From Synechococcus sp. CB0101 (GTDB taxonomy: Bacteria > Cyanobacteriota > Cyanobacteriia > PCC-6307 > Cyanobiaceae): 64,000 bases of DNA. The notes under the pieces were generated by a model, which saw only the letters and a list, made by a program, of their open reading frames with translations, did not search any database and had not been told where the DNA came from. The DNA lies in contig NZ_CP039373.1 in assembly GCF_000179235.2 (NCBI RefSeq), forward strand, positions 32 through 64,031. Direction: 5' to 3'. Positions 1 through 64,000 of the stretch are shown here, piece after piece. Position numbers and translations under genes: made by a program. Position 1 is the stretch's first letter. Each line of letters opens with the position of its first letter.

Positions 1-27
1 GGTTCAATTCAGTGGATCGAACCCTGC

Positions 28-957
28 ATGGCCAGCTCTCTGAGTGCTTTCCTCGGCGAAATCGGCCGCCATCAGTTATTGACTCCTGAGCAGGAGTTGA
101 TGCTGGGGCGCAAGGTGCAGGCCATGGTGGCGTTGCATGAGCGTTGCCACAGTGCTGGTGGTGTGGGGGAAGCCTGCTCCTACAACGACATCGAAAAGCG
201 CACGATGCGGGTCGGTGAGCGTGCCAAAGATCAGATGATCACCGCCAACCTGCGCCTGGTGGTGAATTTGGCCAAGCGTTATCAGGGGAAGGGGTTGGAT
301 CTCCTTGATCTGATTCAGGAGGGCACCCTGGGCCTCACCCGGGCCGTGGAGAAATACGACCCCACCCGTGGCCATCGCTTCAGTACTTATGCCTATTGGT
401 GGATCCGTCAGGGACTCAACCGGGCCCTCTCCACCCAGAGCCGCACCATTCGCATCCCCGTGAATGTGAATGAAAAGCTCACCCGCCTGCGGGCCGCCAA
501 GGCCCGGCTGCTGCAGCGCCATGGCAGCCAGCCTTCCGCCCAGCAGCTCTCAGAGGCGATGGATCTTCCCGTTCAGGAAGTGGAGGATTTGTTGGGGTGT
601 GAGCTGCGCAGCGTCACCGTCAGCCTGCAGGGGGTGGTGAAGTCGAAATCGGATCCCACGGAGCTGGTGGATGTGTTGCCCAGTGAAGATCTGCCACCGA
701 TGGAGCGCTGCGAGCTGGCGGAGCGCAATGCAGCCGTGTGGAAGTTGCTGGATCAATCCAACCTCACCCCCAAGGAGCGCACGGTGGTGATGTTGCGTTT
801 TGGCCTCGATGGCAGCCATGAATGGCGCACCCTGGCGGAGGTGGCGCGTCTGCTGGGTTGCAGCCGCGAGTATTGCCGCCAGGTGGTGCAACGGGCCCTG
901 CGCAAATTGCGCAAGGCCGGCATCCAGGCAGGCCTGGTGGAGGTTGGCGCCCCATGA
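28..957 (+). CDS. Group 2 RpoD-family sigma factor
   Basis: Alternative sigma-70 factor that directs RNA polymerase to a subset of promoters. The 309-residue protein begins directly with region 1.2 (residues 1-33) and lacks the long acidic region 1.1 of a primary sigma. Region 2 spans about residues 64-145 and contains the -10 recognition helix (FSTYAYWWIRQGLNRAL). Region 3 follows, and region 4 ends in the helix-turn-helix TLAEVARLLGCSREYCRQVV. Cyanobacteria carry several such group 2 factors for light, nutrient and stress responses. Which stress this one serves cannot be told from the sequence. The ATG lies only 27 bases from the window edge, so its promoter is outside. Confidence 0.93.
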   Translation: MASSLSAFLGEIGRHQLLTPEQELMLGRKVQAMVALHERCHSAGGVGEACSYNDIEKRTMRVGERAKDQMITANLRLVVNLAKRYQGKGLDLLDLIQEGTLGLTRAVEKYDPTRGHRFSTYAYWWIRQGLNRALSTQSRTIRIPVNVNEKLTRLRAAKARLLQRHGSQPSAQQLSEAMDLPVQEVEDLLGCELRSVTVSLQGVVKSKSDPTELVDVLPSEDLPPMERCELAERNAAVWKLLDQSNLTPKERTVVMLRFGLDGSHEWRTLAEVARLLGCSREYCRQVVQRALRKLRKAGIQAGLVEVGAP

Positions 958-990
958 TGGAAGGGTTGGTCCCCTGAGGTTCCGCCCGTG

Positions 991-1350
991 ATGGCCAAGT
1001 CCACCAACGTTGTTGATGCCGAGGTGCTCGGCAGTACGGAAGTGGATGAGGGGGCCTTGCGCCGCTTGCTGCGCCGTGCGGGCCGAACCCTTGCCCGTCC
1101 CGCCCTCGAGTGCCTCGAGTTGCTGCTCGATGCCAACACCCCACCGCAGGTGCGGGTGACGATGCTCGCAGCCCTCACCTATCTGCTCTTGCCGCTGGAT
1201 TTGATTCCTGATTTCATTCCAGCCGCAGGCTTCAGCGATGACCTGGTGGCCCTCACTGCCTTGCTTGGCTTGTGCAGCACCCACATCAACGACACGATTC
1301 GGTTGCGGGCACAGCGCAAACTGGATCGCTGGTTTCCCCTGGGACGCTGA
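991..1350 (+). CDS. YkvA-family (DUF1232) small membrane-associated protein
   Basis: A 119-residue protein whose C-terminal half carries the DUF1232/YkvA hallmark: a hydrophobic segment followed by LLPLDLIPDFIPAAGFSDDL and a second hydrophobic stretch. The family is widespread and its biochemical role is unknown. A GTG directly precedes the ATG; the ATG is preferred. The stop codon overlaps the next ATG as TGATG, so the two genes are probably translationally coupled and share a transcript, possibly with the sigma factor 33 bases upstream. Confidence 0.8.
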   Translation: MAKSTNVVDAEVLGSTEVDEGALRRLLRRAGRTLARPALECLELLLDANTPPQVRVTMLAALTYLLLPLDLIPDFIPAAGFSDDLVALTALLGLCSTHINDTIRLRAQRKLDRWFPLGR

Positions 1351-1679
1351 TGGCCGTGCTCACCGCTGAGCAGCTGGATGACCTCCAGTCGTTCCTGAAG
1401 GATTGGCTGCGTTACACCGGCCGCACCCAGGCTGATCTCCGCCGGGCGCTGCGGGCCAGCTCGATTCGCATGCCGGTGCTCCTCGAGGAACTGGCGCGGG
1501 TGCATAGCCGTGATGGGCTCACGGGGCTGGCACAACGCCTCTGTGAGATCGAAGCGCTCTGGCAGGGAGAGGACCAAGGGCTGGAAGGGGATGATCAGCC
1601 ACCGCTGTCCCTCGACGACTCCCTCGGACAGCTCGATCTGCTGTTGCAAGAGATCCGTCTGGATGCCGGCGAAGCCTGA
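1350..1679 (+). CDS. Conserved hypothetical protein
   Basis: A 109-residue acidic, leucine-rich protein, probably all helical, with no signal peptide or membrane segment. I recognise no named domain. Its ATG overlaps the YkvA stop codon as TGATG, which fixes the start and implies co-expression with that gene. Codon use and GC content match the neighbours, so the frame is probably real. Function unknown. Confidence 0.65.
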   Translation: MAVLTAEQLDDLQSFLKDWLRYTGRTQADLRRALRASSIRMPVLLEELARVHSRDGLTGLAQRLCEIEALWQGEDQGLEGDDQPPLSLDDSLGQLDLLLQEIRLDAGEA

Positions 1680-1726
1680 CGCCCCCGCGTAGACACGTCA
1701 GAGTGGTGGCACGCTCCGCCGCCGTC

Positions 1727-1994
1727 ATGTCGTTGCCTCGCCTGTTCGCGCCCCCCACCACCCTCGGGCTCAAGTTGTTTGCCGGCCTGGTGATCGGGGG
1801 GGCTGGAATTGCCCGCGTTGGCCCAGGTGGAGAGTTTTCTCTGGGGCCCCGGCAGCAATGTGGGACCTGAAACCAAAGTGGAACCCCGGAACTGCGTCAC
1901 CGGACCCGACGGCAGCATCACCTGCGACACCAAGGTGGTGAATCCCCCCGGTGACACGCCGGCTAAACCCCAATACCGGCCCTTCAGCTACTGA
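1727..1994 (+). pseudogene. Small secreted protein, frameshifted in a G7 run
   Basis: The ATG at 1727 opens a typical signal peptide (MSLPRLFAPPTTLGLKLFAG...), but this frame stops after 47 codons. The +1 frame from about 1800 continues with LELPALAQ, a plausible signal-peptidase site, and then a mature domain containing GPGSNVGPETK and NCVTGPDGSITCDTK, ending at 1994. Removing one G from the seven-G run at 1795-1801 joins the two parts into one protein of about 88 residues with a two-cysteine mature domain. The break is either a genuine frameshift, a homopolymer sequencing error or slippery decoding. No function is known to me. Confidence 0.7.
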
Positions 1995-2005
1995 GCCCCG
2001 GCCTG

Positions 2006-2515
2006 ATGCGTTTGTTTGACGATCGATCCTTCCTGCGGGCGATCACAGCTTTTGAGCGTGCCCTGGCCAAGGTGCTCTCCGTGGTGCTCACCGCCGTGTT
2101 GGTGGTTGCGACCCTGCAGCTCATCTTGTTTCTCGGCAGTGATCTCCTCGATCTCAATGTCAATTGGACGGGCGAGGGCTTGATTCGTCTGTTGGATCAG
2201 GTGCTGGTGATCCTGATCGCCCTGGAGGTGCTCCAGAACCTCACCGCCTACATGCGGGAGCATGTGGTGCAGATCGAGCTGGTGTTGGTCACGGCTCTCA
2301 CGGCGGTGGCCCGCAAGGTGATCGTGATGCCGCCCGGCGTGCAAAAGAATCCCGCGGATCTGATCGGTTTGGGATTTGCGGTGTTGTCGTTGGCCGGTGC
2401 TTATTGGCTGGTGCGCCAATCCCACGTCAGGCGTCTGCCCACCAGAAGAGAGCAAGCCAGAGAGTTCCTGGATGGGGATCTGTCGTCACGACCCGATGAC
2501 GCCGGTGGGGGCTGA
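2006..2515 (+). CDS. psiE: PsiE-family membrane protein
   Basis: Phosphate-starvation-inducible PsiE family: about four membrane segments in 169 residues, including LSVVLTAVLVVATLQLILFL, LLDQVLVILIALEVLQNL and a last one near LIGLGFAVLSLAGAYW. It has the family's conserved LTAVARKVIVMP region between helices. The biochemical function of the family is not established. The final 30 or so residues are hydrophilic (RREQAREFLDGDLSSRPDD) and read into the 3' end of the convergent Nif11-cupin gene for 89 bases. They look like read-through past the usual family end. Confidence 0.75.
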   Translation: MRLFDDRSFLRAITAFERALAKVLSVVLTAVLVVATLQLILFLGSDLLDLNVNWTGEGLIRLLDQVLVILIALEVLQNLTAYMREHVVQIELVLVTALTAVARKVIVMPPGVQKNPADLIGLGFAVLSLAGAYWLVRQSHVRRLPTRREQAREFLDGDLSSRPDDAGGG

Positions 2516-2972
2516 TCAACAGGCTGTCGCCAACACATAAATCACGCGGTTGCGGTTCATCCTCGAACTGCAGTTGGGCACTCCCCCGCAGCACCATCAC
2601 CCATTCCGTTTCGTGTTGGTCGTACCAGAAGTCATCCGGGCTGCTGGCCAGGCACGAATGGATGCGCTCCAGCCTCCAGCCGGGGCCTTCATGCAGGCGA
2701 TCCACCCGTTCTTCACCCGGAGCTGGGCAGGAGCTCGATAACAGGTTGGGTTGGTCGCTTGTGCGCGCGGCCGGCTCGCTCGAGGTTGTGGTGCGATCAC
2801 CCCAGCGCCTGCCGATGTCAAAGCCGTGCTCGGCGGCCAGGGCCACCACCTCATGGTGTTGATCGCAGGCCCGCAGAGCATCACGCAGGGCGGGTTGGGC
2901 TTCGCTCAAGGCCACAAAGGCGTTGAGTTGGCGCACCTTTTCGAGGAATTGCTGCAGCTGGGCTTCGGCCAT
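2427..2972 (-). CDS. Nif11 domain-cupin fusion protein
   Basis: 181 residues in two parts. Residues 1-60 (MAEAQLQQFLEKVRQLNAF..., then ACDQHHEVVALAAEHGFDIG) match the Nif11 helical domain found in cyanobacterial small proteins and RiPP leaders. A Ser/Pro-rich linker follows. Residues 95-181 form a small cupin barrel (RLHEGPGWRLERI, ETEWVMVLRGSAQLQFEDE, GDSLLISPHRRHRVV), the type seen in phosphomannose-isomerase-like cupins. It starts 4 bases after the GNAT gene stops, so the two are an operon. Its function is unknown; a sugar- or metal-binding cupin is an inference. Confidence 0.75.
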   Translation of the reverse strand: MAEAQLQQFLEKVRQLNAFVALSEAQPALRDALRACDQHHEVVALAAEHGFDIGRRWGDRTTTSSEPAARTSDQPNLLSSSCPAPGEERVDRLHEGPGWRLERIHSCLASSPDDFWYDQHETEWVMVLRGSAQLQFEDEPQPRDLCVGDSLLISPHRRHRVVTTDPHPGTLWLALFWWADA

Positions 2973-2976
2973 CGGG

Positions 2977-3450
2977 TCAGTATCCCTGGCCCAGTGGTTT
3001 GTGCATGCGAAAGCGCTCGAAGCTCACGCCGCCGATGCGCAGCTCCTCCCGCCAGCTCACCTGCCAGCCCAGCCGCTCGAACAGCGGTTTGGAGATCAGG
3101 CTGGCTTCCGTGCGCAGGCTGTGAATGCCGTGGCCCTTGGCGCTGTGTTCGATCGCTTCAATTAAGCGCTGGCCACAGCCATGGCGCTGCGCGGCGGGAT
3201 GGCAATAGAGCAGAGCAAGACGATCGCTGGGAAGGCGCAGGCTGAATGCCTGCGGTTGATCGTGTTGATCGCACACCACAAAACCTTCGCCCTGCTGCAA
3301 CTGGGATCGCAGGGCTTGGCACTGTTCAGCCCAGGCTTGTTGCTGCTGGCTGGTGTAGAGCGCAGCGGTGGAACCGAGCACCGCCTGGCGATAGATCTCC
3401 ACCACTGCATCGTGATCCTGGCCATGCAGGGAACGAAGCGGGCGGAACAT
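2977..3450 (-). CDS. GNAT-family N-acetyltransferase
   Basis: A 157-residue GCN5-related acetyltransferase. The fold is recognisable from an N-terminal helix-strand unit (LHGQDHDAVVEIYRQAV), strand 4 LALLYCHPAAQ followed by the acetyl-CoA pyrophosphate loop RHGCGQRLIEAIE, and the closing LRTEASLISKPLFERLGW motif. That is the order found in small YafP-type acetyltransferases. An ATG ten codons upstream exists, but MFRPLR is the better-supported start. The substrate cannot be predicted. It is followed after 4 bases by the Nif11-cupin gene. Confidence 0.82.
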   Translation of the reverse strand: MFRPLRSLHGQDHDAVVEIYRQAVLGSTAALYTSQQQQAWAEQCQALRSQLQQGEGFVVCDQHDQPQAFSLRLPSDRLALLYCHPAAQRHGCGQRLIEAIEHSAKGHGIHSLRTEASLISKPLFERLGWQVSWREELRIGGVSFERFRMHKPLGQGY

Positions 3451-3580
3451 GTTTGATCCCGTGGAGGATGAGGGATCCATTGTCGTTCGTTGTGTCGCGG
3501 GATGTTGGTGGTTGAACCGATGGCAGTGCGGATCTCAATGTTGTAGGTTGCAATTGTCTTGTTCATTTCGTCACCAAGCG

Positions 3581-3946
3581 ATGCTCACTGGATCTGATCT
3601 GCTGGCCAAGGTGAAGGAGCTCGGCGATGTGGGTAAATCGGAGATCGTCCGCGCCTGTGGCTATGTGTCCACCAAGAAAGATGGTGGCGAGCGGCTGAAC
3701 TTCACCGCCTTCTACGAAGCCCTCCTGGAAGCCAAAGGCGTGGAGCTGGGTGGTGCCAGCAAGGTGGGCAAGGGCGGTCGCAAGCTCAGCTACGTCGCCA
3801 CCGTGCAGGGCAACGGCAACCTGTTGATTGGCAAGGCTTATACCGCCATGCTCGACCTGCAGCCCGGCGATGAGTTTGAAATCAAGCTCGGCCGCAAGCA
3901 GATCCGCCTGATTCCCGTTGGCGGCACCGACGAAGACGAAGAGTGA
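3581..3946 (+). CDS. cyAbrB-type transcriptional regulator
   Basis: A 121-residue member of the cyanobacterial AbrB family, which regulates carbon/nitrogen balance and redox-responsive genes as an abundant DNA-binding protein. The N-terminal half (LLAKVKELGDVGKSEIVRAC, then GYVSTKKDGGERLNFTAFYE) is specific to the cyanobacterial branch. The C-terminal half is the swapped-hairpin AbrB-like DNA-binding domain (LIGKAYTAMLDLQPGDEFEI, GRKQIRLIP). The ATG used gives the usual family length. A long leader (3451-3580) precedes it, and a strong intrinsic terminator lies 61 bases after the stop, inside the convergent gene. Confidence 0.9.
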   Translation: MLTGSDLLAKVKELGDVGKSEIVRACGYVSTKKDGGERLNFTAFYEALLEAKGVELGGASKVGKGGRKLSYVATVQGNGNLLIGKAYTAMLDLQPGDEFEIKLGRKQIRLIPVGGTDEDEE

Positions 3947-3964
3947 TCGAATGGGCCTGGTGCG

Positions 3965-6697
3965 TTAGTCCAGGCTCACCATCAACCGGTTTGTTGCCGC
4001 AGGCATCCCCTCGACCAGGTCGGGGGGATTTTTTTTGCGCGTGTTCTGGTCTTGGCCTTGGCCCTCATCCAGTAGCGGGGTGTAGTCGCTGGGGTGGCAG
4101 GTGAGCAACACGATCTGGATGCCTTGCTGCATGCCGCGCTCGAGCATCCTGCGTAGACCCTGCTGCCGTTCCCGATCGCTATTGGTGAAGGCATCGTCGA
4201 ACACCAAGGGCAACACATCGCCATAGGCCGGTTTCAGCACTTCGGCCATGGCTAGCCGCACCGTGGCCGCGAGTTGTTCCCGCATGCCGCCGCTCAAGCG
4301 TTCAAAGGCGAAGGCTTCATCCCCTTGGCGCAGTTGCAGATTGTGGAAGCCCTGCTGTGGATCGAAGGCAAGCAGCGGTTGATGGGGTTCATCGGCCAGC
4401 GCAGCCAGGTAGGGGGCAATGGCGGCGCGCAGCGGTTCGCTGTAGCGGTTGGCCAGATTGCTCTGGGTGCTGTGAAAGCGATCCAGCAACAGGCGTAAAG
4501 CCTGGCCGCGCTGTTCGATGGAACGGCGATCGGCCTCGGCTTCCTCCCAGGTCGCCTGTCGCTGCTCCAGTTCGGCGAGGGGATTGTTGGCGCCCAGGCT
4601 CTGGGTGCGTTGTTGCGCCTGGCCGCGCTGGCTCAGCAGCCGATCCTTCTCCTGCTCGAGGGCCTCCAGTTCCGGCGCTGCATCCGCAAACGCTTGTCGT
4701 GGGTTTCGGTTCCGCCGGGCGGCTTGCAGTTCGTTCAGTTCGTGGCGTAGGGCCTGGAGCTGCTGCTGTTGGCTATCGAGCTCGGCCGCAACGGGCTGGT
4801 TGCCGCTCAGCTGCTGGAGGCGCTCGCCCAGCACCTGCAGCGATCCCTCCAGCTGGCCGCTGCGCTTGCGCAGTTGTTCAAGGTTGGTTTGACGGCTGCG
4901 TTGGGCCTGCTCCAGGGTGCCCAGCTGTTGCTGGCAGTGCTCGAGCTTGCGGCTGTGCTCGCTGCTTTGCTGGCGCTGGGCTTCCAGGGTGTGACGGAGC
5001 TGGGCCGGATCGAGATCGCCGACATCGCGCACCCCCAGCTGATCCGCCAGAGCTGTGAGCAGGGGGCCTTGGGCGGCCAGGTGGTCGTCGAGACGTTGCC
5101 GGCGCGGCTCCTGTTGATCAAGCCGTTGCTGCAGGCCGGCCCAGGGAATCGCTTTGGCGGCTTGGCGCAGGTTGGCCAGTTCCCGCTCCAACCCTTGCCG
5201 TTGCCGCTCGATGGTTTCTGCTTGATCGCTGCTGGTGAGCCGTAGCTGCTGCTGAAGCTGCTCGAGCTTCAGGCGGCAGGTTTGCTGCTGCTCCAGCGCC
5301 TGGGGGAGCGCCTCGCCGCCGCCGGGGCTGATCTGAATGCGCACACCGTCCCCCACCTCCAGCTGCACCGCCGTCTCGAGGCGGCGCCGATCTCCACGGG
5401 TGAGCGCTTCGCCATTGAGGCGGATCGGTTGGTCGGCAGCCACCACCTCCACGCCAGCAGCCATCGCTTCGCATCGGGCTGTGGCCTGGGCCAATGCCTG
5501 TTCCGCCTGGCGGAGCTGGCGCACCTGCTCCGCCGTGATCTCCGGCAGCCCAGCAAGCTGTTGCTTGAGGGTTTCAGCCTGCTCCTGCAGCGCCTTGAGT
5601 TGCTGTTGGTGCTCACGCAGTTGCCGGGCTTCCTCGTTGAGTTGCTGCCGATCGAGCAAGCGCTGCAGCAGCTCCTGGCGTTGCCCCAGTTCCTGCACGG
5701 CAACTTGGGCCTGTTGGGCCTGGATCTGCAGCTGTTGCCGCAGGGTCTCGTCGTTGTGCTGCAGCTCCAGCTCGGCCTTGAGATGTTGTTGAAGCTGTTG
5801 CAGTTCCGTGTGCTCCTGCTGCTGTTGAGCCAGCCGTTGCTGGCGTTCCTTCTCCTGCTGCAGCAGCGGATCGAGTTGAGCTTGCAGGAGCTGGGTTTGT
5901 TGCTGCAGTTGCAGCTCCCGCTGCAGTACTGGTCGCTGTTGACGCTCGATCGTCTCCAGGCGCTCGTTGATGCTGCGCCATTGCTCCATGGCCGCTTCGA
6001 GATCGGCCACCTGCTGCTGCGCCAGGGCCAGGGCCGCGGCGGCCTCCTGGCTGCGGCGCTGCACGTCGGCCAGGGCCGACCCGGCTTTCACCTTGCCAGT
6101 TGCCGTGTATAGGCCAGCCACCTGTTGCTGGATCTGGTCCATCACCTGCCGATCCAGCCCCGATTCCAGAGGGTTCTGGCTGCCGTGTTGTTGCAGTTGC
6201 TCCACCAGCCGTTGGTGGTCGTAGCGATCCTGGTTGCCGCTGAATGGGTTCAGCCCGGCCTCGCCCTGCCGCACCCAGAGGTGCGCCCAGCGTTCGGGAA
6301 GCTGGGCGATGCGGCGCCCTTCCACCGGCGCCTCGAAGCCCAGCAACCGTGCCAGCTGCTCTTCGGCTTCCGGGCCGCTCAGGGCGATCCCGCGGCCATT
6401 GCTCAGCTGGCAGGTGCCGCTGGCGCCGGCAAAGCGTTTGCGCAACCGCCAGGTCTCCGCTTCGGCTTCAAAGCGGATCTCCACCTCCGGTAAGCCGGCG
6501 TGCAGGCGGGAGCGCAGCTCCTCCACGCCGCGTCCGGTGGCCGTGGCCCTGAGGAAAAGCGCCTTGTGCAGCGCCTCCACCAGGGTGCTTTTGCCGCTTT
6601 CGTTGGCACCGGCGATCAAGGTGAGCTGGCGACCGAAGTGCAGCTCCAACGCCCGATGGCGCCGCACGTTCTGCAGCGTGCAGGCGATCAGGCGCAT
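3965..6697 (-). CDS. YhaN/Rad50-like AAA coiled-coil ATPase
   Basis: A 910-residue SMC-like ATPase expected to act in DNA end or repair metabolism with the nuclease encoded just upstream. Walker A is GANESGKST (residues 30-38). The ABC signature is FERLSGGMREQLAATVRLAM and Walker B is VLPLVFDDAF near the C-terminus. Between them lies about 600 residues of glutamine-rich coiled coil. The CxxC zinc hook of SbcC/Rad50 is absent. Instead a beta-like insert (about residues 415-470, PIRLNGEALTRGDRRRLETA onwards) interrupts the coil, as in YhaN-type proteins. It overlaps the nuclease gene by 10 bases. Confidence 0.85.
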   Translation of the reverse strand: MRLIACTLQNVRRHRALELHFGRQLTLIAGANESGKSTLVEALHKALFLRATATGRGVEELRSRLHAGLPEVEIRFEAEAETWRLRKRFAGASGTCQLSNGRGIALSGPEAEEQLARLLGFEAPVEGRRIAQLPERWAHLWVRQGEAGLNPFSGNQDRYDHQRLVEQLQQHGSQNPLESGLDRQVMDQIQQQVAGLYTATGKVKAGSALADVQRRSQEAAAALALAQQQVADLEAAMEQWRSINERLETIERQQRPVLQRELQLQQQTQLLQAQLDPLLQQEKERQQRLAQQQQEHTELQQLQQHLKAELELQHNDETLRQQLQIQAQQAQVAVQELGQRQELLQRLLDRQQLNEEARQLREHQQQLKALQEQAETLKQQLAGLPEITAEQVRQLRQAEQALAQATARCEAMAAGVEVVAADQPIRLNGEALTRGDRRRLETAVQLEVGDGVRIQISPGGGEALPQALEQQQTCRLKLEQLQQQLRLTSSDQAETIERQRQGLERELANLRQAAKAIPWAGLQQRLDQQEPRRQRLDDHLAAQGPLLTALADQLGVRDVGDLDPAQLRHTLEAQRQQSSEHSRKLEHCQQQLGTLEQAQRSRQTNLEQLRKRSGQLEGSLQVLGERLQQLSGNQPVAAELDSQQQQLQALRHELNELQAARRNRNPRQAFADAAPELEALEQEKDRLLSQRGQAQQRTQSLGANNPLAELEQRQATWEEAEADRRSIEQRGQALRLLLDRFHSTQSNLANRYSEPLRAAIAPYLAALADEPHQPLLAFDPQQGFHNLQLRQGDEAFAFERLSGGMREQLAATVRLAMAEVLKPAYGDVLPLVFDDAFTNSDRERQQGLRRMLERGMQQGIQIVLLTCHPSDYTPLLDEGQGQDQNTRKKNPPDLVEGMPAATNRLMVSLD
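4007..4036 (+). terminator. Rho-independent terminator for cyAbrB, inside the convergent gene
   Basis: CCCC-T-CGAC, a CAG loop, then GTCG-G-GGGG form a 9-bp hairpin, followed by A and eight T residues on the plus strand. This is a classic intrinsic terminator for the cyAbrB transcript. It lies wholly within the 3' coding end of the leftward YhaN-like ATPase, where it encodes the KKNPPDL stretch. Confidence 0.8.
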
Positions 6698-7884
6698 TCG
6701 GCTGCTCCGATGGCCCGCTGCAGCTCGGCCAGCGCCAGCTGCAACAGCTGGCGCTGCTCTGGATCGTTGTTGGCGGTGGCCTGCTCCAGCTCCTCGTGCA
6801 GCTCCCCGGCCACGCGTGCGATCAACGGATCCTCAGCCCGTTGCCGCAACAGCTCGAGTTCTTCTGGAGCGGGTTGCTGCTCGATGAGGCCGCGGCGTTT
6901 GAGCCGCAGCAGCTGCGCGTCGAGCCGCTCGAGCAGTTGCTCGTAGCGCTGATGCGCCTCGAGGCTGAGGCTGCCGCTCTGCTCCAGCAGCAGCAACTGC
7001 TGGCCCGGTTCCGCCTGGAGCAGCGGCTCGAGTTGGCGCTCCAGCCGTTCGAGATCGCCGGCTGTGTTGAGGTTGGCGTTCAGCTGCTGCCACTCCAGGG
7101 CTGCGGTGGGCATCGCTTCCACCACGGGTGTTCCGCCCCGTTGCAGGCACACCTTCAGCACCTGCCCGCCTTGGTAGTCGTCGGTGCGGGGAAAGCGATC
7201 GGGTTCCGGCGTGCCGCTGTACCAGGTGCGGCTGTTCACCTGCTTGAGGCCATGCCAATCCCCCAGGGCCACGTAATCGAGTTGATCCAGCAGGGCAGCA
7301 TCGAGATCCAGGCGGTTGTTGGCGCTGCTGGGGTTGTCGTCATCGGCGTCGAGATCGGCCGCGGCGAAGCCATGCACCGAGCCATGGGCGAGCAGGATCC
7401 GGGGGTGATCAGCCGGCAGCTGCTGCCAATCGAGGTGCCGCACCCAGTCGGTGGGATCGCTGCTATCGCTGCGGCGCAGCAGCGGGCAGGGCAGCACCAC
7501 GGCGCCTTCCATCACCACGGGCCTGCGCTCCAGCAGCACGTGCAGGTTGGGGGCGCGCCGTTGCTGTTCGCTTTGAAAGAAGGGGCTATGCCACACGCTG
7601 CCCGGCGCACCATGGTCGTGGTTGCCGGGAATCACCAGAACAGGGATCGCCAGCTTGCCGATGGCCTGGCACACCGCCGCCACGTCGCTGCTGCTGGGAG
7701 TCGGGGAATCAAACAGATCGCCAGCCACCAAGAGGAAGGCGGGTTGCTCCTGATCAAGCAACGCACCGATGCGGCCGATGGCGTCGATCCGGGCCTGGCG
7801 CAGGCGGGCCCGTTTGTCGGGGTCGTGCACGCGGGCGTAGGGCTTGCCGATCTGCCAGTCGGCACTGTGCAGAAGGGTGAGCAT
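6688..7884 (-). CDS. YhaO/SbcD/Mre11-like DNA repair phosphoesterase
   Basis: Calcineurin-like metallophosphoesterase of the Mre11/SbcD/YhaO group, about 398 residues, predicted to be the nuclease partner of the ATPase that follows. The metal-ligand motifs are in order: HSADWQIG (Asp, His), VAGDLFDSP (GDxxD), IPGNHDHG (GNHD), LLAHGSVHG (H) and LGDWHGL (GxxH-type). The C-terminal 150 residues are helical, as needed for partner binding. MLTLLHSADW is chosen over an in-frame upstream start because family proteins begin right at this strand. The 10-bp overlap with the ATPase gene indicates an operon. Confidence 0.87.
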   Translation of the reverse strand: MLTLLHSADWQIGKPYARVHDPDKRARLRQARIDAIGRIGALLDQEQPAFLLVAGDLFDSPTPSSSDVAAVCQAIGKLAIPVLVIPGNHDHGAPGSVWHSPFFQSEQQRRAPNLHVLLERRPVVMEGAVVLPCPLLRRSDSSDPTDWVRHLDWQQLPADHPRILLAHGSVHGFAAADLDADDDNPSSANNRLDLDAALLDQLDYVALGDWHGLKQVNSRTWYSGTPEPDRFPRTDDYQGGQVLKVCLQRGGTPVVEAMPTAALEWQQLNANLNTAGDLERLERQLEPLLQAEPGQQLLLLEQSGSLSLEAHQRYEQLLERLDAQLLRLKRRGLIEQQPAPEELELLRQRAEDPLIARVAGELHEELEQATANNDPEQRQLLQLALAELQRAIGAAECA

Positions 7885-7960
7885 CAACGCAGCGGCAGGC
7901 GCACCCATTTCAGCGTGCCCGTTGGGTCTGCAGACTGACTACACCCTTGCCGAGGCCCAG

Positions 7961-8308
7961 GTGGCTGATCTGATCCCCCGTTGGCGCCGGTTGGGTGCAG
8001 CGCTGCTGGCCGCTGCGGCGGCTCTGTTGCTGTGGCCAGGGATGGCCTTGGCTGATGGGGCTCAGCTGTTTGAGCAGCACTGCGCCGGTTGTCATGTGAA
8101 CGGCGGCAACATCATTCGCCGCGGCAAAACCCTCAAATTGGCGGCGCTGGAGCGCGAAAACCGTGCCTCTGAGGCCGCTATCGCTGCGATTGCGGCAGCT
8201 GGGGTGGGGCAGATGAGTGGCTATGGCTCGGTGCTCGGCGACGAGGGCACGGCTGAGGTGGCCGCCTGGGTGTGGCAACAGGCGCTGGCCGGTTGGCCGA
8301 AGGCCTGA
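7961..8308 (+). CDS. Cytochrome c6-type (c553) electron carrier
   Basis: A secreted mono-heme c-type cytochrome. A signal peptide (RRLGAALLAAAAALLLWPG, cleavage after MALA) is followed by a mature domain of about 85 residues. That domain has the heme motif CAGCH, the c6-like NGGNIIRRGKTL segment, a probable Met axial ligand in GVGQMSGYG, and a C-terminal VAAWVWQQALAGW helix. Cytochrome c6 carries electrons in the thylakoid lumen between b6f and photosystem I or oxidases. The sequence departs from canonical PetJ around the Met loop, so it may be a c6-like paralogue. The start is taken as the GTG just before the signal peptide. Confidence 0.82.
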   Translation: MADLIPRWRRLGAALLAAAAALLLWPGMALADGAQLFEQHCAGCHVNGGNIIRRGKTLKLAALERENRASEAAIAAIAAAGVGQMSGYGSVLGDEGTAEVAAWVWQQALAGWPKA

Positions 8309-8310
8309 GC

Positions 8311-8577
8311 TCAGAAGGCCTGAATCCAGGGGTACACCTTCAGCTCAGTCCAGATGCCGTTGCGCCAGTAGACATCGTTGTGGAGCAGCGTCTCCACCTG
8401 CTCCTGGTTCTCAGCCTCGTAGATCCCAAACACATGGGTGCTGCCCTCGGTGGGGCCGAGGGTGATCAGCACTCCCGAATCCTTCTGCTGCTGCAGGCCG
8501 GCCAGATGCTCGTCGCGATAAGGGGTGCGCTTCTCGAGAGCGTTGTCGCAGTAGGTGCCCCAGAGCACGAAACGCAT
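8311..8577 (-). CDS. YciI family protein
   Basis: An 88-residue YciI-like ferredoxin-fold protein: MRFVLWGTYCDNALEKRTPY at the N-terminus, the conserved RDEHLAGL His motif, and the central GVLITLGPTEGSTHVFGIYE strand-turn-strand. The family is structurally related to muconolactone isomerases, but its usual substrate is unknown. It stands alone, converging on the cytochrome gene with a 2-base gap, so both transcripts must end in overlapping sequence. Confidence 0.82.
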   Translation of the reverse strand: MRFVLWGTYCDNALEKRTPYRDEHLAGLQQQKDSGVLITLGPTEGSTHVFGIYEAENQEQVETLLHNDVYWRNGIWTELKVYPWIQAF

Positions 8578-8604
8578 GGCATCAAGATTTGGCAGGCGCG
8601 CAAC

Positions 8605-8919
8605 CTACAGCCAGCCCGCCGCGAAGATCGGCTGACGGATGCGTGAAGGGAACAGGATCGGGCGATCGGTGGGCTTGGCATTGGCTTTGTCGCTCCAGCG
8701 CACCTTGCAGGTGAAGCTGTTGCCGCTCTTGCCGCTGTTCACGGCATAGCGGAACTCCTGCACCACCGCTTTCTCAGGCATCAGGTACTGGGCCTGGTTG
8801 CAGGCATCCACTTCCGAGATGGCTGATTTGTACTCGCTCCAGCCCGCCTGAGCCGCCGCGGGTGCCAGGGCCAGGCCGCCCAGCAGCAGACCAGCGGTGA
8901 GCAAGGTTCGGTGTGCCAT
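8605..8919 (-). CDS. Secreted hypothetical protein
   Basis: 104 residues with a clear signal peptide (LLTAGLLLGGLALAPAAAQA, cleavage before GWSEY). The mature part of about 78 residues contains two cysteines (VDACNQAQ and FTCKVRW) that could form a disulfide, with an even spread of charged residues. I do not recognise the family. It lies upstream of the YciI gene on the same strand with a 27-base gap and may share its transcript. Confidence 0.65.
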   Translation of the reverse strand: MAHRTLLTAGLLLGGLALAPAAAQAGWSEYKSAISEVDACNQAQYLMPEKAVVQEFRYAVNSGKSGNSFTCKVRWSDKANAKPTDRPILFPSRIRQPIFAAGWL

Positions 8920-8971
8920 CGGGCAGGTTCGCTTGGTTCGAATGGTCTGATTCTGACGGCTCTTGCAAGCC

Positions 8972-9745
8972 TTAAGGGCTGATCACGCCCCAGCGGCCCA
9001 TGAACGGCCAACGCACCAGCAGCCGCTGCTCTCCCCGCTTCGGCCAGGCTTCACGCAATGGCTCAACCAGGGTGGCTAGGGGATCAGAGCCATGGCGACG
9101 CGCCTGTTCCACCGCCGACCAGGTGCTCAGATAACCCAGGAGATCGTTGAGGGTCCACTGCCGCTCGATCCAGAGGTCATCAGGGAAGGCCCATTCCTCG
9201 CCGGGAAATGGCAGACCCGCATAGCTCTGATCCACCCAGCGCCGCTGCGGCGGCCACCACGGTGCCAGCTCCGAGCCGTAGAAGTGATCGATCAGGGTTT
9301 GCAACGCCGGTAGCGGCAGCTGAAACGGCCGATAGCCGATCCAGGCCATCACCGCACCTGCTCGCGCCACACGCCGCACTTCGGCGTTGAAGGCGTCGCC
9401 GGCGAACCAGTGCACAGCCATCGCCACCAGCACCCCGTCCACGCTCTTGGGCTCGAGACCACTGGCCTGAGCTGCGGCTTCCGCATACGTCACCCGGGCG
9501 TGGGGCTGAGCCTGCTGGAGTTGGGCGGCGCTGGCATCGGTGGCAACGACCTGATCGAAGTGCTGCGCGAGCGCGATCGACGCCTGCCCGCTGCCGCAGC
9601 CGCAATCCCACACCCGCTCCCGAGCTGGGCAACGTGAGGCGAAGGCTTCAAAAAAATGGTCTGGGTAGCTGGGGCGATGAATCGCGTAGTCCCTCGAGAC
9701 AGCCCCAAAGAGAAGGTCTGGACGCTGAGGCGCCGGATCAGTCAT
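8972..9745 (-). CDS. Class I SAM-dependent methyltransferase
   Basis: A Rossmann-fold methyltransferase of about 257 residues, related to the UbiE/type-11 group. The SAM-binding motif I is [16 protein letters not shown]; the acidic loop is [15 protein letters not shown] and motif IV is [18 protein letters not shown]. The HWF signature resembles trans-aconitate-type and yeast YHR209W-like methyltransferases, which act on small acids, but the substrate is unknown. The start codon lies inside the end of trpA (8-base overlap), so it is translated from the ndhL-trpA transcript. Confidence 0.82.
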
Positions 9746-10550
9746 CCAGGGCCGAACGCAAGCTGCGGCAGAACGCCGCCGCCGCCGCCGCCACATCCTG
9801 CTGCTGGCTATGGGCCTGCGCCATCACCTTCACCAACGCACTGCCCACAATCGCTCCATCGGCGCCCCAATCGCGCACCTGACGCGCTTGCTCCGGTCCT
9901 GAGATCCCGAAGCCCACGGCCACTGGGGTGGGGCCCATTGCTTTGAGCTGTTGCACCAGGCCGGCAACGCGGCTTTCCAGGTTGGTGCGCACGCCCGTCA
10001 CCCCGGTGACGCTCACCAGGTAGGTGAAACCACGGCTGGCGGCAGCGATGCGGCCCATCCGCTCGGCTGGCGTGGTGGGTGCCACCAGCAGCACCAGATC
10101 GAGGCCTTGGGCTGTGGCGATAGCGGAGAGCTTTTCGGCTTCCTCCAGGGGGAGATCAGGCACCACCAGCCCGGCGGCGCCGGCAGCGGCGGCATCGCGG
10201 CAGAAGGCCTCCATGCCGCGGTTGAGCAGAGGGTTGCTGTAGGTGAACAGGATCACCGGGATCTGCAGCTCACCCTTGAGGCTGCTCAGCATCTCCAACA
10301 CCCGGCCCGGGGTGGTGGCTGAGCCCAGGGCCCGGCTGGCGGCTGCCTGAATCACCGGACCGTCAGCCAGGGGATCGCTGTAGGGAATCCCCAGCTCGAT
10401 CATGTCGGCGCCCGCTTGCTCCAGGGCGAGCAGAGCGGCGCGCGTGGCGGCTAGATCCGGATCGCCCGCCATCAGAAATGGCATCAGGGCACAGCGGCCC
10501 TGCTCTTGAAGCTGTTGGAACCGCTGCTGGATCGGGGTGGTGGTGGTCAC
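9738..10550 (-). CDS. trpA: Tryptophan synthase alpha subunit
   Basis: Cleaves indole-3-glycerol phosphate to indole and glyceraldehyde-3-phosphate in the cytoplasm, passing indole to TrpB. The protein is a TIM barrel of 270 residues, normal for the family. The catalytic Glu52 is in [11 protein letters not shown] and Asp63 in LADGP. The phosphate-binding loop GFGISGPEQ and the [11 protein letters not shown] loop are intact. It follows the DUF3007 gene on the same strand with a 47-base gap. trpB is not in the window, as is common in cyanobacteria where trp genes are scattered. Confidence 0.97.
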
Positions 10551-10597
10551 GGCAGCGCAGGATCTGCCCGTGAGCCTATGGGGTCGTGTGCGGAGCG

Positions 10598-10948
10598 TTA
10601 AAGCTCACTGGTGTCTTCCAGTTGGCCCAGTTCACGCAGCAGCTTCTCCTGCTCCTCTGGGCTCAAGGATTCAAAGCGCTTCTGGAGTTCATCGTCGGTG
10701 GCGGCCTCGTAGGCCGAGCGGTAGCGGCGCCGCTGCTCCATGTACGTCATGTTTCCGGTCACCACCCGAAACAGGTAGGAGCCGGTCCACACCAGCACCA
10801 CAGCCACCAAGACACCCTGGGCGGCGATCCCGGCTGAGAAGCCTTCCAAACCCGCCGCTTGAAATCCCCAGTAGCCCAGACCCCCCAGCGCAAAGATCAC
10901 GAGCCCGGCCAGCAGGGCCTTGCCGCGGGTGATGCCGGCGCCCATCAA
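10598..10948 (-). CDS. DUF3007 family membrane protein
   Basis: A 116-residue protein with two membrane helices ([20 protein letters not shown], then [18 protein letters not shown]), the conserved [20 protein letters not shown] segment and an acidic helical tail. It matches the DUF3007 family shared by cyanobacteria and chloroplasts, whose function is not established. Its ATG overlaps the ndhL stop by 4 bases. The ndhL-DUF3007-trpA order is familiar from picocyanobacteria. Confidence 0.8.
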
Positions 10949-11220
10949 ACTTGCCCTTGGCCCTGAAGGCGCAGGTTCACGAAGGGGGCAAGGACGATCA
11001 GCCCGGGGAAGAACAGAAACACCAGGCCGTAGATGGCGGTGCGCTCAAGCTTGCCCATCACGGTCCAGCGCTTGGCCATCCAGGCCATCAGGGCGGCAGG
11101 CACCACTAATAGATAGGCACCGCCTAGGGCCAGGTAGGCGCCGATCACCAGCAGTGATTCGCTCGTTAGGGAGCTGAGGAACCCAGGCAGGGGCACGGCA
11201 GCGAGGCAGTTGCTGGCCAA
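10945..11220 (-). CDS. ndhL: NDH-1 complex subunit L
   Basis: A small membrane subunit of the photosynthetic NDH-1 (NDH-1L/M) complex in the thylakoid membrane, which drives cyclic electron flow and respiration with reduced ferredoxin. The 91-residue protein has two or three hydrophobic helices ([40 protein letters not shown]) around the conserved [17 protein letters not shown] loop. It is the first gene of the leftward ndhL-DUF3007-trpA-methyltransferase run and diverges from the tRNA-Leu gene 42 bases away. Confidence 0.9.
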
Positions 11221-11262
11221 ATCTAAGATGTGCGCCTGGATGCGGGGTTCGCATTCGGCGCC

Positions 11263-11346
11263 GGGAGCATGGCGGAATTGGTAGACGCAGCGGACTTAAA
11301 ATCCGCAGACGGCAACGTTGTGGGGGTTCAAGTCCCCCTGCTCCCA
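11263..11346 (+). tRNA. trnL-UAA: tRNA-Leu (anticodon UAA)
   Basis: An 84-nt class II tRNA. The acceptor stem GGGAGCA pairs with TGCTCCC, followed by discriminator A. The D-arm is GCGGAATTGGTAGACGC, the anticodon stem-loop GCGGACTTAAAATCCGC (anticodon TAA), then a variable arm and the T-arm GGGGTTCAAGTCCCC. CCA is not encoded. No group I intron interrupts the anticodon loop, unlike in many other cyanobacteria. Confidence 0.97.
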
Positions 11347-11494
11347 TCGGTTCATAGGCCGGATTGGGTCGGCCTCGCCTGACGTTCCGTCGTGCGTACC
11401 GCGCTGGCGCCAACGCAGTTGGCAAATCATCACAGCTGCGTGCGGCCTCCGGATGGGCTGGCCAACCTTGGGTCAGTGCGTGCTGCCCAACCCC

Positions 11495-11995
11495 ATGCTT
11501 GAGCTGCTGCCGCCGCTCAACGACAAAAACCTCCCCTGGCTCGACGTCATCCACCCGATCGTCGTTCACTTCGTGATCGCCATGGCCTTGATCAGCGTCG
11601 TGTTCGACCTGATCGGCGTCGTGACGCGACGCCAGAACCTGTTTGAGGTCAGTTTCTGGAACCTGTTGGTCGCCACCGTGGCGATCTTCGTGGCGATCAT
11701 TTTTGGCCAGGTGGAGGCTGGCCTCGCCAATCCCTACGGAGCATCCCGCGACATCCTCAACATCCACAGCACCATCGGTTGGTCGCTGGCGGGCGTGTTG
11801 GCGGTTCTGACCGGATGGCGTTACGTCGTGCGGCAAAAGGACCCGACCGTGCTGCCAAGCGGATTTCTCGTGGTGGATGGCCTGTTGGCAGCCCTGGTGT
11901 TCACCCAGGTGTATTTGGGCGACAAGTTGGTCTGGGTGTATGGCCTGCACACGGTGCCGGTTGTTGATGCGATTCGCAGCGGAGTGATCTCATGA
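11495..11995 (+). CDS. DUF2231 membrane protein, first gene of the oxidase block
   Basis: A 166-residue membrane protein with four helices matching the DUF2231 (YozB-like) family. It contains the HPIVVHFVIAMALISVVFD helix (conserved HPxxVHF motif), a second helix near FWNLLVATVAIFVAIIFGQ, and the conserved HSTIGWSLAGVLAVLTGWRY. DUF2231 proteins often accompany cyanobacterial terminal-oxidase operons; a heme or quinone role is suspected but unproven. The start is uncertain: MLELLPPL is used, with an alternative 41 bases upstream. It overlaps the next DUF2231 gene by 4 bases. The 148-base gap after the tRNA probably holds the promoter. Confidence 0.78.
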   Translation: MLELLPPLNDKNLPWLDVIHPIVVHFVIAMALISVVFDLIGVVTRRQNLFEVSFWNLLVATVAIFVAIIFGQVEAGLANPYGASRDILNIHSTIGWSLAGVLAVLTGWRYVVRQKDPTVLPSGFLVVDGLLAALVFTQVYLGDKLVWVYGLHTVPVVDAIRSGVIS

Positions 11996-12612
11996 CGCTG
12001 TTCGCCGCGATCAGCTCCCCGATCAACGAGATCGTCGACTCACTCGGAGCCAACGATCTTCCCTACAGCATTCCGATTCACCCCAACCTCGTTCATCTCA
12101 CGATCGGGTTGTTTTCCATCGGCATTGCGTTTGATTTCGCTGGGGCCTTCTATCCCCTCGAGAAGCGTGTGTTCCGCTTCCTGGCACTGCCCGTCACCCG
12201 CACCGGATTCCACGATGTGGGTTGGTACAACGTGCTGGCTTGCAGCATCATCACCTTCTTCACGGTGGCAGCAGGCTTCTACGAGATGCTGCTGGCTGTC
12301 CCCCTGCCTGGTGTGAAAACCGTGCTCGGGCAGGGGGCAATCTCCACGATGCTCTGGCACGCCGTTGGTGGTGTTGCCCTGCTGCTGATCATTGTGGTGA
12401 TGACCATCTGGCGGGGCTATCAGCGCTTTGTTTGGCGCAAAGATCTGGGCCGGCAGGTGAGTTGGATCTATTTGGCCTGCGGTGTCTTGATTCTGTTGCT
12501 GATGGGCATCCACGGCAGTCTTGGTGCATGGCTGGCCAGCGAGTTTGGTGTGCACATCACGGCCGATCAATTGCTGGCGGCTGGTGCTGATCTCAAGGAG
12601 GCTCTGCCATGA
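11992..12612 (+). CDS. Second DUF2231 membrane protein
   Basis: A 206-residue paralogue of the upstream gene with four or five membrane helices. IHPNLVHLTIGLFSIGIAFD repeats the HPxxVH motif, and the conserved WHAVGGVALLLIIVVMTIWR helix follows. Histidines in both motifs could ligate heme; that is inference. It overlaps both neighbours by 4 bases (ATGA), which ties it to ctaC and suggests the DUF2231 pair works with, or helps assemble, the oxidase. Confidence 0.8.
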   Translation: MTLFAAISSPINEIVDSLGANDLPYSIPIHPNLVHLTIGLFSIGIAFDFAGAFYPLEKRVFRFLALPVTRTGFHDVGWYNVLACSIITFFTVAAGFYEMLLAVPLPGVKTVLGQGAISTMLWHAVGGVALLLIIVVMTIWRGYQRFVWRKDLGRQVSWIYLACGVLILLLMGIHGSLGAWLASEFGVHITADQLLAAGADLKEALP

Positions 12613-13556
12613 CCTCAACTGCTCCCAAGCCCTCGGGTGGGCTGCCTGTGCGCTTGCTAGTGGTGGTGCTGGTGGCGGTGGTGCTCGATGCCCTCGCCAG
12701 CCTCCAGATCGCCCGGGCCTCACTGGGCTGGTTGCCCGTGCCGGCTTCTACAGCGGCCCCTTATGTGGATGGCTTGTTTCAGGTTGAAGTGGGCATTGGC
12801 GCCTTCATCTTCCTGGGATGCACTGGTTTCATTCTCTGGGCCGTGATCTTCAACCGCGCCGAGAAGTACGACGAGAGTGATGGCCTACCGATTGAGGGCA
12901 ACCCCAAGCTCGAGATCACCTGGACCTTGATTCCCTTCGTGCTCGTGATGGTGCTGGCTTATCAGGCCATTCACGTGAGCGAGACCCTGGCTGCTCTCGG
13001 GCCGAAGGAGAAGTACGACCTGGAATCTGGCAGTAGTCCCACCACGGTGGAACGGCCGGATGTTCGCCAGAGCTACGGGCCCATTCAAGTGTTGGCTCGG
13101 CAGTGGAATTGGGAGTTTGTCTATCCCAATGGCGTGCGCAGCTCCGAGCTGCATCTGCCGATCGATCAGCGGGCTAATTTCCAGCTCAGCAGCGAGGATG
13201 TGATCCACGGCTTCTACGTGCCGGCGTTTCGGTTGAAGCAAGACATCATCCCCGGCAGCGTGATCTCGTACAGCATTACGCCGACGCGTGAGGGCCGCTA
13301 TCGCTTGCGCGATTCCCATTTCAGCGGTGCTTATTTTTCCCAGAATCAAACCGATGTTGTGGTGCAGTCAGCTGAAGCCTTCCAGGCATGGCTTGATCAG
13401 GCAGCGCGCAGCCCGCTGGTGCCTGGCCTCAGCCAGGCCACCGGCTTGTATGCCGATCGCCTCGCGAAGGGCGACAAAGGCTGGGCAACCGTGAAGCCCG
13501 CTCCTCCTCCCATGGTCAACGACCCCGGCACCCCTGACGCTCCCCACGAGGCCTGA
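12609..13556 (+). CDS. ctaC: Terminal oxidase subunit II lacking the CuA site (ARTO type)
   Basis: Subunit II of a heme-copper oxidase, 315 residues. It has two N-terminal membrane helices (LLVVVLVAVVLDALASLQIA; IGAFIFLGCTGFILWAVIF) and a periplasmic cupredoxin domain (VLARQWNWEFVYPNG; EDVIHGFYVPAFRLKQDIIPG). Where cytochrome oxidases have the CuA loop CSELCGxxHxxM, this protein reads DSHFSGAYFSQN, so the Cys, Glu, His and Met ligands are all gone. In Synechocystis the same loss in CtaCII led to the view that ARTO oxidises quinol rather than cytochrome c. It overlaps the DUF2231 gene by 4 bases. Confidence 0.92.
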   Translation: MTSTAPKPSGGLPVRLLVVVLVAVVLDALASLQIARASLGWLPVPASTAAPYVDGLFQVEVGIGAFIFLGCTGFILWAVIFNRAEKYDESDGLPIEGNPKLEITWTLIPFVLVMVLAYQAIHVSETLAALGPKEKYDLESGSSPTTVERPDVRQSYGPIQVLARQWNWEFVYPNGVRSSELHLPIDQRANFQLSSEDVIHGFYVPAFRLKQDIIPGSVISYSITPTREGRYRLRDSHFSGAYFSQNQTDVVVQSAEAFQAWLDQAARSPLVPGLSQATGLYADRLAKGDKGWATVKPAPPPMVNDPGTPDAPHEA

Positions 13557-13562
13557 TTCACG

Positions 13563-15251
13563 ATGACCAGTACCAACTACGACCCTCGGGTGCTCAAGGC
13601 ACTGCACCCCGTACCGGGAGCTCCGGATAACTGGAAGCGTTTTTTCACGTTCAACACCGATGCCAAGGTGATTGGCATCCAATACATCGCGCTGGCCCTG
13701 TTCTTCCTTCTGGTGGGAGGGCTGCTGGCGATGGTGATGCGCGGGGAGTTGATTACGCCCCCGGCTGATCTCGTGGATCCCACGGTGTACAACGGCCTCT
13801 ACACCATGCACGGAACAGTGATGCTGTTCCTGTTCTTGTTTCCGATTCTCAACGGCTTCAACAACCTGTTGATCCCCACGATGATCGGCGCACCCGATAT
13901 GGCCTTCCCGAAGGTGAACGCGGCTGCCTTCTGGCTGGTGCCGGTGTTTGGTGTGGTGTTGATGGCCAGCTTTTTTGTGCCGGGTGGCCCTGCTTCGTCC
14001 GGCTGGTGGTCGTACCCGCCGGTGAGTATCCAGAACCCCCTGGGGCATTTCATTAACGGTCAGTTTCTCTGGATCTTGGCGGTGGCGCTGTCGGGGGTTT
14101 CCTCGATCATGGGCGCCATCAATTTCGTGACCACGATCATCCGGATGCGGGCGCCCGGAATGGGCTTTTTCCGCATGCCTGTGTTTGTGTGGACCGCCTG
14201 GGCTGCTCAAACCCTTCAGCTGGTGGGCCTCCCGGCTCTCACCGGCGGGGCGATCATGCTGCTGTTTGATCTGAGCTTTGGCACCAGCTTTTTCCGCCCT
14301 GAAGGTGGTGGTGATCCGGTTCTTTACCAGCACTTCTTCTGGTTCTATTCCCACCCTGCGGTGTACGTGATGGTGCTGCCGGTGTTCGGCATCTTTTCGG
14401 AGCTGATCACCGTTTATTCCCGCAAGCCACTGTTCGGCTACAAGTTCGTGGCCCTGGCTTCGTTTGTGATCACCTTCCTCGGGTTGATCGTTTGGGTGCA
14501 CCACATGTTCTATTCGGGCACTCCCCAGTGGATGCGCAACATCTTCATCGTCACCACGATGCTGATCGCCGTGCCCACTGGTGTGAAGGTGTTCGCCTGG
14601 CTGGGCACCCTCTGGGGCGGCAAGATTCGCCTAACAACGCCGATGCTGTTTGTGCTGGGCGGCCTGGTGAACTTCATTCTCGGTGGCATCACCGGTATCA
14701 TGCTGGGCACCGCTCCGGTGGATATCCATGTGGGTAATACCTATTTCGTGGTAGCCCACTTCCACTATGTGATCTTCAACACGATCGGCTTTGGCATCTT
14801 TGCGGGGATCTACCACTGGTTCCCGAAGTTCACTGGTCGGATGTATTACGAGGGTTTGGGCAAGGTGCATTTCCTGCTCACCTTCATTGGGGCCACCCTC
14901 AACTGGTTGCCGCTGCACTGGGCCGGCTTGTATGGCATGCCCCGCCGCGTGGCCTCCTACGACCCTGAGTTTGCGATCTGGAACGTGATCGCCAGCATCG
15001 GTGCCTTCATGGTGGGTGTGGCAGCGATTCCCTTCATCCTCAACATCGTGAGCTCCTGGGCGCGCGGGGCCAAAGCACCCCCCAATCCCTGGAATGCCAT
15101 CGGTCTGGAGTGGCTTCTGCCCTCTCCTCCGCCGGCTGAAAACTTTGAGGATGACGTCCCCACCGTGATCAGCGGCCCCTACGGCTATGGCCTCGGCCAG
15201 CCGCTGGTGGAAGACGAAGAGTATTACGTGCGTCGCGCGCTGGAGGCCTGA
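13563..15251 (+). CDS. ctaD: Heme-copper terminal oxidase subunit I
   Basis: Catalytic subunit that reduces O2 to water at the heme a3/CuB centre, 562 residues with 12 membrane helices. A low-spin heme ligand lies in YTMHGTVMLFLF. The CuB histidine and Tyr crosslink are in HPAVYVMVLPVFG, the CuB His pair in VWVHHMFYSG, and the heme a/a3 ligands in VVAHFHYVIF. The order matches aa3-type oxidases. It sits 6 bases after ctaC and 3 before ctaE. With a CuA-less subunit II it should work as a quinol oxidase in the cytoplasmic or thylakoid membrane. Confidence 0.97.
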   Translation: MTSTNYDPRVLKALHPVPGAPDNWKRFFTFNTDAKVIGIQYIALALFFLLVGGLLAMVMRGELITPPADLVDPTVYNGLYTMHGTVMLFLFLFPILNGFNNLLIPTMIGAPDMAFPKVNAAAFWLVPVFGVVLMASFFVPGGPASSGWWSYPPVSIQNPLGHFINGQFLWILAVALSGVSSIMGAINFVTTIIRMRAPGMGFFRMPVFVWTAWAAQTLQLVGLPALTGGAIMLLFDLSFGTSFFRPEGGGDPVLYQHFFWFYSHPAVYVMVLPVFGIFSELITVYSRKPLFGYKFVALASFVITFLGLIVWVHHMFYSGTPQWMRNIFIVTTMLIAVPTGVKVFAWLGTLWGGKIRLTTPMLFVLGGLVNFILGGITGIMLGTAPVDIHVGNTYFVVAHFHYVIFNTIGFGIFAGIYHWFPKFTGRMYYEGLGKVHFLLTFIGATLNWLPLHWAGLYGMPRRVASYDPEFAIWNVIASIGAFMVGVAAIPFILNIVSSWARGAKAPPNPWNAIGLEWLLPSPPPAENFEDDVPTVISGPYGYGLGQPLVEDEEYYVRRALEA

Positions 15252-15254
15252 TCG

Positions 15255-15860
15255 ATGACCACCGCTAATCCTGATCTGCCGCTGAATCACCGGCCCGGCC
15301 ACATCAAGCACGATGGCCACAACCTCACCGGCTTCATCATTTTTCTCTGCTCTGAGAGCATCATCTTTCTGGCCTTCTTCAGCGGCTTTGCACTGTTGAA
15401 GATCACGGCGCCGGAATGGCTGCCTGAGGGCGTGGAGGGCCTGGAGACGCGCCTTCCCTTGATTAACACCGTTGTGCTGGTGAGCTCCAGCTTCGTGGCT
15501 TATTTCGCGGAGCGCTATCTCCACAAAGAAAATCTCTGGGGCTTCCGCGCCCTATGGCTGCTCACCATGGCCATGGGCACCTACTTCGTTTATGGGCAAT
15601 ACGTGGAATGGTCGCATCTCCCGTTTGCCCTCGATAGTGGTGTGTTCGGTGGCACCTTTTATCTGCTCACCGGCTTCCACGGCTTGCATGTGATCACGGG
15701 CATTCTGCTGATGGCCTTAATGCTCTTCCGCTCCTTTCGGCCGAACAATTACGCCAAGGGGGAGATGGGCGTTACGGCGGTGAGTTTGTTCTGGCACTTC
15801 GTGGATGTGATCTGGATCATTCTCTACATCCTTATTTACGTCTGGCAACGCACCACCTGA
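15255..15860 (+). CDS. ctaE: Heme-copper terminal oxidase subunit III
   Basis: Subunit III of the same oxidase, 201 residues with five membrane helices, the short form usual in cyanobacteria. Conserved features include GFIIFLCSESIIFLAFFSGF with its buried Glu, STYxF-like YFAERYLHKEN, TGFHGLHVITGILLMALMLF with the family His pair, and the closing FWHFVDVIWIILYILIYVW. It is the last oxidase gene, and the first GMC oxidoreductase begins 3 bases later, so they are very likely co-transcribed. Confidence 0.95.
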   Translation: MTTANPDLPLNHRPGHIKHDGHNLTGFIIFLCSESIIFLAFFSGFALLKITAPEWLPEGVEGLETRLPLINTVVLVSSSFVAYFAERYLHKENLWGFRALWLLTMAMGTYFVYGQYVEWSHLPFALDSGVFGGTFYLLTGFHGLHVITGILLMALMLFRSFRPNNYAKGEMGVTAVSLFWHFVDVIWIILYILIYVWQRTT

Positions 15861-15863
15861 ACC

Positions 15864-17378
15864 ATGATCATCGACGACATTCATTACGACGTCATCGTGA
15901 TCGGCTCCGGGGCCGCCGGTGGCACCCTGGCTGATCGCCTGTCAGCAACAGGGAAGTCTGTGCTGCTGCTGGAGCGTGGCTCGCGGCTGGCGCTGGCTGA
16001 TCAGAACGTGGCTGATGTGGATCTGTTCCGCAAAGACCGTTACCACCCGGGTGAGCAGTGGTTCGGCCCGGATGGTGATCCGTTCTTCCCGCAGACGGTG
16101 TACGCCCTTGGCGGCAACACCAAGATCTGGGGTGGTGTGCTTGAGCGGATGCGCGAGAAGGAGTTCACCGGTCTCGCCTATCAGGAGGCATCCGCTCCAG
16201 ATTGGGGCCTGCGCTACAGCGATCTCGAGCCGTATTACGACCAGGCCGAGCAGCTTTTCCGCGTGCACGGCCAAGCGGGTGTGGATCCATCTGAGCCGCC
16301 TCGGCACCAGGGCTATGCCCACCAGCCCAAGCCCATTGAGCCCTTCATGCAGGAGCTCAAGCTTTCGCTTGAGCGCCAGGGCACCCACCCTTATCACTTG
16401 CCGCTCACCTGGTCGGAATCGGCTCAGGATCCCAGTGGCGACAGTGAACTCTTTGGAGTTGACCCTGCTAGTGGTCGCTCAACGGTTCAGATCCGCGATC
16501 GCGCCAAGGTGCGCCGCCTGCATGTGAATCCCACCGGCACGGAGGTGCGTGGTGTCGAGGCTGAAATCGAGGGAACCACTTGGTTGTTCCGCTCCCACGT
16601 GGTGGTGTTGGCCGCCGGCGCGATCAACAGCGCTGAAATCCTGTTGCGATCAGCCACCGAGCACCACAGCCGTGGTCTCTCCAATGGCTCCGATCAAGTT
16701 GGCCGCAACCTGATGAAGCCGCAGCTCACCTCGGTGATTCAGTTGGCGGCTGAGCCCAATTCGGGTCGTTACGGTCGCAGCCTGGGCATCACCGACTACT
16801 ACTGGGGTGACAAAAACGTGAGCTTCCCGCTCGGCTCGATCGCCAGTGGTGGCGGTGTGTTGCAGGACGCATTGTTTGCCGAATCGCCACCGGTGCTATC
16901 GCTGGTGACCAAGTTGTTGCCGAATTTCGGGTTAGAGCAATTGGCTGCTCGTTCCGTGTCGTGGTGGGCGATGAGTGCGGTTTTGCCGGATCCCCACAAC
17001 CGCATCACCTTGCGAGGCCAGCAGCTGCAGATCAACTATCTCCCGAACAATCGCGAGGCCCATGACCGCTTGGTGTATCGCTGGATCGACACCCTCAAGC
17101 AGGTGGAAGCCGACCCCAACTGCCATGTGGTGAAACCGGCCCCAACCCACCCACGCGGGGAAGCCCCGCTCACCGTGCTGGGGAGCGTGTGTGGCACCTG
17201 TCGGATGGGATCCAATCCCGCCACCTCCGTGGTGGATTTGCAGGGCCGGAGCCATGAGCTCACCAACCTCTTCATCGCCGATGCCAGCGTCTTCCCCAGC
17301 TGTCCTGGGATTGGCATCGGTCTCACCGTGATTGCCAATGCTCTGCGCGTTGGTGATCAAGTGCTGGCCGCTCTATGA
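15864..17378 (+). CDS. GMC-type flavoprotein with altered active site
   Basis: A 504-residue GMC-family flavoprotein. The N-terminal Rossmann motif is VIVIGSGAAGGTLADRLS, followed by LERGSR and the substrate-domain start GGNTKIWGGVLERMRE. The C-terminal GMC domain contains GTCRMG and ELTNLFIADASVFP. The catalytic His normally before GTCRMG reads GSVCGTCRMG, and the Asn normally in VNPSLT reads GIGIGLT, so both canonical residues seem replaced. There is no signal peptide. Its position between ctaE (3-bp gap) and the glycosidase gene (4-bp overlap) suggests a link between sugar oxidation and the quinol oxidase, as inference. Confidence 0.87.
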   Translation: MIIDDIHYDVIVIGSGAAGGTLADRLSATGKSVLLLERGSRLALADQNVADVDLFRKDRYHPGEQWFGPDGDPFFPQTVYALGGNTKIWGGVLERMREKEFTGLAYQEASAPDWGLRYSDLEPYYDQAEQLFRVHGQAGVDPSEPPRHQGYAHQPKPIEPFMQELKLSLERQGTHPYHLPLTWSESAQDPSGDSELFGVDPASGRSTVQIRDRAKVRRLHVNPTGTEVRGVEAEIEGTTWLFRSHVVVLAAGAINSAEILLRSATEHHSRGLSNGSDQVGRNLMKPQLTSVIQLAAEPNSGRYGRSLGITDYYWGDKNVSFPLGSIASGGGVLQDALFAESPPVLSLVTKLLPNFGLEQLAARSVSWWAMSAVLPDPHNRITLRGQQLQINYLPNNREAHDRLVYRWIDTLKQVEADPNCHVVKPAPTHPRGEAPLTVLGSVCGTCRMGSNPATSVVDLQGRSHELTNLFIADASVFPSCPGIGIGLTVIANALRVGDQVLAAL

Positions 17379-20074
17379 CCAGTTCCGGCGAGGCTTCAGC
17401 GTTAGCGGCAGCTGCTTCAGAGCTTCGCCGTATGGCGGAGCGAGATCGTGAGGGGGTGCCCTGGGATCTCTGGGGCAGCTATCTGCCGGAGCGACAGTGG
17501 GGCACGGTTCGTGAGGACTATTCCGCCGACGGCAATGCCTGGGCGTCGTTCCCCCATGACCATGCCCGCTCCCGCGTGTATCGCTGGGGTGAAGACGGTT
17601 TGCTGGGCATCTGCGACAAGCAATGCCGGCTGTGTTTTTCGCTGGCGCTCTGGAATGGTGTGGATCCGATCCTGAAGGAGCGTCCGTTTGGGCTGGCGAA
17701 TGAAGAGGGCAATCATGGCGAGGACATCAAGGACTACTACTTCCATATCGCCAATACGCCCACCCACAGCTTCATGCGTGGGCTCTACAAATATCCGCAG
17801 CAGCGTTTTCCCTATGAGCAGCTGCTCGAGGAGAACCGCCGACGCGGGCGCGATCAACCTGAATATGAGCTGGTTGATACGGGGATCTTCGATGAGAGCC
17901 GCTACTTTGATGTGTTCATCGAGTACGCCAAGGCAGGCCCCGATGACATCGCGATCCGAATCCGTGCCATCAACCGTGGCCCTGACCCAGCGCCGCTGAC
18001 GCTGCTGCCCACCCTTTGGTTGCGCAACACCTGGAGCTGGGGCTATCCCGACGAACACGAGCAGCCGATGCGGCTCGAGGATGATGGGGTGATGGCCTCG
18101 GTTGGAGGCGGCTTGGGCCGGTATCGGCTGGTCTGCCAGGAGCCGGGTGATTGGTTGTTCACGGACAACGAAACCAACACACAACGGCTCTACCAGCAAC
18201 CCAACCAGCGCCCCTTCCAGAAAGACGGCTTTCACCGTTATCTGATTGATGCCGAGCAGGGTGCCATCAACCCGAACCAGCAGGGCACCAAGGTTGCGCG
18301 CCATCTCCAACGCACGCTGCAACCGGGCGAAGCGTGGCAGGTGGATCTGCGCCTAAGCGGCCCCGCCGCCGCCTCTTCGGCCCAGCTGTTTCCGGATGGT
18401 TTCGATGGCCTCTTCCTCGCTCGGGAGCAGGAGTGGCGTGAGTTTTTTGAAAGCCGCGTTCCCCATCTCAGTGAGGAGGATCGGCTCATCCACAGCAGTG
18501 CAGCGGCAGGGCTGTTGTGGTGCAAGAAGTATTACGGCTGGAGTGTGCTCCGCTGGCTCGATGGAGACCCCACCGCACCGCCGCCGCCCCATCAGCGCTG
18601 GACCACCCAGAACGCCGTGTGGCAGCGCCTGCATGCCCATGATGTGATTTCCATGCCGGATGCATGGGAATACCCCTATTTCTGTCAGTGGGATCTGATG
18701 TTCCACGCGGTGGCGTTCGCCGTGTTCGATCCCACGACCGCAAAGCAGCAGTGCATGTTGCTTCGCTCTCCCCATTACACCGCCCCGAATGCACAGACCC
18801 CCGCCTATGAGTGGGCGCTATCGGATCCCAATCCGCCGATTGGTGCTTGGGCGGCGATGCGGATTTTTCAGATTGACCGCAAAACATCTGAGGAGGCCGA
18901 CCTCGGTTTTCTGCGTGCTGCTCTTCGCAAGCTGATTCTGGAATATGGATGGTGGGCGAATCGTAATGATCGCTCCGGCGACAATGTGTTTGAGGGTGGT
19001 TTCCTTGGGCTGGATAATATTGCCGTCTTTGACCGTCGCTATCCTCTGTCGGATGGCAGCCGTATTGAGCAGTGTGATGGCACGGCCTGGATGGCCTCGT
19101 TGAGCCTCAACTTGTTGAACATCAGTGTTGAGCTCAGCCGCGAAGAGCCGGAGTACGCCGATATCTGTGAACGGTTTGTTTACGACTATGTGCAGCTGGC
19201 GCTCACCCTCAACACGGTTGGTAGCAATGGATTTTCCAGCTGGGATGAGGAGGATGGCTTCTACTACGACGTGGTCAAGCGCCCTGATGGCAGCACCAGT
19301 TTCCTGCGTACCCGTTCATTGTCTGGTTTGGTGCCACTCCTGGCGGTGTCGAGCTTTGATGTGGATACGGTGAAGCGTCTGCCGGTGCTGAATGTGGCGG
19401 AGAGTCTGAAGTGGTTCCTGCATGAGCGCACCAAGCCGCAATGGCTGATCGATAACTTCAGCCAGTGGCGCAACGACCGCCTGTTGTTTGCACTGGTGCC
19501 CGAGGAACGCTTGCGTCGCATCTGCGAACGTTTGTTTGATGAAGAGGAGTTCCTCTCGCCCTATGGCATTCGAGCTCTTTCGAAGGTGTATGGAGAGCAT
19601 CCGTATACCTTCACTGAAGGCAGTGATTCTCAAACCCTTGCCTACAGCCCGGCGGATAGCCCGGTTGCCATGTTCGGCGGCAACTCGAACTGGCGCGGAC
19701 CCGTGTGGATGCCGATCAACTTCCTGTTAATCGAGGCGCTTCAGAAGTTTGGTCACTACTACGGGGATTCGTTCCAGGTGGAATTTCCAACGCGATCGGG
19801 CAATTGGATGAACCTATGGGATGCGTCCTTGCAGCTGGAGCATCGGCTGGTGAATGTGTTCCGGCGTGATGGCGACGGCCGCCGGCCCTTCAATGGCGCA
19901 GTGGATCTGTTTCAAAGCGATCCCCATTGGCGTGATCTGATCCTGTTCAACGAATACTTCCACGGTGACAATGGATCTGGTGTCGGCGCTAGCCATCAAA
20001 CGGGCTGGACGGCGATGGTTTGCAAAATGATTAATCAGCTCAGCCGCTATCCCGCCAGCCCCATGGGCTCATGA
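17375..20074 (+). CDS. GH63-like glycoside hydrolase (alpha/alpha barrel)
   Basis: An 899-residue cytoplasmic protein related to the MGH1/GH63 glucosidase group. It has an N-terminal beta-sandwich supersandwich (WGTVREDYSADGNAWASFPH, YRWGEDGLLGICD) and a C-terminal alpha/alpha barrel with WDLMFHAVAFAVFDP and the family-typical GNSNWRGPVWMPINFLLIEA. Members hydrolyse glucosides such as glucosylglycerate or mannosylglycerate, or oligosaccharides; the substrate here is unknown. There is no signal peptide. Placement between two GMC oxidoreductases suggests it releases a sugar that they oxidise. Confidence 0.85.
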   Translation: MTSSGEASALAAAASELRRMAERDREGVPWDLWGSYLPERQWGTVREDYSADGNAWASFPHDHARSRVYRWGEDGLLGICDKQCRLCFSLALWNGVDPILKERPFGLANEEGNHGEDIKDYYFHIANTPTHSFMRGLYKYPQQRFPYEQLLEENRRRGRDQPEYELVDTGIFDESRYFDVFIEYAKAGPDDIAIRIRAINRGPDPAPLTLLPTLWLRNTWSWGYPDEHEQPMRLEDDGVMASVGGGLGRYRLVCQEPGDWLFTDNETNTQRLYQQPNQRPFQKDGFHRYLIDAEQGAINPNQQGTKVARHLQRTLQPGEAWQVDLRLSGPAAASSAQLFPDGFDGLFLAREQEWREFFESRVPHLSEEDRLIHSSAAAGLLWCKKYYGWSVLRWLDGDPTAPPPPHQRWTTQNAVWQRLHAHDVISMPDAWEYPYFCQWDLMFHAVAFAVFDPTTAKQQCMLLRSPHYTAPNAQTPAYEWALSDPNPPIGAWAAMRIFQIDRKTSEEADLGFLRAALRKLILEYGWWANRNDRSGDNVFEGGFLGLDNIAVFDRRYPLSDGSRIEQCDGTAWMASLSLNLLNISVELSREEPEYADICERFVYDYVQLALTLNTVGSNGFSSWDEEDGFYYDVVKRPDGSTSFLRTRSLSGLVPLLAVSSFDVDTVKRLPVLNVAESLKWFLHERTKPQWLIDNFSQWRNDRLLFALVPEERLRRICERLFDEEEFLSPYGIRALSKVYGEHPYTFTEGSDSQTLAYSPADSPVAMFGGNSNWRGPVWMPINFLLIEALQKFGHYYGDSFQVEFPTRSGNWMNLWDASLQLEHRLVNVFRRDGDGRRPFNGAVDLFQSDPHWRDLILFNEYFHGDNGSGVGASHQTGWTAMVCKMINQLSRYPASPMGS

Positions 20075-20131
20075 CAAAGGGGAGACAGAGCCAGTTGTCG
20101 CTTCTAGCTTGCGGGAACTGACGAACCTCCC

Positions 20132-21730
20132 GTGGATCTGCTCCAGTCGCTCGGCCAGCTGCAGAAACCCCAGACCAACCACTTCGATCTGCTGATCATC
20201 GGCAGTGGTGCAGGTGGCGGCACCTTGGCGCGCGTCTTGGCGCCAACTGGTTTGCGCATCCTGATCTTGGAGCGGGGCGACTGGCTGCCTCAAGAGCCGC
20301 AGAACTGGGATGCCGAGGAGGTGTTCCAGAAAGGTCGCTACCTCTCGAAGGACATCTGGTACGACGGAAAGGGCAAGCCTTTCCAGCCTGGTACGCATTA
20401 CTTCGTGGGCGGCGCCACCAAGATGTATGGCGCCCATCATTTCCGCCTTCGCCAGCGCGACTTCGAGGAGCTGGAGCATCACGACGGCATCTCACCGGCT
20501 TGGCCGCTGCGTTACAGCGACTTTGAGCCTTGGTATCAGCAGGCCGAAGCGATGTATCACGTGCACGGCTTGCGCGGTGAAGACCCCACCGATCCACCCA
20601 GCTCGGCGCCTTATCCCCATCCGCCGATTAGCCATGAGCCGCGGATTCAGAAGCTTGCCGATGATCTCCGCAGTGCTGGACTGCATCCGTTCCATGCCCC
20701 CAGTGGCGTGATGCTGGATGAGGGCAACATGCCCTACAGCCGTTGCCGGCGTTGCAACAACTGCGATGGCTTCCCCTGTTTGGTGCATGCCAAAGGCGAT
20801 GCGGAGGTGTGCGGTGTGCGTCCGGCCCTGGCCGCCAGTGCCAATGTGTCGCTGCTGACTCGGGCTGAGGTGAAGCGGCTGGTCACTGATGCAGCGGGCA
20901 CCACAGTGACGGCGGTTGAGTTGGTGCGCGATGGAGAGGAGCTGCGTTACAGCGCCGACCTGGTGGTGGTCAGCTGTGGGGCCGCCAACAGCGCTCGGTT
21001 GTTGTTGATGTCAGCCAATGACAAGCACCCGGGCGGTTTGGCCAATGGCTCAGACCAGGTGGGGCGCAACTACATGTTCCACAACAGCAAGGCGGCCGTG
21101 GCGCTCTCCCACGAGCCCAACCCCACCATCTTCCAGAAAACGATCTCGATCAACGATTGGTATTTCGGCGACGACGACTACGACTACCCCATGGGCAACA
21201 TCCAGATGACGGGCAAGACCCGTGGGGCGATCATCAAGGGTTATGCACCCCTGGAAACCTTCCTCATGCCCAACTGGGGCATGGATGAGATCGCCGCCCA
21301 TGCGTTGGATTTCTGGATCACCACTGAAGACCTGCCGGATCCGAACAATCGGGTGACGGTTGATGGGGCCGGACATGTTCACCTCAACTACACGGTGAAC
21401 AACCAGACTTCCGCCAGCCGCCTCTGGGGACGCCTTCAGGGTTTGCTCGACAAGCTTTATCTCAAGAAGCATCTGGTGGAGCGTCAGATCTACATCAAAA
21501 ACCCCATGGGCATCGCGGCTGTGGGGCATCAGGCTGGTACCTGCCGCTTTGGCACGGATCCGGCCAACTCGGTTCTCGATGTGAACTGCAAGGCGCATGA
21601 ACTCGACAACCTTTACGTGGTTGATACCAGCTTTTTCCCCAGCATCGGTGCTGTGAATCCCTCCCTCACGGCCATCGCGAATGCGATTCGTGTGGGCCAT
21701 CACCTGAAGGAGCGTCTCGCTGTGTCGTGA
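20132..21730 (+). CDS. GMC-family oxidoreductase with Cys cluster
   Basis: A 532-residue FAD-dependent GMC dehydrogenase starting at GTG. The Rossmann motif is LLIIGSGAGGGTLARVLA, the FAD-domain motif GGATKMYGAHHFRLR, and the intact catalytic pair is GHQAGTCRFG (His) and AVNPSLTAIANA (Asn). Around residues 204-223 is a cysteine group, SRCRRCNNCDGFPC, which could hold an iron-sulfur cluster or be structural. Relatives are sugar or alcohol dehydrogenases that pass electrons to quinone or cytochrome. A 57-base gap separates it from the glycosidase gene, and it overlaps the PhnD-like gene by 4 bases (GTGA). Confidence 0.88.
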   Translation: MDLLQSLGQLQKPQTNHFDLLIIGSGAGGGTLARVLAPTGLRILILERGDWLPQEPQNWDAEEVFQKGRYLSKDIWYDGKGKPFQPGTHYFVGGATKMYGAHHFRLRQRDFEELEHHDGISPAWPLRYSDFEPWYQQAEAMYHVHGLRGEDPTDPPSSAPYPHPPISHEPRIQKLADDLRSAGLHPFHAPSGVMLDEGNMPYSRCRRCNNCDGFPCLVHAKGDAEVCGVRPALAASANVSLLTRAEVKRLVTDAAGTTVTAVELVRDGEELRYSADLVVVSCGAANSARLLLMSANDKHPGGLANGSDQVGRNYMFHNSKAAVALSHEPNPTIFQKTISINDWYFGDDDYDYPMGNIQMTGKTRGAIIKGYAPLETFLMPNWGMDEIAAHALDFWITTEDLPDPNNRVTVDGAGHVHLNYTVNNQTSASRLWGRLQGLLDKLYLKKHLVERQIYIKNPMGIAAVGHQAGTCRFGTDPANSVLDVNCKAHELDNLYVVDTSFFPSIGAVNPSLTAIANAIRVGHHLKERLAVS

Positions 21731-22644
21731 AGCAGCTGTCTCGCCCGTTCGCGCTTGTTGCTCTGCTGCTGCTCGCGGGCTGCAGTGGGTCGGTTCCGCC
21801 CAAAGCGGGACTTCAGCCCCCTGCCAGCGCAGATCTCGGGTCTACGCCCGTTGGGTGTGTCGGTGATCAGGCCAAAGCCAGCCAACCGCGATCCGTGGCG
21901 ATTGTGCCTCAACTGCCACCGGCGGAGTTGTACAGCCGCTGGCGACCGTTGCTTCAGCAGCTGGGGGTGAGAGCTGGTATCTGCTTCGATCCAGTCGTGC
22001 CGACCACGATTCCCGTTTTTGAGAAGCAGCTCGAGAAGGGATCCTATGCCTACGCCTTCCTCAATCCTTACCACCAACTGATGGTGCAGCAGCGCTATCA
22101 GCCGTTGGTGCGTGATGGGAAAGCGCTGCTCAAGGGGATTCTGGTGGTGCGCGATGACAGTGACATCATCGAACTCGCCCAACTCGCGAATCGTGCGATT
22201 GCCTTTCCTTCGCCGAATGCCTTTGCGGCGTCTTTATTGATCCGGGCCCATCTGCATGCGCTCAGGATTCCCTTCAAGCCCGACTATCTCAAGACCCATT
22301 CCAATGTTTATCGCGCCGTCGCGATCCAGCAGGTTGCAGCAGGTGGGGGGGTGAACAACACGCTGGCCCGTGAGCCCCGTGAGCTTCGCTCTGTCTTGCG
22401 CGTTCTGTACACCACGCCGGGTTATCCAGCCCATCCGTTCTCGGCACGACGTGACCTCCCTCCTGCGGAAACCGACCGCCTCATCCAGGCCTGGTTGACC
22501 CTTGGTCGTGACCCCACGGCTGCGCCATTGCTCCATGCGGTTCAGATGCCGAAACCGGTGGAGAGCAATCAGCTGCGTGACTACCAACCTCTGGAGGCGC
22601 TCCAGCTTCAGAGGCTGGTGGATGCAACGGATCCCTCCGGCTGA
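21727..22644 (+). CDS. PhnD-like periplasmic binding lipoprotein
   Basis: A 305-residue substrate-binding protein of the PhnD/transferrin type 2 family. The lipobox LLLLAGC at residues 13-19 predicts a lipid-anchored protein. The fold is seen in SVAIVPQLPPAELYSRWRPL, YAYAFLNPYHQLMVQQRYQP and ALLKGILVVRDDSDI. No permease or ATPase accompanies it. The next gene, 3 bases on, is a transmembrane GGDEF protein, so it is more likely a sensor subunit than part of an importer. Members bind phosphate, phosphite, phosphonates or other oxyanions. It starts at a GTG overlapping the upstream stop. Confidence 0.82.
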   Translation: MKQLSRPFALVALLLLAGCSGSVPPKAGLQPPASADLGSTPVGCVGDQAKASQPRSVAIVPQLPPAELYSRWRPLLQQLGVRAGICFDPVVPTTIPVFEKQLEKGSYAYAFLNPYHQLMVQQRYQPLVRDGKALLKGILVVRDDSDIIELAQLANRAIAFPSPNAFAASLLIRAHLHALRIPFKPDYLKTHSNVYRAVAIQQVAAGGGVNNTLAREPRELRSVLRVLYTTPGYPAHPFSARRDLPPAETDRLIQAWLTLGRDPTAAPLLHAVQMPKPVESNQLRDYQPLEALQLQRLVDATDPSG

Positions 22645-22647
22645 CCC

Positions 22648-23829
22648 ATGATCCAAAGGCTGCAACTGCGGTGGAAGCGTCTCCCCTATCGGGGTTGGAT
22701 CAGTGCTTTGGTGCTGTTGTCTGTTGTGGCGGGCAGCCTCGGAGTTGTTGGCTACCGGCGTTCGCGTTCATTGGTTGAACTCAGCCAGCAGCGAACCACC
22801 CAGGCACTGTCCCGTGGTTTGGCCATTGCGCTGGTTGATCACCTCGTCAGTCGCGACCTGGCTTCCCTCGAATCCCACCTGCGGCAGGCCATGGCTGATT
22901 CGAGCCTGGCTCTCCTGAGTGTGCGAGATGCCAAGGGGCATCAGCTGGTGCAGCTGCAGCGCTCTTCTCCGGAGCAGCCTCCGCATTTGAGCTTTAGCCC
23001 TCCGCCTGCGTTGTCTGCGGATCAGCACAGGCATCGAGCGCCATTGGAGGCTGGTGGTTTGATCGGCGACCTTGAGATTCGCAGCTGGTCAACGCCGACT
23101 CAGCAGCTGTTGAGCCAACTTGGGCAGCAAATCGCCCTGCTCACGGTGATGGCGGTTTTAGTCGTCGTTGCTGTGGTTGCGCTGTTGCTGCTCTGGATGC
23201 AATGGCAGTACAAGCGTGAGCGGGATTCCCTTCAGAGCGAGAATCGTTTGTTGGCCACAGCGGCGCTTGTGGATGCACTCACCGGTATTGCCAACCGCCG
23301 AGGTTTTGAGCAGGAGCTGGAGCATCGCTGGCAGCGTTTCCAGCATGCTTCAACATCAGCTTTGGTGCTTTGCTTGCTGGATCTCGATGGTTTCAAAGAG
23401 ATCAACGACACCTTGGGACATGAGGCTGGTGACCAGTTGCTCATCACCGTTGCACAACGCCTCAGGTGTTCGCTGCGGGATAGCGACTTCGTGGCAAGGC
23501 TTGGCGGCGATGAATTTGTTCTTCTGCTGGATCAACGTACTGATCGGGGCAGTGTGGAAACGGCTCTGCAGCGCCTGGTGGTTGCGATTGCCGAGCCGAT
23601 GATCTATGCCGACACACACATGCGTGTGACGGCGAGCCTTGGCTGCGTCGTGATTCGTTCAAACGACACCTCACAGCCCAGTGAGGCCGAACTTCTTCGC
23701 TGCGCCGATCAGGCCATGTATGCCGCCAAGCGCTCAGGTAAAAACAGATGGCGTTTGGTGAGGCTTGGCTTGCCTGAATCAGACCCCCAGCCAGATCCGC
23801 AGCAGATCCTCGAGCAGCAGAGTGTCTAG
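22648..23829 (+). CDS. Transmembrane diguanylate cyclase (GGDEF)
   Basis: A predicted c-di-GMP synthase of 393 residues. Membrane helices at about residues 17-36 and 161-184 enclose a periplasmic sensor region of about 120 residues. A linker and a full GGDEF domain follow (DALTGIANRRGFEQEL, LLDLDGFKEINDTLGHEAGD). The active-site GGDEF is at residues 286-290, with the product-inhibition I-site RDSD at 277-280 in the correct five-residue spacing, so the enzyme should be active and feedback-regulated. It is paired with the PhnD-like lipoprotein. The last 51 bases overlap the convergent DoxX gene. Confidence 0.92.
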   Translation: MIQRLQLRWKRLPYRGWISALVLLSVVAGSLGVVGYRRSRSLVELSQQRTTQALSRGLAIALVDHLVSRDLASLESHLRQAMADSSLALLSVRDAKGHQLVQLQRSSPEQPPHLSFSPPPALSADQHRHRAPLEAGGLIGDLEIRSWSTPTQQLLSQLGQQIALLTVMAVLVVVAVVALLLLWMQWQYKRERDSLQSENRLLATAALVDALTGIANRRGFEQELEHRWQRFQHASTSALVLCLLDLDGFKEINDTLGHEAGDQLLITVAQRLRCSLRDSDFVARLGGDEFVLLLDQRTDRGSVETALQRLVVAIAEPMIYADTHMRVTASLGCVVIRSNDTSQPSEAELLRCADQAMYAAKRSGKNRWRLVRLGLPESDPQPDPQQILEQQSV

Positions 23830-24279
23830 GGAAAGCAGGCCGCCGCCGCAGCAAATCAGCACCAGGCACATCACCACATACATGGCTGCCTTTTCCCAGC
23901 TGGGCGGTTCACCCACACCCATCGGTCCGGCGTAATCGCCTTCAGGAATCAGATAAGGATCGGCGGCAATGAAGGGAAAGCCACTGCGGATTTCCAAAAC
24001 CATGGCGTACGCCATTGAGACCAAAATGGCGAAGGAGGCCAGCGGTGTGAGTAGGCCCACGATCAAGGCAATGCCACCGGCCCACATCGATCCAGCTGAG
24101 AGAAAGCAGAGCCAGGCCGGTGTTTTCAACATCTGGGCCCAGGTCTGAAGGTTGCGCAGCTTCGGCCAGCCATGGCGGATGAAGCAAATGCCCATGAACA
24201 CCCGCAGCAGGAACAGGGCGGCCTGGGCGAAGGTGGATGGTGCGGCTGGCACCAGCAGCTCCACAACAGTGATGTCCAT
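23779..24279 (-). CDS. DoxX family membrane protein
   Basis: A 166-residue four-helix membrane protein of the DoxX/DoxD-like family, recognisable from FLLRVFMGICFIRHGWPKL, GGIALIVGLLTPLASFAILV and a C-terminal helix pair. DoxX proteins are quinone-linked or redox-complex partners in several bacteria, with loosely defined roles. It is the last gene of the leftward cluster that begins with RidA, 61 bases after the VOC gene, and overlaps the end of the convergent GGDEF gene by 51 bases. Confidence 0.82.
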   Translation of the reverse strand: MDITVVELLVPAAPSTFAQAALFLLRVFMGICFIRHGWPKLRNLQTWAQMLKTPAWLCFLSAGSMWAGGIALIVGLLTPLASFAILVSMAYAMVLEIRSGFPFIAADPYLIPEGDYAGPMGVGEPPSWEKAAMYVVMCLVLICCGGGLLSLDTLLLEDLLRIWLGV

Positions 24280-24340
24280 GGGTGTGCGGGATCTTGAAGA
24301 AAGTTAGGTGGGGTTGTTCAGCGGCGCAGCTCAGCTGTGA

Positions 24341-25318
24341 TCAGCTGCACACCAACTGCAGCTGATGGCCGTCGGGGTCGCGGATCTGCAGTGCTTGGCA
24401 AAAGCCCAGCGCTGTGGCCTGGTCGTTGCCCAGCTGGATCACGCCAGCGCTCACCAGGCTGCCGCCGAAGTGCTCCAGCCGGGAGGCGACGGCCTCGAGA
24501 TCGCTCACCTCCAAACGGATCTGCCAATGGGCAGTGTCGGCGGCATTTTGATCGGCAGGTAGGGAACGTCCGCCGCCAGGTTGGAGGTAGTTGAGGCACT
24601 CCACCCCAGCTCCTTCAAGGCAGCGGTGGCCTGTGATCCGCACCTCTGTGCCGTTGAGGCCATCGAGATGATCTTGTTCCACGCCGCTGTTCACACCATC
24701 GCCGCCGAGGCGTAGGCCCAGCAGCTCTTCATAGAAGTGGCAGCTCCGCGGGGTGTCGGCATTGGCGATGGCGCTGTGGTCGATCCCCAAACATGGGGAC
24801 CCTGCAGCCGGGGCGTGCCAGCGCGCCTCGCCTTTATCGGCTGGAAACTGCAGCAGCTCCAGGCAATGGCCTTCGGGATCGTGAAATTTGAAGGCCTGGA
24901 TTCCGCCTGCAGCCTTGTTCCAGCTGGGCAGGGTCTGCGGTGCGCTGGAGATGGTCTGGAGTTGCCCCTGCTCGATCAGCGTGCGGATCGGCGCGGCTGC
25001 GGCATCCATGTCAGCCACCACAATGCAGATGTGCTGAAACCAGAGATCGTTGCTGCGGGAGTCGGCGGGAATGGGGCGGCCTGGGCGTAGGCCAGGAGCG
25101 AGCTCCACAACCTCCAGCAACTCCAGCCGTTCGGCCCCGAGCTGGAGCCGTACGAGCTTGAGTTGGCTGCCGCTCAACCCCAGGAGGTCGGCATAGCTGC
25201 CGCCGTTGATTTCCAGGGTGGTGTTGCGCGCGCAGCCCAGGTGAGAGCAGTAAAAGTCGGCCACTGCCTCGGCGTTGTGGCAGGTGAAACCGATGCTGCG
25301 GATGTGAGGCGTTGCCAT
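24341..25318 (-). CDS. Two-domain VOC (glyoxalase/dioxygenase-fold) protein
   Basis: 325 residues with two VOC metalloenzyme domains. The first (residues 1-160) has metal-ligand candidates in GFTCHNAEAVADFY (His), ERLELLEV (Glu), FQHICIVV (His) and GHCLELLQF (Glu). The second (residues 175-325) repeats the plan with GIDHSAIANADT, GVECLNYLQ and HWQIRLEV. The fold covers glyoxalase I, extradiol dioxygenases and isomerases, and I cannot assign the reaction. It lies 9 bases after the GlcG-like gene, so it is in the same operon as SMP-30 and cupin, consistent with small-molecule turnover. Confidence 0.8.
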   Translation of the reverse strand: MATPHIRSIGFTCHNAEAVADFYCSHLGCARNTTLEINGGSYADLLGLSGSQLKLVRLQLGAERLELLEVVELAPGLRPGRPIPADSRSNDLWFQHICIVVADMDAAAAPIRTLIEQGQLQTISSAPQTLPSWNKAAGGIQAFKFHDPEGHCLELLQFPADKGEARWHAPAAGSPCLGIDHSAIANADTPRSCHFYEELLGLRLGGDGVNSGVEQDHLDGLNGTEVRITGHRCLEGAGVECLNYLQPGGGRSLPADQNAADTAHWQIRLEVSDLEAVASRLEHFGGSLVSAGVIQLGNDQATALGFCQALQIRDPDGHQLQLVCS

Positions 25319-25327
25319 GCTCGAGGG

Positions 25328-25756
25328 TTAGTGGGACGTGCTGGCTAAGGCGTTGGCACCGGCGGCGGCGATGGCCGCATCGAGCTCGGGTGTCATGCCC
25401 GACACGCCAACGGCTCCGATGCAGACACCGTTGTGCAGCAGCGGCAGGCCGCCGCCCATGGCCACGGCCGGCTCCTTGAACACGGCTGAGAGTTGCAGGA
25501 GTGCCGGCCGCGCGCCATTGATCGCTGCTTCCTGATCAGCGGTGGGTTTGCCATTCAGCGCTGCCATCCGGGCTTTGGCCAGGGCCACCGAAGCGCTGGA
25601 TGGGCTGGCCCCATCCAGGCGTAGCAGCAGCAGTGGATGGCCACCCCCATCGCAGATGGCCAGGCTCACCGTGGCCTGATGTTGAGCGGCGATCGCCTCC
25701 GCGGCGGCGGCGATGCGTTGGCAGTCGGCGAGCTCGAGTGCGGGGATCGTGCGCAT
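25328..25756 (-). CDS. GlcG/HbpS-like heme-binding family protein
   Basis: A 142-residue protein of the GlcG/HbpS (DUF336) family. The conserved pattern is visible in SLAICDGGGHPLLLLRLDGA, SVALAKARMAALNGKPT and a glycine-rich GGGLPLLHNGVCIGAVGVSG, covering the whole usual length. HbpS binds heme in Streptomyces, while GlcG accompanies glycolate use, so the substrate here is undecided. It is separated by 7 bases from Nif11 and 9 from VOC in a tightly packed operon. Confidence 0.87.
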   Translation of the reverse strand: MRTIPALELADCQRIAAAAEAIAAQHQATVSLAICDGGGHPLLLLRLDGASPSSASVALAKARMAALNGKPTADQEAAINGARPALLQLSAVFKEPAVAMGGGLPLLHNGVCIGAVGVSGMTPELDAAIAAAGANALASTSH

Positions 25757-25763
25757 CGGCCCT

Positions 25764-26021
25764 TCAGCTCCAGACGATTTTCATCAGCCAGAGGTGGCCC
25801 TCTAGCTCCACTCCAGCGGCTGCCGCCTCAAGATCGCTGTCGCTCAAGCGCAGGGTGGCTTCGGCTTGATGTTTCACCAGATCCACGCCGGTGAAGCTGA
25901 AACCCTGTTCGGCCCCGAGCGTGGCGATCGCGTTGAGATTGGGACAGCTGCTGAAGCGTTGCAGCAAGGCGGGGTCGCCTTTCACCTGTTTGAGAAACGC
26001 TTCGAGTTGGGGATTGGCCAT
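25764..26021 (-). CDS. Nif11-domain small protein
   Basis: An 85-residue Nif11-family protein. MANPQLEAFLKQVKGDPALL and IATLGAEQGFSFTGVDLVKH match the Nif11 helices, which form leaders of nitrile-hydratase-like/Nif11 RiPP precursors or free-standing proteins. The segment LSDSDLEAAAAG sits where RiPP leaders have LEAVAGG. The 15-residue tail (VELEGHLWLMKIVWS) has no Cys and one terminal Ser, so a lanthipeptide core is unlikely. No modifying enzyme (LanM) is nearby. ATG at 26021 is preferred to in-frame upstream codons. Confidence 0.78.
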   Translation of the reverse strand: MANPQLEAFLKQVKGDPALLQRFSSCPNLNAIATLGAEQGFSFTGVDLVKHQAEATLRLSDSDLEAAAAGVELEGHLWLMKIVWS

Positions 26022-26034
26022 GGGACGAGAGGAA

Positions 26035-26955
26035 TTAGCGCTGCCAGGTGGCACCGCGTGTGTTGGTGAACAGGGAATAGATCGCCGTGGAGGCGCACAG
26101 GAAAAGGCGGCTGCCGTAGCGATCGCCAAAGCAGAGGTTTGACACCCGCTTCGGCACGAGCACCTTGCCGATCAGCCCCCCATCGGGTGCGATCACATGC
26201 ACCCCATCAGCCGCGCCGCACCAGAGGTTGCCGTGCTCGTCGACGCGGAAGCCATCCGCCCAGCCTGGGCTGATCTTGTGGAACACCTCTCCGCCGCTGA
26301 GGCTCATCCCATCGCTGTTCACGTGGAAGCGCCGGATGTATTGCCGCGGCTCGCTGGCCCCTGGCGCGCCGGATTCGGCCACATAGAGCAGTTGCTCATC
26401 GGGTGAGAAGGCCAGGCCGTTGGGACCGTCGAAATCGCTGGCGATCGCCTGGGCTACACCGGTGGCTGGATCGAGCCGGTAGAGCGCTGGCGCTTGCTCG
26501 GAGGTTTGGCGTCCACCTTCGTAGTCGTTCATCAATCCGTAGAGCGGATCGCTGAACCAGATGGAGCCATCGCTCTTCACCACCACGTCGTTGGGGGCAT
26601 TGAGCCGTTGGCCGCGGGCCTGGCTCACCAGCGTGGTGATCTCACCGTTGTGTTCGTGGCGGGTGAGGCAGCGGCTGCGGTGATGGCACTGGATCAGCCG
26701 ACCTTCCAGGTCACGGGTCTGGCCATTGGCGAAGTCGGATGGCTCGAGAAAGGTGCTGATGCCATGTTGTTCACTCCAGCGCAGGGTGCGGTTGCTGGGG
26801 ATGTCGCTGAACAGCAGGCAGTGATGATCGCCGAACCACACCGGTCCTTCCAGCCAGCGGAAGCCCTCGGCCAGAACGTCGAGCTCGGCGTTGAACAACA
26901 CCAGCGCTTCAAAGCGCGGGTCGTAGCTCTCGGTGCAGCTGGAGGGAGCACTCAT
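26035..26955 (-). CDS. SMP-30/gluconolactonase-family hydrolase
   Basis: A 306-residue six-bladed beta-propeller of the SMP-30/gluconolactonase/LRE group, which opens sugar or other lactones with a bound divalent metal. Family signatures are LAEGFRWLEGPVWFGDHHCL with the metal-ligand Glu, RLNAPNDVVVKSDGSIWFSD with the conserved Asn-Asp, FDGPNGLAFSPDEQLLYVAE and WADGFRVDEHGNLWCG. The length is normal. It overlaps the upstream cupin gene by 4 bases. With the SDR dehydrogenase encoded divergently, it could complete oxidation of a sugar to an aldonic acid (inference). Confidence 0.88.
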   Translation of the reverse strand: MSAPSSCTESYDPRFEALVLFNAELDVLAEGFRWLEGPVWFGDHHCLLFSDIPSNRTLRWSEQHGISTFLEPSDFANGQTRDLEGRLIQCHHRSRCLTRHEHNGEITTLVSQARGQRLNAPNDVVVKSDGSIWFSDPLYGLMNDYEGGRQTSEQAPALYRLDPATGVAQAIASDFDGPNGLAFSPDEQLLYVAESGAPGASEPRQYIRRFHVNSDGMSLSGGEVFHKISPGWADGFRVDEHGNLWCGAADGVHVIAPDGGLIGKVLVPKRVSNLCFGDRYGSRLFLCASTAIYSLFTNTRGATWQR

Positions 26956-27413
26956 CGGAAGGTGCCGGGCGGTGCCTGGCGCCAGGCGTCGTCATGGCGC
27001 TGAATGATCAGCTGGACGCAGGGTTCATCCCCCACCTGGGCCGAGAGGTGCCCGCGATGGCCCTCGGGAGTTGCGATGCAACCTTGATCACCACCGAAGG
27101 AATACTCACCCGCGCGCATGGTCACGATCTGGCCGTCCATGCTCTGCACAGACCAGGCTCCGCGCAGCACGTAGATCCATTTCGGAACGTGGTTTTCATG
27201 CCAATCCGCCGTCCAGCCCACCGGTAGGTAGGTGACGAAGGCGTTGCCCTGATCAAACAGCGGCCGTGAAAACTGCGGGGAATCGCCCGGGCCCAGCTGT
27301 CCGAGCGTGAAGTCGCTGATCGTGCACTGCTGCTGGCGGCTGATGCCATCGGCACCCGTCCACAGATGCCAATAGGTTTCGGGCTGCGGGGCCAGGCTGA
27401 AGGGATCGCTCAT
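26952..27413 (-). CDS. Cupin-domain protein
   Basis: A 153-residue single-domain cupin: motif 1 lies around GWTADWHENHVPKWIYVLRG and motif 2 around MRAGEYSFGGDQGCIATPEG. The DWHEN histidine and the following Glu/His could hold a metal. Cupins of this size include isomerases, dioxygenases and lactonase-associated proteins, and no specific role can be assigned. It starts 11 bases after ridA stops and overlaps the SMP-30 start, so the three genes form one transcript. Confidence 0.8.
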   Translation of the reverse strand: MSDPFSLAPQPETYWHLWTGADGISRQQQCTISDFTLGQLGPGDSPQFSRPLFDQGNAFVTYLPVGWTADWHENHVPKWIYVLRGAWSVQSMDGQIVTMRAGEYSFGGDQGCIATPEGHRGHLSAQVGDEPCVQLIIQRHDDAWRQAPPGTFR

Positions 27414-27424
27414 GGTGCCGGCGT

Positions 27425-27829
27425 TCAGTCCTTGATGGCGATGGCGGAGATCTCCAGCTGGATGCCCAGCACGAGCGCGGCCACCTGCACCACGGCGCGG
27501 GAGGGGTAGGCCTGGGGATCGGGGAAATACTCCTGCCAAACGGCATCAAACGTGTCGAGCTTGTCGATGTCGGTGAGATACACCGTGGCGCTCACCACAT
27601 GCTCAAAGCCAAAGCCTGCCTCCTCGAGCACGGCCTGCATGTTGCGCATCACCTGCCGTGATTCCAGGGTGATGTCGCCATCGCCCACTTTGAGGTTGGT
27701 GGCGGGATCCACGGGTAATTGTCCGGTGATGAACAAGGTGTTGCCCATCTGGAAGCCCTGGCTGTAAGAGGCCACGGGCTTCGGGAAGCGGTCACTGTGA
27801 ATGGCCCTGCGGGTTACACCGGCAGACAT
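27425..27829 (-). CDS. ridA: RidA/YjgF-family deaminase
   Basis: A 134-residue Rid-family protein. YSQGFQMGNTLFITGQLPVD is the typical substrate-pocket strand, followed by the trimer interface and VVSATVYLTDIDKLDTFDAV. The catalytic Arg is in YPSRAVVQVAAL. RidA proteins hydrolyse reactive enamine/imine intermediates such as 2-aminoacrylate; some homologues act in amino-sugar or pyrimidine catabolism. An in-frame TTG two codons upstream is an alternative start. It is the first gene of the leftward cluster; the 165-base gap to the divergent SDR gene should hold both promoters. Confidence 0.9.
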   Translation of the reverse strand: MSAGVTRRAIHSDRFPKPVASYSQGFQMGNTLFITGQLPVDPATNLKVGDGDITLESRQVMRNMQAVLEEAGFGFEHVVSATVYLTDIDKLDTFDAVWQEYFPDPQAYPSRAVVQVAALVLGIQLEISAIAIKD

Positions 27830-27994
27830 CGACAACCAGCCAAGAATGGTCTCTTCAAGCTAGGTAGATCGCCCGGAATGTCACCGATCTGTCACGGGTG
27901 TGCCATCCCTCAACAGCGTGTTGCTGATAGCGGGCAGGAACAGATGCATCGCCCTAACGTCTGGCCATTCAGGCGCTTCCGGCCTCCATTCCCC

Positions 27995-28801
27995 ATGACT
28001 TCGTCCAATCCCTACGCCCTCGAGACGCTCTCCAACCTGCTGAAGGGCAAGGTGATCATCGTGACCGGTGGCAATAGCGGCATCGGTAAATCCATTGTGG
28101 AAGTGGTGGCGCGCCTGGGCGCCAAGGTTGTGATCGACTACCGCTCCCACCCTGAGGCCACCGAGGCGATCGAACAGGAAATCGGTGAGCTGGGCGGCAG
28201 CTGCTTTGGCGTGCAAGCCGATGTGTCGAACCTCGACGACCTCCAGCGGCTCGTGCAGGAAGCGGTGAATCGCTACGGCCGCCTCGACGTGATGGTGAAC
28301 AACGCCGGTATCGAGACCCGCACGTCGATCCTCGACACCACCCCTGAGGATTTCGACAAGGTGCTGAACGTGAACCTGCGCGGTGTGTTCTTCGCCACGC
28401 AGTACGCCGCCAAGCAGATGATTGCCCAGGGCAGCGGCGGCCGCATCATCAACATCTCCTCGGTGCACGAGGACTGGCCGATGCCCAACAACACCCCCTA
28501 TTGCGTGGCCAAAGGCGGTGTGCGCATGCTCACCCGCACGGCCGGTGTGGAGCTCGCCTCCAAAGGCGTGTCGATCGTGAACGTGGGCCCTGGTGCGGTG
28601 GCCACCCCGATCAACGACTCCACCATGAACAACCCTGAGCTGTTGGCCAAGCTGAATGCTGCGATCCCGATGGGTCGCATGGCCCAGCCGGATGAAATCG
28701 CCAAGGTGGTGGCCTTCCTGGCCAGCGATGCCGCCAGCTACATCACCGCCACCAGCATCTTTGCCGACGGCGGCATCATGCAGAGCAGCCCGGGCCTGTG
28801 A
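27995..28801 (+). CDS. SDR dehydrogenase (glucose 1-dehydrogenase-like)
   Basis: A 268-residue classical short-chain dehydrogenase. The cofactor motif is VTGGNSGIGKSI. NNAG appears in VMVNNAGIETRTS, the catalytic Ser in IINISSVHEDWPMPN and the Tyr/Lys pair in TPYCVAKGG. PGAVATPIND and the C-terminal SYITATSIFADGG complete the pattern of glucose 1-dehydrogenase-type SDRs, which oxidise glucose to gluconolactone with NAD(P). It is divergent from an operon with an SMP-30 lactonase and heads an operon with two membrane transport genes. The true substrate is not proven. Confidence 0.88.
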   Translation: MTSSNPYALETLSNLLKGKVIIVTGGNSGIGKSIVEVVARLGAKVVIDYRSHPEATEAIEQEIGELGGSCFGVQADVSNLDDLQRLVQEAVNRYGRLDVMVNNAGIETRTSILDTTPEDFDKVLNVNLRGVFFATQYAAKQMIAQGSGGRIINISSVHEDWPMPNNTPYCVAKGGVRMLTRTAGVELASKGVSIVNVGPGAVATPINDSTMNNPELLAKLNAAIPMGRMAQPDEIAKVVAFLASDAASYITATSIFADGGIMQSSPGL

Positions 28802-28808
28802 GGTTGAG

Positions 28809-29522
28809 TTGAGGATCACCCGTGAGCAGCTGCAGCGCATCCGTCGCCGCCATCTCGGCTATCGGATCACGCTCGTCTACGAGCTGGTGCTGCTGCTGCT
28901 GTTGCCCCTCGCTCAGCTGTTCCCACCACTGCTGTCGCTGCTGCTGATCGGTCAGGCGCTGGTGTTCATGGTGTTTGTGAGCCGCTTCAGCTCCCTGAAG
29001 GGCTCCAGGCCGGTGATGTATGCCCTGGGCTGCTTAGCCATTGCGCTCGAGGTGATCTGGCACCTCGCCCTGATCTGGACCCCTGATTTCGTTCGGGTGC
29101 TCACCATGCCCCATGTGGTGGTGTGGGTGATGTTTCTGTTGTTGGCGGTGGTGCGCAAAGTGCGCTCCTTGATCCGGGAGCCCTTCGTCACCATGTCGGT
29201 TGTGCTAGGTGCAGCATCCGGCTATCTCACGGTGGGGATTGCTGGCGGTGTGATGCTCACGGCGATGTGGGTGCTTCAGCCGGCGGCGTTTGTGGCATCC
29301 ACCCTGCCGGCTGTCGGCCTGAGTGGCGACGTGAGCGTGGCAGTGGCTCCAGCCTTGATGGCGGCCTCCTTCGGCTTGCTCACCACGGTGGGCACGGAGG
29401 TGCTCACGTCCAGCAACGTGGCTGTTCAGGTGCTGGCGAACGTGATCACCATTGCCGGTCAGCTCTACGTTGCGATCCTGATTGCGCTGATCCTCGGACG
29501 CGTGCAAAAACGGCTCACATGA
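28809..29522 (+). CDS. Ion-channel-like membrane protein with altered filter
   Basis: A 237-residue membrane protein, probably starting at TTG just after the SDR stop. It has four to six hydrophobic helices, an extended second half with a re-entrant-like AASFGLLTTVGTEVLTSS, and a final helix containing IAGQLYVAILIALILGRVQ. In two-pore bacterial K+ channels the corresponding region reads like TLTTVGYGD followed by a helix with IGQLYxAVLIA. Here the GYGD core is TEVL, so K+ selectivity is not expected. It is coupled to ClC by a 4-base overlap. Treat the channel label as tentative. Confidence 0.6.
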   Translation: MRITREQLQRIRRRHLGYRITLVYELVLLLLLPLAQLFPPLLSLLLIGQALVFMVFVSRFSSLKGSRPVMYALGCLAIALEVIWHLALIWTPDFVRVLTMPHVVVWVMFLLLAVVRKVRSLIREPFVTMSVVLGAASGYLTVGIAGGVMLTAMWVLQPAAFVASTLPAVGLSGDVSVAVAPALMAASFGLLTTVGTEVLTSSNVAVQVLANVITIAGQLYVAILIALILGRVQKRLT

Positions 29523-30820
29523 TTTCGATACGCCATCTGCTCCAGCGGCTTGGGCAACTGGGGCTCTTGGGTTTGATGGTGGGCCTGGTGTGCTGGCCGT
29601 TCAACCTGCTGGATCGCTGGGGCGATCAGTTGCTGGGTCTGTTGCCGGCCTTTAGCGGGCAACCCTGGCAACCACTCAGCCTGAGCCTGGCCTGCACCCC
29701 GTTGCTGGTGGTGCCGCTGCTCTTGTGGCTGCAGAGTTCGCTGTTTCAGCGTGGGCGCGGCTCGGGCATTCCCCAGGCGATGACGAGCATCGAACATCCC
29801 GAGAAGGCTGCTGGGTTGTTGGGGCTCGTGCCCAGCCTGCAACGGCTGTTGTTGTGGGGATTGGCCACCATCAGCCTGTTGCCATTGGGCCGCGAGGGCC
29901 CGGTGGTGCAGGTGGGTGCCTCGGCCGCCCTCTGGTTTCGGCGTTTGTTTCCCCGTTGGCTGGGTGACATCAGCCACGCCGATCTGCTGGCTGTGGCCGG
30001 TGGTGCCGGCCTGGCCGGTGGCTTCAACACCCCTTTGCTCGGTGTGGTGTTTGTGGCCGAGGAGTTCATGGGCACCTTCTCCACGGCGCTGATCTGGCCG
30101 GCCTTGGTGGTGGGAGCTCTGGCCGCTGTGTTCAGCAGCCTGGTGGGCGAACCCGAATTCGCCCTCGGGATGGTGGGTGTGGCGCCGGCTGAGCTCGATC
30201 AGCTCGTTTGGGCATTACCTCTGGGGGCCCTGGCTGGTGGTTTGGGTGCCGTGTTCGCGCGTCTTCTGCTGCGCACCACCCGTCGTTGGCGTCAGCTTTC
30301 GATCCAACGACCCTTGCATCTGGGGCTCGCGGTAGGAGGGCTGATCACGGCTTTTCTGTTGATCAGCGGTGGCGCAGCTGGCTGCGATGGCGAGCTGCTG
30401 ATGACAGCCATGATCAATGGTTCCAGCCCAACAACGGCCCTCCTGCCTGGTGTGTTCGGCGACCTATTGACTCTGGTGCTGCGGGTGGTGGCTCCGGTGC
30501 TGGCGCTTGGCACGGGGATTCCCGGAGGCCTGATCGATCCCTCCTTTGCCTTTGGTGCCGTGCTCGGCCATGGCCTGGGTGATCTGGCCTCAGCCCCCCA
30601 GCTCGGTCTCACGCTCGGCATGGTTGCCGGCCTAGCCGGCGCGACCCAGCTGCCGGTGTTGGCCGTGCTGTTCGGTGTGCGGATGGCCGGAGATCAGCAG
30701 CTGTTGCCGGGGTTGCTGTTGGCCGCCGTGGTGGCGGCCTATGTGAGCCGTTGCCTGGTGGAGAAGCCCGTGTATCACGCCCTGAAAGACATCGCCGACG
30801 AGCCTCTGCCAGCTTCATGA
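29519..30820 (+). CDS. ClC-family chloride/proton antiporter-like protein
   Basis: A 433-residue CLC transporter with about 12 to 14 helices. The anion-selectivity motifs are present: GSGIPQ (residues 81-86), GREGPVVQVG (124-133, with the gating Glu126) and GTGIPGGLIDPSF. The internal proton-pathway Glu of exchangers is matched by VVFVAEEFMG. Both glutamates suggest an H+/anion antiporter rather than a channel. It is translationally coupled to the channel-like gene, and its last 6 bases overlap the convergent NDH-2 gene. Confidence 0.9.
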   Translation: MISIRHLLQRLGQLGLLGLMVGLVCWPFNLLDRWGDQLLGLLPAFSGQPWQPLSLSLACTPLLVVPLLLWLQSSLFQRGRGSGIPQAMTSIEHPEKAAGLLGLVPSLQRLLLWGLATISLLPLGREGPVVQVGASAALWFRRLFPRWLGDISHADLLAVAGGAGLAGGFNTPLLGVVFVAEEFMGTFSTALIWPALVVGALAAVFSSLVGEPEFALGMVGVAPAELDQLVWALPLGALAGGLGAVFARLLLRTTRRWRQLSIQRPLHLGLAVGGLITAFLLISGGAAGCDGELLMTAMINGSSPTTALLPGVFGDLLTLVLRVVAPVLALGTGIPGGLIDPSFAFGAVLGHGLGDLASAPQLGLTLGMVAGLAGATQLPVLAVLFGVRMAGDQQLLPGLLLAAVVAAYVSRCLVEKPVYHALKDIADEPLPAS

Positions 30821-32161
30821 AGGCGCTTCGGTGATCACCAGAGCCGAGCGCTCGCGGGTGAAAATCAGCCAGAGCCACTTGGTGAGCAGGGTCACCCTGT
30901 TTTCACGATCGGGCATGAAGGCAAGGTGCGCCAGACCCCACAGCAGCCATCCAAAGACTCCGCTCACTTTCAAGCCGCGCAAGTCGGCCACGGCAAACAG
31001 CGACCCCACAATCGCCATGGTGCCGAAATCGGTGAAGGCAAACGCTGAATGGCGTTGGTTCTGCAGCTGAGCCAGGATGTCTTTGGCAACCCATACCCCC
31101 ATCTGAACAGCGGGGCCGGCCATGCCGGGCAGCGGTTTGCCGTCTTTGGTGTGGCTGTAGCTGCACAGATCGCCGACGACGCGAATCTCAGGGTGTCCAG
31201 GGATCGAAAAGTCGGGTTGAACAGGGATCCGGCCGCCGCGATCGGTGCTGCAGCCGGTGCGATCGGAGAGCAATTTGCCCAGGGGAGATGCAGCTACCCC
31301 AGCTGTCCAGCAAATCGTGCTGGCCTCGAGGGTGACCTCCCCCTGGGCTGTGGTGACCACCAACTTGCCTTCTTCGATCGCTTTCACCCGACCGCCGAGC
31401 AGCAACTCCACGCCGCAGCGGGCGAGGTGATCGCCGGCTGCTTTTGAGAGCTGAGGGTCCATGGCCCGGAGCACCCGATCACCCGGGTCCACCAGGGTGA
31501 CCTTGCAGTGGCCTGGATCGATCTGTTTGAAATCGCGCTCCAGGGTGTGACGCATCAAATCATTGAGCGAGGCCGCCAGTTCGCAGCCGGTAGGGCCACC
31601 ACCCACCACCACCACCGATTGCAACAGGCGGCGCTTGTCGAGATCGGGGGTCTGCTCAGCCTCCTCGAGGGCGCCCAGCACGCGCTTGCGAATGCCGTAC
31701 GCATCTTCGAGCGATTTCATCGGCGTGGCGTATTGCGCCCATTCGTCATGGCCGAAGAAGCTGCTGGTGGCGCCGGTGGCCACAATCAGACGGTCGTACC
31801 GAAGCCGGCGGTCGTTAAACACCACCTCCTTGGCGTTGGCATCGATGTCGACCACCTCCCCCATCAGGATCTGGATGTTGGGGGCCTTGCCGATCATGAT
31901 CCGCAGGGGAGAGGCCACATCGGTCTGTGAGACCAACCCTGAAGCCACCTGGTACAGCATCGGCTGGAACAGGTTGAAGTTCCGCTTGTCGATCAGGGTG
32001 ACCCGAACGGTCTTGCCCGCGAAGGTCTGAGCTGCCTTCAAGCCCGCGAATCCGGCGCCCACGATCACCACGTGGGGGGCTTCCCGGAGCAGTTCAGACG
32101 GTGGTGTGAGTTCGAGGAAGAACCGCTCCGGAGCCATCAGTGCATACAGCGCTGGCTGCAC
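30815..32161 (-). CDS. Type II NAD(P)H dehydrogenase (NDH-2)
   Basis: A 448-residue single-subunit flavoprotein that passes electrons from NAD(P)H to quinone without pumping protons. FAD motif: VVIVGAGFAGLKAAQTFAG. Second Rossmann motif: SVVVVGGGPTGCELAASLND. Quinone-side signature: PAVQMGVWVAKDI. FAD-binding Asp in IRVVGDLCSYSHTKDGKPLP. The C-terminal hydrophobic region (FGWLLWGLAHLAFMPDRENR) is typical of the membrane anchor. Cyanobacterial Ndb proteins are thought to sense or set quinone-pool redox state. MAPERFF at residue 9 is an alternative start. Confidence 0.92.
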   Translation of the reverse strand: MQPALYALMAPERFFLELTPPSELLREAPHVVIVGAGFAGLKAAQTFAGKTVRVTLIDKRNFNLFQPMLYQVASGLVSQTDVASPLRIMIGKAPNIQILMGEVVDIDANAKEVVFNDRRLRYDRLIVATGATSSFFGHDEWAQYATPMKSLEDAYGIRKRVLGALEEAEQTPDLDKRRLLQSVVVVGGGPTGCELAASLNDLMRHTLERDFKQIDPGHCKVTLVDPGDRVLRAMDPQLSKAAGDHLARCGVELLLGGRVKAIEEGKLVVTTAQGEVTLEASTICWTAGVAASPLGKLLSDRTGCSTDRGGRIPVQPDFSIPGHPEIRVVGDLCSYSHTKDGKPLPGMAGPAVQMGVWVAKDILAQLQNQRHSAFAFTDFGTMAIVGSLFAVADLRGLKVSGVFGWLLWGLAHLAFMPDRENRVTLLTKWLWLIFTRERSALVITEAPS

Positions 32162-32182
32162 GCTAACGAGAGTTGCCCTGAA

Positions 32183-32560
32183 TTACAGACCGATCTTCAC
32201 GTTCACCGGTGCCTTGGGCTTCACGTCAACTTCCATGGGTTGATCTTCGCTCATCTTGATTTCAATCGGTTTTGGATTACTCACATCAACCTTGACGGGG
32301 GTTGTGTTCTTCACGCTGAGGTTGATCGGTGCCTGTTCGGTCACACGCACCCGCACACTGCTTGCCGGTTCGATCTTCACACCATCCGGCATGCTTAAAA
32401 CGCCTTGAACCTGACCGGCCAAGTTGAGCGGTTCGGCAAAGCTCAGCACCAGACGCAGCTGAATCGGGTGCTGGCTGGTCCGCATCAGCAGCCCGATCAG
32501 CATGGTGCCCAGTGCGAGCACGGTGATCGGCCAGCGCAGTTTCAGCCAGTAAGGATCCAT
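32183..32560 (-). CDS. Membrane-anchored protein with short beta repeats
   Basis: 125 residues. One N-terminal membrane helix (LRWPITVLALGTMLIGLLM) places the rest outside or in the periplasm. From about residue 60 to the end the sequence repeats a roughly 10-residue unit: APINLSVKNT, TPVKVDVSNP, KPIEIKMSED, QPMEVDVKPK, APVNVKIGL. Each unit is a beta-strand with alternating hydrophobic residues after a Pro. I do not know the family; a beta-solenoid or oligomeric stalk is possible. It lies 22 bases downstream of the NDH-2 start on the same strand, so it is upstream of NDH-2 in the transcript. Confidence 0.65.
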   Translation of the reverse strand: MDPYWLKLRWPITVLALGTMLIGLLMRTSQHPIQLRLVLSFAEPLNLAGQVQGVLSMPDGVKIEPASSVRVRVTEQAPINLSVKNTTPVKVDVSNPKPIEIKMSEDQPMEVDVKPKAPVNVKIGL

Positions 32561-32620
32561 GAGAACTATCAACCAGCCGCCATTCAAGCGATCGATGGCG
32601 GCGTCTGCAGGAGCTCAGCC

Positions 32621-32740
32621 TCAGCGCCGGCCGAGCAGCTCCTCCCAGGTGGGTTGATGGGGCATTGGATGTTGCTTCTGGGGCTTGGGTCGACGGCTTG
32701 TGGTCTTGTGTTGTTTGGGTGTAGGGATGTGCGTTGCCAT
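32621..32740 (-). CDS. Possible small basic protein, 39 residues
   Basis: In the 352-base interval between the beta-repeat and lipase-like genes, the minus strand can encode a short Lys/Arg/Pro/His-rich peptide starting MATHIPTPKQHKTTSRRP and ending QPTWEELLGRR. The ending resembles small conserved cyanobacterial proteins, but I cannot verify that. An in-frame extension to 32806 looks less protein-like. There is no obvious ribosome-binding site. The rest of this interval shows only the palindrome at 32806-32820. Confidence 0.35.
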   Translation of the reverse strand: MATHIPTPKQHKTTSRRPKPQKQHPMPHQPTWEELLGRR

Positions 32741-32805
32741 TGTTGTTTGCATGGATTTATCTGTCGCTTTGCCTCGATGACAACCGAGATGACGGTTGCC
32801 GTTCA

Positions 32806-32820
32806 ACTCCCTGTCAGGGA
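32806..32820. promoter_or_regulatory. Perfect palindrome CTCCCTG-T-CAGGGAG
   Basis: Two 7-base arms around one central T. The centre is too short for an RNA hairpin and no T-run follows, so it is better viewed as a possible dimeric DNA-binding site. It lies 93 bases upstream of the GTG start of the lipase-like gene. No factor can be named. Confidence 0.35.
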
Positions 32821-32912
32821 GAGCGGATCGGGCGTGAAGGGAGACGGGGCGTTGGTACTCGCCGCTCGGTTCACTCCTTCACCATAGACCCTGACCAGCG
32901 AGAGCGCCACAC

Positions 32913-33590
32913 GTGCCCGATCAACCCGTGCTGATCCTGGGTGGATTTCTGATCACCGAGGAGGCTTATCAGCCGATGTGCAGCTGGTTGCGGCAGCACA
33001 CGCAGCAGGAGGTGGAGCTGGTGCCGGCTAACCGCTTGGATTGGTTGCTCACCTCCTGGGCCTGGGGTTGGCGGCGGTTGTTGGATCGTGTGGCGGAGCG
33101 GGCCGAGGCCCTCGCGGCCCGCTCGCCAACGGGGCGGGTCACCCTGATCGGCCATAGCTCCGGTGGGGTGATGTTGCGCTTGTTTCTGGCGGATGATCCC
33201 TTCGAGGGCCGCACTTACAGCGGCACGCGTTGGGCCGATCGCCTTTACACCCTGGGCAGTCCGCACACCGCTGTGCGCGCCACACCGCTGCGGGCCATGG
33301 TGGATCGCCGCTACCCGGGCGCCAGCTTTGCCGATCGCATGCATTACATCGCCGTGGCCGGCGCCCTGGCTGCGGGTGATGGTTCGGGCTTGAGCGAGCG
33401 CATGGGGCCGCGCTCGTATCAAGCGATTGCCGGTCGCACCGATCTCGAGGGGGATGGATTGGTGCCGGTGTGCTCGGCGTTGCTGGATGGCGCCGAGCCG
33501 ATCACCCTCCAGGGGGTGGCCCATGGCGGTGCGTTCGGCCCTCGCTGGTACGGCACTCCGACAGTTGTGGAGCAGTGGTGGCGGGGTTGA
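32913..33590 (+). CDS. Lipase-like alpha/beta hydrolase
   Basis: A 225-residue alpha/beta hydrolase similar to small cyanobacterial and plastid lipase/esterase proteins, with a GTG start. VLILGGFLITEEAYQPM forms the first strand and oxyanion region. The nucleophile elbow is VTLIGHSSGGVMLRLFL (Ser in GHSSG). Candidate acid and base are the Asp in LEGDGLVPVCSALL and the His in VAHGGAFG. There is no signal peptide, so it should act in the cytoplasm or at the membrane face. It converges on futB with a 13-base gap. Confidence 0.8.
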   Translation: MPDQPVLILGGFLITEEAYQPMCSWLRQHTQQEVELVPANRLDWLLTSWAWGWRRLLDRVAERAEALAARSPTGRVTLIGHSSGGVMLRLFLADDPFEGRTYSGTRWADRLYTLGSPHTAVRATPLRAMVDRRYPGASFADRMHYIAVAGALAAGDGSGLSERMGPRSYQAIAGRTDLEGDGLVPVCSALLDGAEPITLQGVAHGGAFGPRWYGTPTVVEQWWRG

Positions 33591-33603
33591 GGCCTGGAGC
33601 TGT

Positions 33604-35163
33604 TCAGCGGCGTTCCAGCCGCTCCAGGCTGGGGATCAGCGCCATGGCCGCCACGATGCCCAGGGCCAGGATCAACAGGGCTGGCACCAAAGCCGCGCCC
33701 ACCCGTTCATCACTGGCGTACTGATAAACCCGCACCGCCAGGGTGTCGAAGTCGAAGGGGCGCAGCGCGAAGGTGAGCGGGAGCTCTTTCACCGTGTCGA
33801 CAAACACCAGCAGACCCCCCACCAGCAGCGGGCCGCGTAGCAATGGGAGATGCACGCGCCGCAGCACCCCTAGCCAGCTGTTGCCGAGCGAGGTGGCGGC
33901 TTCATCCACGCTGGGGGGGATGCGCTCCAGGGCGGCATCCAGACCGCCTTTCGACACAGCCAAAAAGCGATCGCTGTAGCCCCACACCAGCAGGAACAAG
34001 GGCGCCAGCGCCAGAGGCCCGCCAATCAGCATCAAGGCCAGGGCCAGCACCGTGCCCGGTATGGCGTAGCCGAGGCCAGATACAAAGGTGAGCCGCTGGA
34101 GCACGGCGTTAGGAATCCAGCGCTTGGCAATCGCCAGCAGCAATCCACCCGCCAGGGTGAGAGCCGCGGCCAACAGGGCTAGCCCGAAGCTGCGGCTTCC
34201 GAGGGCCAGCAGCTCGCTGCTGTCTTCTCCGCGGATTTGATCTGAGCTGAGCACGGCCCAGATCAGAGGAAGGCCGAGGGTGATCAGCGGCGGCACCCCA
34301 CACACCAGCTGGCTGAGCCAACGGCGTTGGCCCTGCAGATGCCACTGGGGATCGGCGTCGCCATCGTTGCCGAGATTCCAGCAGCGGCTGCGCTGGCGCA
34401 GGCTGCGCTCTGCTCCCACCAACAGCGCCACGATCACAAGGGCCATTAGGGCCAGCGCCACGGCACCCTGAGGATCACCATCTTGTTGCCAGCGCATCAG
34501 GATGCCGGTGGAAAGGGTCGGCACCCCGAGCAGTTGCACGGCGCCCAGCTCATTCACCACCTCCATGCCCCCGAGGGCTACGCCGGCGCCGATGGCCGGC
34601 AGAGCCATCGGCAGAGCCACACGGCGGAAGCTGCCCCAGGGGCCAACGCCGAGACTGCGGCAGGCCTCCAGCTGACGGCGGCCGCTCACGGAGAAACTCT
34701 CCGTCGACAGCAGAAAGACGTAGCTGTAGGTGCTGAGCACCATCACCACCAGGGTGGGCACAAAGCCATGCACCCGGAGGCCGTAGCGACTGCCGAGATC
34801 GATCCAGGTGGCAGCCAGCAGATAGCTCGGTGTGGCGAGGGGCAGCAGTTGGGCAATCCGCAGCCAGCGCCGACCCGGGAAGGCGCAGCGCGCTGTGAGC
34901 CAGCCGGTGGCCGTGCCCAGGACGGCGGTGAGCAATCCCACCAGGGCTACGAGCAGCAGCGTGTTGAGCATCTGCTCCGCGCCGCCGATGCCAAGGTCAA
35001 AGCGAGCCGATTCGCCCGATCCCTCTCCGAAGGCGAACCAACCCAGCCCCACCACCGGTGCGAGGGCGAGGGTGCAAAGCAGCAGCACACCTGCCGCCAG
35101 CAAACGGCGCTGCGGACCCTGCCGCGGAGCTGGGGACGAAGCCTGGGCCGAAAGGGGAACCAT
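33604..35163 (-). CDS. futB: Iron(III) ABC transporter permease
   Basis: A 519-residue double-length permease of the Fe3+ (FutB/SfuB/FbpB) family. It has about 12 membrane helices in two halves, each with its own EAA loop facing the ATPase: EACRSLGVGPWGSFRRVALP and DEAATSLGNSWLGVLRRVHL. It imports ferric iron delivered by the periplasmic protein encoded divergently 125 bases away. The ATPase (FutC) is not in the window. An in-frame GTG 11 codons upstream is possible; the ATG is preferred because it directly precedes the basic N-terminal tail. Confidence 0.93.
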   Translation of the reverse strand: MVPLSAQASSPAPRQGPQRRLLAAGVLLLCTLALAPVVGLGWFAFGEGSGESARFDLGIGGAEQMLNTLLLVALVGLLTAVLGTATGWLTARCAFPGRRWLRIAQLLPLATPSYLLAATWIDLGSRYGLRVHGFVPTLVVMVLSTYSYVFLLSTESFSVSGRRQLEACRSLGVGPWGSFRRVALPMALPAIGAGVALGGMEVVNELGAVQLLGVPTLSTGILMRWQQDGDPQGAVALALMALVIVALLVGAERSLRQRSRCWNLGNDGDADPQWHLQGQRRWLSQLVCGVPPLITLGLPLIWAVLSSDQIRGEDSSELLALGSRSFGLALLAAALTLAGGLLLAIAKRWIPNAVLQRLTFVSGLGYAIPGTVLALALMLIGGPLALAPLFLLVWGYSDRFLAVSKGGLDAALERIPPSVDEAATSLGNSWLGVLRRVHLPLLRGPLLVGGLLVFVDTVKELPLTFALRPFDFDTLAVRVYQYASDERVGAALVPALLILALGIVAAMALIPSLERLERR

Positions 35164-35221
35164 GGGCAAAAAGCCTACGGGGCCAGCGCTTTGCACGAAT
35201 CGATGTAATCAATGTCACACC

Positions 35222-35246
35222 CCCACGTGGGCAATGATCGTTGCCC
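35222..35246. promoter_or_regulatory. Two overlapping palindromes between futB and futA
   Basis: CCCACGTGGG (35222-35231) is a perfect 10-bp palindrome. It overlaps GGGCAATGATCGTTGCCC (35229-35246), an 18-base inverted repeat with one mismatched pair. Both lie in the divergent intergenic region, 43 bases before the futA ATG. Neither matches the Fur consensus well, so a different regulator such as the Crp/Fnr protein encoded downstream is one option. Function is inferred from position only. Confidence 0.4.
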
Positions 35247-35288
35247 TGCTTTAGAGGGGTGGCGCTGGCCATAGTGCCGCTCAGGTTG

Positions 35289-36365
35289 ATGGATTCCCCT
35301 TTGAACATCCCCTCGCTTCGATCGTTGTCCCGGCCTGAACGCCTGGGTGCCCTGGCGTTGCTCGGTGTGACTGCTGCAGGTGCAGCAGTCACGGCCATTG
35401 GTGTGGAACTCGCCCAGGCCAAAAGCCAGGAAATCGGTGTGTATTCAGGTCGTCACTACAACACGGATAAGGAGCTCTACCGGCAATTCACCGCTCGCAC
35501 CGGCATCAAGGTGAAGCTGCTGGAGGCCAAGGACGATGCCCTGATTGAGCGCGTGCGCTCTGAAGGCAAGAACAGCCCGGCCGATGTGTTGGTGCTGGTG
35601 GATGCAGCCCGTCTTGATAAGGCCACCGATCTGGGGCTGTTCCGCCCGACCCGCTCCACCACGCTGATGCGCGATGTGCCGGCGAACCTGCGCGATAGCC
35701 AGGGCCGCTGGTTTGGTCTGACACGCCGCGTGCGGGTGGCGGCTGTCAATCCCAAGCTGGTGAACCCGGCTTCGATTCGCACGTATGCGGATCTGGCGAA
35801 TCCCGCGCTGAAGGGCAAGCTCTGCCTACGCGACAGCAAGAGCGTCTACAACCAATCGCTGGTAGCGGACCAGATGATCCTGCGCGGTGATGCCGCCGCC
35901 GCTCAGTGGGTGAAGGGGATGACCAGCAATGTGACCAAGCCCTACTTCACCTCCGATACCCCTTTGATCCGCGCCATCGCCAACGGCCAGTGCGGCGTGG
36001 GTCTGGTGAACACCTACTACGTGGCGCGGATGCTCTCGGGTGACAGCGGCGGCGCCGACAAAGCCCTGGCCAGCAAGCTCAAGGTGGTGTTCCCCAATCC
36101 CGCCCACGTGAACATCAGTGGTGCCGGTGTGGTGAAAACCTCCAAAAACCCGGCAGCAGCCCAGAAGCTGATTGAGTTTCTGGCTTCTCCCAGCGGCGGC
36201 CGCGGCTACGCCGAGGCCAACAACGAATACCCGCTGAAGGGCTACGGCAACAACGCGATCCTGAAGCGCTTTGGCACGTTTAAGTCTGATGGCGTTTCCG
36301 CCGAGCAGATGGGCGCCAAAAACAAAGCCGCTGTGCAGCTGATGGCGCGCAACGGCTGGAAATAA
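35289..36365 (+). CDS. futA: Periplasmic iron(III)-binding protein (IdiA/FutA)
   Basis: A 358-residue ferric-iron-binding protein of the FbpA/FutA/IdiA family. A signal sequence (ERLGALALLGVTAAGAAVTA, cleavage near VELAQA) precedes GVYSGRHYNTDKELYRQF, whose His/Tyr are iron ligands, and GLVNTYYVARML, which holds the conserved Tyr pair. In cyanobacteria this protein captures iron for FutB and, as IdiA, protects photosystem II under iron limitation. It is divergent from futB and followed by a strong terminator, then the IdiB-like regulator gene. Confidence 0.94.
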   Translation: MDSPLNIPSLRSLSRPERLGALALLGVTAAGAAVTAIGVELAQAKSQEIGVYSGRHYNTDKELYRQFTARTGIKVKLLEAKDDALIERVRSEGKNSPADVLVLVDAARLDKATDLGLFRPTRSTTLMRDVPANLRDSQGRWFGLTRRVRVAAVNPKLVNPASIRTYADLANPALKGKLCLRDSKSVYNQSLVADQMILRGDAAAAQWVKGMTSNVTKPYFTSDTPLIRAIANGQCGVGLVNTYYVARMLSGDSGGADKALASKLKVVFPNPAHVNISGAGVVKTSKNPAAAQKLIEFLASPSGGRGYAEANNEYPLKGYGNNAILKRFGTFKSDGVSAEQMGAKNKAAVQLMARNGWK

Positions 36366-36392
36366 GGCTTTGGCTCTAGCGCCGCACCCCTT

Positions 36393-36423
36393 GCCGCCCG
36401 GGCTGCCCCGAGGCGGCTTTTTT
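36393..36423 (+). terminator. Rho-independent terminator after futA
   Basis: GCCGCC pairs with GGCGGC, with an inner CGGG/CCCG stem around a CTG loop, followed by six T residues. It begins 28 bases after the futA stop codon and separates futA from the regulator gene downstream. Confidence 0.85.
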
Positions 36424-36484
36424 GTGCCTTCAGGGCTGCCTGGACCCCACAGACACCGAGCAACGGATTCGCAGCTGCCAGTTG

Positions 36485-36504
36485 TTATTGAGAATCGCTT
36501 GCAA
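36485..36504. promoter_or_regulatory. Fur-box-like sequence upstream of the Crp/Fnr gene
   Basis: TTATTGAGAATCGCTTGCAA resembles the cyanobacterial Fur operator core (TGAGAATC with a partly inverted right half). It lies about 60-80 bases before the ATG of the IdiB-like regulator, downstream of the futA terminator. Iron repression of this gene would fit the known iron regulation of idiB. The right half-site matches weakly. Confidence 0.5.
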
Positions 36505-36565
36505 AAAGCGCCGCGCTTCTCTACATTGCGACGCATTCGCAATTAGCCCTGCCATCGCTGGGTCC

Positions 36566-37162
36566 ATGAGCTTCCGTTTTCTCCCCGATGCCCCTGTCAA
36601 CGCCGTGCGGATGCCGGTGGGGCAGACCGTTCTGCTCGATCCCAGCCTGCGCCCTGAGGGCAGCTGCATCGAAGTGCTCGAGGGTATGGCTCGGGTGTAT
36701 TGCCCCTGCGAGGAAACCGAGGGGATGACCCTCGCCTTCCTCCAGCCCGGCGATCAGCTACGCACCGATCGCCTCTGCAGTGAGGGTGTGTGCGTGGAGG
36801 CCCTCACACCACTGCTGTTCAGCACCGAGGCCCAGCCGGAGCCCAGTGGTGGCTTTGATCCCGTGAATGAATGGACGCTGCAGCTGCTGCGCATCCGCCA
36901 TCTGGGGAGTGCCGAGCAGCGGTTGCACGCGTTGTTGAGCCTGCTGGTGCGGCGGATGGGACGGCGCTGCGGGGATTGGTGCGATCTGCCGTTCCGGCTC
37001 ACCCACGAGCGCATCGGCGAGTTGATCGGGGCCACCCGGGTCACCACCACCCGGATGATCTCCAAGATCCGTCAGGCCCAGTTGCTCGACGCTCCTGCGG
37101 GTGACACCTGCTTGCGCCTGGCTCCAGCTTTGGTGGAATCGGCGCCCTTGGCAGCGGCCTGA
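36566..37162 (+). CDS. Crp/Fnr-family regulator (IdiB-like)
   Basis: A 198-residue Crp/Fnr-superfamily regulator. The N-terminal effector barrel is shortened (IEVLEGMARVYCPCEETEGM) and the C-terminal winged helix is FRLTHERIGELIGATRVTTT. Cysteines Cys46 and Cys48 (VYCPCEE) and others in the sensor domain could respond to redox state. In Synechococcus a Crp/Fnr protein, IdiB, lies beside idiA and activates it under iron starvation; position and family suggest the same here. A Fur-like box lies upstream. Its 3' end is 3 bases from the convergent small-protein gene. Confidence 0.85.
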   Translation: MSFRFLPDAPVNAVRMPVGQTVLLDPSLRPEGSCIEVLEGMARVYCPCEETEGMTLAFLQPGDQLRTDRLCSEGVCVEALTPLLFSTEAQPEPSGGFDPVNEWTLQLLRIRHLGSAEQRLHALLSLLVRRMGRRCGDWCDLPFRLTHERIGELIGATRVTTTRMISKIRQAQLLDAPAGDTCLRLAPALVESAPLAAA

Positions 37163-37165
37163 GCG

Positions 37166-37426
37166 TTAGTCGAGAGGGGCATCGGGGAACTCCCGATGGT
37201 GCAGGGCTTTGCGCTGTTCAGCCTCGAAGCGGCGGCGCTCCTCATCCTGGAGCTGCAGCGCTTTCGCCATCGGACACCACTCCTCGAAGGGGGGCTCGCT
37301 CAAGGCATAGCTGCCGAATTCGGCCCGCATCCGTTCCATGCACTCCAGCGTGCAGTGATCGGGAAAGCGGGGGCAGTGCTCAATCGGCCGCGGCTGTGGC
37401 TCCTGCATCGGCTGATGAGCAATCAA
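37166..37426 (-). CDS. Small Cys-containing conserved hypothetical protein
   Basis: An 86-residue cytoplasmic protein with four cysteines (EHCPRFPDHCTLECMERM and EEWCPMAKAL) and an acidic, Arg/Glu-rich helical C-terminus. The spacing of the first three, C-x6-C-x3-C, could bind a metal or cluster. I do not recognise a named family. It follows the OsmC-like gene by 20 bases and is likely the last gene of the sulfur operon. MQEPQPRP at residue 7 is an alternative start. Confidence 0.6.
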   Translation of the reverse strand: MIAHQPMQEPQPRPIEHCPRFPDHCTLECMERMRAEFGSYALSEPPFEEWCPMAKALQLQDEERRRFEAEQRKALHHREFPDAPLD

Positions 37427-37446
37427 TTCCTCAATTCTCGGCCCCC

Positions 37447-37875
37447 TTAGCCGAGGTTGTTGAGGCTGATGCTCTTGGCCACGGTTTCAGGCAAGTTTCG
37501 GGAGATCGGACACAGCTTCATCCGCTCCTGCATGTAGGCGATCGCGTCCTCGCTGGGGGCTGCCCCAGGATCGAGGCGGATGCCGAAGTTGCCCTCCACG
37601 CTGGCGATGATCCAATCGCTGCTGGTGGTCACGTTGAAATCGGCCTGAACCTCCTGCAAAGGGATGGCCTTCTCGCGGGCATTGGCCACCAGATAGAAGT
37701 GCTGGCAGAGCAGTAGCGAAATCAGATAGATCCGGAAGCCGGGCATGGTGAGGCTCAGCTGCTGCGGTTCCCAGAGGCCGGAATCGCTCAGGAACTCCAC
37801 CACCAGATCGGTGGTGTTGCGTTCGGGTGGACGATGGCTACTGCGCAGTCGGAAGCGGAAGGTGCGTTCGCTCAT
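37447..37875 (-). CDS. OsmC-like protein
   Basis: A 142-residue member of the OsmC/Ohr-type fold: an N-terminal beta-sheet (RTFRFRLRSS...), the long central helix region FRIYLISLLLCQHFYLVANA, and the C-terminal active-site segment MKLCPISRNLPETV. The two cysteines, one in the helix (LLLCQHF) and one in KLCPISRNL, match the peroxidatic/resolving pair positions of the family. Such proteins reduce organic hydroperoxides, and some act on persulfides. Its 5' end lies inside the end of the exporter gene, so it is co-transcribed with it. Confidence 0.8.
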   Translation of the reverse strand: MSERTFRFRLRSSHRPPERNTTDLVVEFLSDSGLWEPQQLSLTMPGFRIYLISLLLCQHFYLVANAREKAIPLQEVQADFNVTTSSDWIIASVEGNFGIRLDPGAAPSEDAIAYMQERMKLCPISRNLPETVAKSISLNNLG

Positions 37876-38674
37876 GGGATTGATGGAGTTGGGATTGTTC
37901 GTTGCGTTCGGCCGTGGGCTGGCGCTTCCAGGCCTCCAGGCCGCTCATCAGGGCTGAGCCGATCAGCAGGATCGAAAACCCTTGGCGCAGGCGGCGATCG
38001 CTCAGATGGGGCGCGAGACGTTGACCGACCACGGCCCCCAGGACACCGCCGGCGAGCAGGGGCAGCATCAACGGCAGGCTCTGGGCCGGCCAGTGGCCGA
38101 GGGCGCCGAGGGCTACCAGGGCATTCACGGCAATCAGCAGCAGGCTGGTGCCACTGGCGAGCTGCATCGGCAATCCCGCCAACAGCACCAGGGCCGGCAC
38201 GATCGCAAAGCCACCGCCCACGCCCGCGATGCCGGTGAGCAGGCCCACGAGCACCCCTTGAATCGCCAGAAGCCCTGGTCTGGCCTTATGGGTGCTGGTT
38301 TGGGAGGTGTTGCTGGTGAGTAGCCACGAGGCCACCAGGGCCGCGGCGGTGAACACCCCCAGCTGCACGGATTCCGCAATCAGACCGGCCTTCACCCAGT
38401 TGCCCCCGAGCCAGCTGCCGGCCAAGGCGGGCACCCCCAGGATCAGGGCGGGGCGAAGGGCGAACTGGCCGCGGCGCACGTAGGGCCCCAGGTTGGCCAG
38501 GGCCAGCAGCATCACCACCAGGAGGGAGAGGGGAACGGCTTCCCGGGTGGGTAACGCTGCGCCGCTCACCAGCAAGGGCAGTAGCAGGATCGATCCGCCA
38601 GCCCCGAGCACCGAGAGCAGAAAGCCGATCAGGCCTCCGCCGAGGCCCAGTAGGAGCAGTGCGCTCAGGGCCAT
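37838..38674 (-). CDS. TauE/SafE-family sulfite/sulfonate exporter
   Basis: A 278-residue membrane permease with eight predicted helices in two homologous halves: FLLSVLGAGGSILLLPLLVS and LLTGIAGVGGGFAIVPALVL carry the duplicated GxGGxxxxP motif of TauE/SafE. The family exports sulfite, sulfoacetate or related sulfur anions. Its ATG overlaps the rhodanese stop (TGATG). Disposal of sulfite formed by the persulfide dioxygenase encoded upstream is the obvious role. The last dozen codons extend across the OsmC start and look poorly conserved. Confidence 0.88.
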   Translation of the reverse strand: MALSALLLLGLGGGLIGFLLSVLGAGGSILLLPLLVSGAALPTREAVPLSLLVVMLLALANLGPYVRRGQFALRPALILGVPALAGSWLGGNWVKAGLIAESVQLGVFTAAALVASWLLTSNTSQTSTHKARPGLLAIQGVLVGLLTGIAGVGGGFAIVPALVLLAGLPMQLASGTSLLLIAVNALVALGALGHWPAQSLPLMLPLLAGGVLGAVVGQRLAPHLSDRRLRQGFSILLIGSALMSGLEAWKRQPTAERNEQSQLHQSHERTHLPLPTAQ

Positions 38675-39189
38675 CAGATCGACACCTTGTTCCAGGGCAT
38701 CACCGCCAGCAGCCGTGCCATGCCGCAGAAGCCGCTCACCCCAGCGAAGGTGAGGCCAGCACCCACAAACCAGGTGAGGGCGATCCAGCCGGGCGCCACC
38801 ACGTTGCTCAGGATCAGCCCCAGCAGGATCAGCGATCCAGCGGCGATCTGCACCTGACGCATCAACGGCAGGGGCGCGTTCTTGAGCTTGCGCACCGGGT
38901 AGCCAGCTTGTTGCCAATTCGGCAGGCCGCCGGCCAGATCCACCACAGGATGGGGGTGGCCCCGATCGAGCAGGCGGTTGAGGCCTTGGCTGCTGCGATT
39001 GCCGCTCTGGCACACCAGCACCAGGGGGCCCTGGGGCAGGTCGGCCTGATGCAGGCGGCTCAGGGGCACGTTCATGCTGCCGGCAATGTGGCCGCTGGCG
39101 TATTCCATCGGTTCACGCACATCAATCACCGTGATGCGCTTGCTGGCCAGTTGATCGGCGAGGTCTTGGGCGGAAATGCTGGTGGTCAT
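38674..39189 (-). CDS. Rhodanese domain with two-helix membrane tail
   Basis: 171 residues. Residues 1-105 form a rhodanese sulfurtransferase domain (ITVIDVREPMEYASGHIAGS; active-site loop LVCQSGNRSS with the catalytic Cys). A DUF2892-type hydrophobic hairpin follows (IAAGSLILLGLILSNVVAPG; FVGAGLTFAGVSGFCGMARL) that anchors it to the membrane. It probably passes sulfane sulfur between thiols beside the exporter. It begins 40 bases after the dioxygenase-rhodanese gene and overlaps the TauE start. Confidence 0.9.
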   Translation of the reverse strand: MTTSISAQDLADQLASKRITVIDVREPMEYASGHIAGSMNVPLSRLHQADLPQGPLVLVCQSGNRSSQGLNRLLDRGHPHPVVDLAGGLPNWQQAGYPVRKLKNAPLPLMRQVQIAAGSLILLGLILSNVVAPGWIALTWFVGAGLTFAGVSGFCGMARLLAVMPWNKVSI

Positions 39190-39229
39190 CGGACTACTAC
39201 GGGAGTGAGGTGAAGAAACAGGACGGGGC

Positions 39230-40357
39230 TCAGAGCGCAACGGCGCCGGCCAGGGGGTAGCCCTCATCGCACCAACGGCTCAAGCCGCCGCGCAGATTGG
39301 CGATGTCGGCGATGCCCTCCTTGAGCAGTTGCTGCGTGGCCAGGGCCGAGCGGCTGCCGGAGTGGCAGACCACCACCACCGGCTTTCCGCTCGGGATCTC
39401 CTGGCGGCGCTGCTCCAGGTCCGGCAGGGGGATGTTGAGGCTGCCGCTGATGTGGCCATCAGGCCCCTGCAGCTCCTCCGCCGCACGCACATCCAGGATC
39501 GTGAGCTCCGGCAGGTGGTCGGCTACCCAGGCGGGTGAGAGCTCGGGCAGTCCGGCATAGCTGCGTTGCACGGGGGCCCAGACGCTACGGGCTTCCGCCT
39601 GCCGTGGTTTGCCGGAACGCATGTTTCCGGGCAGAGCCTCGGCGATCTTGTGGGGGTGAGGAAGCTTCATGTTCTGCATGTGCCCCACGAAGTCCCGCTC
39701 CGTGGCGGCACCACCAAGGCGGGCATTGAAGGCTTTTTCCTCCGCGACCGACGACACCGTGCGGCCGGTGTAGTCGTGTCCGGGATACAGCAGGCAGCTG
39801 TCGGGCAGGCTGAAGATCTGCTCGGTGATGGAGCTCCAGAGGGTGTGGGCGTTGCCCTGCTGGAAGTCGCAACGGCCGCAACCCCGCACGAGTAAGGCAT
39901 CGCCGGTGAAGGCCATCGACTGGTCGTCGAGCACGAAGCTGATGCAGCCGTCGGTGTGGCCAGGAGTGCTGCGCACCTCCACAAAGCGGCTGCCGAAGGG
40001 CACGCGATCGCCGTGGTGCAGCGGCAGGGTCACGTTGTCGGCGCGAGCTGCGGCGGCCAAGCCGATGGCGCAGCCGGTGGCCTCGTGCATCAGCCAACTG
40101 CCGGTTACGTGGTCGGCATGGGCGTGAGTGTCGAGGGAGGCCACGAGCTCGATGCCCAGTTCATGGATCAAGGAGAGGTCGCGGCTGTGCTGCTCGAACA
40201 CCGAGTCGATCAGCACGCCTTGGCGGCTGGACACATCAGCCAAGAGATAGGTGAAGGTGCCGGTGGCGGCATCGAAGAGCTGGCGGAACAGCAGGTTGCC
40301 GCCGCCAGCCGCCGCGGCGAGGGAGACGGTGGTCGCAGCGGCGGTGGTCGCAGACAT
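39230..40357 (-). CDS. Persulfide dioxygenase (ETHE1-like)-rhodanese fusion
   Basis: A 375-residue fusion. The N-terminal metallo-beta-lactamase domain matches ETHE1/Blh persulfide dioxygenases: THAHADHVTG, STPGHTDGCIS, MAFTGDALLVRGCGRCDFQ and YPGHDYTG supply the iron ligands and glutathione-site residues. The C-terminal rhodanese domain has ILDVRAAEELQGPDGHISGS and the active-site VVVCHSGSRSA. Together they would oxidise glutathione persulfide to sulfite and exchange sulfane sulfur. A 17-bp operator-like sequence, repeated at the divergent ArsR promoter, sits 22 bases upstream of the ATG. Confidence 0.93.
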   Translation of the reverse strand: MSATTAAATTVSLAAAAGGGNLLFRQLFDAATGTFTYLLADVSSRQGVLIDSVFEQHSRDLSLIHELGIELVASLDTHAHADHVTGSWLMHEATGCAIGLAAAARADNVTLPLHHGDRVPFGSRFVEVRSTPGHTDGCISFVLDDQSMAFTGDALLVRGCGRCDFQQGNAHTLWSSITEQIFSLPDSCLLYPGHDYTGRTVSSVAEEKAFNARLGGAATERDFVGHMQNMKLPHPHKIAEALPGNMRSGKPRQAEARSVWAPVQRSYAGLPELSPAWVADHLPELTILDVRAAEELQGPDGHISGSLNIPLPDLEQRRQEIPSGKPVVVVCHSGSRSALATQQLLKEGIADIANLRGGLSRWCDEGYPLAGAVAL

Positions 40358-40367
40358 GAGCGATCGG

Positions 40368-41054
40368 TCACACACTGGTATGACGATACACGCATAGCCC
40401 CATTGCCGCAATGGGTGGATCTGCTCGGTTGCGCTGGGGCTTGCGGCCGAGCGCCTGCACCACGGCGCTTTGGCCGCGGTGGTAAGGACCTTCCTCGATC
40501 CAGCGTTCCTGCTCCCCCAGCACCAGCCAGTCCAGCCCTTGCAGTTCCAGGCGCAACTGATCGGGTTCGATCAGAAGATCTGCCGTCGGTGGGCCGCCGG
40601 TGCCAAGAGTCAGCTGGCGTGGGGTGTAGGCCTCCAGGATCAGGTGGCCTCCAGGGCGCAGTGCGCGGACCGCATTGGCATGTACCCGGGCGCGTAGGTC
40701 TGGCGGCAGGTGCATCCAGATCGCTACCACCAGGTCGGTGCTCTCCGGTTCGAGCTGGAGGTCGTTCAGGTCGCAGCAGAGGCAGTGGATCGCCACGCCG
40801 CGTTCCTGCGCCAGTCGTTCCGCCCGGTTCAGTCCCACCGGACTGAGGTCTTGTGCTGTGACGCGGTGTCCCAGGGTCGCCAGGTGCACAGCATTGCGGC
40901 CCTGGCCCTCCGCCAGGCAAAGGGCCTCGCCGGTCTGCAGCTGTTGTGCCTGCTCCCGGAGGAAGTCATTGGGCTCGCAGCCATAGGCCCAGTCCGCTTC
41001 GGCGTAGCGGTTGTCCCAAAACCGGCGTGGATCCATCGGGGTTGATGCGGGCAT
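40368..41054 (-). CDS. TehB-like SAM methyltransferase
   Basis: A class I methyltransferase of about 228 residues (a start at MDPRRFWDN, 41036, is also plausible). RFWDNRYAEADWAYGCEPND is the N-terminal signature of TehB/thiol-methyltransferase-like proteins. SAM-binding residues are in ALCLAEGQGRNAVHLATLGH and VTAQDLSPVGLNRAERLA, and motif IV is TDLVVAIWMHLPP. Family members methylate tellurite, selenium or sulfur species. It is the promoter-proximal gene of the sulfur operon, ending 10 bases before the dioxygenase start, and its 5' end faces the ArsR gene. Confidence 0.82.
   Translation of the reverse strand: MPASTPMDPRRFWDNRYAEADWAYGCEPNDFLREQAQQLQTGEALCLAEGQGRNAVHLATLGHRVTAQDLSPVGLNRAERLAQERGVAIHCLCCDLNDLQLEPESTDLVVAIWMHLPPDLRARVHANAVRALRPGGHLILEAYTPRQLTLGTGGPPTADLLIEPDQLRLELQGLDWLVLGEQERWIEEGPYHRGQSAVVQALGRKPQRNRADPPIAAMGLCVYRHTSV
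40379..40395. promoter_or_regulatory. Operator-like 17-mer, copy 1
   Basis: TATGACGATACACGCAT on the plus strand. It differs at one position from the inverse of the 17-mer at 41056-41072. Read towards the dioxygenase gene it is ATGCGTGTATCGTCATA, the same orientation as copy 2 has towards the ArsR gene. It lies within the last codons of the methyltransferase gene, 22 bases before the dioxygenase start. It is a probable binding site for the ArsR-family regulator. Confidence 0.6.
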
Positions 41055-41055
41055 A

Positions 41056-41072
41056 ATGCGTCTATCGTCATA
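41056..41072. promoter_or_regulatory. Operator-like 17-mer, copy 2
   Basis: ATGCGTCTATCGTCATA lies between the divergent methyltransferase and ArsR genes, 10 bases before the ArsR ATG. Its reverse complement matches the copy at 40379-40395 in 16 of 17 positions. An imperfect dyad (ATGACG/CGCAT) is visible inside it. A further inverted pair, CTATC...GATAG (41062-41080), overlaps its right side. This position suits autorepression together with control of the operon. Confidence 0.65.
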
Positions 41073-41082
41073 GGTGATAGTG

Positions 41083-41421
41083 ATGGCTGCCCCAGGGTCC
41101 ATGCCGTCTCCTCAGCTGCTTGAGGAGTACAGCCAGTTCTTTCGGATCCTGAGCGAGCCGGCCAGGCTGCAGTTGCTCTGCCATCTGAAGCAGGGGCCCA
41201 CCGATGTAGCCACGCTGATCGAGGCAACTGGCTTTTCCCAGTCGCACATCAGTCGGCAGCTCGGGCAGTTGCAGCGGGCTGGGCTGGTGCGCTGCGATCG
41301 CGATGGGGCTCGCACGATCTGGCAGGCGGAGGGTGATCTGGTGGATGAGCTGTGTCATCTAGTGCAGGGGCGCCTCAGACAGCGGCTTGAAGCGCAGCTG
41401 CAGCAGTTCAAGGCGGCCTGA
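41083..41421 (+). CDS. ArsR-family regulator, candidate persulfide sensor
   Basis: A 112-residue winged-helix repressor of the ArsR/SmtB family (FFRILSEPARLQLLCHLKQG, then the recognition helix SQSHISRQLGQLQRAGLV). It has cysteines at 33 (LLCHL), 71 and 91 (DELCHL). BigR/SqrR persulfide sensors use one Cys in the equivalent of LLCHL and one in the C-terminal helix, which fits Cys33 and Cys91, although the spacing is shorter than in those proteins. A metal site of the ELCVCDL type is absent. It is divergent from an ETHE1/rhodanese/TauE operon, the usual BigR target. GTG at 41074 is an alternative start. Confidence 0.85.
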   Translation: MAAPGSMPSPQLLEEYSQFFRILSEPARLQLLCHLKQGPTDVATLIEATGFSQSHISRQLGQLQRAGLVRCDRDGARTIWQAEGDLVDELCHLVQGRLRQRLEAQLQQFKAA

Positions 41422-41439
41422 ACGGGTGATCAGCCCGGA

Positions 41440-41811
41440 TCAGCAGGCTCCGAATAGGCGTGCATCCGCCTCCAGGAACAGGGCATAGGTGTCTGCATCG
41501 TCGTGGCCGGACACGGCAATCGATACCGTTTGGCGCGGCGGGCAGACCTCCACAGCAAGGGCGACGGGATGGCTGTTGTGCTGCGCGTGATACGTGGCGC
41601 TGCTGCAGTCGCTGGAGTAGAGGGTTTCTGCGTCGCGATCAAAGCCGATCGCCCGCGAGATCAGCGTGATGCCCGCCAATGAGCGGGTCAGGCCGGCGTC
41701 GGAGCGAATAGCTGTCACGTAGACGAACGGAGCCGCCTCGGGGGGTGCATCGAAGCCCCCCTGGAGGCGCTGCCGCAGCCCTGTTCGAACTGTCTGGAGG
41801 AGCTCACGCAT
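41440..41811 (-). CDS. Hypothetical protein
   Basis: 123 residues with no signal peptide or membrane segment and mixed alpha/beta predicted character (PFVYVTAIRSDAGLTRSLAG; VALAVEVCPPRQTVSIAVSG). There are three cysteines, the last as the final residue. I recognise no family. It converges on the ArsR gene with an 18-base gap, and its codon use matches the local background. The 116 bases between its start and the pdxH stop hold nothing I can name. Confidence 0.5.
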   Translation of the reverse strand: MRELLQTVRTGLRQRLQGGFDAPPEAAPFVYVTAIRSDAGLTRSLAGITLISRAIGFDRDAETLYSSDCSSATYHAQHNSHPVALAVEVCPPRQTVSIAVSGHDDADTYALFLEADARLFGAC

Positions 41812-41927
41812 GCTGAAGCCAGTGCGCCTGAGGGTCTGCTGAATCCCTGGAATGGCAGCAAGATAGATCTGTTCCGCTAGATCTGCCGATTTCGCGCTAC
41901 CGCAGCACTACTCCTGGTGGTTTTGGT

Positions 41928-42614
41928 TCAAGGTGCGAGACGCTCGAGGTTCCACTCGGTTGGCTGGTCGCTTTCGGGGGCGCGCCGGTAGCAGAAGCGA
42001 TCGTGCAAGCGGTTGGGTCGTCCCTGCCAGAACTCAAAGCGTGTGGGCTCCACCCGATAGCCGCCCCAGGCTGGCGGCAAAGGGATGTCGCCCTGTCGGA
42101 AGCGCTCCTGCATGGCCTGCCACTGCGCCTCCAGCAGGGCGCGGGAGCTGATCACTCGGCTCTGTTGCGACACCCAGGCTCCGATCTGGGAGCCCCGCGG
42201 CCGTGAGCGGAAGTAGGCGAAGGCGTCGGCGGCGCTGATCGGTGTGGCTGTTCCCTCGATGCTCAGTTGGCGTTCCAGGGCATACCAGGGGAACAGCAGG
42301 CTCACCCTGGCGTTGGCCGCGATCTCGCGCGCCTTGCGGCTGCGGGTGTTGGTGAAGAACACCAGCCCGCGCGCATCAAAGGCCTTGAGCAGCACCGTGC
42401 GGCTGCTGGGTTGATCGCCAGCGCAGCAGCTGAGCACCATGGCGTTCGGCTCCAGCATGTCTGCATTCAGGGCCTCGTTGAACCAGCGCTGAAACAGCTC
42501 CAGAGGGTCGCTGGGGAGATCTCGGCGGCGCAGGCCCGCGAGGCTGTAGCTCCTACGTAGGTCGGCCGGGTCGGTCGTCTTGTCGGCGGGCGAGGAAGGC
42601 ACGGCCGTTAGCAA
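41928..42614 (-). CDS. pdxH: Pyridoxamine 5'-phosphate oxidase
   Basis: An FMN-dependent oxidase that makes pyridoxal 5'-phosphate from PNP/PMP in the cytoplasm, 228 residues, usual length. PdxH signatures are present: [34 protein letters not shown] (FMN binding), [38 protein letters not shown], and the C-terminal [19 protein letters not shown] with WNLERLAP at the end. The arrangement is complete, so it should be active. It is monocistronic and divergent from the small XRE gene. Confidence 0.96.
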
Positions 42615-42688
42615 TGGCGCACAACGTCATTGTGATGGCGATTCCACGACCCAGTGCCGACCCAAGATGAGGCGCCGTGAATCGCTCC

Positions 42689-42726
42689 TGTTGTATAACA
42701 GCTTTCGTTGACCACGTAAGTGTTAT
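42689..42726. promoter_or_regulatory. Inverted repeats upstream of the HigA-like gene
   Basis: TGTTGTATAACA (42689-42700) is a near-palindrome with TGTT/AACA arms. Its ATAACA half is repeated in inverted form as TGTTAT at 42721-42726. The elements lie 31 to 68 bases before the TTG start, where HigA-type antitoxins usually bind their own operator. The assignment rests on position and symmetry only. Confidence 0.4.
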
Positions 42727-42756
42727 GAAGGCGTCATCGTTGCTGGTCTGAGCTGC

Positions 42757-43011
42757 TTGACCCCGGAACGTGTCCCCTCGCCCGGTGAGCTGCTCCGGAC
42801 TGAGCTCGAGCGCAGAGGCTGGAGTCAGTCGAAGCTCGCGCTGCTCTGCGGCGTGAGCATGACCACTGTCAATCGGGTGATCAGCAACCGGCGTGGCATT
42901 ACACCTCGACTCGATGCGGTGTTGCATCGCGTGCTGGGGAGTGAGCCGGGTTACTGGTTGGCGTGCAATCAGCGCTATCGCCGTTCACTGGGTGTGCGCA
43001 GTGCTGGTTAG
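42757..43011 (+). CDS. HigA-like XRE antitoxin, no toxin gene beside it
   Basis: An 84-residue helix-turn-helix protein of the HigA/VapI group. PSPGELLRTELERRGWSQSK leads into the HTH LALLCGVSMTTVNRVISNRR, followed by LDAVLHRVLGSEPGYWLACN, the usual HigA C-terminal helix pair. The probable start is TTG. In type II systems the HigB RNase gene lies directly upstream, but the 142 bases before this gene contain only inverted repeats and no toxin-like frame. It may therefore be an orphan regulator or a relic. GC content around it is lower than average. Confidence 0.75.
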   Translation: MTPERVPSPGELLRTELERRGWSQSKLALLCGVSMTTVNRVISNRRGITPRLDAVLHRVLGSEPGYWLACNQRYRRSLGVRSAG

Positions 43012-43084
43012 CGCGCCAGTCAGTTGGCGTTCCTAATCCGCTAACGCGCTATCGACATATGCTGTCTACATCAAGAGAAAGACC

Positions 43085-43984
43085 ATGATCGATCTCGCGG
43101 CCTGTCTTGAGCAGGCATCCGAGCCGGTCGCCACTCGTCTTGGCGAGGTCGAGGTGGCCTGCCTGGGCGAGGGGCCGCCGATGCTTTCGATCCACGGCGG
43201 CCCGGGTGGCTGTGATCAGGGTCTGGTGATGGCGCTTCCATTCCTCCAGGCCGGCTACCGGGTGATCGCACCCTCAAGACCGGGCTATCTGGGGACGGCT
43301 CTGGACCGTGGCGTCAGCCTGAATGAACAGGCTGATCTGCTGGCGGCCCTGCTGGAGGCGCTCCGATTGCCCGCCATTCCTGTGGTCGGTGCATCGGCTG
43401 GAGGACCGCCGGCCTATCTCTTGGCCGCAAGGCATCCCGAGCGTGTGAAATCCTTGGTGGTGATTGATGGCGTGAGCCAGAGCTATCACAAAGTTGACCA
43501 GATGAATCGTCTGGAAGAAGCCATCTTCCTCAGTCGCCCTGGGGTGTGGCTGATGGACTGGCTGGGGCGACATTTCCCTGGCCCTGTGGTCCAGAGCCTG
43601 ATGGAGTCGGAGAGCACACTCAGCCCTGATCTCCTGAAGGAACGTGTGGCCGAGGTGGTGCACAATCCGATCAAGCTGGCCTTTGTGCAGGCCCTGATGC
43701 GCACCATGTCCGATCGTTTCGACGAGCGTCAGCTGGGTGTATGCAATGACTTGAAGCAGCTGGCTGCCATCACCCGGCTAGAACTCAGCTCGATTAAATG
43801 TCCAACACTGGTGATTCATGGTGATGCAGATGGTGATGTTCCCTTTGCAGACGCCTGCTGGGCTCACGAGCAGATCAGCGGCTCCATGATCCATGCGATC
43901 CCGGGTGGCTCACACCTTGGCTTCTGGATCGCGCCTGGTGCAAAGCAAGCCCAGCAGCTGGCCCTGTCCTGGATCGCGATCTGA
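43085..43984 (+). CDS. Alpha/beta hydrolase
   Basis: A 299-residue alpha/beta hydrolase of the proline-iminopeptidase/haloperoxidase-like group. The oxyanion region is MLSIHGGPGGCDQG, the nucleophile elbow is VVGASAGGPPAYLLA (GxSxG with Ser), the acid is probably in LVIHGDADGDVPFADACW, and the His is in IPGGSHLGFW. A cap domain fills residues 130-230. The substrate is unknown. It stands alone with its own upstream region of 73 bases and converges on the DUF3365 gene with a 10-base gap. Confidence 0.85.
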   Translation: MIDLAACLEQASEPVATRLGEVEVACLGEGPPMLSIHGGPGGCDQGLVMALPFLQAGYRVIAPSRPGYLGTALDRGVSLNEQADLLAALLEALRLPAIPVVGASAGGPPAYLLAARHPERVKSLVVIDGVSQSYHKVDQMNRLEEAIFLSRPGVWLMDWLGRHFPGPVVQSLMESESTLSPDLLKERVAEVVHNPIKLAFVQALMRTMSDRFDERQLGVCNDLKQLAAITRLELSSIKCPTLVIHGDADGDVPFADACWAHEQISGSMIHAIPGGSHLGFWIAPGAKQAQQLALSWIAI

Positions 43985-43994
43985 TTGCCATGGC

Positions 43995-44624
43995 TCAGCC
44001 CATCGGCCTCTGCGCCGCCAGCGCTGCCTGAACTTCAGGGATGTAAACGGCGTACATGCCGCGTAGGTCTCCGGGCTTGAAGTTGAAGGCTTTGTCCTGG
44101 GGATACTTATCTTTCACGAAGGCTGGCCGGCTGTCTCGGTTGCCATGGCAGGCCAGGCAGCTGGGCTGCACATCGATCCGCCGGTAGTAGTTCACGCCTG
44201 CTCCCTGCTCAGCGCTGGCTGGCTCCCAGAGCCCATTGATTTCGGGGTGCTTGGCGAAGAGATCAATCACCTCACTCTCCTGGGCGCCGATGGGGGCGTG
44301 GTCGGGGTTGCGGTATTTGCTGGCCACCTGGCGCACGGTCCAGCCGTTTTCCTGGCCAATCGCCATGGCTCTCTTGCCGACGGGCATGCACACGTCGCGC
44401 ATCGTGTCCATCGTGGGCTCTTCCGTATTGCCCTCCAGGGATGAGGCGAGGGAGATGCGCATGCGATCCAGCTCTTCCATCTGATCCACGGCCTTCGCCA
44501 AGACAGCCGGGTCCACGGGAGCGGCTCCCTGGCTGGCCAGGGCGATGGCGGGCTGAATAGTGAGCAGGAGGCCTGCAATCAGCGTGCTGAGCAGTGGCAC
44601 CACAAAACGCATGGCTTGTGACAT
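43995..44624 (-). CDS. DUF3365 c-type heme protein
   Basis: A secreted 209-residue protein with one c-type heme motif (CLACH in DVQPSCLACHGNRDSR). A signal peptide (VVPLLSTLIAGLLLTIQPAI, cleavage near LASQG) precedes a DUF3365/Tll0287-like domain whose fold resembles PAS sensors: ENGWTVRQVASKYRNPDHAP, NYYRRIDVQP and GDLRGMYAVYIPEV. Such proteins are suspected redox or gas sensors because heme is held in a PAS-like pocket. It lies downstream of psbA on the same strand but behind a terminator. MRFVVPLL at residue 5 is an alternative start. Confidence 0.85.
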   Translation of the reverse strand: MSQAMRFVVPLLSTLIAGLLLTIQPAIALASQGAAPVDPAVLAKAVDQMEELDRMRISLASSLEGNTEEPTMDTMRDVCMPVGKRAMAIGQENGWTVRQVASKYRNPDHAPIGAQESEVIDLFAKHPEINGLWEPASAEQGAGVNYYRRIDVQPSCLACHGNRDSRPAFVKDKYPQDKAFNFKPGDLRGMYAVYIPEVQAALAAQRPMG

Positions 44625-44668
44625 CGGGGAAGGAGCAAGGGAGCAGTGGGTGTGACGGGTGAGAACAG

Positions 44669-44697
44669 AAAAGGGCCTGGTTCAACCAAGCCCTTTT
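44669..44697 (-). terminator. Intrinsic terminator of psbA
   Basis: AAAAGGGC pairs with GCCCTTTT, and inside it TGGTT pairs with AACCA, a long symmetrical hairpin. On the minus strand the stem ends in TTTT, 34 bases beyond the psbA stop codon. The symmetry means it could also work on the plus strand. Confidence 0.85.
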
Positions 44698-44730
44698 GCC
44701 CTGATCAGCTGGGCGGGGTTCAAAGCCCCA

Positions 44731-45810
44731 CTAACCGATTGCAGGTGCTGTGAGAGCCACAGGCTGAACGTTGGTGGCGGCCAGATCGAGCGGGAAGTTG
44801 TGCACATTGCGTTCATGCATCGCTTCAATTCCCAGTCCACCCTTGTTGAGGATGTCGGCCCAGGTCTCAATGACACGGCCCTGGTTGTCGAGCACCGAGT
44901 GGTTGAAGTTGAGGCCGTTGAGGTTGAAGGAGAAGCTCACCACGGCCAACGCTGCAAACCAAATCCCCACGACAGGCCAGGCGGCCAGAAAGAAGTGAAG
45001 GCTGCGGCTGTTGTTGAAGCTCGCGTATTGGAAGATCAGGCGACCGAAGTAGCCGTGGGCGGCCACGATGTTGTAAGTCTCCTCCTCCTGCCCGAACTTG
45101 TAGCCACGGTTCTGAGACTCCTGTTCGGTGGTTTCACGCACCAGTGAGCTGGTCACCAAGGAGCCATGCATCGCTGAGAACAGCGAACCGCCAAACACGC
45201 CAGCCACACCGAGCATGTGGAAGGGGTGCATTAAGACGTTGTGCTCGGCCTGCAGCACCAACATGAAGTTGAAGGTGCCTGAGATCCCGAGGGGTAAGGC
45301 ATCCGAGAACGAACCCTGGCCGATGGCGTACACCAGTAAAACGGCGGTGGCGGCAGCCACCGGGGCGCTGTAGGCCACGGCAATCCAGGGGCGCATCCCA
45401 AGGCGATAGCTCAGTTCCCACTCCCGACCCATCCAGCAAAAGATGCCGATCAGGAAGTGAAAAATGATCAGTTGGTAAGGCCCTCCATTATAGAGCCATT
45501 CATCCAGGCTGCTGGCCTCCCAGATGGGATAAAAGTGCAGGCCGATGGCATTTGAGCTGGGCACCACCGCGGCCGTGATGATGTTGTTGCCGTAGAGCAG
45601 TCCGCCGGAGACGGGTTCACGCACACCGTCGATGTCGACAGGCGGTGCAGCGATGAAGGCGAGCACAAAGCAGATCGTCGCCGTGAGCAGGGTGGGGATC
45701 ATCAGGGTGCCGAACCAGCCGATGTAAAGGCGGTTGTCGGTGCTGGTGACCCAGTCCCTGAAGGCCAGCCAGCGCGATCCACGCGCAGGGGCCAAGGAGG
45801 TTGTGGTCAT
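44731..45810 (-). CDS. psbA: Photosystem II D1 protein, low-oxygen (D1') isoform
   Basis: The reaction-centre D1 subunit, 359 residues, with Tyr161, Asp170, His190, His198, Ser264 and Asp342 in place, and a C-terminus processed after Ala344. Glu130 (GREWELS) is the high-light-type residue. Three residues mark it as the microaerobic D1' group: Ala80 (IITAAVV, normally Gly), Leu158 (AVLLVYAIG, normally Phe) and Ala286 (GIWFAAL, normally Thr). D1' genes in Synechocystis and other cyanobacteria are induced at low O2. The [11 protein letters not shown] start gives standard length; an ATG 13 codons upstream is in frame. Confidence 0.98.
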
Positions 45811-45860
45811 GGTTGCAAAGAGTGCAGGACCGGAAGCCAAGGAGGTCATCCCCTCTTCCT

Positions 45861-45879
45861 GTAACTACACTACCGTTAT
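45861..45879 (-). promoter_or_regulatory. ATAACG motif upstream of psbA
   Basis: On the minus strand: ATAACGGTAGTGTAGTTAC, with its ATAACG core 64-69 bases before the psbA ATG. It matches the plus-strand sequence at 48513-48531 (ATAACGCTACTGTTGTTTC) in 15 of 19 positions, and the four mismatches are all G/C or A/T swaps. It could be a binding site shared across the low-oxygen island. Confidence 0.45.
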
Positions 45880-45904
45880 GAACTCCTAAGCGCGAGACTT
45901 CGCC

Positions 45905-46387
45905 ATGCGTATTTCTGCTCAAATGTTTTGGGGCCTCCTGCTGGCCTTGGTTCTCGTGCTCCTTCCAGCCGGCGCCGGGGCGGCGGAGATCCAGCGCTGG
46001 GATCTCCGCGATGGCGATGGTGAGCCTTGGGGGCTGGTGGTGTTCCCGCAGCCTGATCCCGCTTACGCCCCGGGCTGGAGGCTGCGGCTCACGGCCCGCA
46101 CACCTGCAGCGGCCCTGGATCACCATGAGCCCTTGCAGCTCGATGACGGCTTTGGCCGCCTCTGGCAGCTCGACAACCGCAGTGCCGAGCTCGTGGCGCC
46201 AGGCGAGTCGCCATTGCCGCTCCATTCGGCTCAGTTCGATCTAGAGGGCCTGCAGCCTCGCCCGAGTGCGGTGTTGCCCCTGCATCTCAAGCTGGTTTTG
46301 GCGGATGGGGAGGCAGAGCTTCTGCTCGGCCCCGACCAGGTGGCTGCCCTCAGCAGCCTTCCCGCAGCGCCATCAAACCAGTCTTGA
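45905..46387 (+). CDS. Secreted DUF3122-like protein
   Basis: A 160-residue protein with a signal peptide (MFWGLLLALVLVLLPAGAGA, cleavage before AEIQRW). The mature domain, with strands such as PWGLVVFPQPDP, GWRLRLTART and VLPLHLKLVLADGEAELLLG and the DHHEPLQLDD turn, resembles the cyanobacterial DUF3122 family, whose function is not known. It is divergent from psbA with a 94-base shared promoter region, and its final 15 bases overlap the convergent hemN end. I am moderately sure of the family. Confidence 0.62.
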   Translation: MRISAQMFWGLLLALVLVLLPAGAGAAEIQRWDLRDGDGEPWGLVVFPQPDPAYAPGWRLRLTARTPAAALDHHEPLQLDDGFGRLWQLDNRSAELVAPGESPLPLHSAQFDLEGLQPRPSAVLPLHLKLVLADGEAELLLGPDQVAALSSLPAAPSNQS

Positions 46388-47734
46388 GCCCGAGGCGCGT
46401 TGCCGCTGCGCTGGATCCAGCACCGCGGCAATCGTGCGGATCAGCCAGCGGCCCTCGGTGGTCACCGTGGCCTGCCCGCGGCCGCTGTGTTCACTTAATT
46501 TCACCAGCCCATCGCGGGCTAACTCCTGAAGCTGTTGCCACTCGAGGGCATAGCGCTCGAGCTCAAGCTCGAGGCTGAATGTGCACATCACCTGGCGAAT
46601 CAGCTCACGGCGTTCCAGTACCTCCGGATCGCGCACCACCAAGCCCCGTTCCACGGGTAGATGCCCTTCGGCCAGGGCCGCGGTGTAGGCCTTGAGATCG
46701 CGCTCGTTCTGGGCGAACAGGTGGGGAAATTGGCTGATCGCAGTGGGTCCCACCCCCAGCAGCTCCAGCTCGCCGCCGGTGGTGTAGCCCTGGAAATTCC
46801 GATGCAAGCGGCCGCTTCGGGCCGCGGCGGCCAGGCTGTCGCCAGCCAGGGCGTAGTGATCCATGCCGATAGCTTCGTAGCCGGCGGAGCAAAGCAGGCG
46901 TTGAGCGTCTTCGAGCATCACGATCCGTTCTCGCTGGCTCGGCAGATCATCAGCCGCGATCTTGCGTTGCAGTGGCAGTTGCTCCGGCAAATAGGCAAAC
47001 GAGAAGAGCGAGATGCGATCGGGGCGTAGCTCCTGCACCAGCTCAAGGGTTGTGCGGAAGCGATCGGGGGTCTGCAGGGGGAGGCCGCAGATCAGATCCA
47101 CGTTCACGCTCGCGAAGCTTGCCTCCCGCAGCCAACCCATCACCCGCCGCAGCTGCTCGACGGGCACCACCCTATTCACCGCCTTCTGCACCTCAGGGTC
47201 GGCATCTTGAATGCCGAAGCTGATGCGGTTGAAGCCCAGGGCGCGCAGCTGCAGGGCCGCATCACGGCTGAGAAATTCGGGATTCACCTCAATCGAGGCC
47301 TCCAGATCCGGCTCCAGATCGAAATGGCGCTCGATCAGTTGCCAGAGCTGCCGCGTTTCGTCGGCATTGAGATAGTTGGGCGTGCCACCGCCCCAATGCA
47401 GCTGGGCCAGGCGCCGCCGCTGTGGCATCGCCGCGCTGATCAGCTCCAATTCCTTGGCCAAGGCCGCCAGATACGGCTCCACCACCTTCGAGCCCAGCTG
47501 CGTGGTGATGCGGTTGCAGCCGCAGTACCAGCAGGCATGGCGGCAGAAGGGCACATGCACATACAGCGACAACGGCGCCGTAGTGGGCTGAGCCAACTGC
47601 GCCCGCAGCTCCGCCTCCCCCACCGCCGGGGTGAAGGCTGCCGCCGTGGGGTAGCTGGTGTAACGGGGAACCGGCTTGTCGTATTTGAGCAGCAGCTCGA
47701 TCGGGCTGAGGCTGGTGGTGGCGGCAGCAGGCAT
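46373..47734 (-). CDS. hemN: Oxygen-independent coproporphyrinogen III oxidase
   Basis: A radical-SAM enzyme that converts coproporphyrinogen III to protoporphyrinogen IX without O2, 453 residues. The 4Fe-4S motif lies at Cys64, Cys68 and Cys71 (VPFCRHACWYCGCN), with the extra Cys73 characteristic of true HemN rather than HemW. Other HemN hallmarks: KYDKPVPRYTSYPTA, LHWGGGTPNYL, GIQDADPEVQKAVNR and FAYLPEQLP. It replaces HemF when O2 is low. It follows the heme oxygenase gene by 44 bases, matching the ho2-hemN part of the Synechocystis low-oxygen operon. Confidence 0.96.
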   Translation of the reverse strand: MPAAATTSLSPIELLLKYDKPVPRYTSYPTAAAFTPAVGEAELRAQLAQPTTAPLSLYVHVPFCRHACWYCGCNRITTQLGSKVVEPYLAALAKELELISAAMPQRRRLAQLHWGGGTPNYLNADETRQLWQLIERHFDLEPDLEASIEVNPEFLSRDAALQLRALGFNRISFGIQDADPEVQKAVNRVVPVEQLRRVMGWLREASFASVNVDLICGLPLQTPDRFRTTLELVQELRPDRISLFSFAYLPEQLPLQRKIAADDLPSQRERIVMLEDAQRLLCSAGYEAIGMDHYALAGDSLAAAARSGRLHRNFQGYTTGGELELLGVGPTAISQFPHLFAQNERDLKAYTAALAEGHLPVERGLVVRDPEVLERRELIRQVMCTFSLELELERYALEWQQLQELARDGLVKLSEHSGRGQATVTTEGRWLIRTIAAVLDPAQRQRASGSRLV

Positions 47735-47778
47735 GGCAGAGGTGGAGGGTGGGCGTGGGAATCAATGGCGCAGGCGGT

Positions 47779-48471
47779 TCAGACCAGCTGGGCCAGCTCA
47801 GCCAGCAAGCGCTGGGTGGTGTGGAAGGCCAGAACGGCTTCCTCCAGCAGCTCCTCCTCTTCTTCTGCGGAGAGGTCCATCGCCTCGAAGCCGTCGTGAA
47901 GTTGATGCTTGAGGGTGGAGCGATCCTGGTCAAAGGCCCAGAAGTTCAGGGCCGGTCGCTCGTGGTTGCGCAGGATGGCGTTGGCCTGCTCCCCCAGCTG
48001 CTGGCCGCCGGAGAGGTCGCCGCCGTAGCGCACATACACATGGGCCATGAAGCGGTGGGGAGCCTGGCGGGCCAGTAGCCGGAGCTGCTCCAGCCAGATC
48101 GCAGCGGCCGCCGATGGGGGTGTGGCCTCCACCGTGGAGAGCGTGGCTAGATCGTGTTGCAGAGCAGCGCTGCGCTCCAGCGCTGCCCAGGGAATCGAGC
48201 GGCCACCAAGGGCGGAGGCCAGTTCTGGTCCCGCCTGCTCCAGCAGGGCATAGGCCGGTGCCAGGGCGCGCATCAAGGCGGCCAACTGGCGGGGCGAGGC
48301 CTCGCCGTTGAGCAGGGCCCGTGAGAACACCATGCCCTCCGCCTGGTGATGGGCCTTACCGATGCGGGCATGCAGCTTGCGCACCCGCGGGCCGAAGCCC
48401 TTGCGCAGCTGGGCGTCGGCAGGGCCGGCGTGGTCGGAGATCGAAGGCAGCTGAGCCGTGGAATCGAGCAT
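47779..48471 (-). CDS. ho: Heme oxygenase
   Basis: Opens heme to biliverdin, CO and iron using O2 and reduced ferredoxin, the first step of phycobilin synthesis. 230 residues, all helical. The proximal His is probably His41 in KAHHQAEGMVFSRALLNG. The distal helix glycine motif is YVRYGGDLSGGQQLGEQ, as in HO-1/HO-2. Its pairing with hemN on one transcript and its divergence from the constitutive HO pattern suggest the low-oxygen HO2 role (inference). The promoter region at 48472-48568 is shared with the divergent small gene. Confidence 0.92.
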   Translation of the reverse strand: MLDSTAQLPSISDHAGPADAQLRKGFGPRVRKLHARIGKAHHQAEGMVFSRALLNGEASPRQLAALMRALAPAYALLEQAGPELASALGGRSIPWAALERSAALQHDLATLSTVEATPPSAAAAIWLEQLRLLARQAPHRFMAHVYVRYGGDLSGGQQLGEQANAILRNHERPALNFWAFDQDRSTLKHQLHDGFEAMDLSAEEEEELLEEAVLAFHTTQRLLAELAQLV

Positions 48472-48508
48472 GGATGCAACCGCGGCATCGCGGCGCGAAC
48501 TGAGGCAA

Positions 48509-48531
48509 CGTTATAACGCTACTGTTGTTTC
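48509..48531. promoter_or_regulatory. CGTTATAACG palindrome and extended motif, ho promoter region
   Basis: A perfect 10-bp palindrome CGTTATAACG (48509-48518) begins the stretch ATAACGCTACTGTTGTTTC (48513-48531). It lies 38 bases upstream of the ho ATG and 51 upstream of the divergent gene's ATG. It shares 15 of 19 bases with a site upstream of psbA. It is a candidate binding site for the island's regulator. Confidence 0.5.
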
Positions 48532-48568
48532 GCAGTTCTCTGGTTGCGATTTCGTTGCAACCGTGCCG

Positions 48569-48937
48569 ATGGCTCATCCCTTCGCCTCTCAGCCGTTTCA
48601 GTCGCAGCTTGATGTGCAGTTATTACTGGCCCCCAGCCGCCAGCTCAGCGGTGATGGTCAGCTGCGCGAATTGATGCAGGAACGCCGCCGCCATCTCAGC
48701 GATGGCAGCGGCGGCCTCTGGTATCTGTCGCCGGAGCACCTGGCCGAGCTGCGGTTTTGCGGTCTGGAGCTCAGCGCGGGCAGCAACGAGGCTCTGGCGA
48801 TCCGTGACCCGCGAGCGGCGGAGTGGTTGCAGTTGCGCTTCGGGGGGCAGTTGCAACCCATCAGCCTGAGCAGCGCTTGGCTGATGGATGAGGCGCTGGA
48901 GCTTCCCGCTCCGGCGCCGTTGGCCAATGTCGGCTGA
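48569..48937 (+). CDS. Hypothetical protein within the low-oxygen island
   Basis: 122 residues, no signal peptide. The N-terminal half looks beta-rich (FQSQLDVQLLLAPSRQL) and the C-terminal half has LSPEHLAELRFCGLELSAGS and ISLSSAWLMDEALELP. I know no family. It is divergent from ho-hemN and shares their palindromic promoter element, which implies co-regulation. A longer in-frame version would start before that element; MAHPFASQ is preferred because it leaves the promoter free. Confidence 0.55.
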   Translation: MAHPFASQPFQSQLDVQLLLAPSRQLSGDGQLRELMQERRRHLSDGSGGLWYLSPEHLAELRFCGLELSAGSNEALAIRDPRAAEWLQLRFGGQLQPISLSSAWLMDEALELPAPAPLANVG

Positions 48938-48944
48938 GCGTTGC

Positions 48945-49646
48945 TCAGACCATGGCCGCTGCGGCCCCGGCCAGAATCCGCCGGGCCGCAGGCGGCTCGA
49001 AACCAATCGTTTCCAGTGTCTGCTGGAAAAGCTCACTGAAGCTGGCTACCAGCTCGATCGGATCCATCCCGATCGCCTGGAGGTCGGCGGTGAGGCTCTG
49101 CAGGATGCTGAGGGTAATCGGCAGAGCCCGTTTCGCGATCGCGGCAGCAGACGTCTCCACGGCAGCAAAACGCTCCCGCAGCCAGTGCTCGGCATAGCCG
49201 AGGTGCTCCCCCTCGTCCGCGATCACGGCCGCCGTGATCGGTGCGGCATAGGCATCGGCTACGGGGAGATAGTGGCGGTAGGCCGCCACCGCGAAGCACT
49301 CCACCACCAGTCCCTGGATCACCAGGCAGCCGGCCAGATCGCCCGCGCGGTCGCGTTCCAGAAACAGGGCGTGCAGGGGCGCGAAGAGCTGCCGGGCTAG
49401 CCCCACATCGGGCTTCACCCCAAGATTGCGGCCGCAGCCCACGAAATTGCTGGCGTGGCGGCCCTCCATGGCCGCCAGCCTCTCAAGCTCCTGCTGGTCT
49501 TCCGGAATGGCCCTGGCGAGGAGGCGGAAGTGCCGGTCAGCCAGACCTTCTCCCACAACCACCATGCCGTTGATGCGGCTATAGGCGTCGATGTAGATAG
49601 AGCTTTTGAATTGTGGTGTCCGAAGTGATGATGTGTCGAGGACCAT
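48945..49646 (-). CDS. Aldehyde-deformylating oxygenase (ADO) homologue
   Basis: A 233-residue ferritin-like diiron protein clearly related to cyanobacterial ADO, which turns fatty aldehydes into alkanes plus formate using O2. The full diiron set is in place: Glu33 (VGEGLAD), Glu61 and His64 (MEGRHASN), Glu116 (VVECFAVAAY), Glu145 and His148 (DEGEHLGYAE). ADO landmarks IDAYSRINGMVVVGEG, CGRNLGVKPD and LVIQGLVVECFA are conserved, but many other positions differ. The acyl-ACP reductase that normally sits beside ADO is absent. It is the last gene of the hemerythrin-AcsF-desaturase operon. Confidence 0.87.
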   Translation of the reverse strand: MVLDTSSLRTPQFKSSIYIDAYSRINGMVVVGEGLADRHFRLLARAIPEDQQELERLAAMEGRHASNFVGCGRNLGVKPDVGLARQLFAPLHALFLERDRAGDLAGCLVIQGLVVECFAVAAYRHYLPVADAYAAPITAAVIADEGEHLGYAEHWLRERFAAVETSAAAIAKRALPITLSILQSLTADLQAIGMDPIELVASFSELFQQTLETIGFEPPAARRILAGAAAAMV

Positions 49647-49649
49647 GCC

Positions 49650-50336
49650 TTAGAGCGGTAGGGGGTGATTGAGTGCTTGTCGGGCTGTTTCCCAAAGCTC
49701 TGATCTCGGCATCGAGCGACAGTCATCGAACCAGGGGCCGCCGAGCGTGTAGTGCAAGAGGCGAGCATCAGCAGGAACCTCCTGAACGCCAACTAGGACA
49801 TTCCATTGTGGTGGTAACGGACCGATCTCTTCAGTTGTGGTCCACTCGAACTGATGAAGTTCGAGTCCGCTAGCTGTGTTCACATAGTGCGGTGAAAGAG
49901 CTTTGCATCGTGCGCAGTTGAAGAGCATGACTGATGACCAGTTCTTACGGCGGTAAGGGCTCTGGGGCATGCCTTGGAACTTCCGGCCAGATGAGCAGTG
50001 GTGATTGTGCTGAACAACCTGTACTGCGTAGCGCTCGTCGCGTAGATCCCAGAGCTCAGTGATATCCCCTTGGCAGAGCATGTCTGCATCCATGAAAATC
50101 GCCCAATCTTGATAGCCACAGATCCATGGCACGAGGAATCTGCTGAAGGAGAATTCTGTGCTTTGAAGTGGATGCTTGGATCGGTGGTAGACGCCTTCAA
50201 TCTGTGTCAGTCTGACCTGCCCAATTTGTACGGGCTTACTTGCATGAGCCTGGATTGAATCTGTCAGAACATTGCCTGCGACGTCCTCTCTCGAGTCGAA
50301 GCCGATGAAGACTTTGATGGGATCAGATGGTTGCAT
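49650..50336 (-). CDS. Glycosyltransferase-like protein, lower GC
   Basis: 228 residues with a nucleotide-sugar transferase look. The N-terminal IKVFIGFDSREDVAGNVLTD opens the first Rossmann strand; the donor/metal motif is WAIFMDADMLCQG (DxD), and LFNCARCKAL and RLLHYTLGGPWFDD follow. It resembles GT8-like transferases; acceptor and product are unknown. Sampled lines of this gene are near 50% GC against over 60% in the flanking desaturase and cyclase genes, so it may be a later insertion into the operon. It joins the desaturase by a TGATG overlap and the ADO homologue by a 3-base gap. Confidence 0.75.
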   Translation of the reverse strand: MQPSDPIKVFIGFDSREDVAGNVLTDSIQAHASKPVQIGQVRLTQIEGVYHRSKHPLQSTEFSFSRFLVPWICGYQDWAIFMDADMLCQGDITELWDLRDERYAVQVVQHNHHCSSGRKFQGMPQSPYRRKNWSSVMLFNCARCKALSPHYVNTASGLELHQFEWTTTEEIGPLPPQWNVLVGVQEVPADARLLHYTLGGPWFDDCRSMPRSELWETARQALNHPLPL

Positions 50337-51196
50337 CAGTTTGTCTGTAAATGTGGGGCCAGGCGGATACGGCGCGCCAGGCCGAGGCGATGCAGCAGGC
50401 GGATGTGCTGCCAGGTGAGGTCGACCTCCCACCAGCGGAACCCCATGCGGGCGCTGCTGGGATAGGCGTGATGGTTGTTATGCCAACCCTCGCCGAAGGT
50501 GAGCAGCGCCACCCACCAGTTGTTGCGGGAGCCATCGCCGCTGGCATGGCTGACATAGCCCCAGCGATGGGTGGCGGAATTCACCAGCCAGGTGACGTGG
50601 TACACGAGCACGAGCCGCAGCGGAATGCCCCACAGCACCAGGGGCCAGCCGCCTAGGGCGTAGAGCAGTGCCGCCAGCGGCAGCTGGAGTAGCAGAAAGT
50701 TGCGGTTCAGCCAGCGGTAGTAGGGCACCCGTTGCATGTCGGGCGTGAGCTGGTGCACGTAGCGCTGGGCCGGCACATCCCGCAGCATCCAGCCGAAGTG
50801 GCTCCACCAGAAACCGAGATGGCTGTTGTGGTGGTCGGCCGGATCGTCGGAATGGAGATGGTGGTGGCGGTGCAGCCCCACCCAATCGATCGGGCCGTGT
50901 TGGCAGCTGAGGGTGCCGCAGGTGGTGATCAGCGCCTCAAGCCAGCGGGGCACCGTGAAGGCTCCATGGGCCAGGAGGCGGTGGTAACCGAGCGTGACCC
51001 CTACACAGGCGGTGAGCCAATAGAGCACCAACAGCGTGCCGATCGCCTCCCAGCTCCAGAAGCGGGGCAACAACGCCACCAGGGCGAGGGCGTGAATCAC
51101 GACCATGAACACGGTGGTGCCCCATCGGCGCCGCTGGCGGCGGGGGCTCACGCTGATGCCGCTCCTCAGCGGCGGCATGCTCCGGGCGGTCGTCAT
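50336..51196 (-). CDS. desC: Acyl-lipid delta-9-type fatty acid desaturase
   Basis: A 286-residue membrane diiron enzyme that inserts a double bond into acyl chains using O2 and ferredoxin. It shows the three His boxes of DesC-type desaturases: YHRLLAHGAF, GLHRHHHLHSDDPADHHNSH and EGWHNNHHAYPSSARMG, with four membrane segments between them. Substrate position is inferred from family similarity. Its start overlaps the acsF stop by 4 bases and its stop overlaps the glycosyltransferase start, so it is fixed in the operon. A separate housekeeping desaturase presumably exists elsewhere. Confidence 0.92.
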   Translation of the reverse strand: MTTARSMPPLRSGISVSPRRQRRRWGTTVFMVVIHALALVALLPRFWSWEAIGTLLVLYWLTACVGVTLGYHRLLAHGAFTVPRWLEALITTCGTLSCQHGPIDWVGLHRHHHLHSDDPADHHNSHLGFWWSHFGWMLRDVPAQRYVHQLTPDMQRVPYYRWLNRNFLLLQLPLAALLYALGGWPLVLWGIPLRLVLVYHVTWLVNSATHRWGYVSHASGDGSRNNWWVALLTFGEGWHNNHHAYPSSARMGFRWWEVDLTWQHIRLLHRLGLARRIRLAPHLQTN

Positions 51197-52197
51197 GCCG
51201 CCACCTCCATCGGCTGGAGGAACTGGCGCAGCAGCAGGCTGGCGAAGTGCAGCTTCAGCCCCAGCTGGTGCACGGGTTGCCCCTGGCTGGCTTTGATCCG
51301 GCGGAAGGTGTCCACCAGCTGATCACGCAGCTCGAAATAGGTGGGCGTGAGCTGAAATACCACCGGAAAGGCGCGGCGGGCCGTGCGGTTGGTCTGGCGC
51401 ATCACCTCCGCATCAAAACGGTCGGGATCCATGCCGAGCAGGCGATAAAAGTTGCCGCGCTCACACACCGTGAGGCTGTGGGTGAGAAACACGCTCCAGA
51501 GGAAGAAGCGGCTGAGCAACCGGCCGCGCAGGCCGCTGTTGAGGCCGGGCCAGCAGCGGATCAGCATGTTGAAGATGTCGCCGTGGCGGTTCTCGTCCTG
51601 ACACCAGGGCTCAAAGAAATCGAACAGCGGCGCGAAGGCGTTCTCCGGATTGGCCTTGAGATGGCGATCGATCAGGATGTAGCGCCAGTAGCCGATCTTT
51701 TCGGATAGATACACCGAATAGAGCACCCAATTCAACGGGAACCAGGTCACCGGCCGTTTGCCACTGAGGGCTGGCAAATCGATGACAATGCCCTCGGCCA
51801 CCAGGGCTCGATTCAGAAAGCCCGCGTGGCGAGCTTCATCGCGCGCCATCAGGTTGAACAGGCGGCTGAGCTCAGGCCGTTTGGCGAGCTTGAGCTGGCG
51901 TGAGAGTTCTTTGAAGAGCAGGAATCCCGAAAACTCCGACACGCAGGAGCGCACCAGATAGCTTTCATAGGCTTCTTTTTGCTCGGGGGCGAGGTCGCGC
52001 AGGCGATCCAGGGGCGCCTTGCGATCGAAGTGGTCGCGGTTGTAGTCGGCCTCCATTTCATTGAGCATCGCCTCAAAAGCGGGGCGCTCCGCCTCGAGAT
52101 CCGTTCGGGCGGCCTTGGCGATTTCGGTGGTGTAGAAGCGCGGCGTGAGCAGGTCTTCGCTCAGGTGCGGTGCAGGAGCGGCAGAGGTGGCAGTCAT
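51193..52197 (-). CDS. acsF: Mg-protoporphyrin IX monomethyl ester oxidative cyclase
   Basis: The diiron AcsF/ChlA enzyme that forms ring E of chlorophyll using O2, 334 residues. The paired ExxH motifs appear in LMARDEARHAGFLNRAL and PWCQDENRHGDIFNML. The signatures PRFYTTEIAKAARTDLEAER, YNRDHFDRKAPLD and KIGYWRYILIDRHLKANPEN are standard. Cyanobacteria such as Synechocystis have a second copy (ChlAII) in a low-oxygen operon with ho2 and hemN; operon context suggests this is that copy. It overlaps the hemerythrin-like gene (TGATG) and the desaturase gene (4 bases). Confidence 0.95.
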   Translation of the reverse strand: MTATSAAPAPHLSEDLLTPRFYTTEIAKAARTDLEAERPAFEAMLNEMEADYNRDHFDRKAPLDRLRDLAPEQKEAYESYLVRSCVSEFSGFLLFKELSRQLKLAKRPELSRLFNLMARDEARHAGFLNRALVAEGIVIDLPALSGKRPVTWFPLNWVLYSVYLSEKIGYWRYILIDRHLKANPENAFAPLFDFFEPWCQDENRHGDIFNMLIRCWPGLNSGLRGRLLSRFFLWSVFLTHSLTVCERGNFYRLLGMDPDRFDAEVMRQTNRTARRAFPVVFQLTPTYFELRDQLVDTFRRIKASQGQPVHQLGLKLHFASLLLRQFLQPMEVAA

Positions 52198-52649
52198 CAG
52201 CGGACAGAAGCGTTGGAGCGGGCGATGCCGTAGGCCGTGGCATCGGGGCCGTGGCGGTGGTTGGTGAACCAGCTCTGCAGTGCGAGCAACCAGCGCAGGC
52301 GCGCCTGGCGATCGCCGGAGGTCTCGAGCAGAGCGGCTTTGGCGTCGTTGACGGCTTGCAGATGCACGCCGCGGTGCCCTGGGCAGAGGCAGCCCTGCGC
52401 TGAAAGCCAGCGCTCTTCCAGGCGCAGGTGCAGGCGTAAATCCCAGATCAGCCGCCGGCAACCACGCTCAATCGCCAACGCTTCAGCCGCAGTCCAGGCA
52501 GGCTGCATGGGGCCATGGAGCCAGAGCAGTTCAGCCAGGTTGGCCTCAAGCCCGTCGTGTTGACGTTCCAGCAAAGGCTCTTGGTCGACCCAGCGCCGCG
52601 GCCATAGCCAGGGCTTGGCGCGGACGGGTTCAGCGAGCAGCACAGCCAT
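52197..52649 (-). CDS. Hemerythrin-like protein
   Basis: A 150-residue helical protein in which I see the full set of diiron ligands of a hemerythrin. His31 is in RQHDGLEANL, His74 and Glu78 in LRLHLRLEERW, His92 and His96 in PGHRGVHLQA, and His131 and Asp136 in NHRHGPDATAYG. That is the H...HxxxE...HxxxH...HxxxxD order of bacteriohemerythrins, which bind O2. It is the first gene of the operon, overlaps acsF by TGATG, and has an ATAACG element 34 bases before its ATG. Overall similarity to known families is low, so the call rests on the motif. Confidence 0.65.
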   Translation of the reverse strand: MAVLLAEPVRAKPWLWPRRWVDQEPLLERQHDGLEANLAELLWLHGPMQPAWTAAEALAIERGCRRLIWDLRLHLRLEERWLSAQGCLCPGHRGVHLQAVNDAKAALLETSGDRQARLRWLLALQSWFTNHRHGPDATAYGIARSNASVR

Positions 52650-52683
52650 GGAGCAGGCCTCCGAAGCAAAGCGGATTCAGCAT

Positions 52684-52748
52684 ATAACGGCATCGTGATT
52701 CTGCAGATCACGCAACAGTGAGATCCCTTGAGCGCTAGAGCGCGTTAT
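52684..52748. promoter_or_regulatory. Inverted ATAACG/CGTTAT pair between the hemerythrin-like and ArsR genes
   Basis: ATAACG at 52684-52689, within ATAACGGCATCGTGATTC, lies 35-40 bases upstream of the leftward hemerythrin-like operon. CGTTAT at 52743-52748, its inverse, lies 27-32 bases before the rightward ArsR ATG. Each core sits at operator distance from one of the two divergent genes. The same hexamer occurs upstream of psbA and ho. Confidence 0.45.
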
Positions 52749-52774
52749 CTTTCTCCTGCGTGACCGGTGGGGCT

Positions 52775-53080
52775 ATGGAGCACCTGGCTGAATACTTCAA
52801 GGTGTTTTCGGAGCCCAATCGACTGGCGGTGCTGGAGGCTCTCCGAGGTGGCCCACTCAACGTCACCGCTGTGGTGGAGAAAACCGCGCTCAGTCAGGCC
52901 CTGGTGTCGAAGCACCTCAAGCTGCTCACCATCGCTGGTGTGGTGCAGCGCCGGCCGGAGGGGTCGCTGGTGTTTTACGAGGTGAACGACAAGGCCGTGT
53001 TCAAGCTGATCGCCCAGGCAGAGAAGCTCCTGCTCGCCTCCCGCCGTCAGCAATTGGATGCCCTGGCCGCGATCCTCTGA
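52775..53080 (+). CDS. ArsR-family regulator without cysteines
   Basis: A 101-residue winged-helix protein: EYFKVFSEPNRLAVLEALRG, the recognition helix region LSQALVSKHLKLLTIAGVVQ and the beta wing RRPEGSLVFYEV. It contains no cysteine, so the usual metal-thiolate or persulfide sensing of the family is excluded; a non-cysteine effector, cofactor or simple autoregulation remains. It is divergent from the hemerythrin-AcsF operon and is the only DNA-binding regulator inside the island, so it is the first candidate to control it. A GTG five codons upstream is an alternative start. Confidence 0.85.
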   Translation: MEHLAEYFKVFSEPNRLAVLEALRGGPLNVTAVVEKTALSQALVSKHLKLLTIAGVVQRRPEGSLVFYEVNDKAVFKLIAQAEKLLLASRRQQLDALAAIL

Positions 53081-53706
53081 TGGAGCCCCAACCCAGTGAC
53101 CTTGCCCAGTTGCGAGCGGCGTTGGCGGCTGGGCAGAAGGATCTCCGCTCGCTGAGGCTTGGCGAGATCGATGGTCTCGACCTCGACTTATCTGGATGCA
53201 ACCTGGATGGCAGCTGCTTCAAAGAAGCCCGCTTCGGCCACGCCACGTTGCGAGGAGCGCAGGCCCATCGCTGTTGCTTTCAGCAGGCCTTGATCTGGGG
53301 TGCCGATCTCTCGGAGCTGGATGCCCCATCGTCGTGTTGGCATGAAGCCGATCTATCGGGATCGCGGCTTCAGGGAGCCAATTTCAGCCATGCGCTGATG
53401 CATCGCTGCTGTCTGCGTGGCGTTGTGGCGGCGAGGAGTGTCTGGCGCAGTGCCCGGCTCGTGGAAGCTGATTTCCGTTCAGGCCAGGATCAACTCACCG
53501 ATCTCGGGTATGCGGATTTTTCGGGAGCCGATCTCAGTTTTGCGTTGCTTCAGGGGGCCAACCTGCACGCAGCCATCTTGAAAGGCAGCTGCCTCTACGG
53601 GGCGAATCTGCGCGGTTGTGATCTTCGGGGAGCCGACCTGCGCGATTGCGATCTACGCGATACCCAATTGCAGGATGCCCAGATGGACGGTGCGCTGATC
53701 GACTGA
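53080..53706 (+). CDS. Pentapeptide-repeat protein
   Basis: A 208-residue right-handed quadrilateral beta-helix protein. Runs of the A(D/N)LxG pentapeptide appear from about residue 35 (LDLSGCNLDGSCFKEARFGH) to the end (ANLRGCDLRGADLRDCDLRD). The middle part (about residues 90-150) has more degenerate repeats and several Cys. Such proteins are abundant in cyanobacteria with mostly unknown functions; some bind DNA gyrase or sit in the lumen. No signal peptide is seen. Its ATG overlaps the ArsR stop, so the two are co-translated. Confidence 0.9.
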   Translation: MEPQPSDLAQLRAALAAGQKDLRSLRLGEIDGLDLDLSGCNLDGSCFKEARFGHATLRGAQAHRCCFQQALIWGADLSELDAPSSCWHEADLSGSRLQGANFSHALMHRCCLRGVVAARSVWRSARLVEADFRSGQDQLTDLGYADFSGADLSFALLQGANLHAAILKGSCLYGANLRGCDLRGADLRDCDLRDTQLQDAQMDGALID

Positions 53707-53710
53707 GCGC

Positions 53711-55786
53711 CTAGATCGCCACCAGCCATCGACCAACCATGGCCAGGGCGAGTGCCAGGCCTGAGGATCCGAGCCAGCTCGCGCGCTGGGTTGCAAACTG
53801 ACGCCGCAATAGAACCACGGCGCCAAGCCAGCCCACGAGCAGCACAGCGCTTTGGCAGAAAGCGATCACGTGAGGGTCGGCGCTCCAGGCGGGCAGCGCC
53901 GTGCTCCATTCCGGCCCCCAGGCTGATGCCGACACTGGCAACAGCATCCCGGCTTCGCCCATGCCCAGGGGCAGATGGCGCGCCAGGAGCAAGGCCCACA
54001 CCAGCGGTAGCAAGCCATAAAGCCCCTGCAGCAAGCGTTGTTTGGGCACAACCAACCCGGCTAACCCAAACAGTCCCGCCGGGAGTGCCAGCGCCAAGCT
54101 GGCCACCGCCAACCGTGGCAGAAGATGGCCATCGCTGAGGCTGGCCGGGGCAGCCGGGAGCCAGCCAAGAAGGCGCTGCCAGTGATGCAAGCTGAGATCA
54201 CCGGCCAGGATCAGGAGCAAGGCGGGTTCACCCGGTGGAAGGTCCATCGTGCGTTGGATATCCGCTGCGGGAGGCCGCAAGGAGAGCTGAACGGAGCGGT
54301 GCGGGCAGGCCTGAGCGCAGGTGAGGCAAAGCACGCAATTGCGGTTGTCATTCAAATGGGCGGGGTGCGTCCCAAGTGGGCAGCCGTTGGTGCGCAGGCC
54401 TTCTCCATCGGCGGGGCCGCCTTTGAAGCAGGCATAGCTACTGCAACTGCCGCTGCAGGTACCCACCTGAGCGCGCAATTCGAGAATCGATAGTTTGGCG
54501 AACAGACCATTCATTCCCCCAACTGGGCATAGATAGCGGCACCAGAACCGCTTCTCGTAGCGAAGCGATCCCAGGACGGCACCAGCTGTAATCAGCAGCA
54601 GCAGGCAACTGCTCAGCCAGGCTGTATTGCCCAGATTCCACACTTCCTCCCACAGCAGGATCAGGGCAAATCCGCCCGCCAGCACAGGCGATGCCCAGGT
54701 GTCGGACTCACCTCTGGGCCACCGGCCGGGCTGATGCCCCAGGGCGCGTGAGAGACGCTGCGCCATCTCCCCCCAAACCATGAAGGGGCAGATGGAGCAC
54801 CACAGTCGCCCCACCAAGGGAAAGCTCAGCAGGATCAAGGGCCACCACCAGGCCCAAAACAAGTTGAGGGCGCCGTTATGGCTGCGGTCTTGAGGTCCCA
54901 TCCACAGCCACACATTCACCAGCACAAACACCCAGCTCACCAGGCCAAACAGCAAGCTGTTCCAGAGCCATGGCGCCCGCATCAGGCCCCGCAGATAAGG
55001 CTTCCAGCGCCAGATGTCAAAGCGATAGCGCTGTTGCCGAGCCGGCGTCCAGAACACGTCTTCAGGAAGCAGATCTGGAAACGACTCTTGGTTTTGACAC
55101 CGTGCCTGTTGCAGCGCGCGATGGATCAGCTCTTCCAGTTCGCGCAGATTGTTCGGAAAGTCGTAGTTCTGGAGTCGTTTGATCACCGAATCCTGTACAT
55201 CCGGCGGTGTGCTCCAGCCCATCTTGCGGCTCTGTTGCCGGATCCCGTAGCGCAACCATTCCCCCAGATCACCACGGCGGACGCGCAGAGGCGGAACGCG
55301 GATCGTGGTGCAAAACGAATCAAACTCTGGCTGCGCGGTTTCGGTGGTGAAAAACAACCGCGCCTCGCAACGGTGCTTCCTGCCTTCACCCCAAGTTTTG
55401 TCCTTGGCTAACTGCACTAGGCGAGGCATGAGAGCCTCGGGCACGTGCTCCAGCTGGTCGATGAGCAGGGAGCCCGCCCCCAGCAGTTCCAAGACCCCAC
55501 CAGTGCCGAACAGATCACTGCCATCTGGTTTGAGCAGTGCCCCATCGAGGCGAACCATCAGCTGTTTCCGCGCCGATGAGCCGAAGTGAATCAGGGCGGC
55601 CAGGTTGTCTTTTTCGAGGCCGGGTTCACCCGTGATCAGCACGGGGCGCCCATCGTTTTCGTGCGCGACCTGGCGCACGGCGTCGCGCAACGAACGGGCA
55701 TAACGGCTGCTGCCCACAACGCCGCGTCGCACCCGCCCTACCAACAGGGGAGCCAGCTTCAGCAACTCCGGGGAAACGTTGGGCAA
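53711..55786 (-). CDS. Degenerate NtrC-type AAA domain fused to NapH/NosR-like Fe-S membrane protein
   Basis: 691 residues, TTG start. Residues 30-230 follow a sigma-54 activator AAA+ core (VLITGEPGLEKDNLAALIHF, RVPPLRVRRGDLGEWL, NNLRELEELIHRAL), but Walker A is GEPGLEK, Walker B ends IDQ instead of DE, and no GAFTGA loop or DNA-binding domain is present. Residues 270-430 have membrane helices with CSICP (330-334) and CRYLCP (416-421), as in NapH/NosR/CcoG. A [4Fe-4S] ferredoxin motif, CVLCLTCAQACP, is at 484-495. More helices follow. It probably moves electrons across the membrane, with the AAA part regulatory or structural. Confidence 0.85.
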   Translation of the reverse strand: MPNVSPELLKLAPLLVGRVRRGVVGSSRYARSLRDAVRQVAHENDGRPVLITGEPGLEKDNLAALIHFGSSARKQLMVRLDGALLKPDGSDLFGTGGVLELLGAGSLLIDQLEHVPEALMPRLVQLAKDKTWGEGRKHRCEARLFFTTETAQPEFDSFCTTIRVPPLRVRRGDLGEWLRYGIRQQSRKMGWSTPPDVQDSVIKRLQNYDFPNNLRELEELIHRALQQARCQNQESFPDLLPEDVFWTPARQQRYRFDIWRWKPYLRGLMRAPWLWNSLLFGLVSWVFVLVNVWLWMGPQDRSHNGALNLFWAWWWPLILLSFPLVGRLWCSICPFMVWGEMAQRLSRALGHQPGRWPRGESDTWASPVLAGGFALILLWEEVWNLGNTAWLSSCLLLLITAGAVLGSLRYEKRFWCRYLCPVGGMNGLFAKLSILELRAQVGTCSGSCSSYACFKGGPADGEGLRTNGCPLGTHPAHLNDNRNCVLCLTCAQACPHRSVQLSLRPPAADIQRTMDLPPGEPALLLILAGDLSLHHWQRLLGWLPAAPASLSDGHLLPRLAVASLALALPAGLFGLAGLVVPKQRLLQGLYGLLPLVWALLLARHLPLGMGEAGMLLPVSASAWGPEWSTALPAWSADPHVIAFCQSAVLLVGWLGAVVLLRRQFATQRASWLGSSGLALALAMVGRWLVAI

Positions 55787-55915
55787 GCGCCTGCAGAGCG
55801 GCTGAATTCAGTCTGGTTCGGCTGCTCCATCAGCGCATAGCGCCTCTGTGGCTTGCGCCGCTCTTCATACGATGCAGAAAGGCCCCATGCCGTGTGCTCC
55901 TGGGTGTTGGCTCGC

Positions 55916-56815
55916 ATGAAACCACCCCCGCTCGATCGATCGGTCCAGAGGTTGCGACGACGATCCGGCCTCTTGGTTTCGATGGATCGTCGCGGTGGCT
56001 GGCTGCGGCATTGGCGTGAGCCGTACCTCTTGGCGCTGGCGATGTCGTGGCCGGCCTTTCTGGCCTCGGTAGCGCTGGTTTACCTCGCGATCAACCTGCT
56101 GTTTGCGGGGCTGTACTCGCTGGATCCTGGCGGGATTGGTGGTGCAACAGGAGAGGTCGTCAGCTTCGCGGAGGCCTTCTTCTTCAGTGTGCAAACCCTC
56201 GGCTCCATCGGCTACGGCGTTCTGCACCCGGTGAGCCTGTATGCCCATCTCGTGGTGACAGCGGAATCCCTGAGTGGATTGCTGTTCATTGCCCTCACCA
56301 CCGGGTTGGCCTTCGCGCGGTTTTCCCGCAGTACGGCGCGGATTCGCTTCTCCCACCTGGCCGTGATTCACAGCTACAACGGCTCGCCAACGTTGGCGTT
56401 TCGCTTAGCTAATGAGCGCCGCAACGGCTTGCTGGAGGCTCGCCTGCGGGTGTTCCTCTCGGTGGATGAGGTGAGCGTTGAGGGGCATCGCATGCGCCGC
56501 CTCAAGCCGTTGGCTCTGGAGCGCGATCAGGGCATTGCGTTTTTGTTGATCTGGACGGCCATGCACCGCATCGATGCCAGCAGTCCGCTGCATGGAATGG
56601 GCCCAGATCAGTTGCGGGAGCTCAATGCCGAGCTGGTGGTGGCCTTCTCCGGCATCGATGAAACATTGGAGAGGCCGGTGCATGCCCGAGCAAGCTGGCC
56701 TGTGGAGCAGATCGCATTCGGCCGCTGCTTTGTCGACATGCTGGAGCAACACCAGGGCGAAACCCGCATCGATTGGTCGCTGTTTGATCGCACCCGCCTT
56801 TGCCCTGTCGATTGA
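55916..56815 (+). CDS. Inward-rectifier (KirBac-type) potassium channel
   Basis: A 299-residue K+ channel with two membrane helices around a pore loop: SWPAFLASVALVYLAINLLF, the filter region FSVQTLGSIGYGVLHP, and SLSGLLFIALTTGLAFARF. The cytoplasmic immunoglobulin-like domain of Kir channels follows (RFSRSTARIRFSHLAVIHSY, RLANERRNGLLEARLRVFLS). The filter TLGSIGYG keeps the essential GYG. An in-frame TTG 21 codons upstream is possible, but MKPPPLDRS is favoured. It is divergent from the Fe-S fusion gene, and the next methyltransferase gene starts 9 bases after it. Confidence 0.9.
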   Translation: MKPPPLDRSVQRLRRRSGLLVSMDRRGGWLRHWREPYLLALAMSWPAFLASVALVYLAINLLFAGLYSLDPGGIGGATGEVVSFAEAFFFSVQTLGSIGYGVLHPVSLYAHLVVTAESLSGLLFIALTTGLAFARFSRSTARIRFSHLAVIHSYNGSPTLAFRLANERRNGLLEARLRVFLSVDEVSVEGHRMRRLKPLALERDQGIAFLLIWTAMHRIDASSPLHGMGPDQLRELNAELVVAFSGIDETLERPVHARASWPVEQIAFGRCFVDMLEQHQGETRIDWSLFDRTRLCPVD

Positions 56816-56824
56816 GTTGTTGTC

Positions 56825-57475
56825 ATGACCCACTCCCCCGCCCCCGACACCGGTTCCTGGTGGGATCAGCGCTACCGCGAGGGCAGTGATCGCTGGGAGC
56901 TGGGCTCACCGGCGCCTCCCCTGCAACTGTTCTTCTCGGAGCATGCGCAGGCGCCGAAGCCCCCCGCCCAGGTGCTGGTGCCGGGCTGCGGCCGCGGCCA
57001 TGAAGCCGTGTTCCTGGCTGCCTTGGGCTTTGCCGTGGTGGGGTTGGATTTCAGTGCCGAGGCGATTGCGGAAGCACGTCGTCTGCATGGGGAGCAGCCC
57101 GCTCGCCTGCGCTGGCTCCAGGCGGATCTGTTGGATGGGGGCGCCTTGGAAGCGGCAGGGTTGGGCCCAGCCAGCTGCGATGGGGTGCTGGAGCACACCT
57201 GTTACTGCGCCATTGATCCCCACCTGCGGCCGGCCTACCGCCAAAGCGTGGCGCGGTTGATCAAGCCCCAGGGCTGGCTGCTGGGCCTCTTCTGGTGCCA
57301 TGGACGCCCAGGCGGACCGCCCTACGGCAGCGATGCCGACCAACTGGTGGCTGACTTCACGGCGGCTGGTTTCAGCCAGGAGTTGTGGTTCCCCGCCACC
57401 AATTCCGCCCCGGGTCCCGACAACCAACCCCGCGATCACGAATGGGTTGGCCTCTGGCGCCGGGTTGCACACTGA
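56825..57475 (+). CDS. TPMT-family methyltransferase
   Basis: A 216-residue SAM methyltransferase of the thiopurine S-methyltransferase-like family: WWDQRYREGSDRWELGSPAP at the N-terminus, motif I VLVPGCGRGHEAVFLAALGF, VVGLDFSAEAIAEA, and CDGVLEHTCYCAIDPHLRPA, a family signature. Relatives methylate thiols, halides, selenium or tellurium compounds, or harmful sulfur. Substrate unknown. It lies 9 bases after the Kir gene and its end overlaps the flavoprotein gene by 11 bases. Confidence 0.87.
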   Translation: MTHSPAPDTGSWWDQRYREGSDRWELGSPAPPLQLFFSEHAQAPKPPAQVLVPGCGRGHEAVFLAALGFAVVGLDFSAEAIAEARRLHGEQPARLRWLQADLLDGGALEAAGLGPASCDGVLEHTCYCAIDPHLRPAYRQSVARLIKPQGWLLGLFWCHGRPGGPPYGSDADQLVADFTAAGFSQELWFPATNSAPGPDNQPRDHEWVGLWRRVAH

Positions 57476-59045
57476 AGGGCAGCGTCAACAAGCTGCTCTG
57501 GCTTCCCAGCAGACCCCAGATCTGATCGTTGTGGGCAGCGGCCTGGGAGGGCTGTGCTGCGGAGCCCTAGCCGCTCGCCATGGCTTGGAGGTGCTGGTGC
57601 TCGAGGCCCACGACCGGCCAGGCGGCGCCGCCCACTGCTTTGAGCGGCGCGGCTTTCAGTTCGAATCCGGCCCGTCGTTGTGGAGCGGCCTGGGCCGTTG
57701 GCCTTCCGCCAACCCCCTGGCCCAGGTGCTGCGGGCCGTGGGGGAATCGGTGCCGGTGGTGCCTTATCAGGAGTGGGGGCTGCTGCTGCCGGAGGGGAAC
57801 CTGCGCATCGGCGTAGGGGCTGAGCCGTTCCTCGAGGCACTGCAGCAGTTGCGTGGTCCAGGGGCTGTGGCCGAGTGGCGGGCCTTCATGCGTTGGCTGG
57901 AGCCCTATTGCCGGGCGGCCGCGTCGCTGCCTCTGCTGGCCATGCGGCCGGGGCTGGGCATGGCGGGTGTCCTAGGCGCGCGCGGATCGGCCACCCTGCT
58001 GCGGCAGGCACCGCGGTTGGCGGCCCTGGGGGGGGCATTCGGTCCGATGGCGCGGCGGCAGCTCAAGGATCCGTTCCTGCTCCATTGGGTGGAGATGCTC
58101 TGCTTCCTGATCTCGGGTCTGCCGATGGATCAGACCAGTGCCGCCGCCATGGCCACCCTGTTCGGCGAGTGGTTTGAGCCGAACGCCAGCCTCGACTACC
58201 CCATCGGTGGCAGCGCTGCGGTGGCGGAGGCGTTGGTGCGTGGCTTGCAGCGCCATGGCGGTGAGCTTCGCTGCCGCGCCGCGGTGAAACAGATCCGCCT
58301 CGATGGCAACCGCGCCGTTGGCGTGGAGCTGGAGAACGGCGAGCAGCTCGATGCCCGCCTGGGGGTGGTGAGCAATGCCAGCCCCTGGGACACCCTGGGC
58401 CTGCTGCCCGAGGAGGGGGTGCTGCGCCGCTGGAGCCGCCAGACCGCAGCCACCCCGGCCTGCGCCAGCTTCCTGCACTGGCATGTGGGCCTGCGCGGCG
58501 ATGGGCTCAACGAACTACCGATCCATCACGTGTGGGTGGGCGACTGGCAGCGGGGCATCGGAGCAGAGCGCAATATGCTGGTGTTCTCGATGCCATCGCT
58601 CCTGGATCCTGCGCTGGCGCCGGAGGGGCATCATCTGCTGCATGCCTACAGCCCGGCCAATGAACCCTGGGAGCTGTGGAAGGATCTCGAGCCCGGCAGC
58701 AGCGCCTATGAGGCGCTCAAGGCGGAGCGTTGTGGCCTGTTCAAGGAGGTGTTCAGCCAGCTGGTGCCCGATCTGGCGGATCGGATCGTGCTGGAACTGC
58801 AGGGCACGCCTCACACGCATCGGCGTTATTTGCGGGTGCATCAAGGCAGCTATGGCCCTGCCATCGGTGCCGATCGCTCGCCATTCCCGGGTGGCAGCAC
58901 GCCGATCGAGGGCCTACAGCTCTGCGGGGCCGGCGTGTTCCCCGGGATTGGCGTACCGCCGGTGGCCGTGAGCGGGGCGATGGCGGCCCACAGTTTTGTG
59001 CCCCTGGCGAAGCAGAAGGCGCTGATCCAGGAGCTGGGGCTCTAA
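57465..59045 (+). CDS. CRTISO-like FAD-dependent oxidoreductase
   Basis: A flavoprotein of about 526 residues similar to carotene isomerase (CrtH)/phytoene-desaturase-like proteins. The dinucleotide motif is DLIVVGSGLGGLCCGALAAR, with LEAHDRPGGAAHCFERRGFQ after it. The middle contains SGLPMDQTSAAAMATLFGEW and DYPIGGSAAVAEALVRGL, and the C-terminus has TPIEGLQLCGAGVFPGIGVP, the usual FAD-binding end. No in-frame ATG precedes the Rossmann motif closely, so a TTG at 57465, overlapping the upstream stop, is the likely start. It might be a second isomerase or an unrelated amine-oxidase-type enzyme. Confidence 0.83.
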   Translation: MHTEGQRQQAALASQQTPDLIVVGSGLGGLCCGALAARHGLEVLVLEAHDRPGGAAHCFERRGFQFESGPSLWSGLGRWPSANPLAQVLRAVGESVPVVPYQEWGLLLPEGNLRIGVGAEPFLEALQQLRGPGAVAEWRAFMRWLEPYCRAAASLPLLAMRPGLGMAGVLGARGSATLLRQAPRLAALGGAFGPMARRQLKDPFLLHWVEMLCFLISGLPMDQTSAAAMATLFGEWFEPNASLDYPIGGSAAVAEALVRGLQRHGGELRCRAAVKQIRLDGNRAVGVELENGEQLDARLGVVSNASPWDTLGLLPEEGVLRRWSRQTAATPACASFLHWHVGLRGDGLNELPIHHVWVGDWQRGIGAERNMLVFSMPSLLDPALAPEGHHLLHAYSPANEPWELWKDLEPGSSAYEALKAERCGLFKEVFSQLVPDLADRIVLELQGTPHTHRRYLRVHQGSYGPAIGADRSPFPGGSTPIEGLQLCGAGVFPGIGVPPVAVSGAMAAHSFVPLAKQKALIQELGL

Positions 59046-60238
59046 GCCGCTCCCAGGAACGGTTCCAGACGATCCGCCAGCGTTTCTGCGCTGCGCAGTG
59101 CCCCCTCCACCCGGCCGAAGCCAAGACCGGCGATCGCATCACCGCAGAAGCCAATGCGGCTGGCAGGGCAGAGGCTGAGTTCCGGCGCAAGCCCTGGCCC
59201 GTGGGGAAAGGCGGCACCCCAGCGCATGAGTTGCCGATCGGCTCCAGCCGTGCTGAGGCCGAGGGCTTGTTGCAGAGCTCGATCGAGGGCATCCATCACA
59301 TCGGCTTCGGCTTGAGCCTTCGGTGTGGCCCCCAGCAGTTGAGCTGCCGAAGACCGCGATCCATACACGCTCAGATGATCCGCCGCAAAGGCTGCGCTGG
59401 ATTCGACCACCACACCCCAGCGCTCCGCCGCCATGGCCTGCAGCGACACCCGCCGGATCCCCCAGCGCTCCTGGGCTGCACCGTTGAACTGCAGCAGCCG
59501 CCATGGTTGCTGCCGCCAGGCTCCAGCCTGATCGGCCGGCAGGCTGAGCAGCAGGTTGCTGCTGGCCTGGGAGGGCATCGCGGCCAAGGCGGCGCAGGCC
59601 TGCTGCAGCTGTCGGTCGCCGCTCTGTTTGGCCGCCACCTGCAGCGGCACGTCATCCCAGCCGAACACCGTTTGGCAGCGGGGGTGAGCCAGCAGGGTTC
59701 CGCTGAGCACTAGCCAGCTGCAGTGCAGGAGGGTTTCGCCCTGTTGGCCCCGGAGCGTCCAGCCGTTCGACGTCGCCTCGAGGTGGCGCACCAAGGTGCC
59801 GCTGATCAGTGGGGTGGGTGCGGCCTCTTGGGCCAGGGCTAGCAGGCCGCGGCAAACGTGGTCCATCTGCGGCGAGCCCTGCCAGAGCGTTCCGCTGCAG
59901 AGCGGATCGTTGGCGATGGCAGCGCCGAGCTGTCCGTGTTCATCCAGGCTGCCGATGGCACCTTGGAAGCGGGTGATCCAGCCACCGCGCCGCAACGGTT
60001 CCAGTAGCTGTGGCTCTGGGGATGCGGTGATGTTGAACAGGGGGGCGCCATGGTTGAGCGCCAGTTGCCAATCGGAGCGGGAGCGCCGGGTGGCGGTGCG
60101 CCCGCCGGGTCCGCGGCCGATCTCCAGCAGCGCCATGGATCCCAGCCAGCCCTGCTGACGTAGGGCCGCCGCCAGGGCGCAGCCACCGGCACCGGCCCCA
60201 ATCACAGCCAGATCAACGTTGGGCGACTCAGTTGCCAA
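59042..60238 (-). CDS. Renalase-like FAD-dependent protein
   Basis: A 398-residue NAD(P)/FAD-binding protein related to renalase/amine oxidases: LAVIGAGAGGCALAAALRQQ, GRGPGGRTATRRSR, LNHGAPLFNIT and the C-terminal IGFCGDAIAGLGFGRVEGAL. Cyanobacterial renalase-like proteins are thought to act on dihydropyridine forms of NAD(P); this is family knowledge only. The likely start is a TTG overlapping the upstream LprI-like stop by 11 bases, because there is no closer ATG. It converges on the CRTISO-like gene with a 4-base overlap. Confidence 0.8.
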   Translation of the reverse strand: MATESPNVDLAVIGAGAGGCALAAALRQQGWLGSMALLEIGRGPGGRTATRRSRSDWQLALNHGAPLFNITASPEPQLLEPLRRGGWITRFQGAIGSLDEHGQLGAAIANDPLCSGTLWQGSPQMDHVCRGLLALAQEAAPTPLISGTLVRHLEATSNGWTLRGQQGETLLHCSWLVLSGTLLAHPRCQTVFGWDDVPLQVAAKQSGDRQLQQACAALAAMPSQASSNLLLSLPADQAGAWRQQPWRLLQFNGAAQERWGIRRVSLQAMAAERWGVVVESSAAFAADHLSVYGSRSSAAQLLGATPKAQAEADVMDALDRALQQALGLSTAGADRQLMRWGAAFPHGPGLAPELSLCPASRIGFCGDAIAGLGFGRVEGALRSAETLADRLEPFLGAA

Positions 60239-60659
60239 GTTTTTCCAGCAACACGTCAGTGAGCTTGATCTCGCAGTTGGCCACAAAGATGCCGAAGCCG
60301 GTGCCCTGCAGCGCCAGGGAGTTCATGTACACGCAGGCGGTCGCGCGGGCGGCCTTGAACGCCTCGAATTGCTTCAGGGGGTCGGTTGTGGTGTTGAAGA
60401 AGCCCGTGAGGCTGTCGGTCCAGATCGGGAGGAAGGTGCCGCCGGGCATCTCAGCAGCATCCTTGGCAACGGCCTGCATCGCCTGTTTCAGCTCCGCATC
60501 TTTGCGCTCCAGATTGGCGCGGGTGCAAACCGAAAGCTCCACCGTGCTGAAGGCCTGGCTGCAATCGATCGGGTTGGCCTGGGCTGGCAGCAGTGGCGCC
60601 AGCGCGAGGGCGCCTGTGGCTGCGACGGCAACGGGGAGAGGAGGCGCGAAGCGGCCCAT
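60228..60659 (-). CDS. Secreted LprI/DUF1311-like protein
   Basis: 143 residues with a signal peptide (VAVAATGALALAPLLPAQA, mature from NPIDCS). The mature domain follows the LprI (DUF1311) pattern: CSQAFSTVELSVCTRANLER and KDAELKQAMQ at the front, FKAARATACVYMNSLALQGT and VANCEIKLTD at the end, with four cysteines for two disulfides. LprI in mycobacteria inhibits lysozyme; the role here is unknown. MGRFAPPL is chosen because it starts the basic n-region of the signal peptide. It shares the next gene's transcript. Confidence 0.77.
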   Translation of the reverse strand: MGRFAPPLPVAVAATGALALAPLLPAQANPIDCSQAFSTVELSVCTRANLERKDAELKQAMQAVAKDAAEMPGGTFLPIWTDSLTGFFNTTTDPLKQFEAFKAARATACVYMNSLALQGTGFGIFVANCEIKLTDVLLEKLGN

Positions 60660-60735
60660 GGCGATCGAGCGTCTGCCTGCAGTGTGATCCCTCATACCAG
60701 CCCTGGCACCGTTAGCGTCGCGGCCCAGATGTCCG

Positions 60736-61392
60736 GTGCTTGTGGCGGTTCAGGTGCTCACGGAGGCGCAGCGCCGCAAATGGGACAGCAGCGATGACCA
60801 GCTGTTCTATGCCGAACCCCGGTTCGTGCAGCATCTCGACGATGCCTTTCGCGCCCGCCTCACCCAGCTCTATCGCGACCGCATCCCGGCCCGGGCTGTG
60901 GTGCTCGATCTGATGTCGAGCTGGGTGTCGCACCTGCCGGACGACGGGATCTACGAGCGCGTGATCGGTCACGGCCTCAATGAGAAGGAGCTGGCGGCGA
61001 ACAAGCGGCTCGATAGCTATTGGCTGCAGAACCTCAACCTCAATCAGGAGATTCCGCTCAAGGCCAACAGCGTCGACGCCGTGCTGATCGTGGCCGGTTG
61101 GCAATACCTGCAGTACCCCGAGGCGGTGGCGGCCGAACTGCTGCGCATCACCCGTCCCGGCGGGCAGGTGATGGTGTCGTTTTCCAATCGGATGTTTTTC
61201 ACCAAAGCCCCGCAGATCTGGGCTGATGGCAGCGACCGTGATCACCTCACCTATGTGGCCGAGGTGTTGATGGCCCAGGGCTGGCTCAAGCCCGAGATCG
61301 TGGCGGAAGAAACCCGCGCCGTGGGCTTGAAAGGGCTTGTGGGCGGCAAGGGGGATCCGTTCTTTTCCGTGATCGCCACCAAGCCGCAATGA
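60736..61392 (+). CDS. SAM-dependent methyltransferase-like protein
   Basis: A methyltransferase of about 218 residues in a group conserved in cyanobacteria and plastid-bearing eukaryotes: KWDSSDDQLFYAEPRFVQHL, ARAVVLDLMSSWVSHLPDD (motif I, where the Gly-rich loop is replaced by LMSSW), VIGHGLNEKELAANKRLDSY, and motif IV ANSVDAVLIVAGWQYLQYP. The non-glycine motif I makes catalysis uncertain. GTG at 60736 or 60742 is the start. It is divergent from the LprI-like gene and overlaps the next gene by 4 bases. Confidence 0.78.
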   Translation: MLVAVQVLTEAQRRKWDSSDDQLFYAEPRFVQHLDDAFRARLTQLYRDRIPARAVVLDLMSSWVSHLPDDGIYERVIGHGLNEKELAANKRLDSYWLQNLNLNQEIPLKANSVDAVLIVAGWQYLQYPEAVAAELLRITRPGGQVMVSFSNRMFFTKAPQIWADGSDRDHLTYVAEVLMAQGWLKPEIVAEETRAVGLKGLVGGKGDPFFSVIATKPQ

Positions 61393-61913
61393 GCGCATCC
61401 GCATCGCCAGAGATCAGCGCCCGAGAGCTGCTGCAACTGGAGCAACAGGCGCGCCGTTCAGGCAGTGGCGTGGAGGCTGATGCGCTGCAGGGTTGCTGGC
61501 AGCTGCAGCTGGTGTGGCCGAAGGGGCAGCAGCGCGCTTCAGCCTTCAGTGGTTGGCTGTTGCGCGGGCTGTCCGCTCGGCTGGAGATCGGCCTCGATCC
61601 AGAGGGGCTGCTGCTGAGCAATGCCGTGAATCTGGGGGCGGTGGAGCTGCGCTTCCGCGGTCGCGGCCGGCTGGAGGGCAAACGGCCCCTGCTGCTGTTC
61701 AGCTTTGAGCAGCTGCAGCTCAGCCTGGGGGGATGGCGCATCGTGGAGCGCACCTTGCCCGCCCCTGCTCCGCAGCGCATGCCCTTCTTCGCCTTGATCC
61801 ACCGGGATCCATCGGGTTGGTTGGCGGCGCGGGGGCGTGGCGGTGGCCTTGCCCTATGGCGACTCGCCGATCACGCGGCCGCCGTTGCCAACATGACCGC
61901 AACCGCACCCTGA
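61389..61913 (+). CDS. Conserved hypothetical protein
   Basis: A 174-residue protein that looks like one antiparallel beta domain with a helical start. LQGCWQLQLVWPKGQQRASA and AFSGWLLRGLSARLEIGLDP suggest a lipocalin/fibrillin-like barrel, as in plastid-lipid-associated proteins, but the match is weak. The C-terminus is Ala/Gly-rich. Its ATG overlaps the methyltransferase stop (ATGA), so the two are expressed together. Function unknown. Confidence 0.6.
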   Translation: MSASASPEISARELLQLEQQARRSGSGVEADALQGCWQLQLVWPKGQQRASAFSGWLLRGLSARLEIGLDPEGLLLSNAVNLGAVELRFRGRGRLEGKRPLLLFSFEQLQLSLGGWRIVERTLPAPAPQRMPFFALIHRDPSGWLAARGRGGGLALWRLADHAAAVANMTATAP

Positions 61914-61920
61914 GCTCGCC

Positions 61921-62190
61921 ATGGCCTGTCCGCGTTGCGGCAGCTGGTCCGTCCGGGCCGATCGCAGCCTGGGGGGGCGCATGGTGTGCGGCCGTTGCGG
62001 TACCCCTCTGCAGGGTGTGAAGCAGGGCGGAAAAGGCATCCTGCCGCTCAGGTCTGGGCGGAGGTCTTGGCGTTGGTGGCTCCTGGGCCTGGTGATGGCC
62101 GCGGCGGCGATGGCGGCCCTGGATCCAGGATCACGGTTGCCCTTCAGACCCCATGGTTCCAGCGATCGCCCTCTCGATCGGTGGCAGTGA
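61921..62190 (+). CDS. Small zinc-ribbon membrane protein
   Basis: 89 residues. Two CxxC pairs (MACPRCGSW and VCGRCGTPL), spaced as in a zinc ribbon, begin the protein. A single hydrophobic helix (WWLLGLVMAAAAMAALDPGS) and a short polar tail follow. It could be a membrane-tethered zinc finger. It starts 7 bases after the previous gene and its last 38 bases overlap the thiD start in another frame, so its true end might be unusual. No specific function. Confidence 0.6.
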   Translation: MACPRCGSWSVRADRSLGGRMVCGRCGTPLQGVKQGGKGILPLRSGRRSWRWWLLGLVMAAAAMAALDPGSRLPFRPHGSSDRPLDRWQ

Positions 62191-62956
62191 TTCCGGCGGT
62201 GGTGCCGGCATCCAGGCCGATCTGAAAACCTTTCTGGCCCTGCAGGTGCATGGCTGCAGCGCCATCACCTGCGTCACGGCGCAGAACACCTGCGGTGTGA
62301 ACCGCGTGGATCCCCTGCCCCCCGAGGGCCTGACCGCCCAGATCGAGGCCGTGTTGAGCGATCTGCCGGTGGCGGCGCTGAAAACCGGGATGTTGCTCAA
62401 TCGAGCACTCATCGAGGCCACGGCTGCCGCATTGCGCCCACTGGCCATTCCGCGGCTGATTGATCCGGTGATGGTGTCGCGGGCGGGTTCGGTGCTGCTG
62501 GAAGCCGATGCGATTGAGGCTTACCAGCAGCAGCTCCTGCCGTTGGCGGAGCTGATCACTCCCAACATCCACGAAGCGCAGCTGCTAAGCGGGTTGCCGG
62601 TGGAAAGCGCGAGCGATGTGGAGCGGGCGGCTGCAGCCCTGTTGGAGCTTGGGCCTCAAGCGGTGCTGATCAAAGGCGGCGGCATCCCGGCATTACGTGG
62701 TAGCGATTACTTGCTGCAGCGCCAGGCATCCGGCCAGTGGTTGCGGCACCAGCCGGTGGCCACCACCCACAGCCACGGCAGTGGTTGCACCCTGGGGGCA
62801 GCGATCACGGCGTTTCGGGCCAAGGGCTTGCCGCTGCTGGAGGCCGTCGAGCAAGCCAAGCGGTTTGTGGAGTGTGGCCTGCGCTTTGGGCTAGCCATTG
62901 GGGCTGGCCAGGGTCCACTGTGTCATTGGCATCCGTTGCTTGAGTCCGATGGCTGA
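62153..62956 (+). CDS. thiD: Hydroxymethylpyrimidine/phosphomethylpyrimidine kinase
   Basis: A thiamine-pathway kinase that phosphorylates HMP and HMP-P in the cytoplasm, 267 residues, standard length. ThiD signatures: ALSIGGSDSGGGAGIQADLK, the AITCVTAQNT segment, LIDPVMVSRAG, LITPNIHEAQLLSG, VLIKGG, and the ATP/anion-hole motif THSHGSGCTLGAAITA with the catalytic Cys/Gly loop. ATG at 62153 is required for the first strand and places the start inside the zinc-ribbon gene. It overlaps the following hypothetical gene by 8 bases. Confidence 0.96.
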   Translation: MVPAIALSIGGSDSGGGAGIQADLKTFLALQVHGCSAITCVTAQNTCGVNRVDPLPPEGLTAQIEAVLSDLPVAALKTGMLLNRALIEATAAALRPLAIPRLIDPVMVSRAGSVLLEADAIEAYQQQLLPLAELITPNIHEAQLLSGLPVESASDVERAAAALLELGPQAVLIKGGGIPALRGSDYLLQRQASGQWLRHQPVATTHSHGSGCTLGAAITAFRAKGLPLLEAVEQAKRFVECGLRFGLAIGAGQGPLCHWHPLLESDG

Positions 62957-63341
62957 CGCTCCTTATCTGATCGCGCTGGCCCTGCTGGAGCAGAACGGCG
63001 AGCGGGCGATGCCGCTGCAGGGCAAATCGCTGCGGGAACCGATTGCGGCGGATGGTGATCCGGGTGATGTGGGGCGAATGCAGGCGCTGGAGCTGTTAAC
63101 GCGGGTGTGGCAATGCAGCGATCAAGGGGCGCTGGCTCGCGCCGGTGGTGAACACAGCCTGCTGCTGGTGGCGGTGCCGATCGAAGCGCTGCAGGAGGCC
63201 CTCCCGGCCCTCAAAGCACGCTGGCTCAACAGCGGGGATACAGCGGCGCTGTTGCAGGAGTTGCGGAGCCTGGGCAGTGGCCTTTGGAGCCTGCAGCAAG
63301 AGCCGCGCCAGCCCCTGGCGTTCAAGCCACTTCTCGGTTGA
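62949..63341 (+). CDS. Conserved hypothetical protein downstream of thiD
   Basis: A 130-residue, largely helical protein with no signal or membrane segment (YLIALALLEQNGERAMPLQG; GEHSLLLVAVPIEALQEALP). The N-terminal YLIALALLEQNGERAMP appears to be a conserved patch, but I recognise no family. It is translationally coupled to thiD by an 8-base overlap. Its last 20 bases overlap the convergent DUF1028 gene. Confidence 0.6.
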   Translation: MADAPYLIALALLEQNGERAMPLQGKSLREPIAADGDPGDVGRMQALELLTRVWQCSDQGALARAGGEHSLLLVAVPIEALQEALPALKARWLNSGDTAALLQELRSLGSGLWSLQQEPRQPLAFKPLLG

Positions 63342-63996
63342 GCATCGGTCGCTCCGCCAGCTCGTCGCGCCAGGCCTGAGCCCAGAGCAGTTGGCTGCGC
63401 TCGTAGAGCTCGGCCAGCTCCAGCACGGCGCTGTCGTGGTAGTCGATGCGCAGATCCAGCAAAGGGAAGGCCGCTTCACCGCTCACCTGCAGCGCTGCCG
63501 AGGTGGCATGGCTGGAGCGCCGGTCGCCACCGGCGGCTTCGCCGGCCTGGAGCGCGTGCATGAGACGTCGGCCGAGCTTCCAGCTCGGGTCACTGGAGAG
63601 AAACGCGTCTTCCATGGCGATCAGCACGGCTTCGCCCGCCAGCAGATTGCCCGCCACGGCCATGCCATCCCGGCTGCGATGGCCTGCCCACGCGCCGCAG
63701 TCGGCGCCGGTCCAGGCGGCGGTTTGGCCGCGGGCGTCGATCAGGTGAAACTGGCGCCGCTCCCGCTGGGGGTCGTCGCGCAAAAGGCTGGCTTTCACGT
63801 CGTCGGCGCTCAGGTTTTGTTCGAGCCGCTCCAGGCCACAGATGCCCAGATAGGGATTGGTATGGGCCTGGGTGGCCACGGCTCCAACCCCGGAGCGGAT
63901 GTGCGGCACGGTGGAGCCCACCGCTAAATGGCAGGTGGCGACGGCTACGCCGAAACGCCCGTTGTTGGGATCCCGCGCCAGGATCGAAAAGGTCAT
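63322..63996 (-). CDS. DUF1028 family protein
   Basis: A 224-residue protein of the DUF1028 family, which has an Ntn-hydrolase-like fold. The signature start is MTFSILARDPNNGRFGVAVA, followed by VGSTVPHIRSGVGAVATQAH, TNPYLG, and GMAVAGNLLAGEAVLIAMED. In other bacteria these genes are near peptidases or ureidoglycolate enzymes, and the substrate is unproven. Its start codon is 4 bases from the window end, so its promoter is not visible. Confidence 0.87.
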   Translation of the reverse strand: MTFSILARDPNNGRFGVAVATCHLAVGSTVPHIRSGVGAVATQAHTNPYLGICGLERLEQNLSADDVKASLLRDDPQRERRQFHLIDARGQTAAWTGADCGAWAGHRSRDGMAVAGNLLAGEAVLIAMEDAFLSSDPSWKLGRRLMHALQAGEAAGGDRRSSHATSAALQVSGEAAFPLLDLRIDYHDSAVLELAELYERSQLLWAQAWRDELAERPMLNREVA

Positions 63997-64000
63997 GGCG

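Follow-up and report, generated by a model that had tools for sequence, protein, structure and literature searches.

Polyferredoxins of the NapH type carry a CxxCP/CxxxCP pair together with two [4Fe-4S] cysteine sets. Proteins with the NapH-like domain PF12801 are described in excerpts of PMC8238504 as modular electron conduits; of the examples studied, most have an FMN-binding head. CcoG, according to the available part of PMC8267372, is a membrane protein with two ferredoxin-like cysteine motifs that acts as a cupric reductase. The gene studied here lies in a 64,000-nucleotide stretch of Synechococcus sp. CB0101 DNA (the window), and its product resembles each of these systems in part.

With NapH/MauN (TIGR02163) the protein shares the helices, the CxxCP and CxxxCP motifs and the Fe-S cysteine stretch, which align with profile positions 76 to 253 out of 255. 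Its score, however, is 39 bits where the cut-off stands at 213, and it also has extra C-terminal helices and a cytosolic AAA head. As in the FMN-headed NosR and PceC, a separate head sits on a PF12801 polyferredoxin module, but here no FMN-binding domain was found, an inactive activator core forms the head and the gene has no conserved neighbour. The two cysteine motifs recall CcoG, as far as the part of PMC8267372 describes it, whereas the AAA head sets the protein apart; no CcoG-named family appeared at E ≤0.01 among the best 25 family matches of the window protein. Finally, the protein shares with FleQ, NtrC1 and PspF its AAA fold and lid and the placement of the P-loop lysine. Unlike these activators, however, the protein is membrane-bound, lacks the third P-loop glycine, the Walker B glutamate, the GAFTGA loop and any detectable helix-turn-helix (HTH) domain, and comes from a genome in which no sigma-54 was found. 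The AAA-polyferredoxin architecture matched no title among the literature matches listed, the search having most subscription journals outside its scope.

Domain architecture and lost activator motifs

The open reading frame encodes 691 amino acids, with TTG as the sole start in frame and no internal stops, and is present in one copy in its own 2.79-Mb genome. Its features are as follows; rows are those of an alignment of 131 copies.

53711..55786, minus strand: whole gene (691 aa), an AAA pseudo-activator core joined to a polyferredoxin membrane module
55037..55723, minus strand: AAA core of the NtrC type with its lid, aa 22-250 (PF00158/PF25601; VIA-align Z ~21 to FleQ and NtrC1)
55604..55630, minus strand: degenerate Walker A GEPGLEKDN, aa 53-61 (K59 in all 130 ungapped rows; the remaining row has a gap here)
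55496..55513, minus strand: site of the deleted GAFTGA loop, LFGTGG, aa 92-97 (GAFTGA in 0/131 rows)
55451..55480, minus strand: degenerate Walker B GAGSLLIDQL, aa 103-112 (Glu at aligned position 111 in 0/130 rows)
53714..55015, minus strand: polyferredoxin membrane module, aa 258-691 (PF12801 twice)
54785..54799, minus strand: CxxCP motif, aa 330-334 (C330/C333, both in 131/131 rows)
54524..54541, minus strand: CxxxCP motif, aa 416-421 (C416/C420, both in 131/131 rows)
54302..54457, minus strand: eight-cysteine stretch, aa 444-495 (all eight in 131/131 rows)

The alignment comprises the window copy, 28 other members of its family (f1), 22 further copies and the top 80 among 562 named loci, ordered by their similarity to a single copy that in turn shares 94% identity with a Thermosynechococcus protein. 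Rows of this alignment are not independent of one another, and some possibly come from the same species.

A preliminary description, made from the sequence of the window, had read the gene as an NtrC-type AAA domain fused to a NapH-like polyferredoxin, and this architecture is confirmed by Pfam, by the TIGR02163 alignment and by structural comparison of an AlphaFold model with FleQ and NtrC1. Pfam finds a partial Sigma54_activat domain (best aa 24-95), AAA_lid_14 (168-244) and Fer4_5 twice, with no HTH, FMN-binding or cNMP_binding domain in the 691-aa protein, and a sequence search of the PDB matched the AAA cores of NifA, NtrX, PspF and FleQ. In the model of the whole protein (pLDDT 79.4, pTM 0.62), aa 18-248 superimpose on the FleQ AAA core with Z 21.3 and an rmsd of 2.5 Å over 219 aligned residues, and on NtrC1 with Z 21.2; because of this structural match, the NtrC-type identity goes beyond chance. 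The lid and the sequence DFPNNLREL are kept, and membrane helices follow. A PHROGs search gave two weak matches only, of unknown function. A PF00158 search of the same genome gave four more weak places, all in other long reading frames.

The losses described at first sight, of the third P-loop glycine, the Walker B glutamate, the GAFTGA loop and the HTH domain, are borne out by the sequence and by Pfam. In the window copy, glutamate replaces the third P-loop glycine (position 58) while the lysine is retained, and Walker B reads LLIDQ, without its glutamate. The glycine is missing from all 29 f1 rows, each of which has glutamate, and is present in 32/101 other rows. Despite the lost Walker B glutamate and GAFTGA, the aligned copies retain the P-loop lysine, R168 and E216. 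The losses are thus conserved in homologues, and a relative with both intact Walker motifs and GAFTGA, which would have made the window copy a simple decayed gene, was not found, although some relatives keep a full P-loop. In eight close pairs, all inside f1, dN/dS was 0.063-0.317 for the AAA half and 0.045-0.141 for the membrane half; both pairs that include the window copy are near synonymous saturation and were not used for this estimate. In pairs with the window copy the AAA half is 67-69% conserved, against 78% for the membrane half. Both halves are therefore under purifying selection inside f1, and the motif losses are a state of the family rather than decay of the window copy. The term 'broken', as first applied to the AAA domain, is right as to the motifs and wrong as to the decay it implies.

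A search for sigma-54 (PF04963) was negative in all 51 genomes, including that of the window, while 4 of the 14 control genomes were positive. A role as a sigma-54 activator, already ruled out in the preliminary description, is contradicted because the motifs are lost in all 131 aligned copies and sigma-54 is found in 0/51 genomes, and we reject it.

Outside f1 the protein is ~850 aa long and starts with a CRP-like domain; PF00027 was found in 17 of the 19 members of alignment A2, which counts two f1 members among its 19. The f1 members that we read start just upstream of the AAA core, and the CRP-like domain is absent from the window protein. Where the domain is present, its ligand cassette appears by eye to be degenerate, without the Gly-Glu and Arg usual in the canonical motif.

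In the membrane module 12 cysteines and H474, the sole invariant histidine, are found in 131/131 rows. The two CxxC(x)P-type motifs are among these invariant residues, in agreement with the initial view of a redox-type membrane protein that carries a dead activator core. The 12 cysteines hold the NapH order of CxxCP, CxxxCP and Fe-S cysteines, with one set unusually spaced. A single 4Fe-4S site had been proposed; Fe-S cysteines are indeed present, but the eight of the C-terminal stretch (444, 448, 453, 469, 484, 487, 490 and 494) would suit two [4Fe-4S] clusters and not one. The clusters are predicted to be cytosolic because the loops with the cysteine motifs are net positive and lie on the same side as the AAA head. 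Two further histidines (in-module positions 238 and 276) are ≥90% conserved, and the module may, given its conserved histidines, bind heme.

TIGR02163 scores 38-39 bits over aa 324-501 of the window protein, far under its cut-off; over the Fe-S stretch, two copies of the main subfamily (type I) score 39 and 48 bits and a copy of the second subfamily (type II) 32. The NosR model (cut-off 1000) gave no score for the window protein and 14.8 and 21.9 bits for two other members. AlphaFold2 of aa 259-691 alone gave pLDDT 79.7 and pTM 0.81, with the Fe-S stretch modelled at low confidence. This model had no confident match among solved structures (the top Foldseek hit had E 0.28 and the top VIA hit Z 5.0 across 157 residues), and a sequence search of solved structures returned three matches, all in the Fe-S stretch (best E 0.0081).

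Gene position and neighbours

The neighbourhood of the gene in the window contains the following features.

53080..53706, plus strand: pentapeptide-repeat protein, convergent neighbour (Pfam)
52760..53080, plus strand: ArsR/SmtB-type regulator, neighbour
51193..52461, minus strand: second acsF (oxidative cyclase; acsF2), neighbour; the other acsF copy is at G000:C1:303600
46373..47734, minus strand: hemN of the low-oxygen island
53715..55917, no strand assigned: inserted stretch bearing the gene; the sister species G015 has this island without it

The low-oxygen island (46373-52461) comprises hemN, heme oxygenase, aldehyde deformylating oxygenase, a fatty-acid desaturase and the second acsF, as well as a reading frame that by eye is a putative glycosyltransferase-like one. 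On the other side, the gene adjoins a prokaryotic inward-rectifier-type potassium channel (Kir; 55853-56815, PF17655).

Two related genomes, G008 and G015, carry the same island, with the proteins from hemN to Kir 87-98% identical, and lack the gene there. Window positions 52701-53714 and 55918-57500 match a G015 locus (L179) in which only 7 bases lie between them. In G008 and G015 the gene is found at other sites; these two copies share 94% identity, and their identity to the window copy is 73%. The corresponding native site in the window genome (G000:C1:350422-350480) is empty, with 59 bases against ~2.2 kb in G008. DNA flanking this site groups the window genome with G015 and then G008 (100/99, 100/100), with identities of 84 and 82% (G015, G008) against 74-79% for the 7 congeners compared; G003 and G012 are distant. 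This DNA is independent of the island and bears out G008 and G015 as sister species of the window genome. In the gene tree, in contrast to the flanks, the window copy groups with those of G003, G012 and G199 (100/98), and a grouping with G008, G015 and G022 is rejected (p-AU 2.7e-10, for a group picked after the tree was seen and a window branch that is long, 0.29). The inserted stretch, which lies between the pentapeptide and Kir genes, has an unremarkable GC content. The simplest reading is that the native copy was lost and a diverged copy gained inside the island.

The preliminary description had placed the gene beside the low-oxygen island and taken this as a pointer to oxygen or redox. 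The gene does adjoin the acsF2, ArsR and pentapeptide genes in the window, but the link to oxygen drawn from its position is unsupported as put forward, the gene being inserted in the window genome, adjacent to these genes in 2 of 20 f1 neighbourhoods and near acsF in 0/80 loci elsewhere. Of the 32 f1 members besides the window copy that had a match, 20 had their neighbourhood fetched, and two of these show the acsF2-ArsR-pentapeptide adjacency, as the window does; G026, picked because its contig held both genes, also has it. In G026 and in these two, the gene lies downstream of the pentapeptide gene and is co-directional with it, opposite to the arrangement in the window, and because of this difference in orientation the adjacency to the ArsR-pentapeptide pair probably arose at least twice. 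Placement by the same pair in two lineages is suggestive of a weak, post hoc residual link to oxygen. In L151, L152 and L177, from two other genera, the gene is downstream of this ArsR-pentapeptide pair and co-directional with it, with ~1 kb between; in L151 this gap holds a reading frame read by eye as a putative pyridoxamine phosphate oxidase.

Among the 80 named loci outside f1, neither acsF nor heme oxygenase was seen beside the gene, hemN had one partial match (28%), and ArsR relatives at 41-51% were found five times; together with six type II loci, these gave 16 pentapeptide and 2 Kir matches. No neighbour of type I is conserved across the 80 named loci, the commonest occurring in 13. 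The suggestion that the gene is always near acsF or hemN fails on both the f1 neighbourhoods and the named loci, and a constant link of this kind is rejected. The low-oxygen neighbourhood is mostly local. Within the window's genus the gene is present in 9/9 genomes with a second acsF and in 11/16 without, which is not significant (p ~0.08, calculated by hand, with several genomes incomplete). Hydrogenase occurs in 15/40 genomes with the gene and 14/40 without, and pyruvate:ferredoxin oxidoreductase (PFOR) in 14/40 and 15/40, so that neither is associated with it; the two sets of 40 were hand-picked and tallied by hand, many absences being the complement of the class match list, and one genome counted as having the gene, G092, carries it with an in-frame TGA.

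Type II relatives, found in some genomes and on two plasmids, are 36-47% identical to the window protein over the matched part. Their GKT P-loop is intact, while the AAA part of the seven copies read lacks, by eye, the Walker B glutamate and GAFTGA. In 6 of the 8 type II loci (L155, L156, L157, L158, L171, L172, L192 and L193; the exceptions are L192 and L193) cysK follows on the same strand, no more than 1.2 kb downstream, and in four of them it is the very next gene. Genes for SQR-like flavoproteins are nearby in L155 and L156 (95-97 bits, under the model cut-off), and other neighbours are rhodanese (L158, where the type II copy is split by stops) and psbA (L157). By annotation, both plasmids carry psbA and Rieske genes, one of them a MerR-type regulator and the other DsrE and rhodanese; the Aulosira regulator is of the MerR type. 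These neighbours suggest that type II may be a sulfide-linked branch. An excerpt of PMC12466478, on sulfide genes, holds nothing concerning the type I/II family.

Proposed function and its alternatives

The reading we favour, to which we give about an even chance, is a conserved cyanobacterial membrane electron-transfer protein with a docking or gating AAA head. The C-terminal module would pass electrons between the membrane, probably its quinone, and a cytosolic acceptor or donor, along a path of two putative [4Fe-4S] clusters and the CxxCP and CxxxCP cysteines, all on the cytosolic side. In the activator core both ATP hydrolysis and the contact with sigma-54 would be gone. The head would then serve as a cytosolic docking or gating domain, perhaps binding nucleotide without turning it over, and electron flow would be set by the binding of a partner or by the oligomer state. 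A more specific version, offered tentatively and with somewhat poorer prospects, is that the sigma-54 activator core was co-opted as the pseudo-ATPase gate of a membrane Fe-S conduit, which would deliver electrons from quinone or ferredoxin to a target of the sulfur, metal or Fe-S kind, the sulfide-linked branch still binding ATP. Because most cyanobacteria sampled keep the AAA-polyferredoxin fusion intact, the activator core has probably been reused for membrane electron handling and has not simply decayed. In favour of the conduit stand the 12 invariant cysteines and H474, the weak NapH alignment of the membrane module and its stand-alone occurrence in other organisms, the net-positive cysteine loops on the AAA side, purifying selection on both halves inside f1, the loss of the Walker B glutamate and GAFTGA with the P-loop lysine, R168 and E216 retained, and the negative search for sigma-54. 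Against it stand the NapH scores far under the cut-off, the want of a conserved type I neighbour in the named loci, and a membrane model with no confident solved match and a poorly modelled Fe-S stretch. The family would be a conduit of the PF12801 kind with another head. If it is a conduit, the protein would be a widespread redox component of oxygenic phototrophs, in which the core of a transcription activator is reused outside transcription.

It is rather unlikely that the protein is instead a redox or oxygen sensor, in which the Fe-S part would read the state of plastoquinone or oxygen and the dead head, accompanied in most species by the CRP-like domain, would release or sequester a regulator. 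The sensor origin of the head domains is in keeping with such a role, as are the adjacency of the gene to acsF2 and an ArsR regulator in two lineages and the type II copy beside a MerR-type regulator gene. However, no output domain was found, the ligand cassette of the CRP-like domain is apparently lost (by eye), co-occurrence with hydrogenase or PFOR is absent in the comparison of 40 with 40 genomes, and most copies examined are not near low-oxygen genes.

Less probable still is that the protein, like CcoG, reduces a metal (cupric ions, for example) or serves as an assembly factor, a role that its cysteine motifs, similar in style to those described for CcoG, would fit. Stand-alone homologues of the membrane module hint weakly at metals by their neighbours. 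That of Deinococcus ficus (28% identity over 373 columns; L173:5027-7308) overlaps by 4 bases the gene of a strikingly histidine-rich protein, a possible metal-binding partner, and a haloarchaeal one adjoins a P-type ATPase with a heavy-metal domain. These homologues are distant, however, and in the 80 named loci type I has no conserved neighbour of any kind. The Synechocystis gene slr1529 is a candidate member of the family. Two expression papers (PMC3516471, PMC4182526), in the parts available, give its product the name nitrogen assimilation regulatory protein, and one of them lists it among the genes repressed by high copper (ratio 0.29), which would favour a role in metal reduction if slr1529 indeed belongs to the family. 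Its knockout is among the six most changed metabolite profiles at 72 h, according to an excerpt of PMC5318462.

The protein occurs in most sampled genomes of the class and bears the label of nitrogen regulator in one record or more, yet such a role is very unlikely: an NtrC/NtrX-type transcription regulator of nitrogen assimilation would agree with the fold of the AAA core and with the annotation of one type II copy as 'nitrogen assimilation regulatory protein', but HTH is undetected, GAFTGA and the Walker B glutamate are gone, and sigma-54 was not found in any of the 51 genomes searched. We hold it equally implausible, and reject, that this is a single gene decaying in the window genome only, as its long branch (0.29) and absent N-terminal domain could suggest, since the same losses run across the aligned copies, every cysteine is kept, the frame is intact, dN/dS is low in f1 and the short N-terminus is common to the f1 members read.

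Distribution

Matches to the protein were found in 202 of the 290 genomes of the class and in 104 of 131 genera, as well as in 38 of 60 relatives of the window genome. Of the 202, three have weak matches only (E ~2e-4), and the best E of 14 more is 1e-80 to 1e-130; three of the latter (G037, G040 and G264), when opened, belonged to the second subfamily, and the others may be second subfamily or fragments. Because such matches are included, type I is somewhat rarer than 202/290. In a phylum sample, the 58 genomes from outside the class had no match stronger than E 3e-12, and those seen lay over either the CRP-like domain or the Fe-S part. In one genus (code g46), two single-contig genomes, G140 and G092, hold copies with one in-frame TGA, and other genomes of that code have no match; gene losses may be recent and ongoing there.
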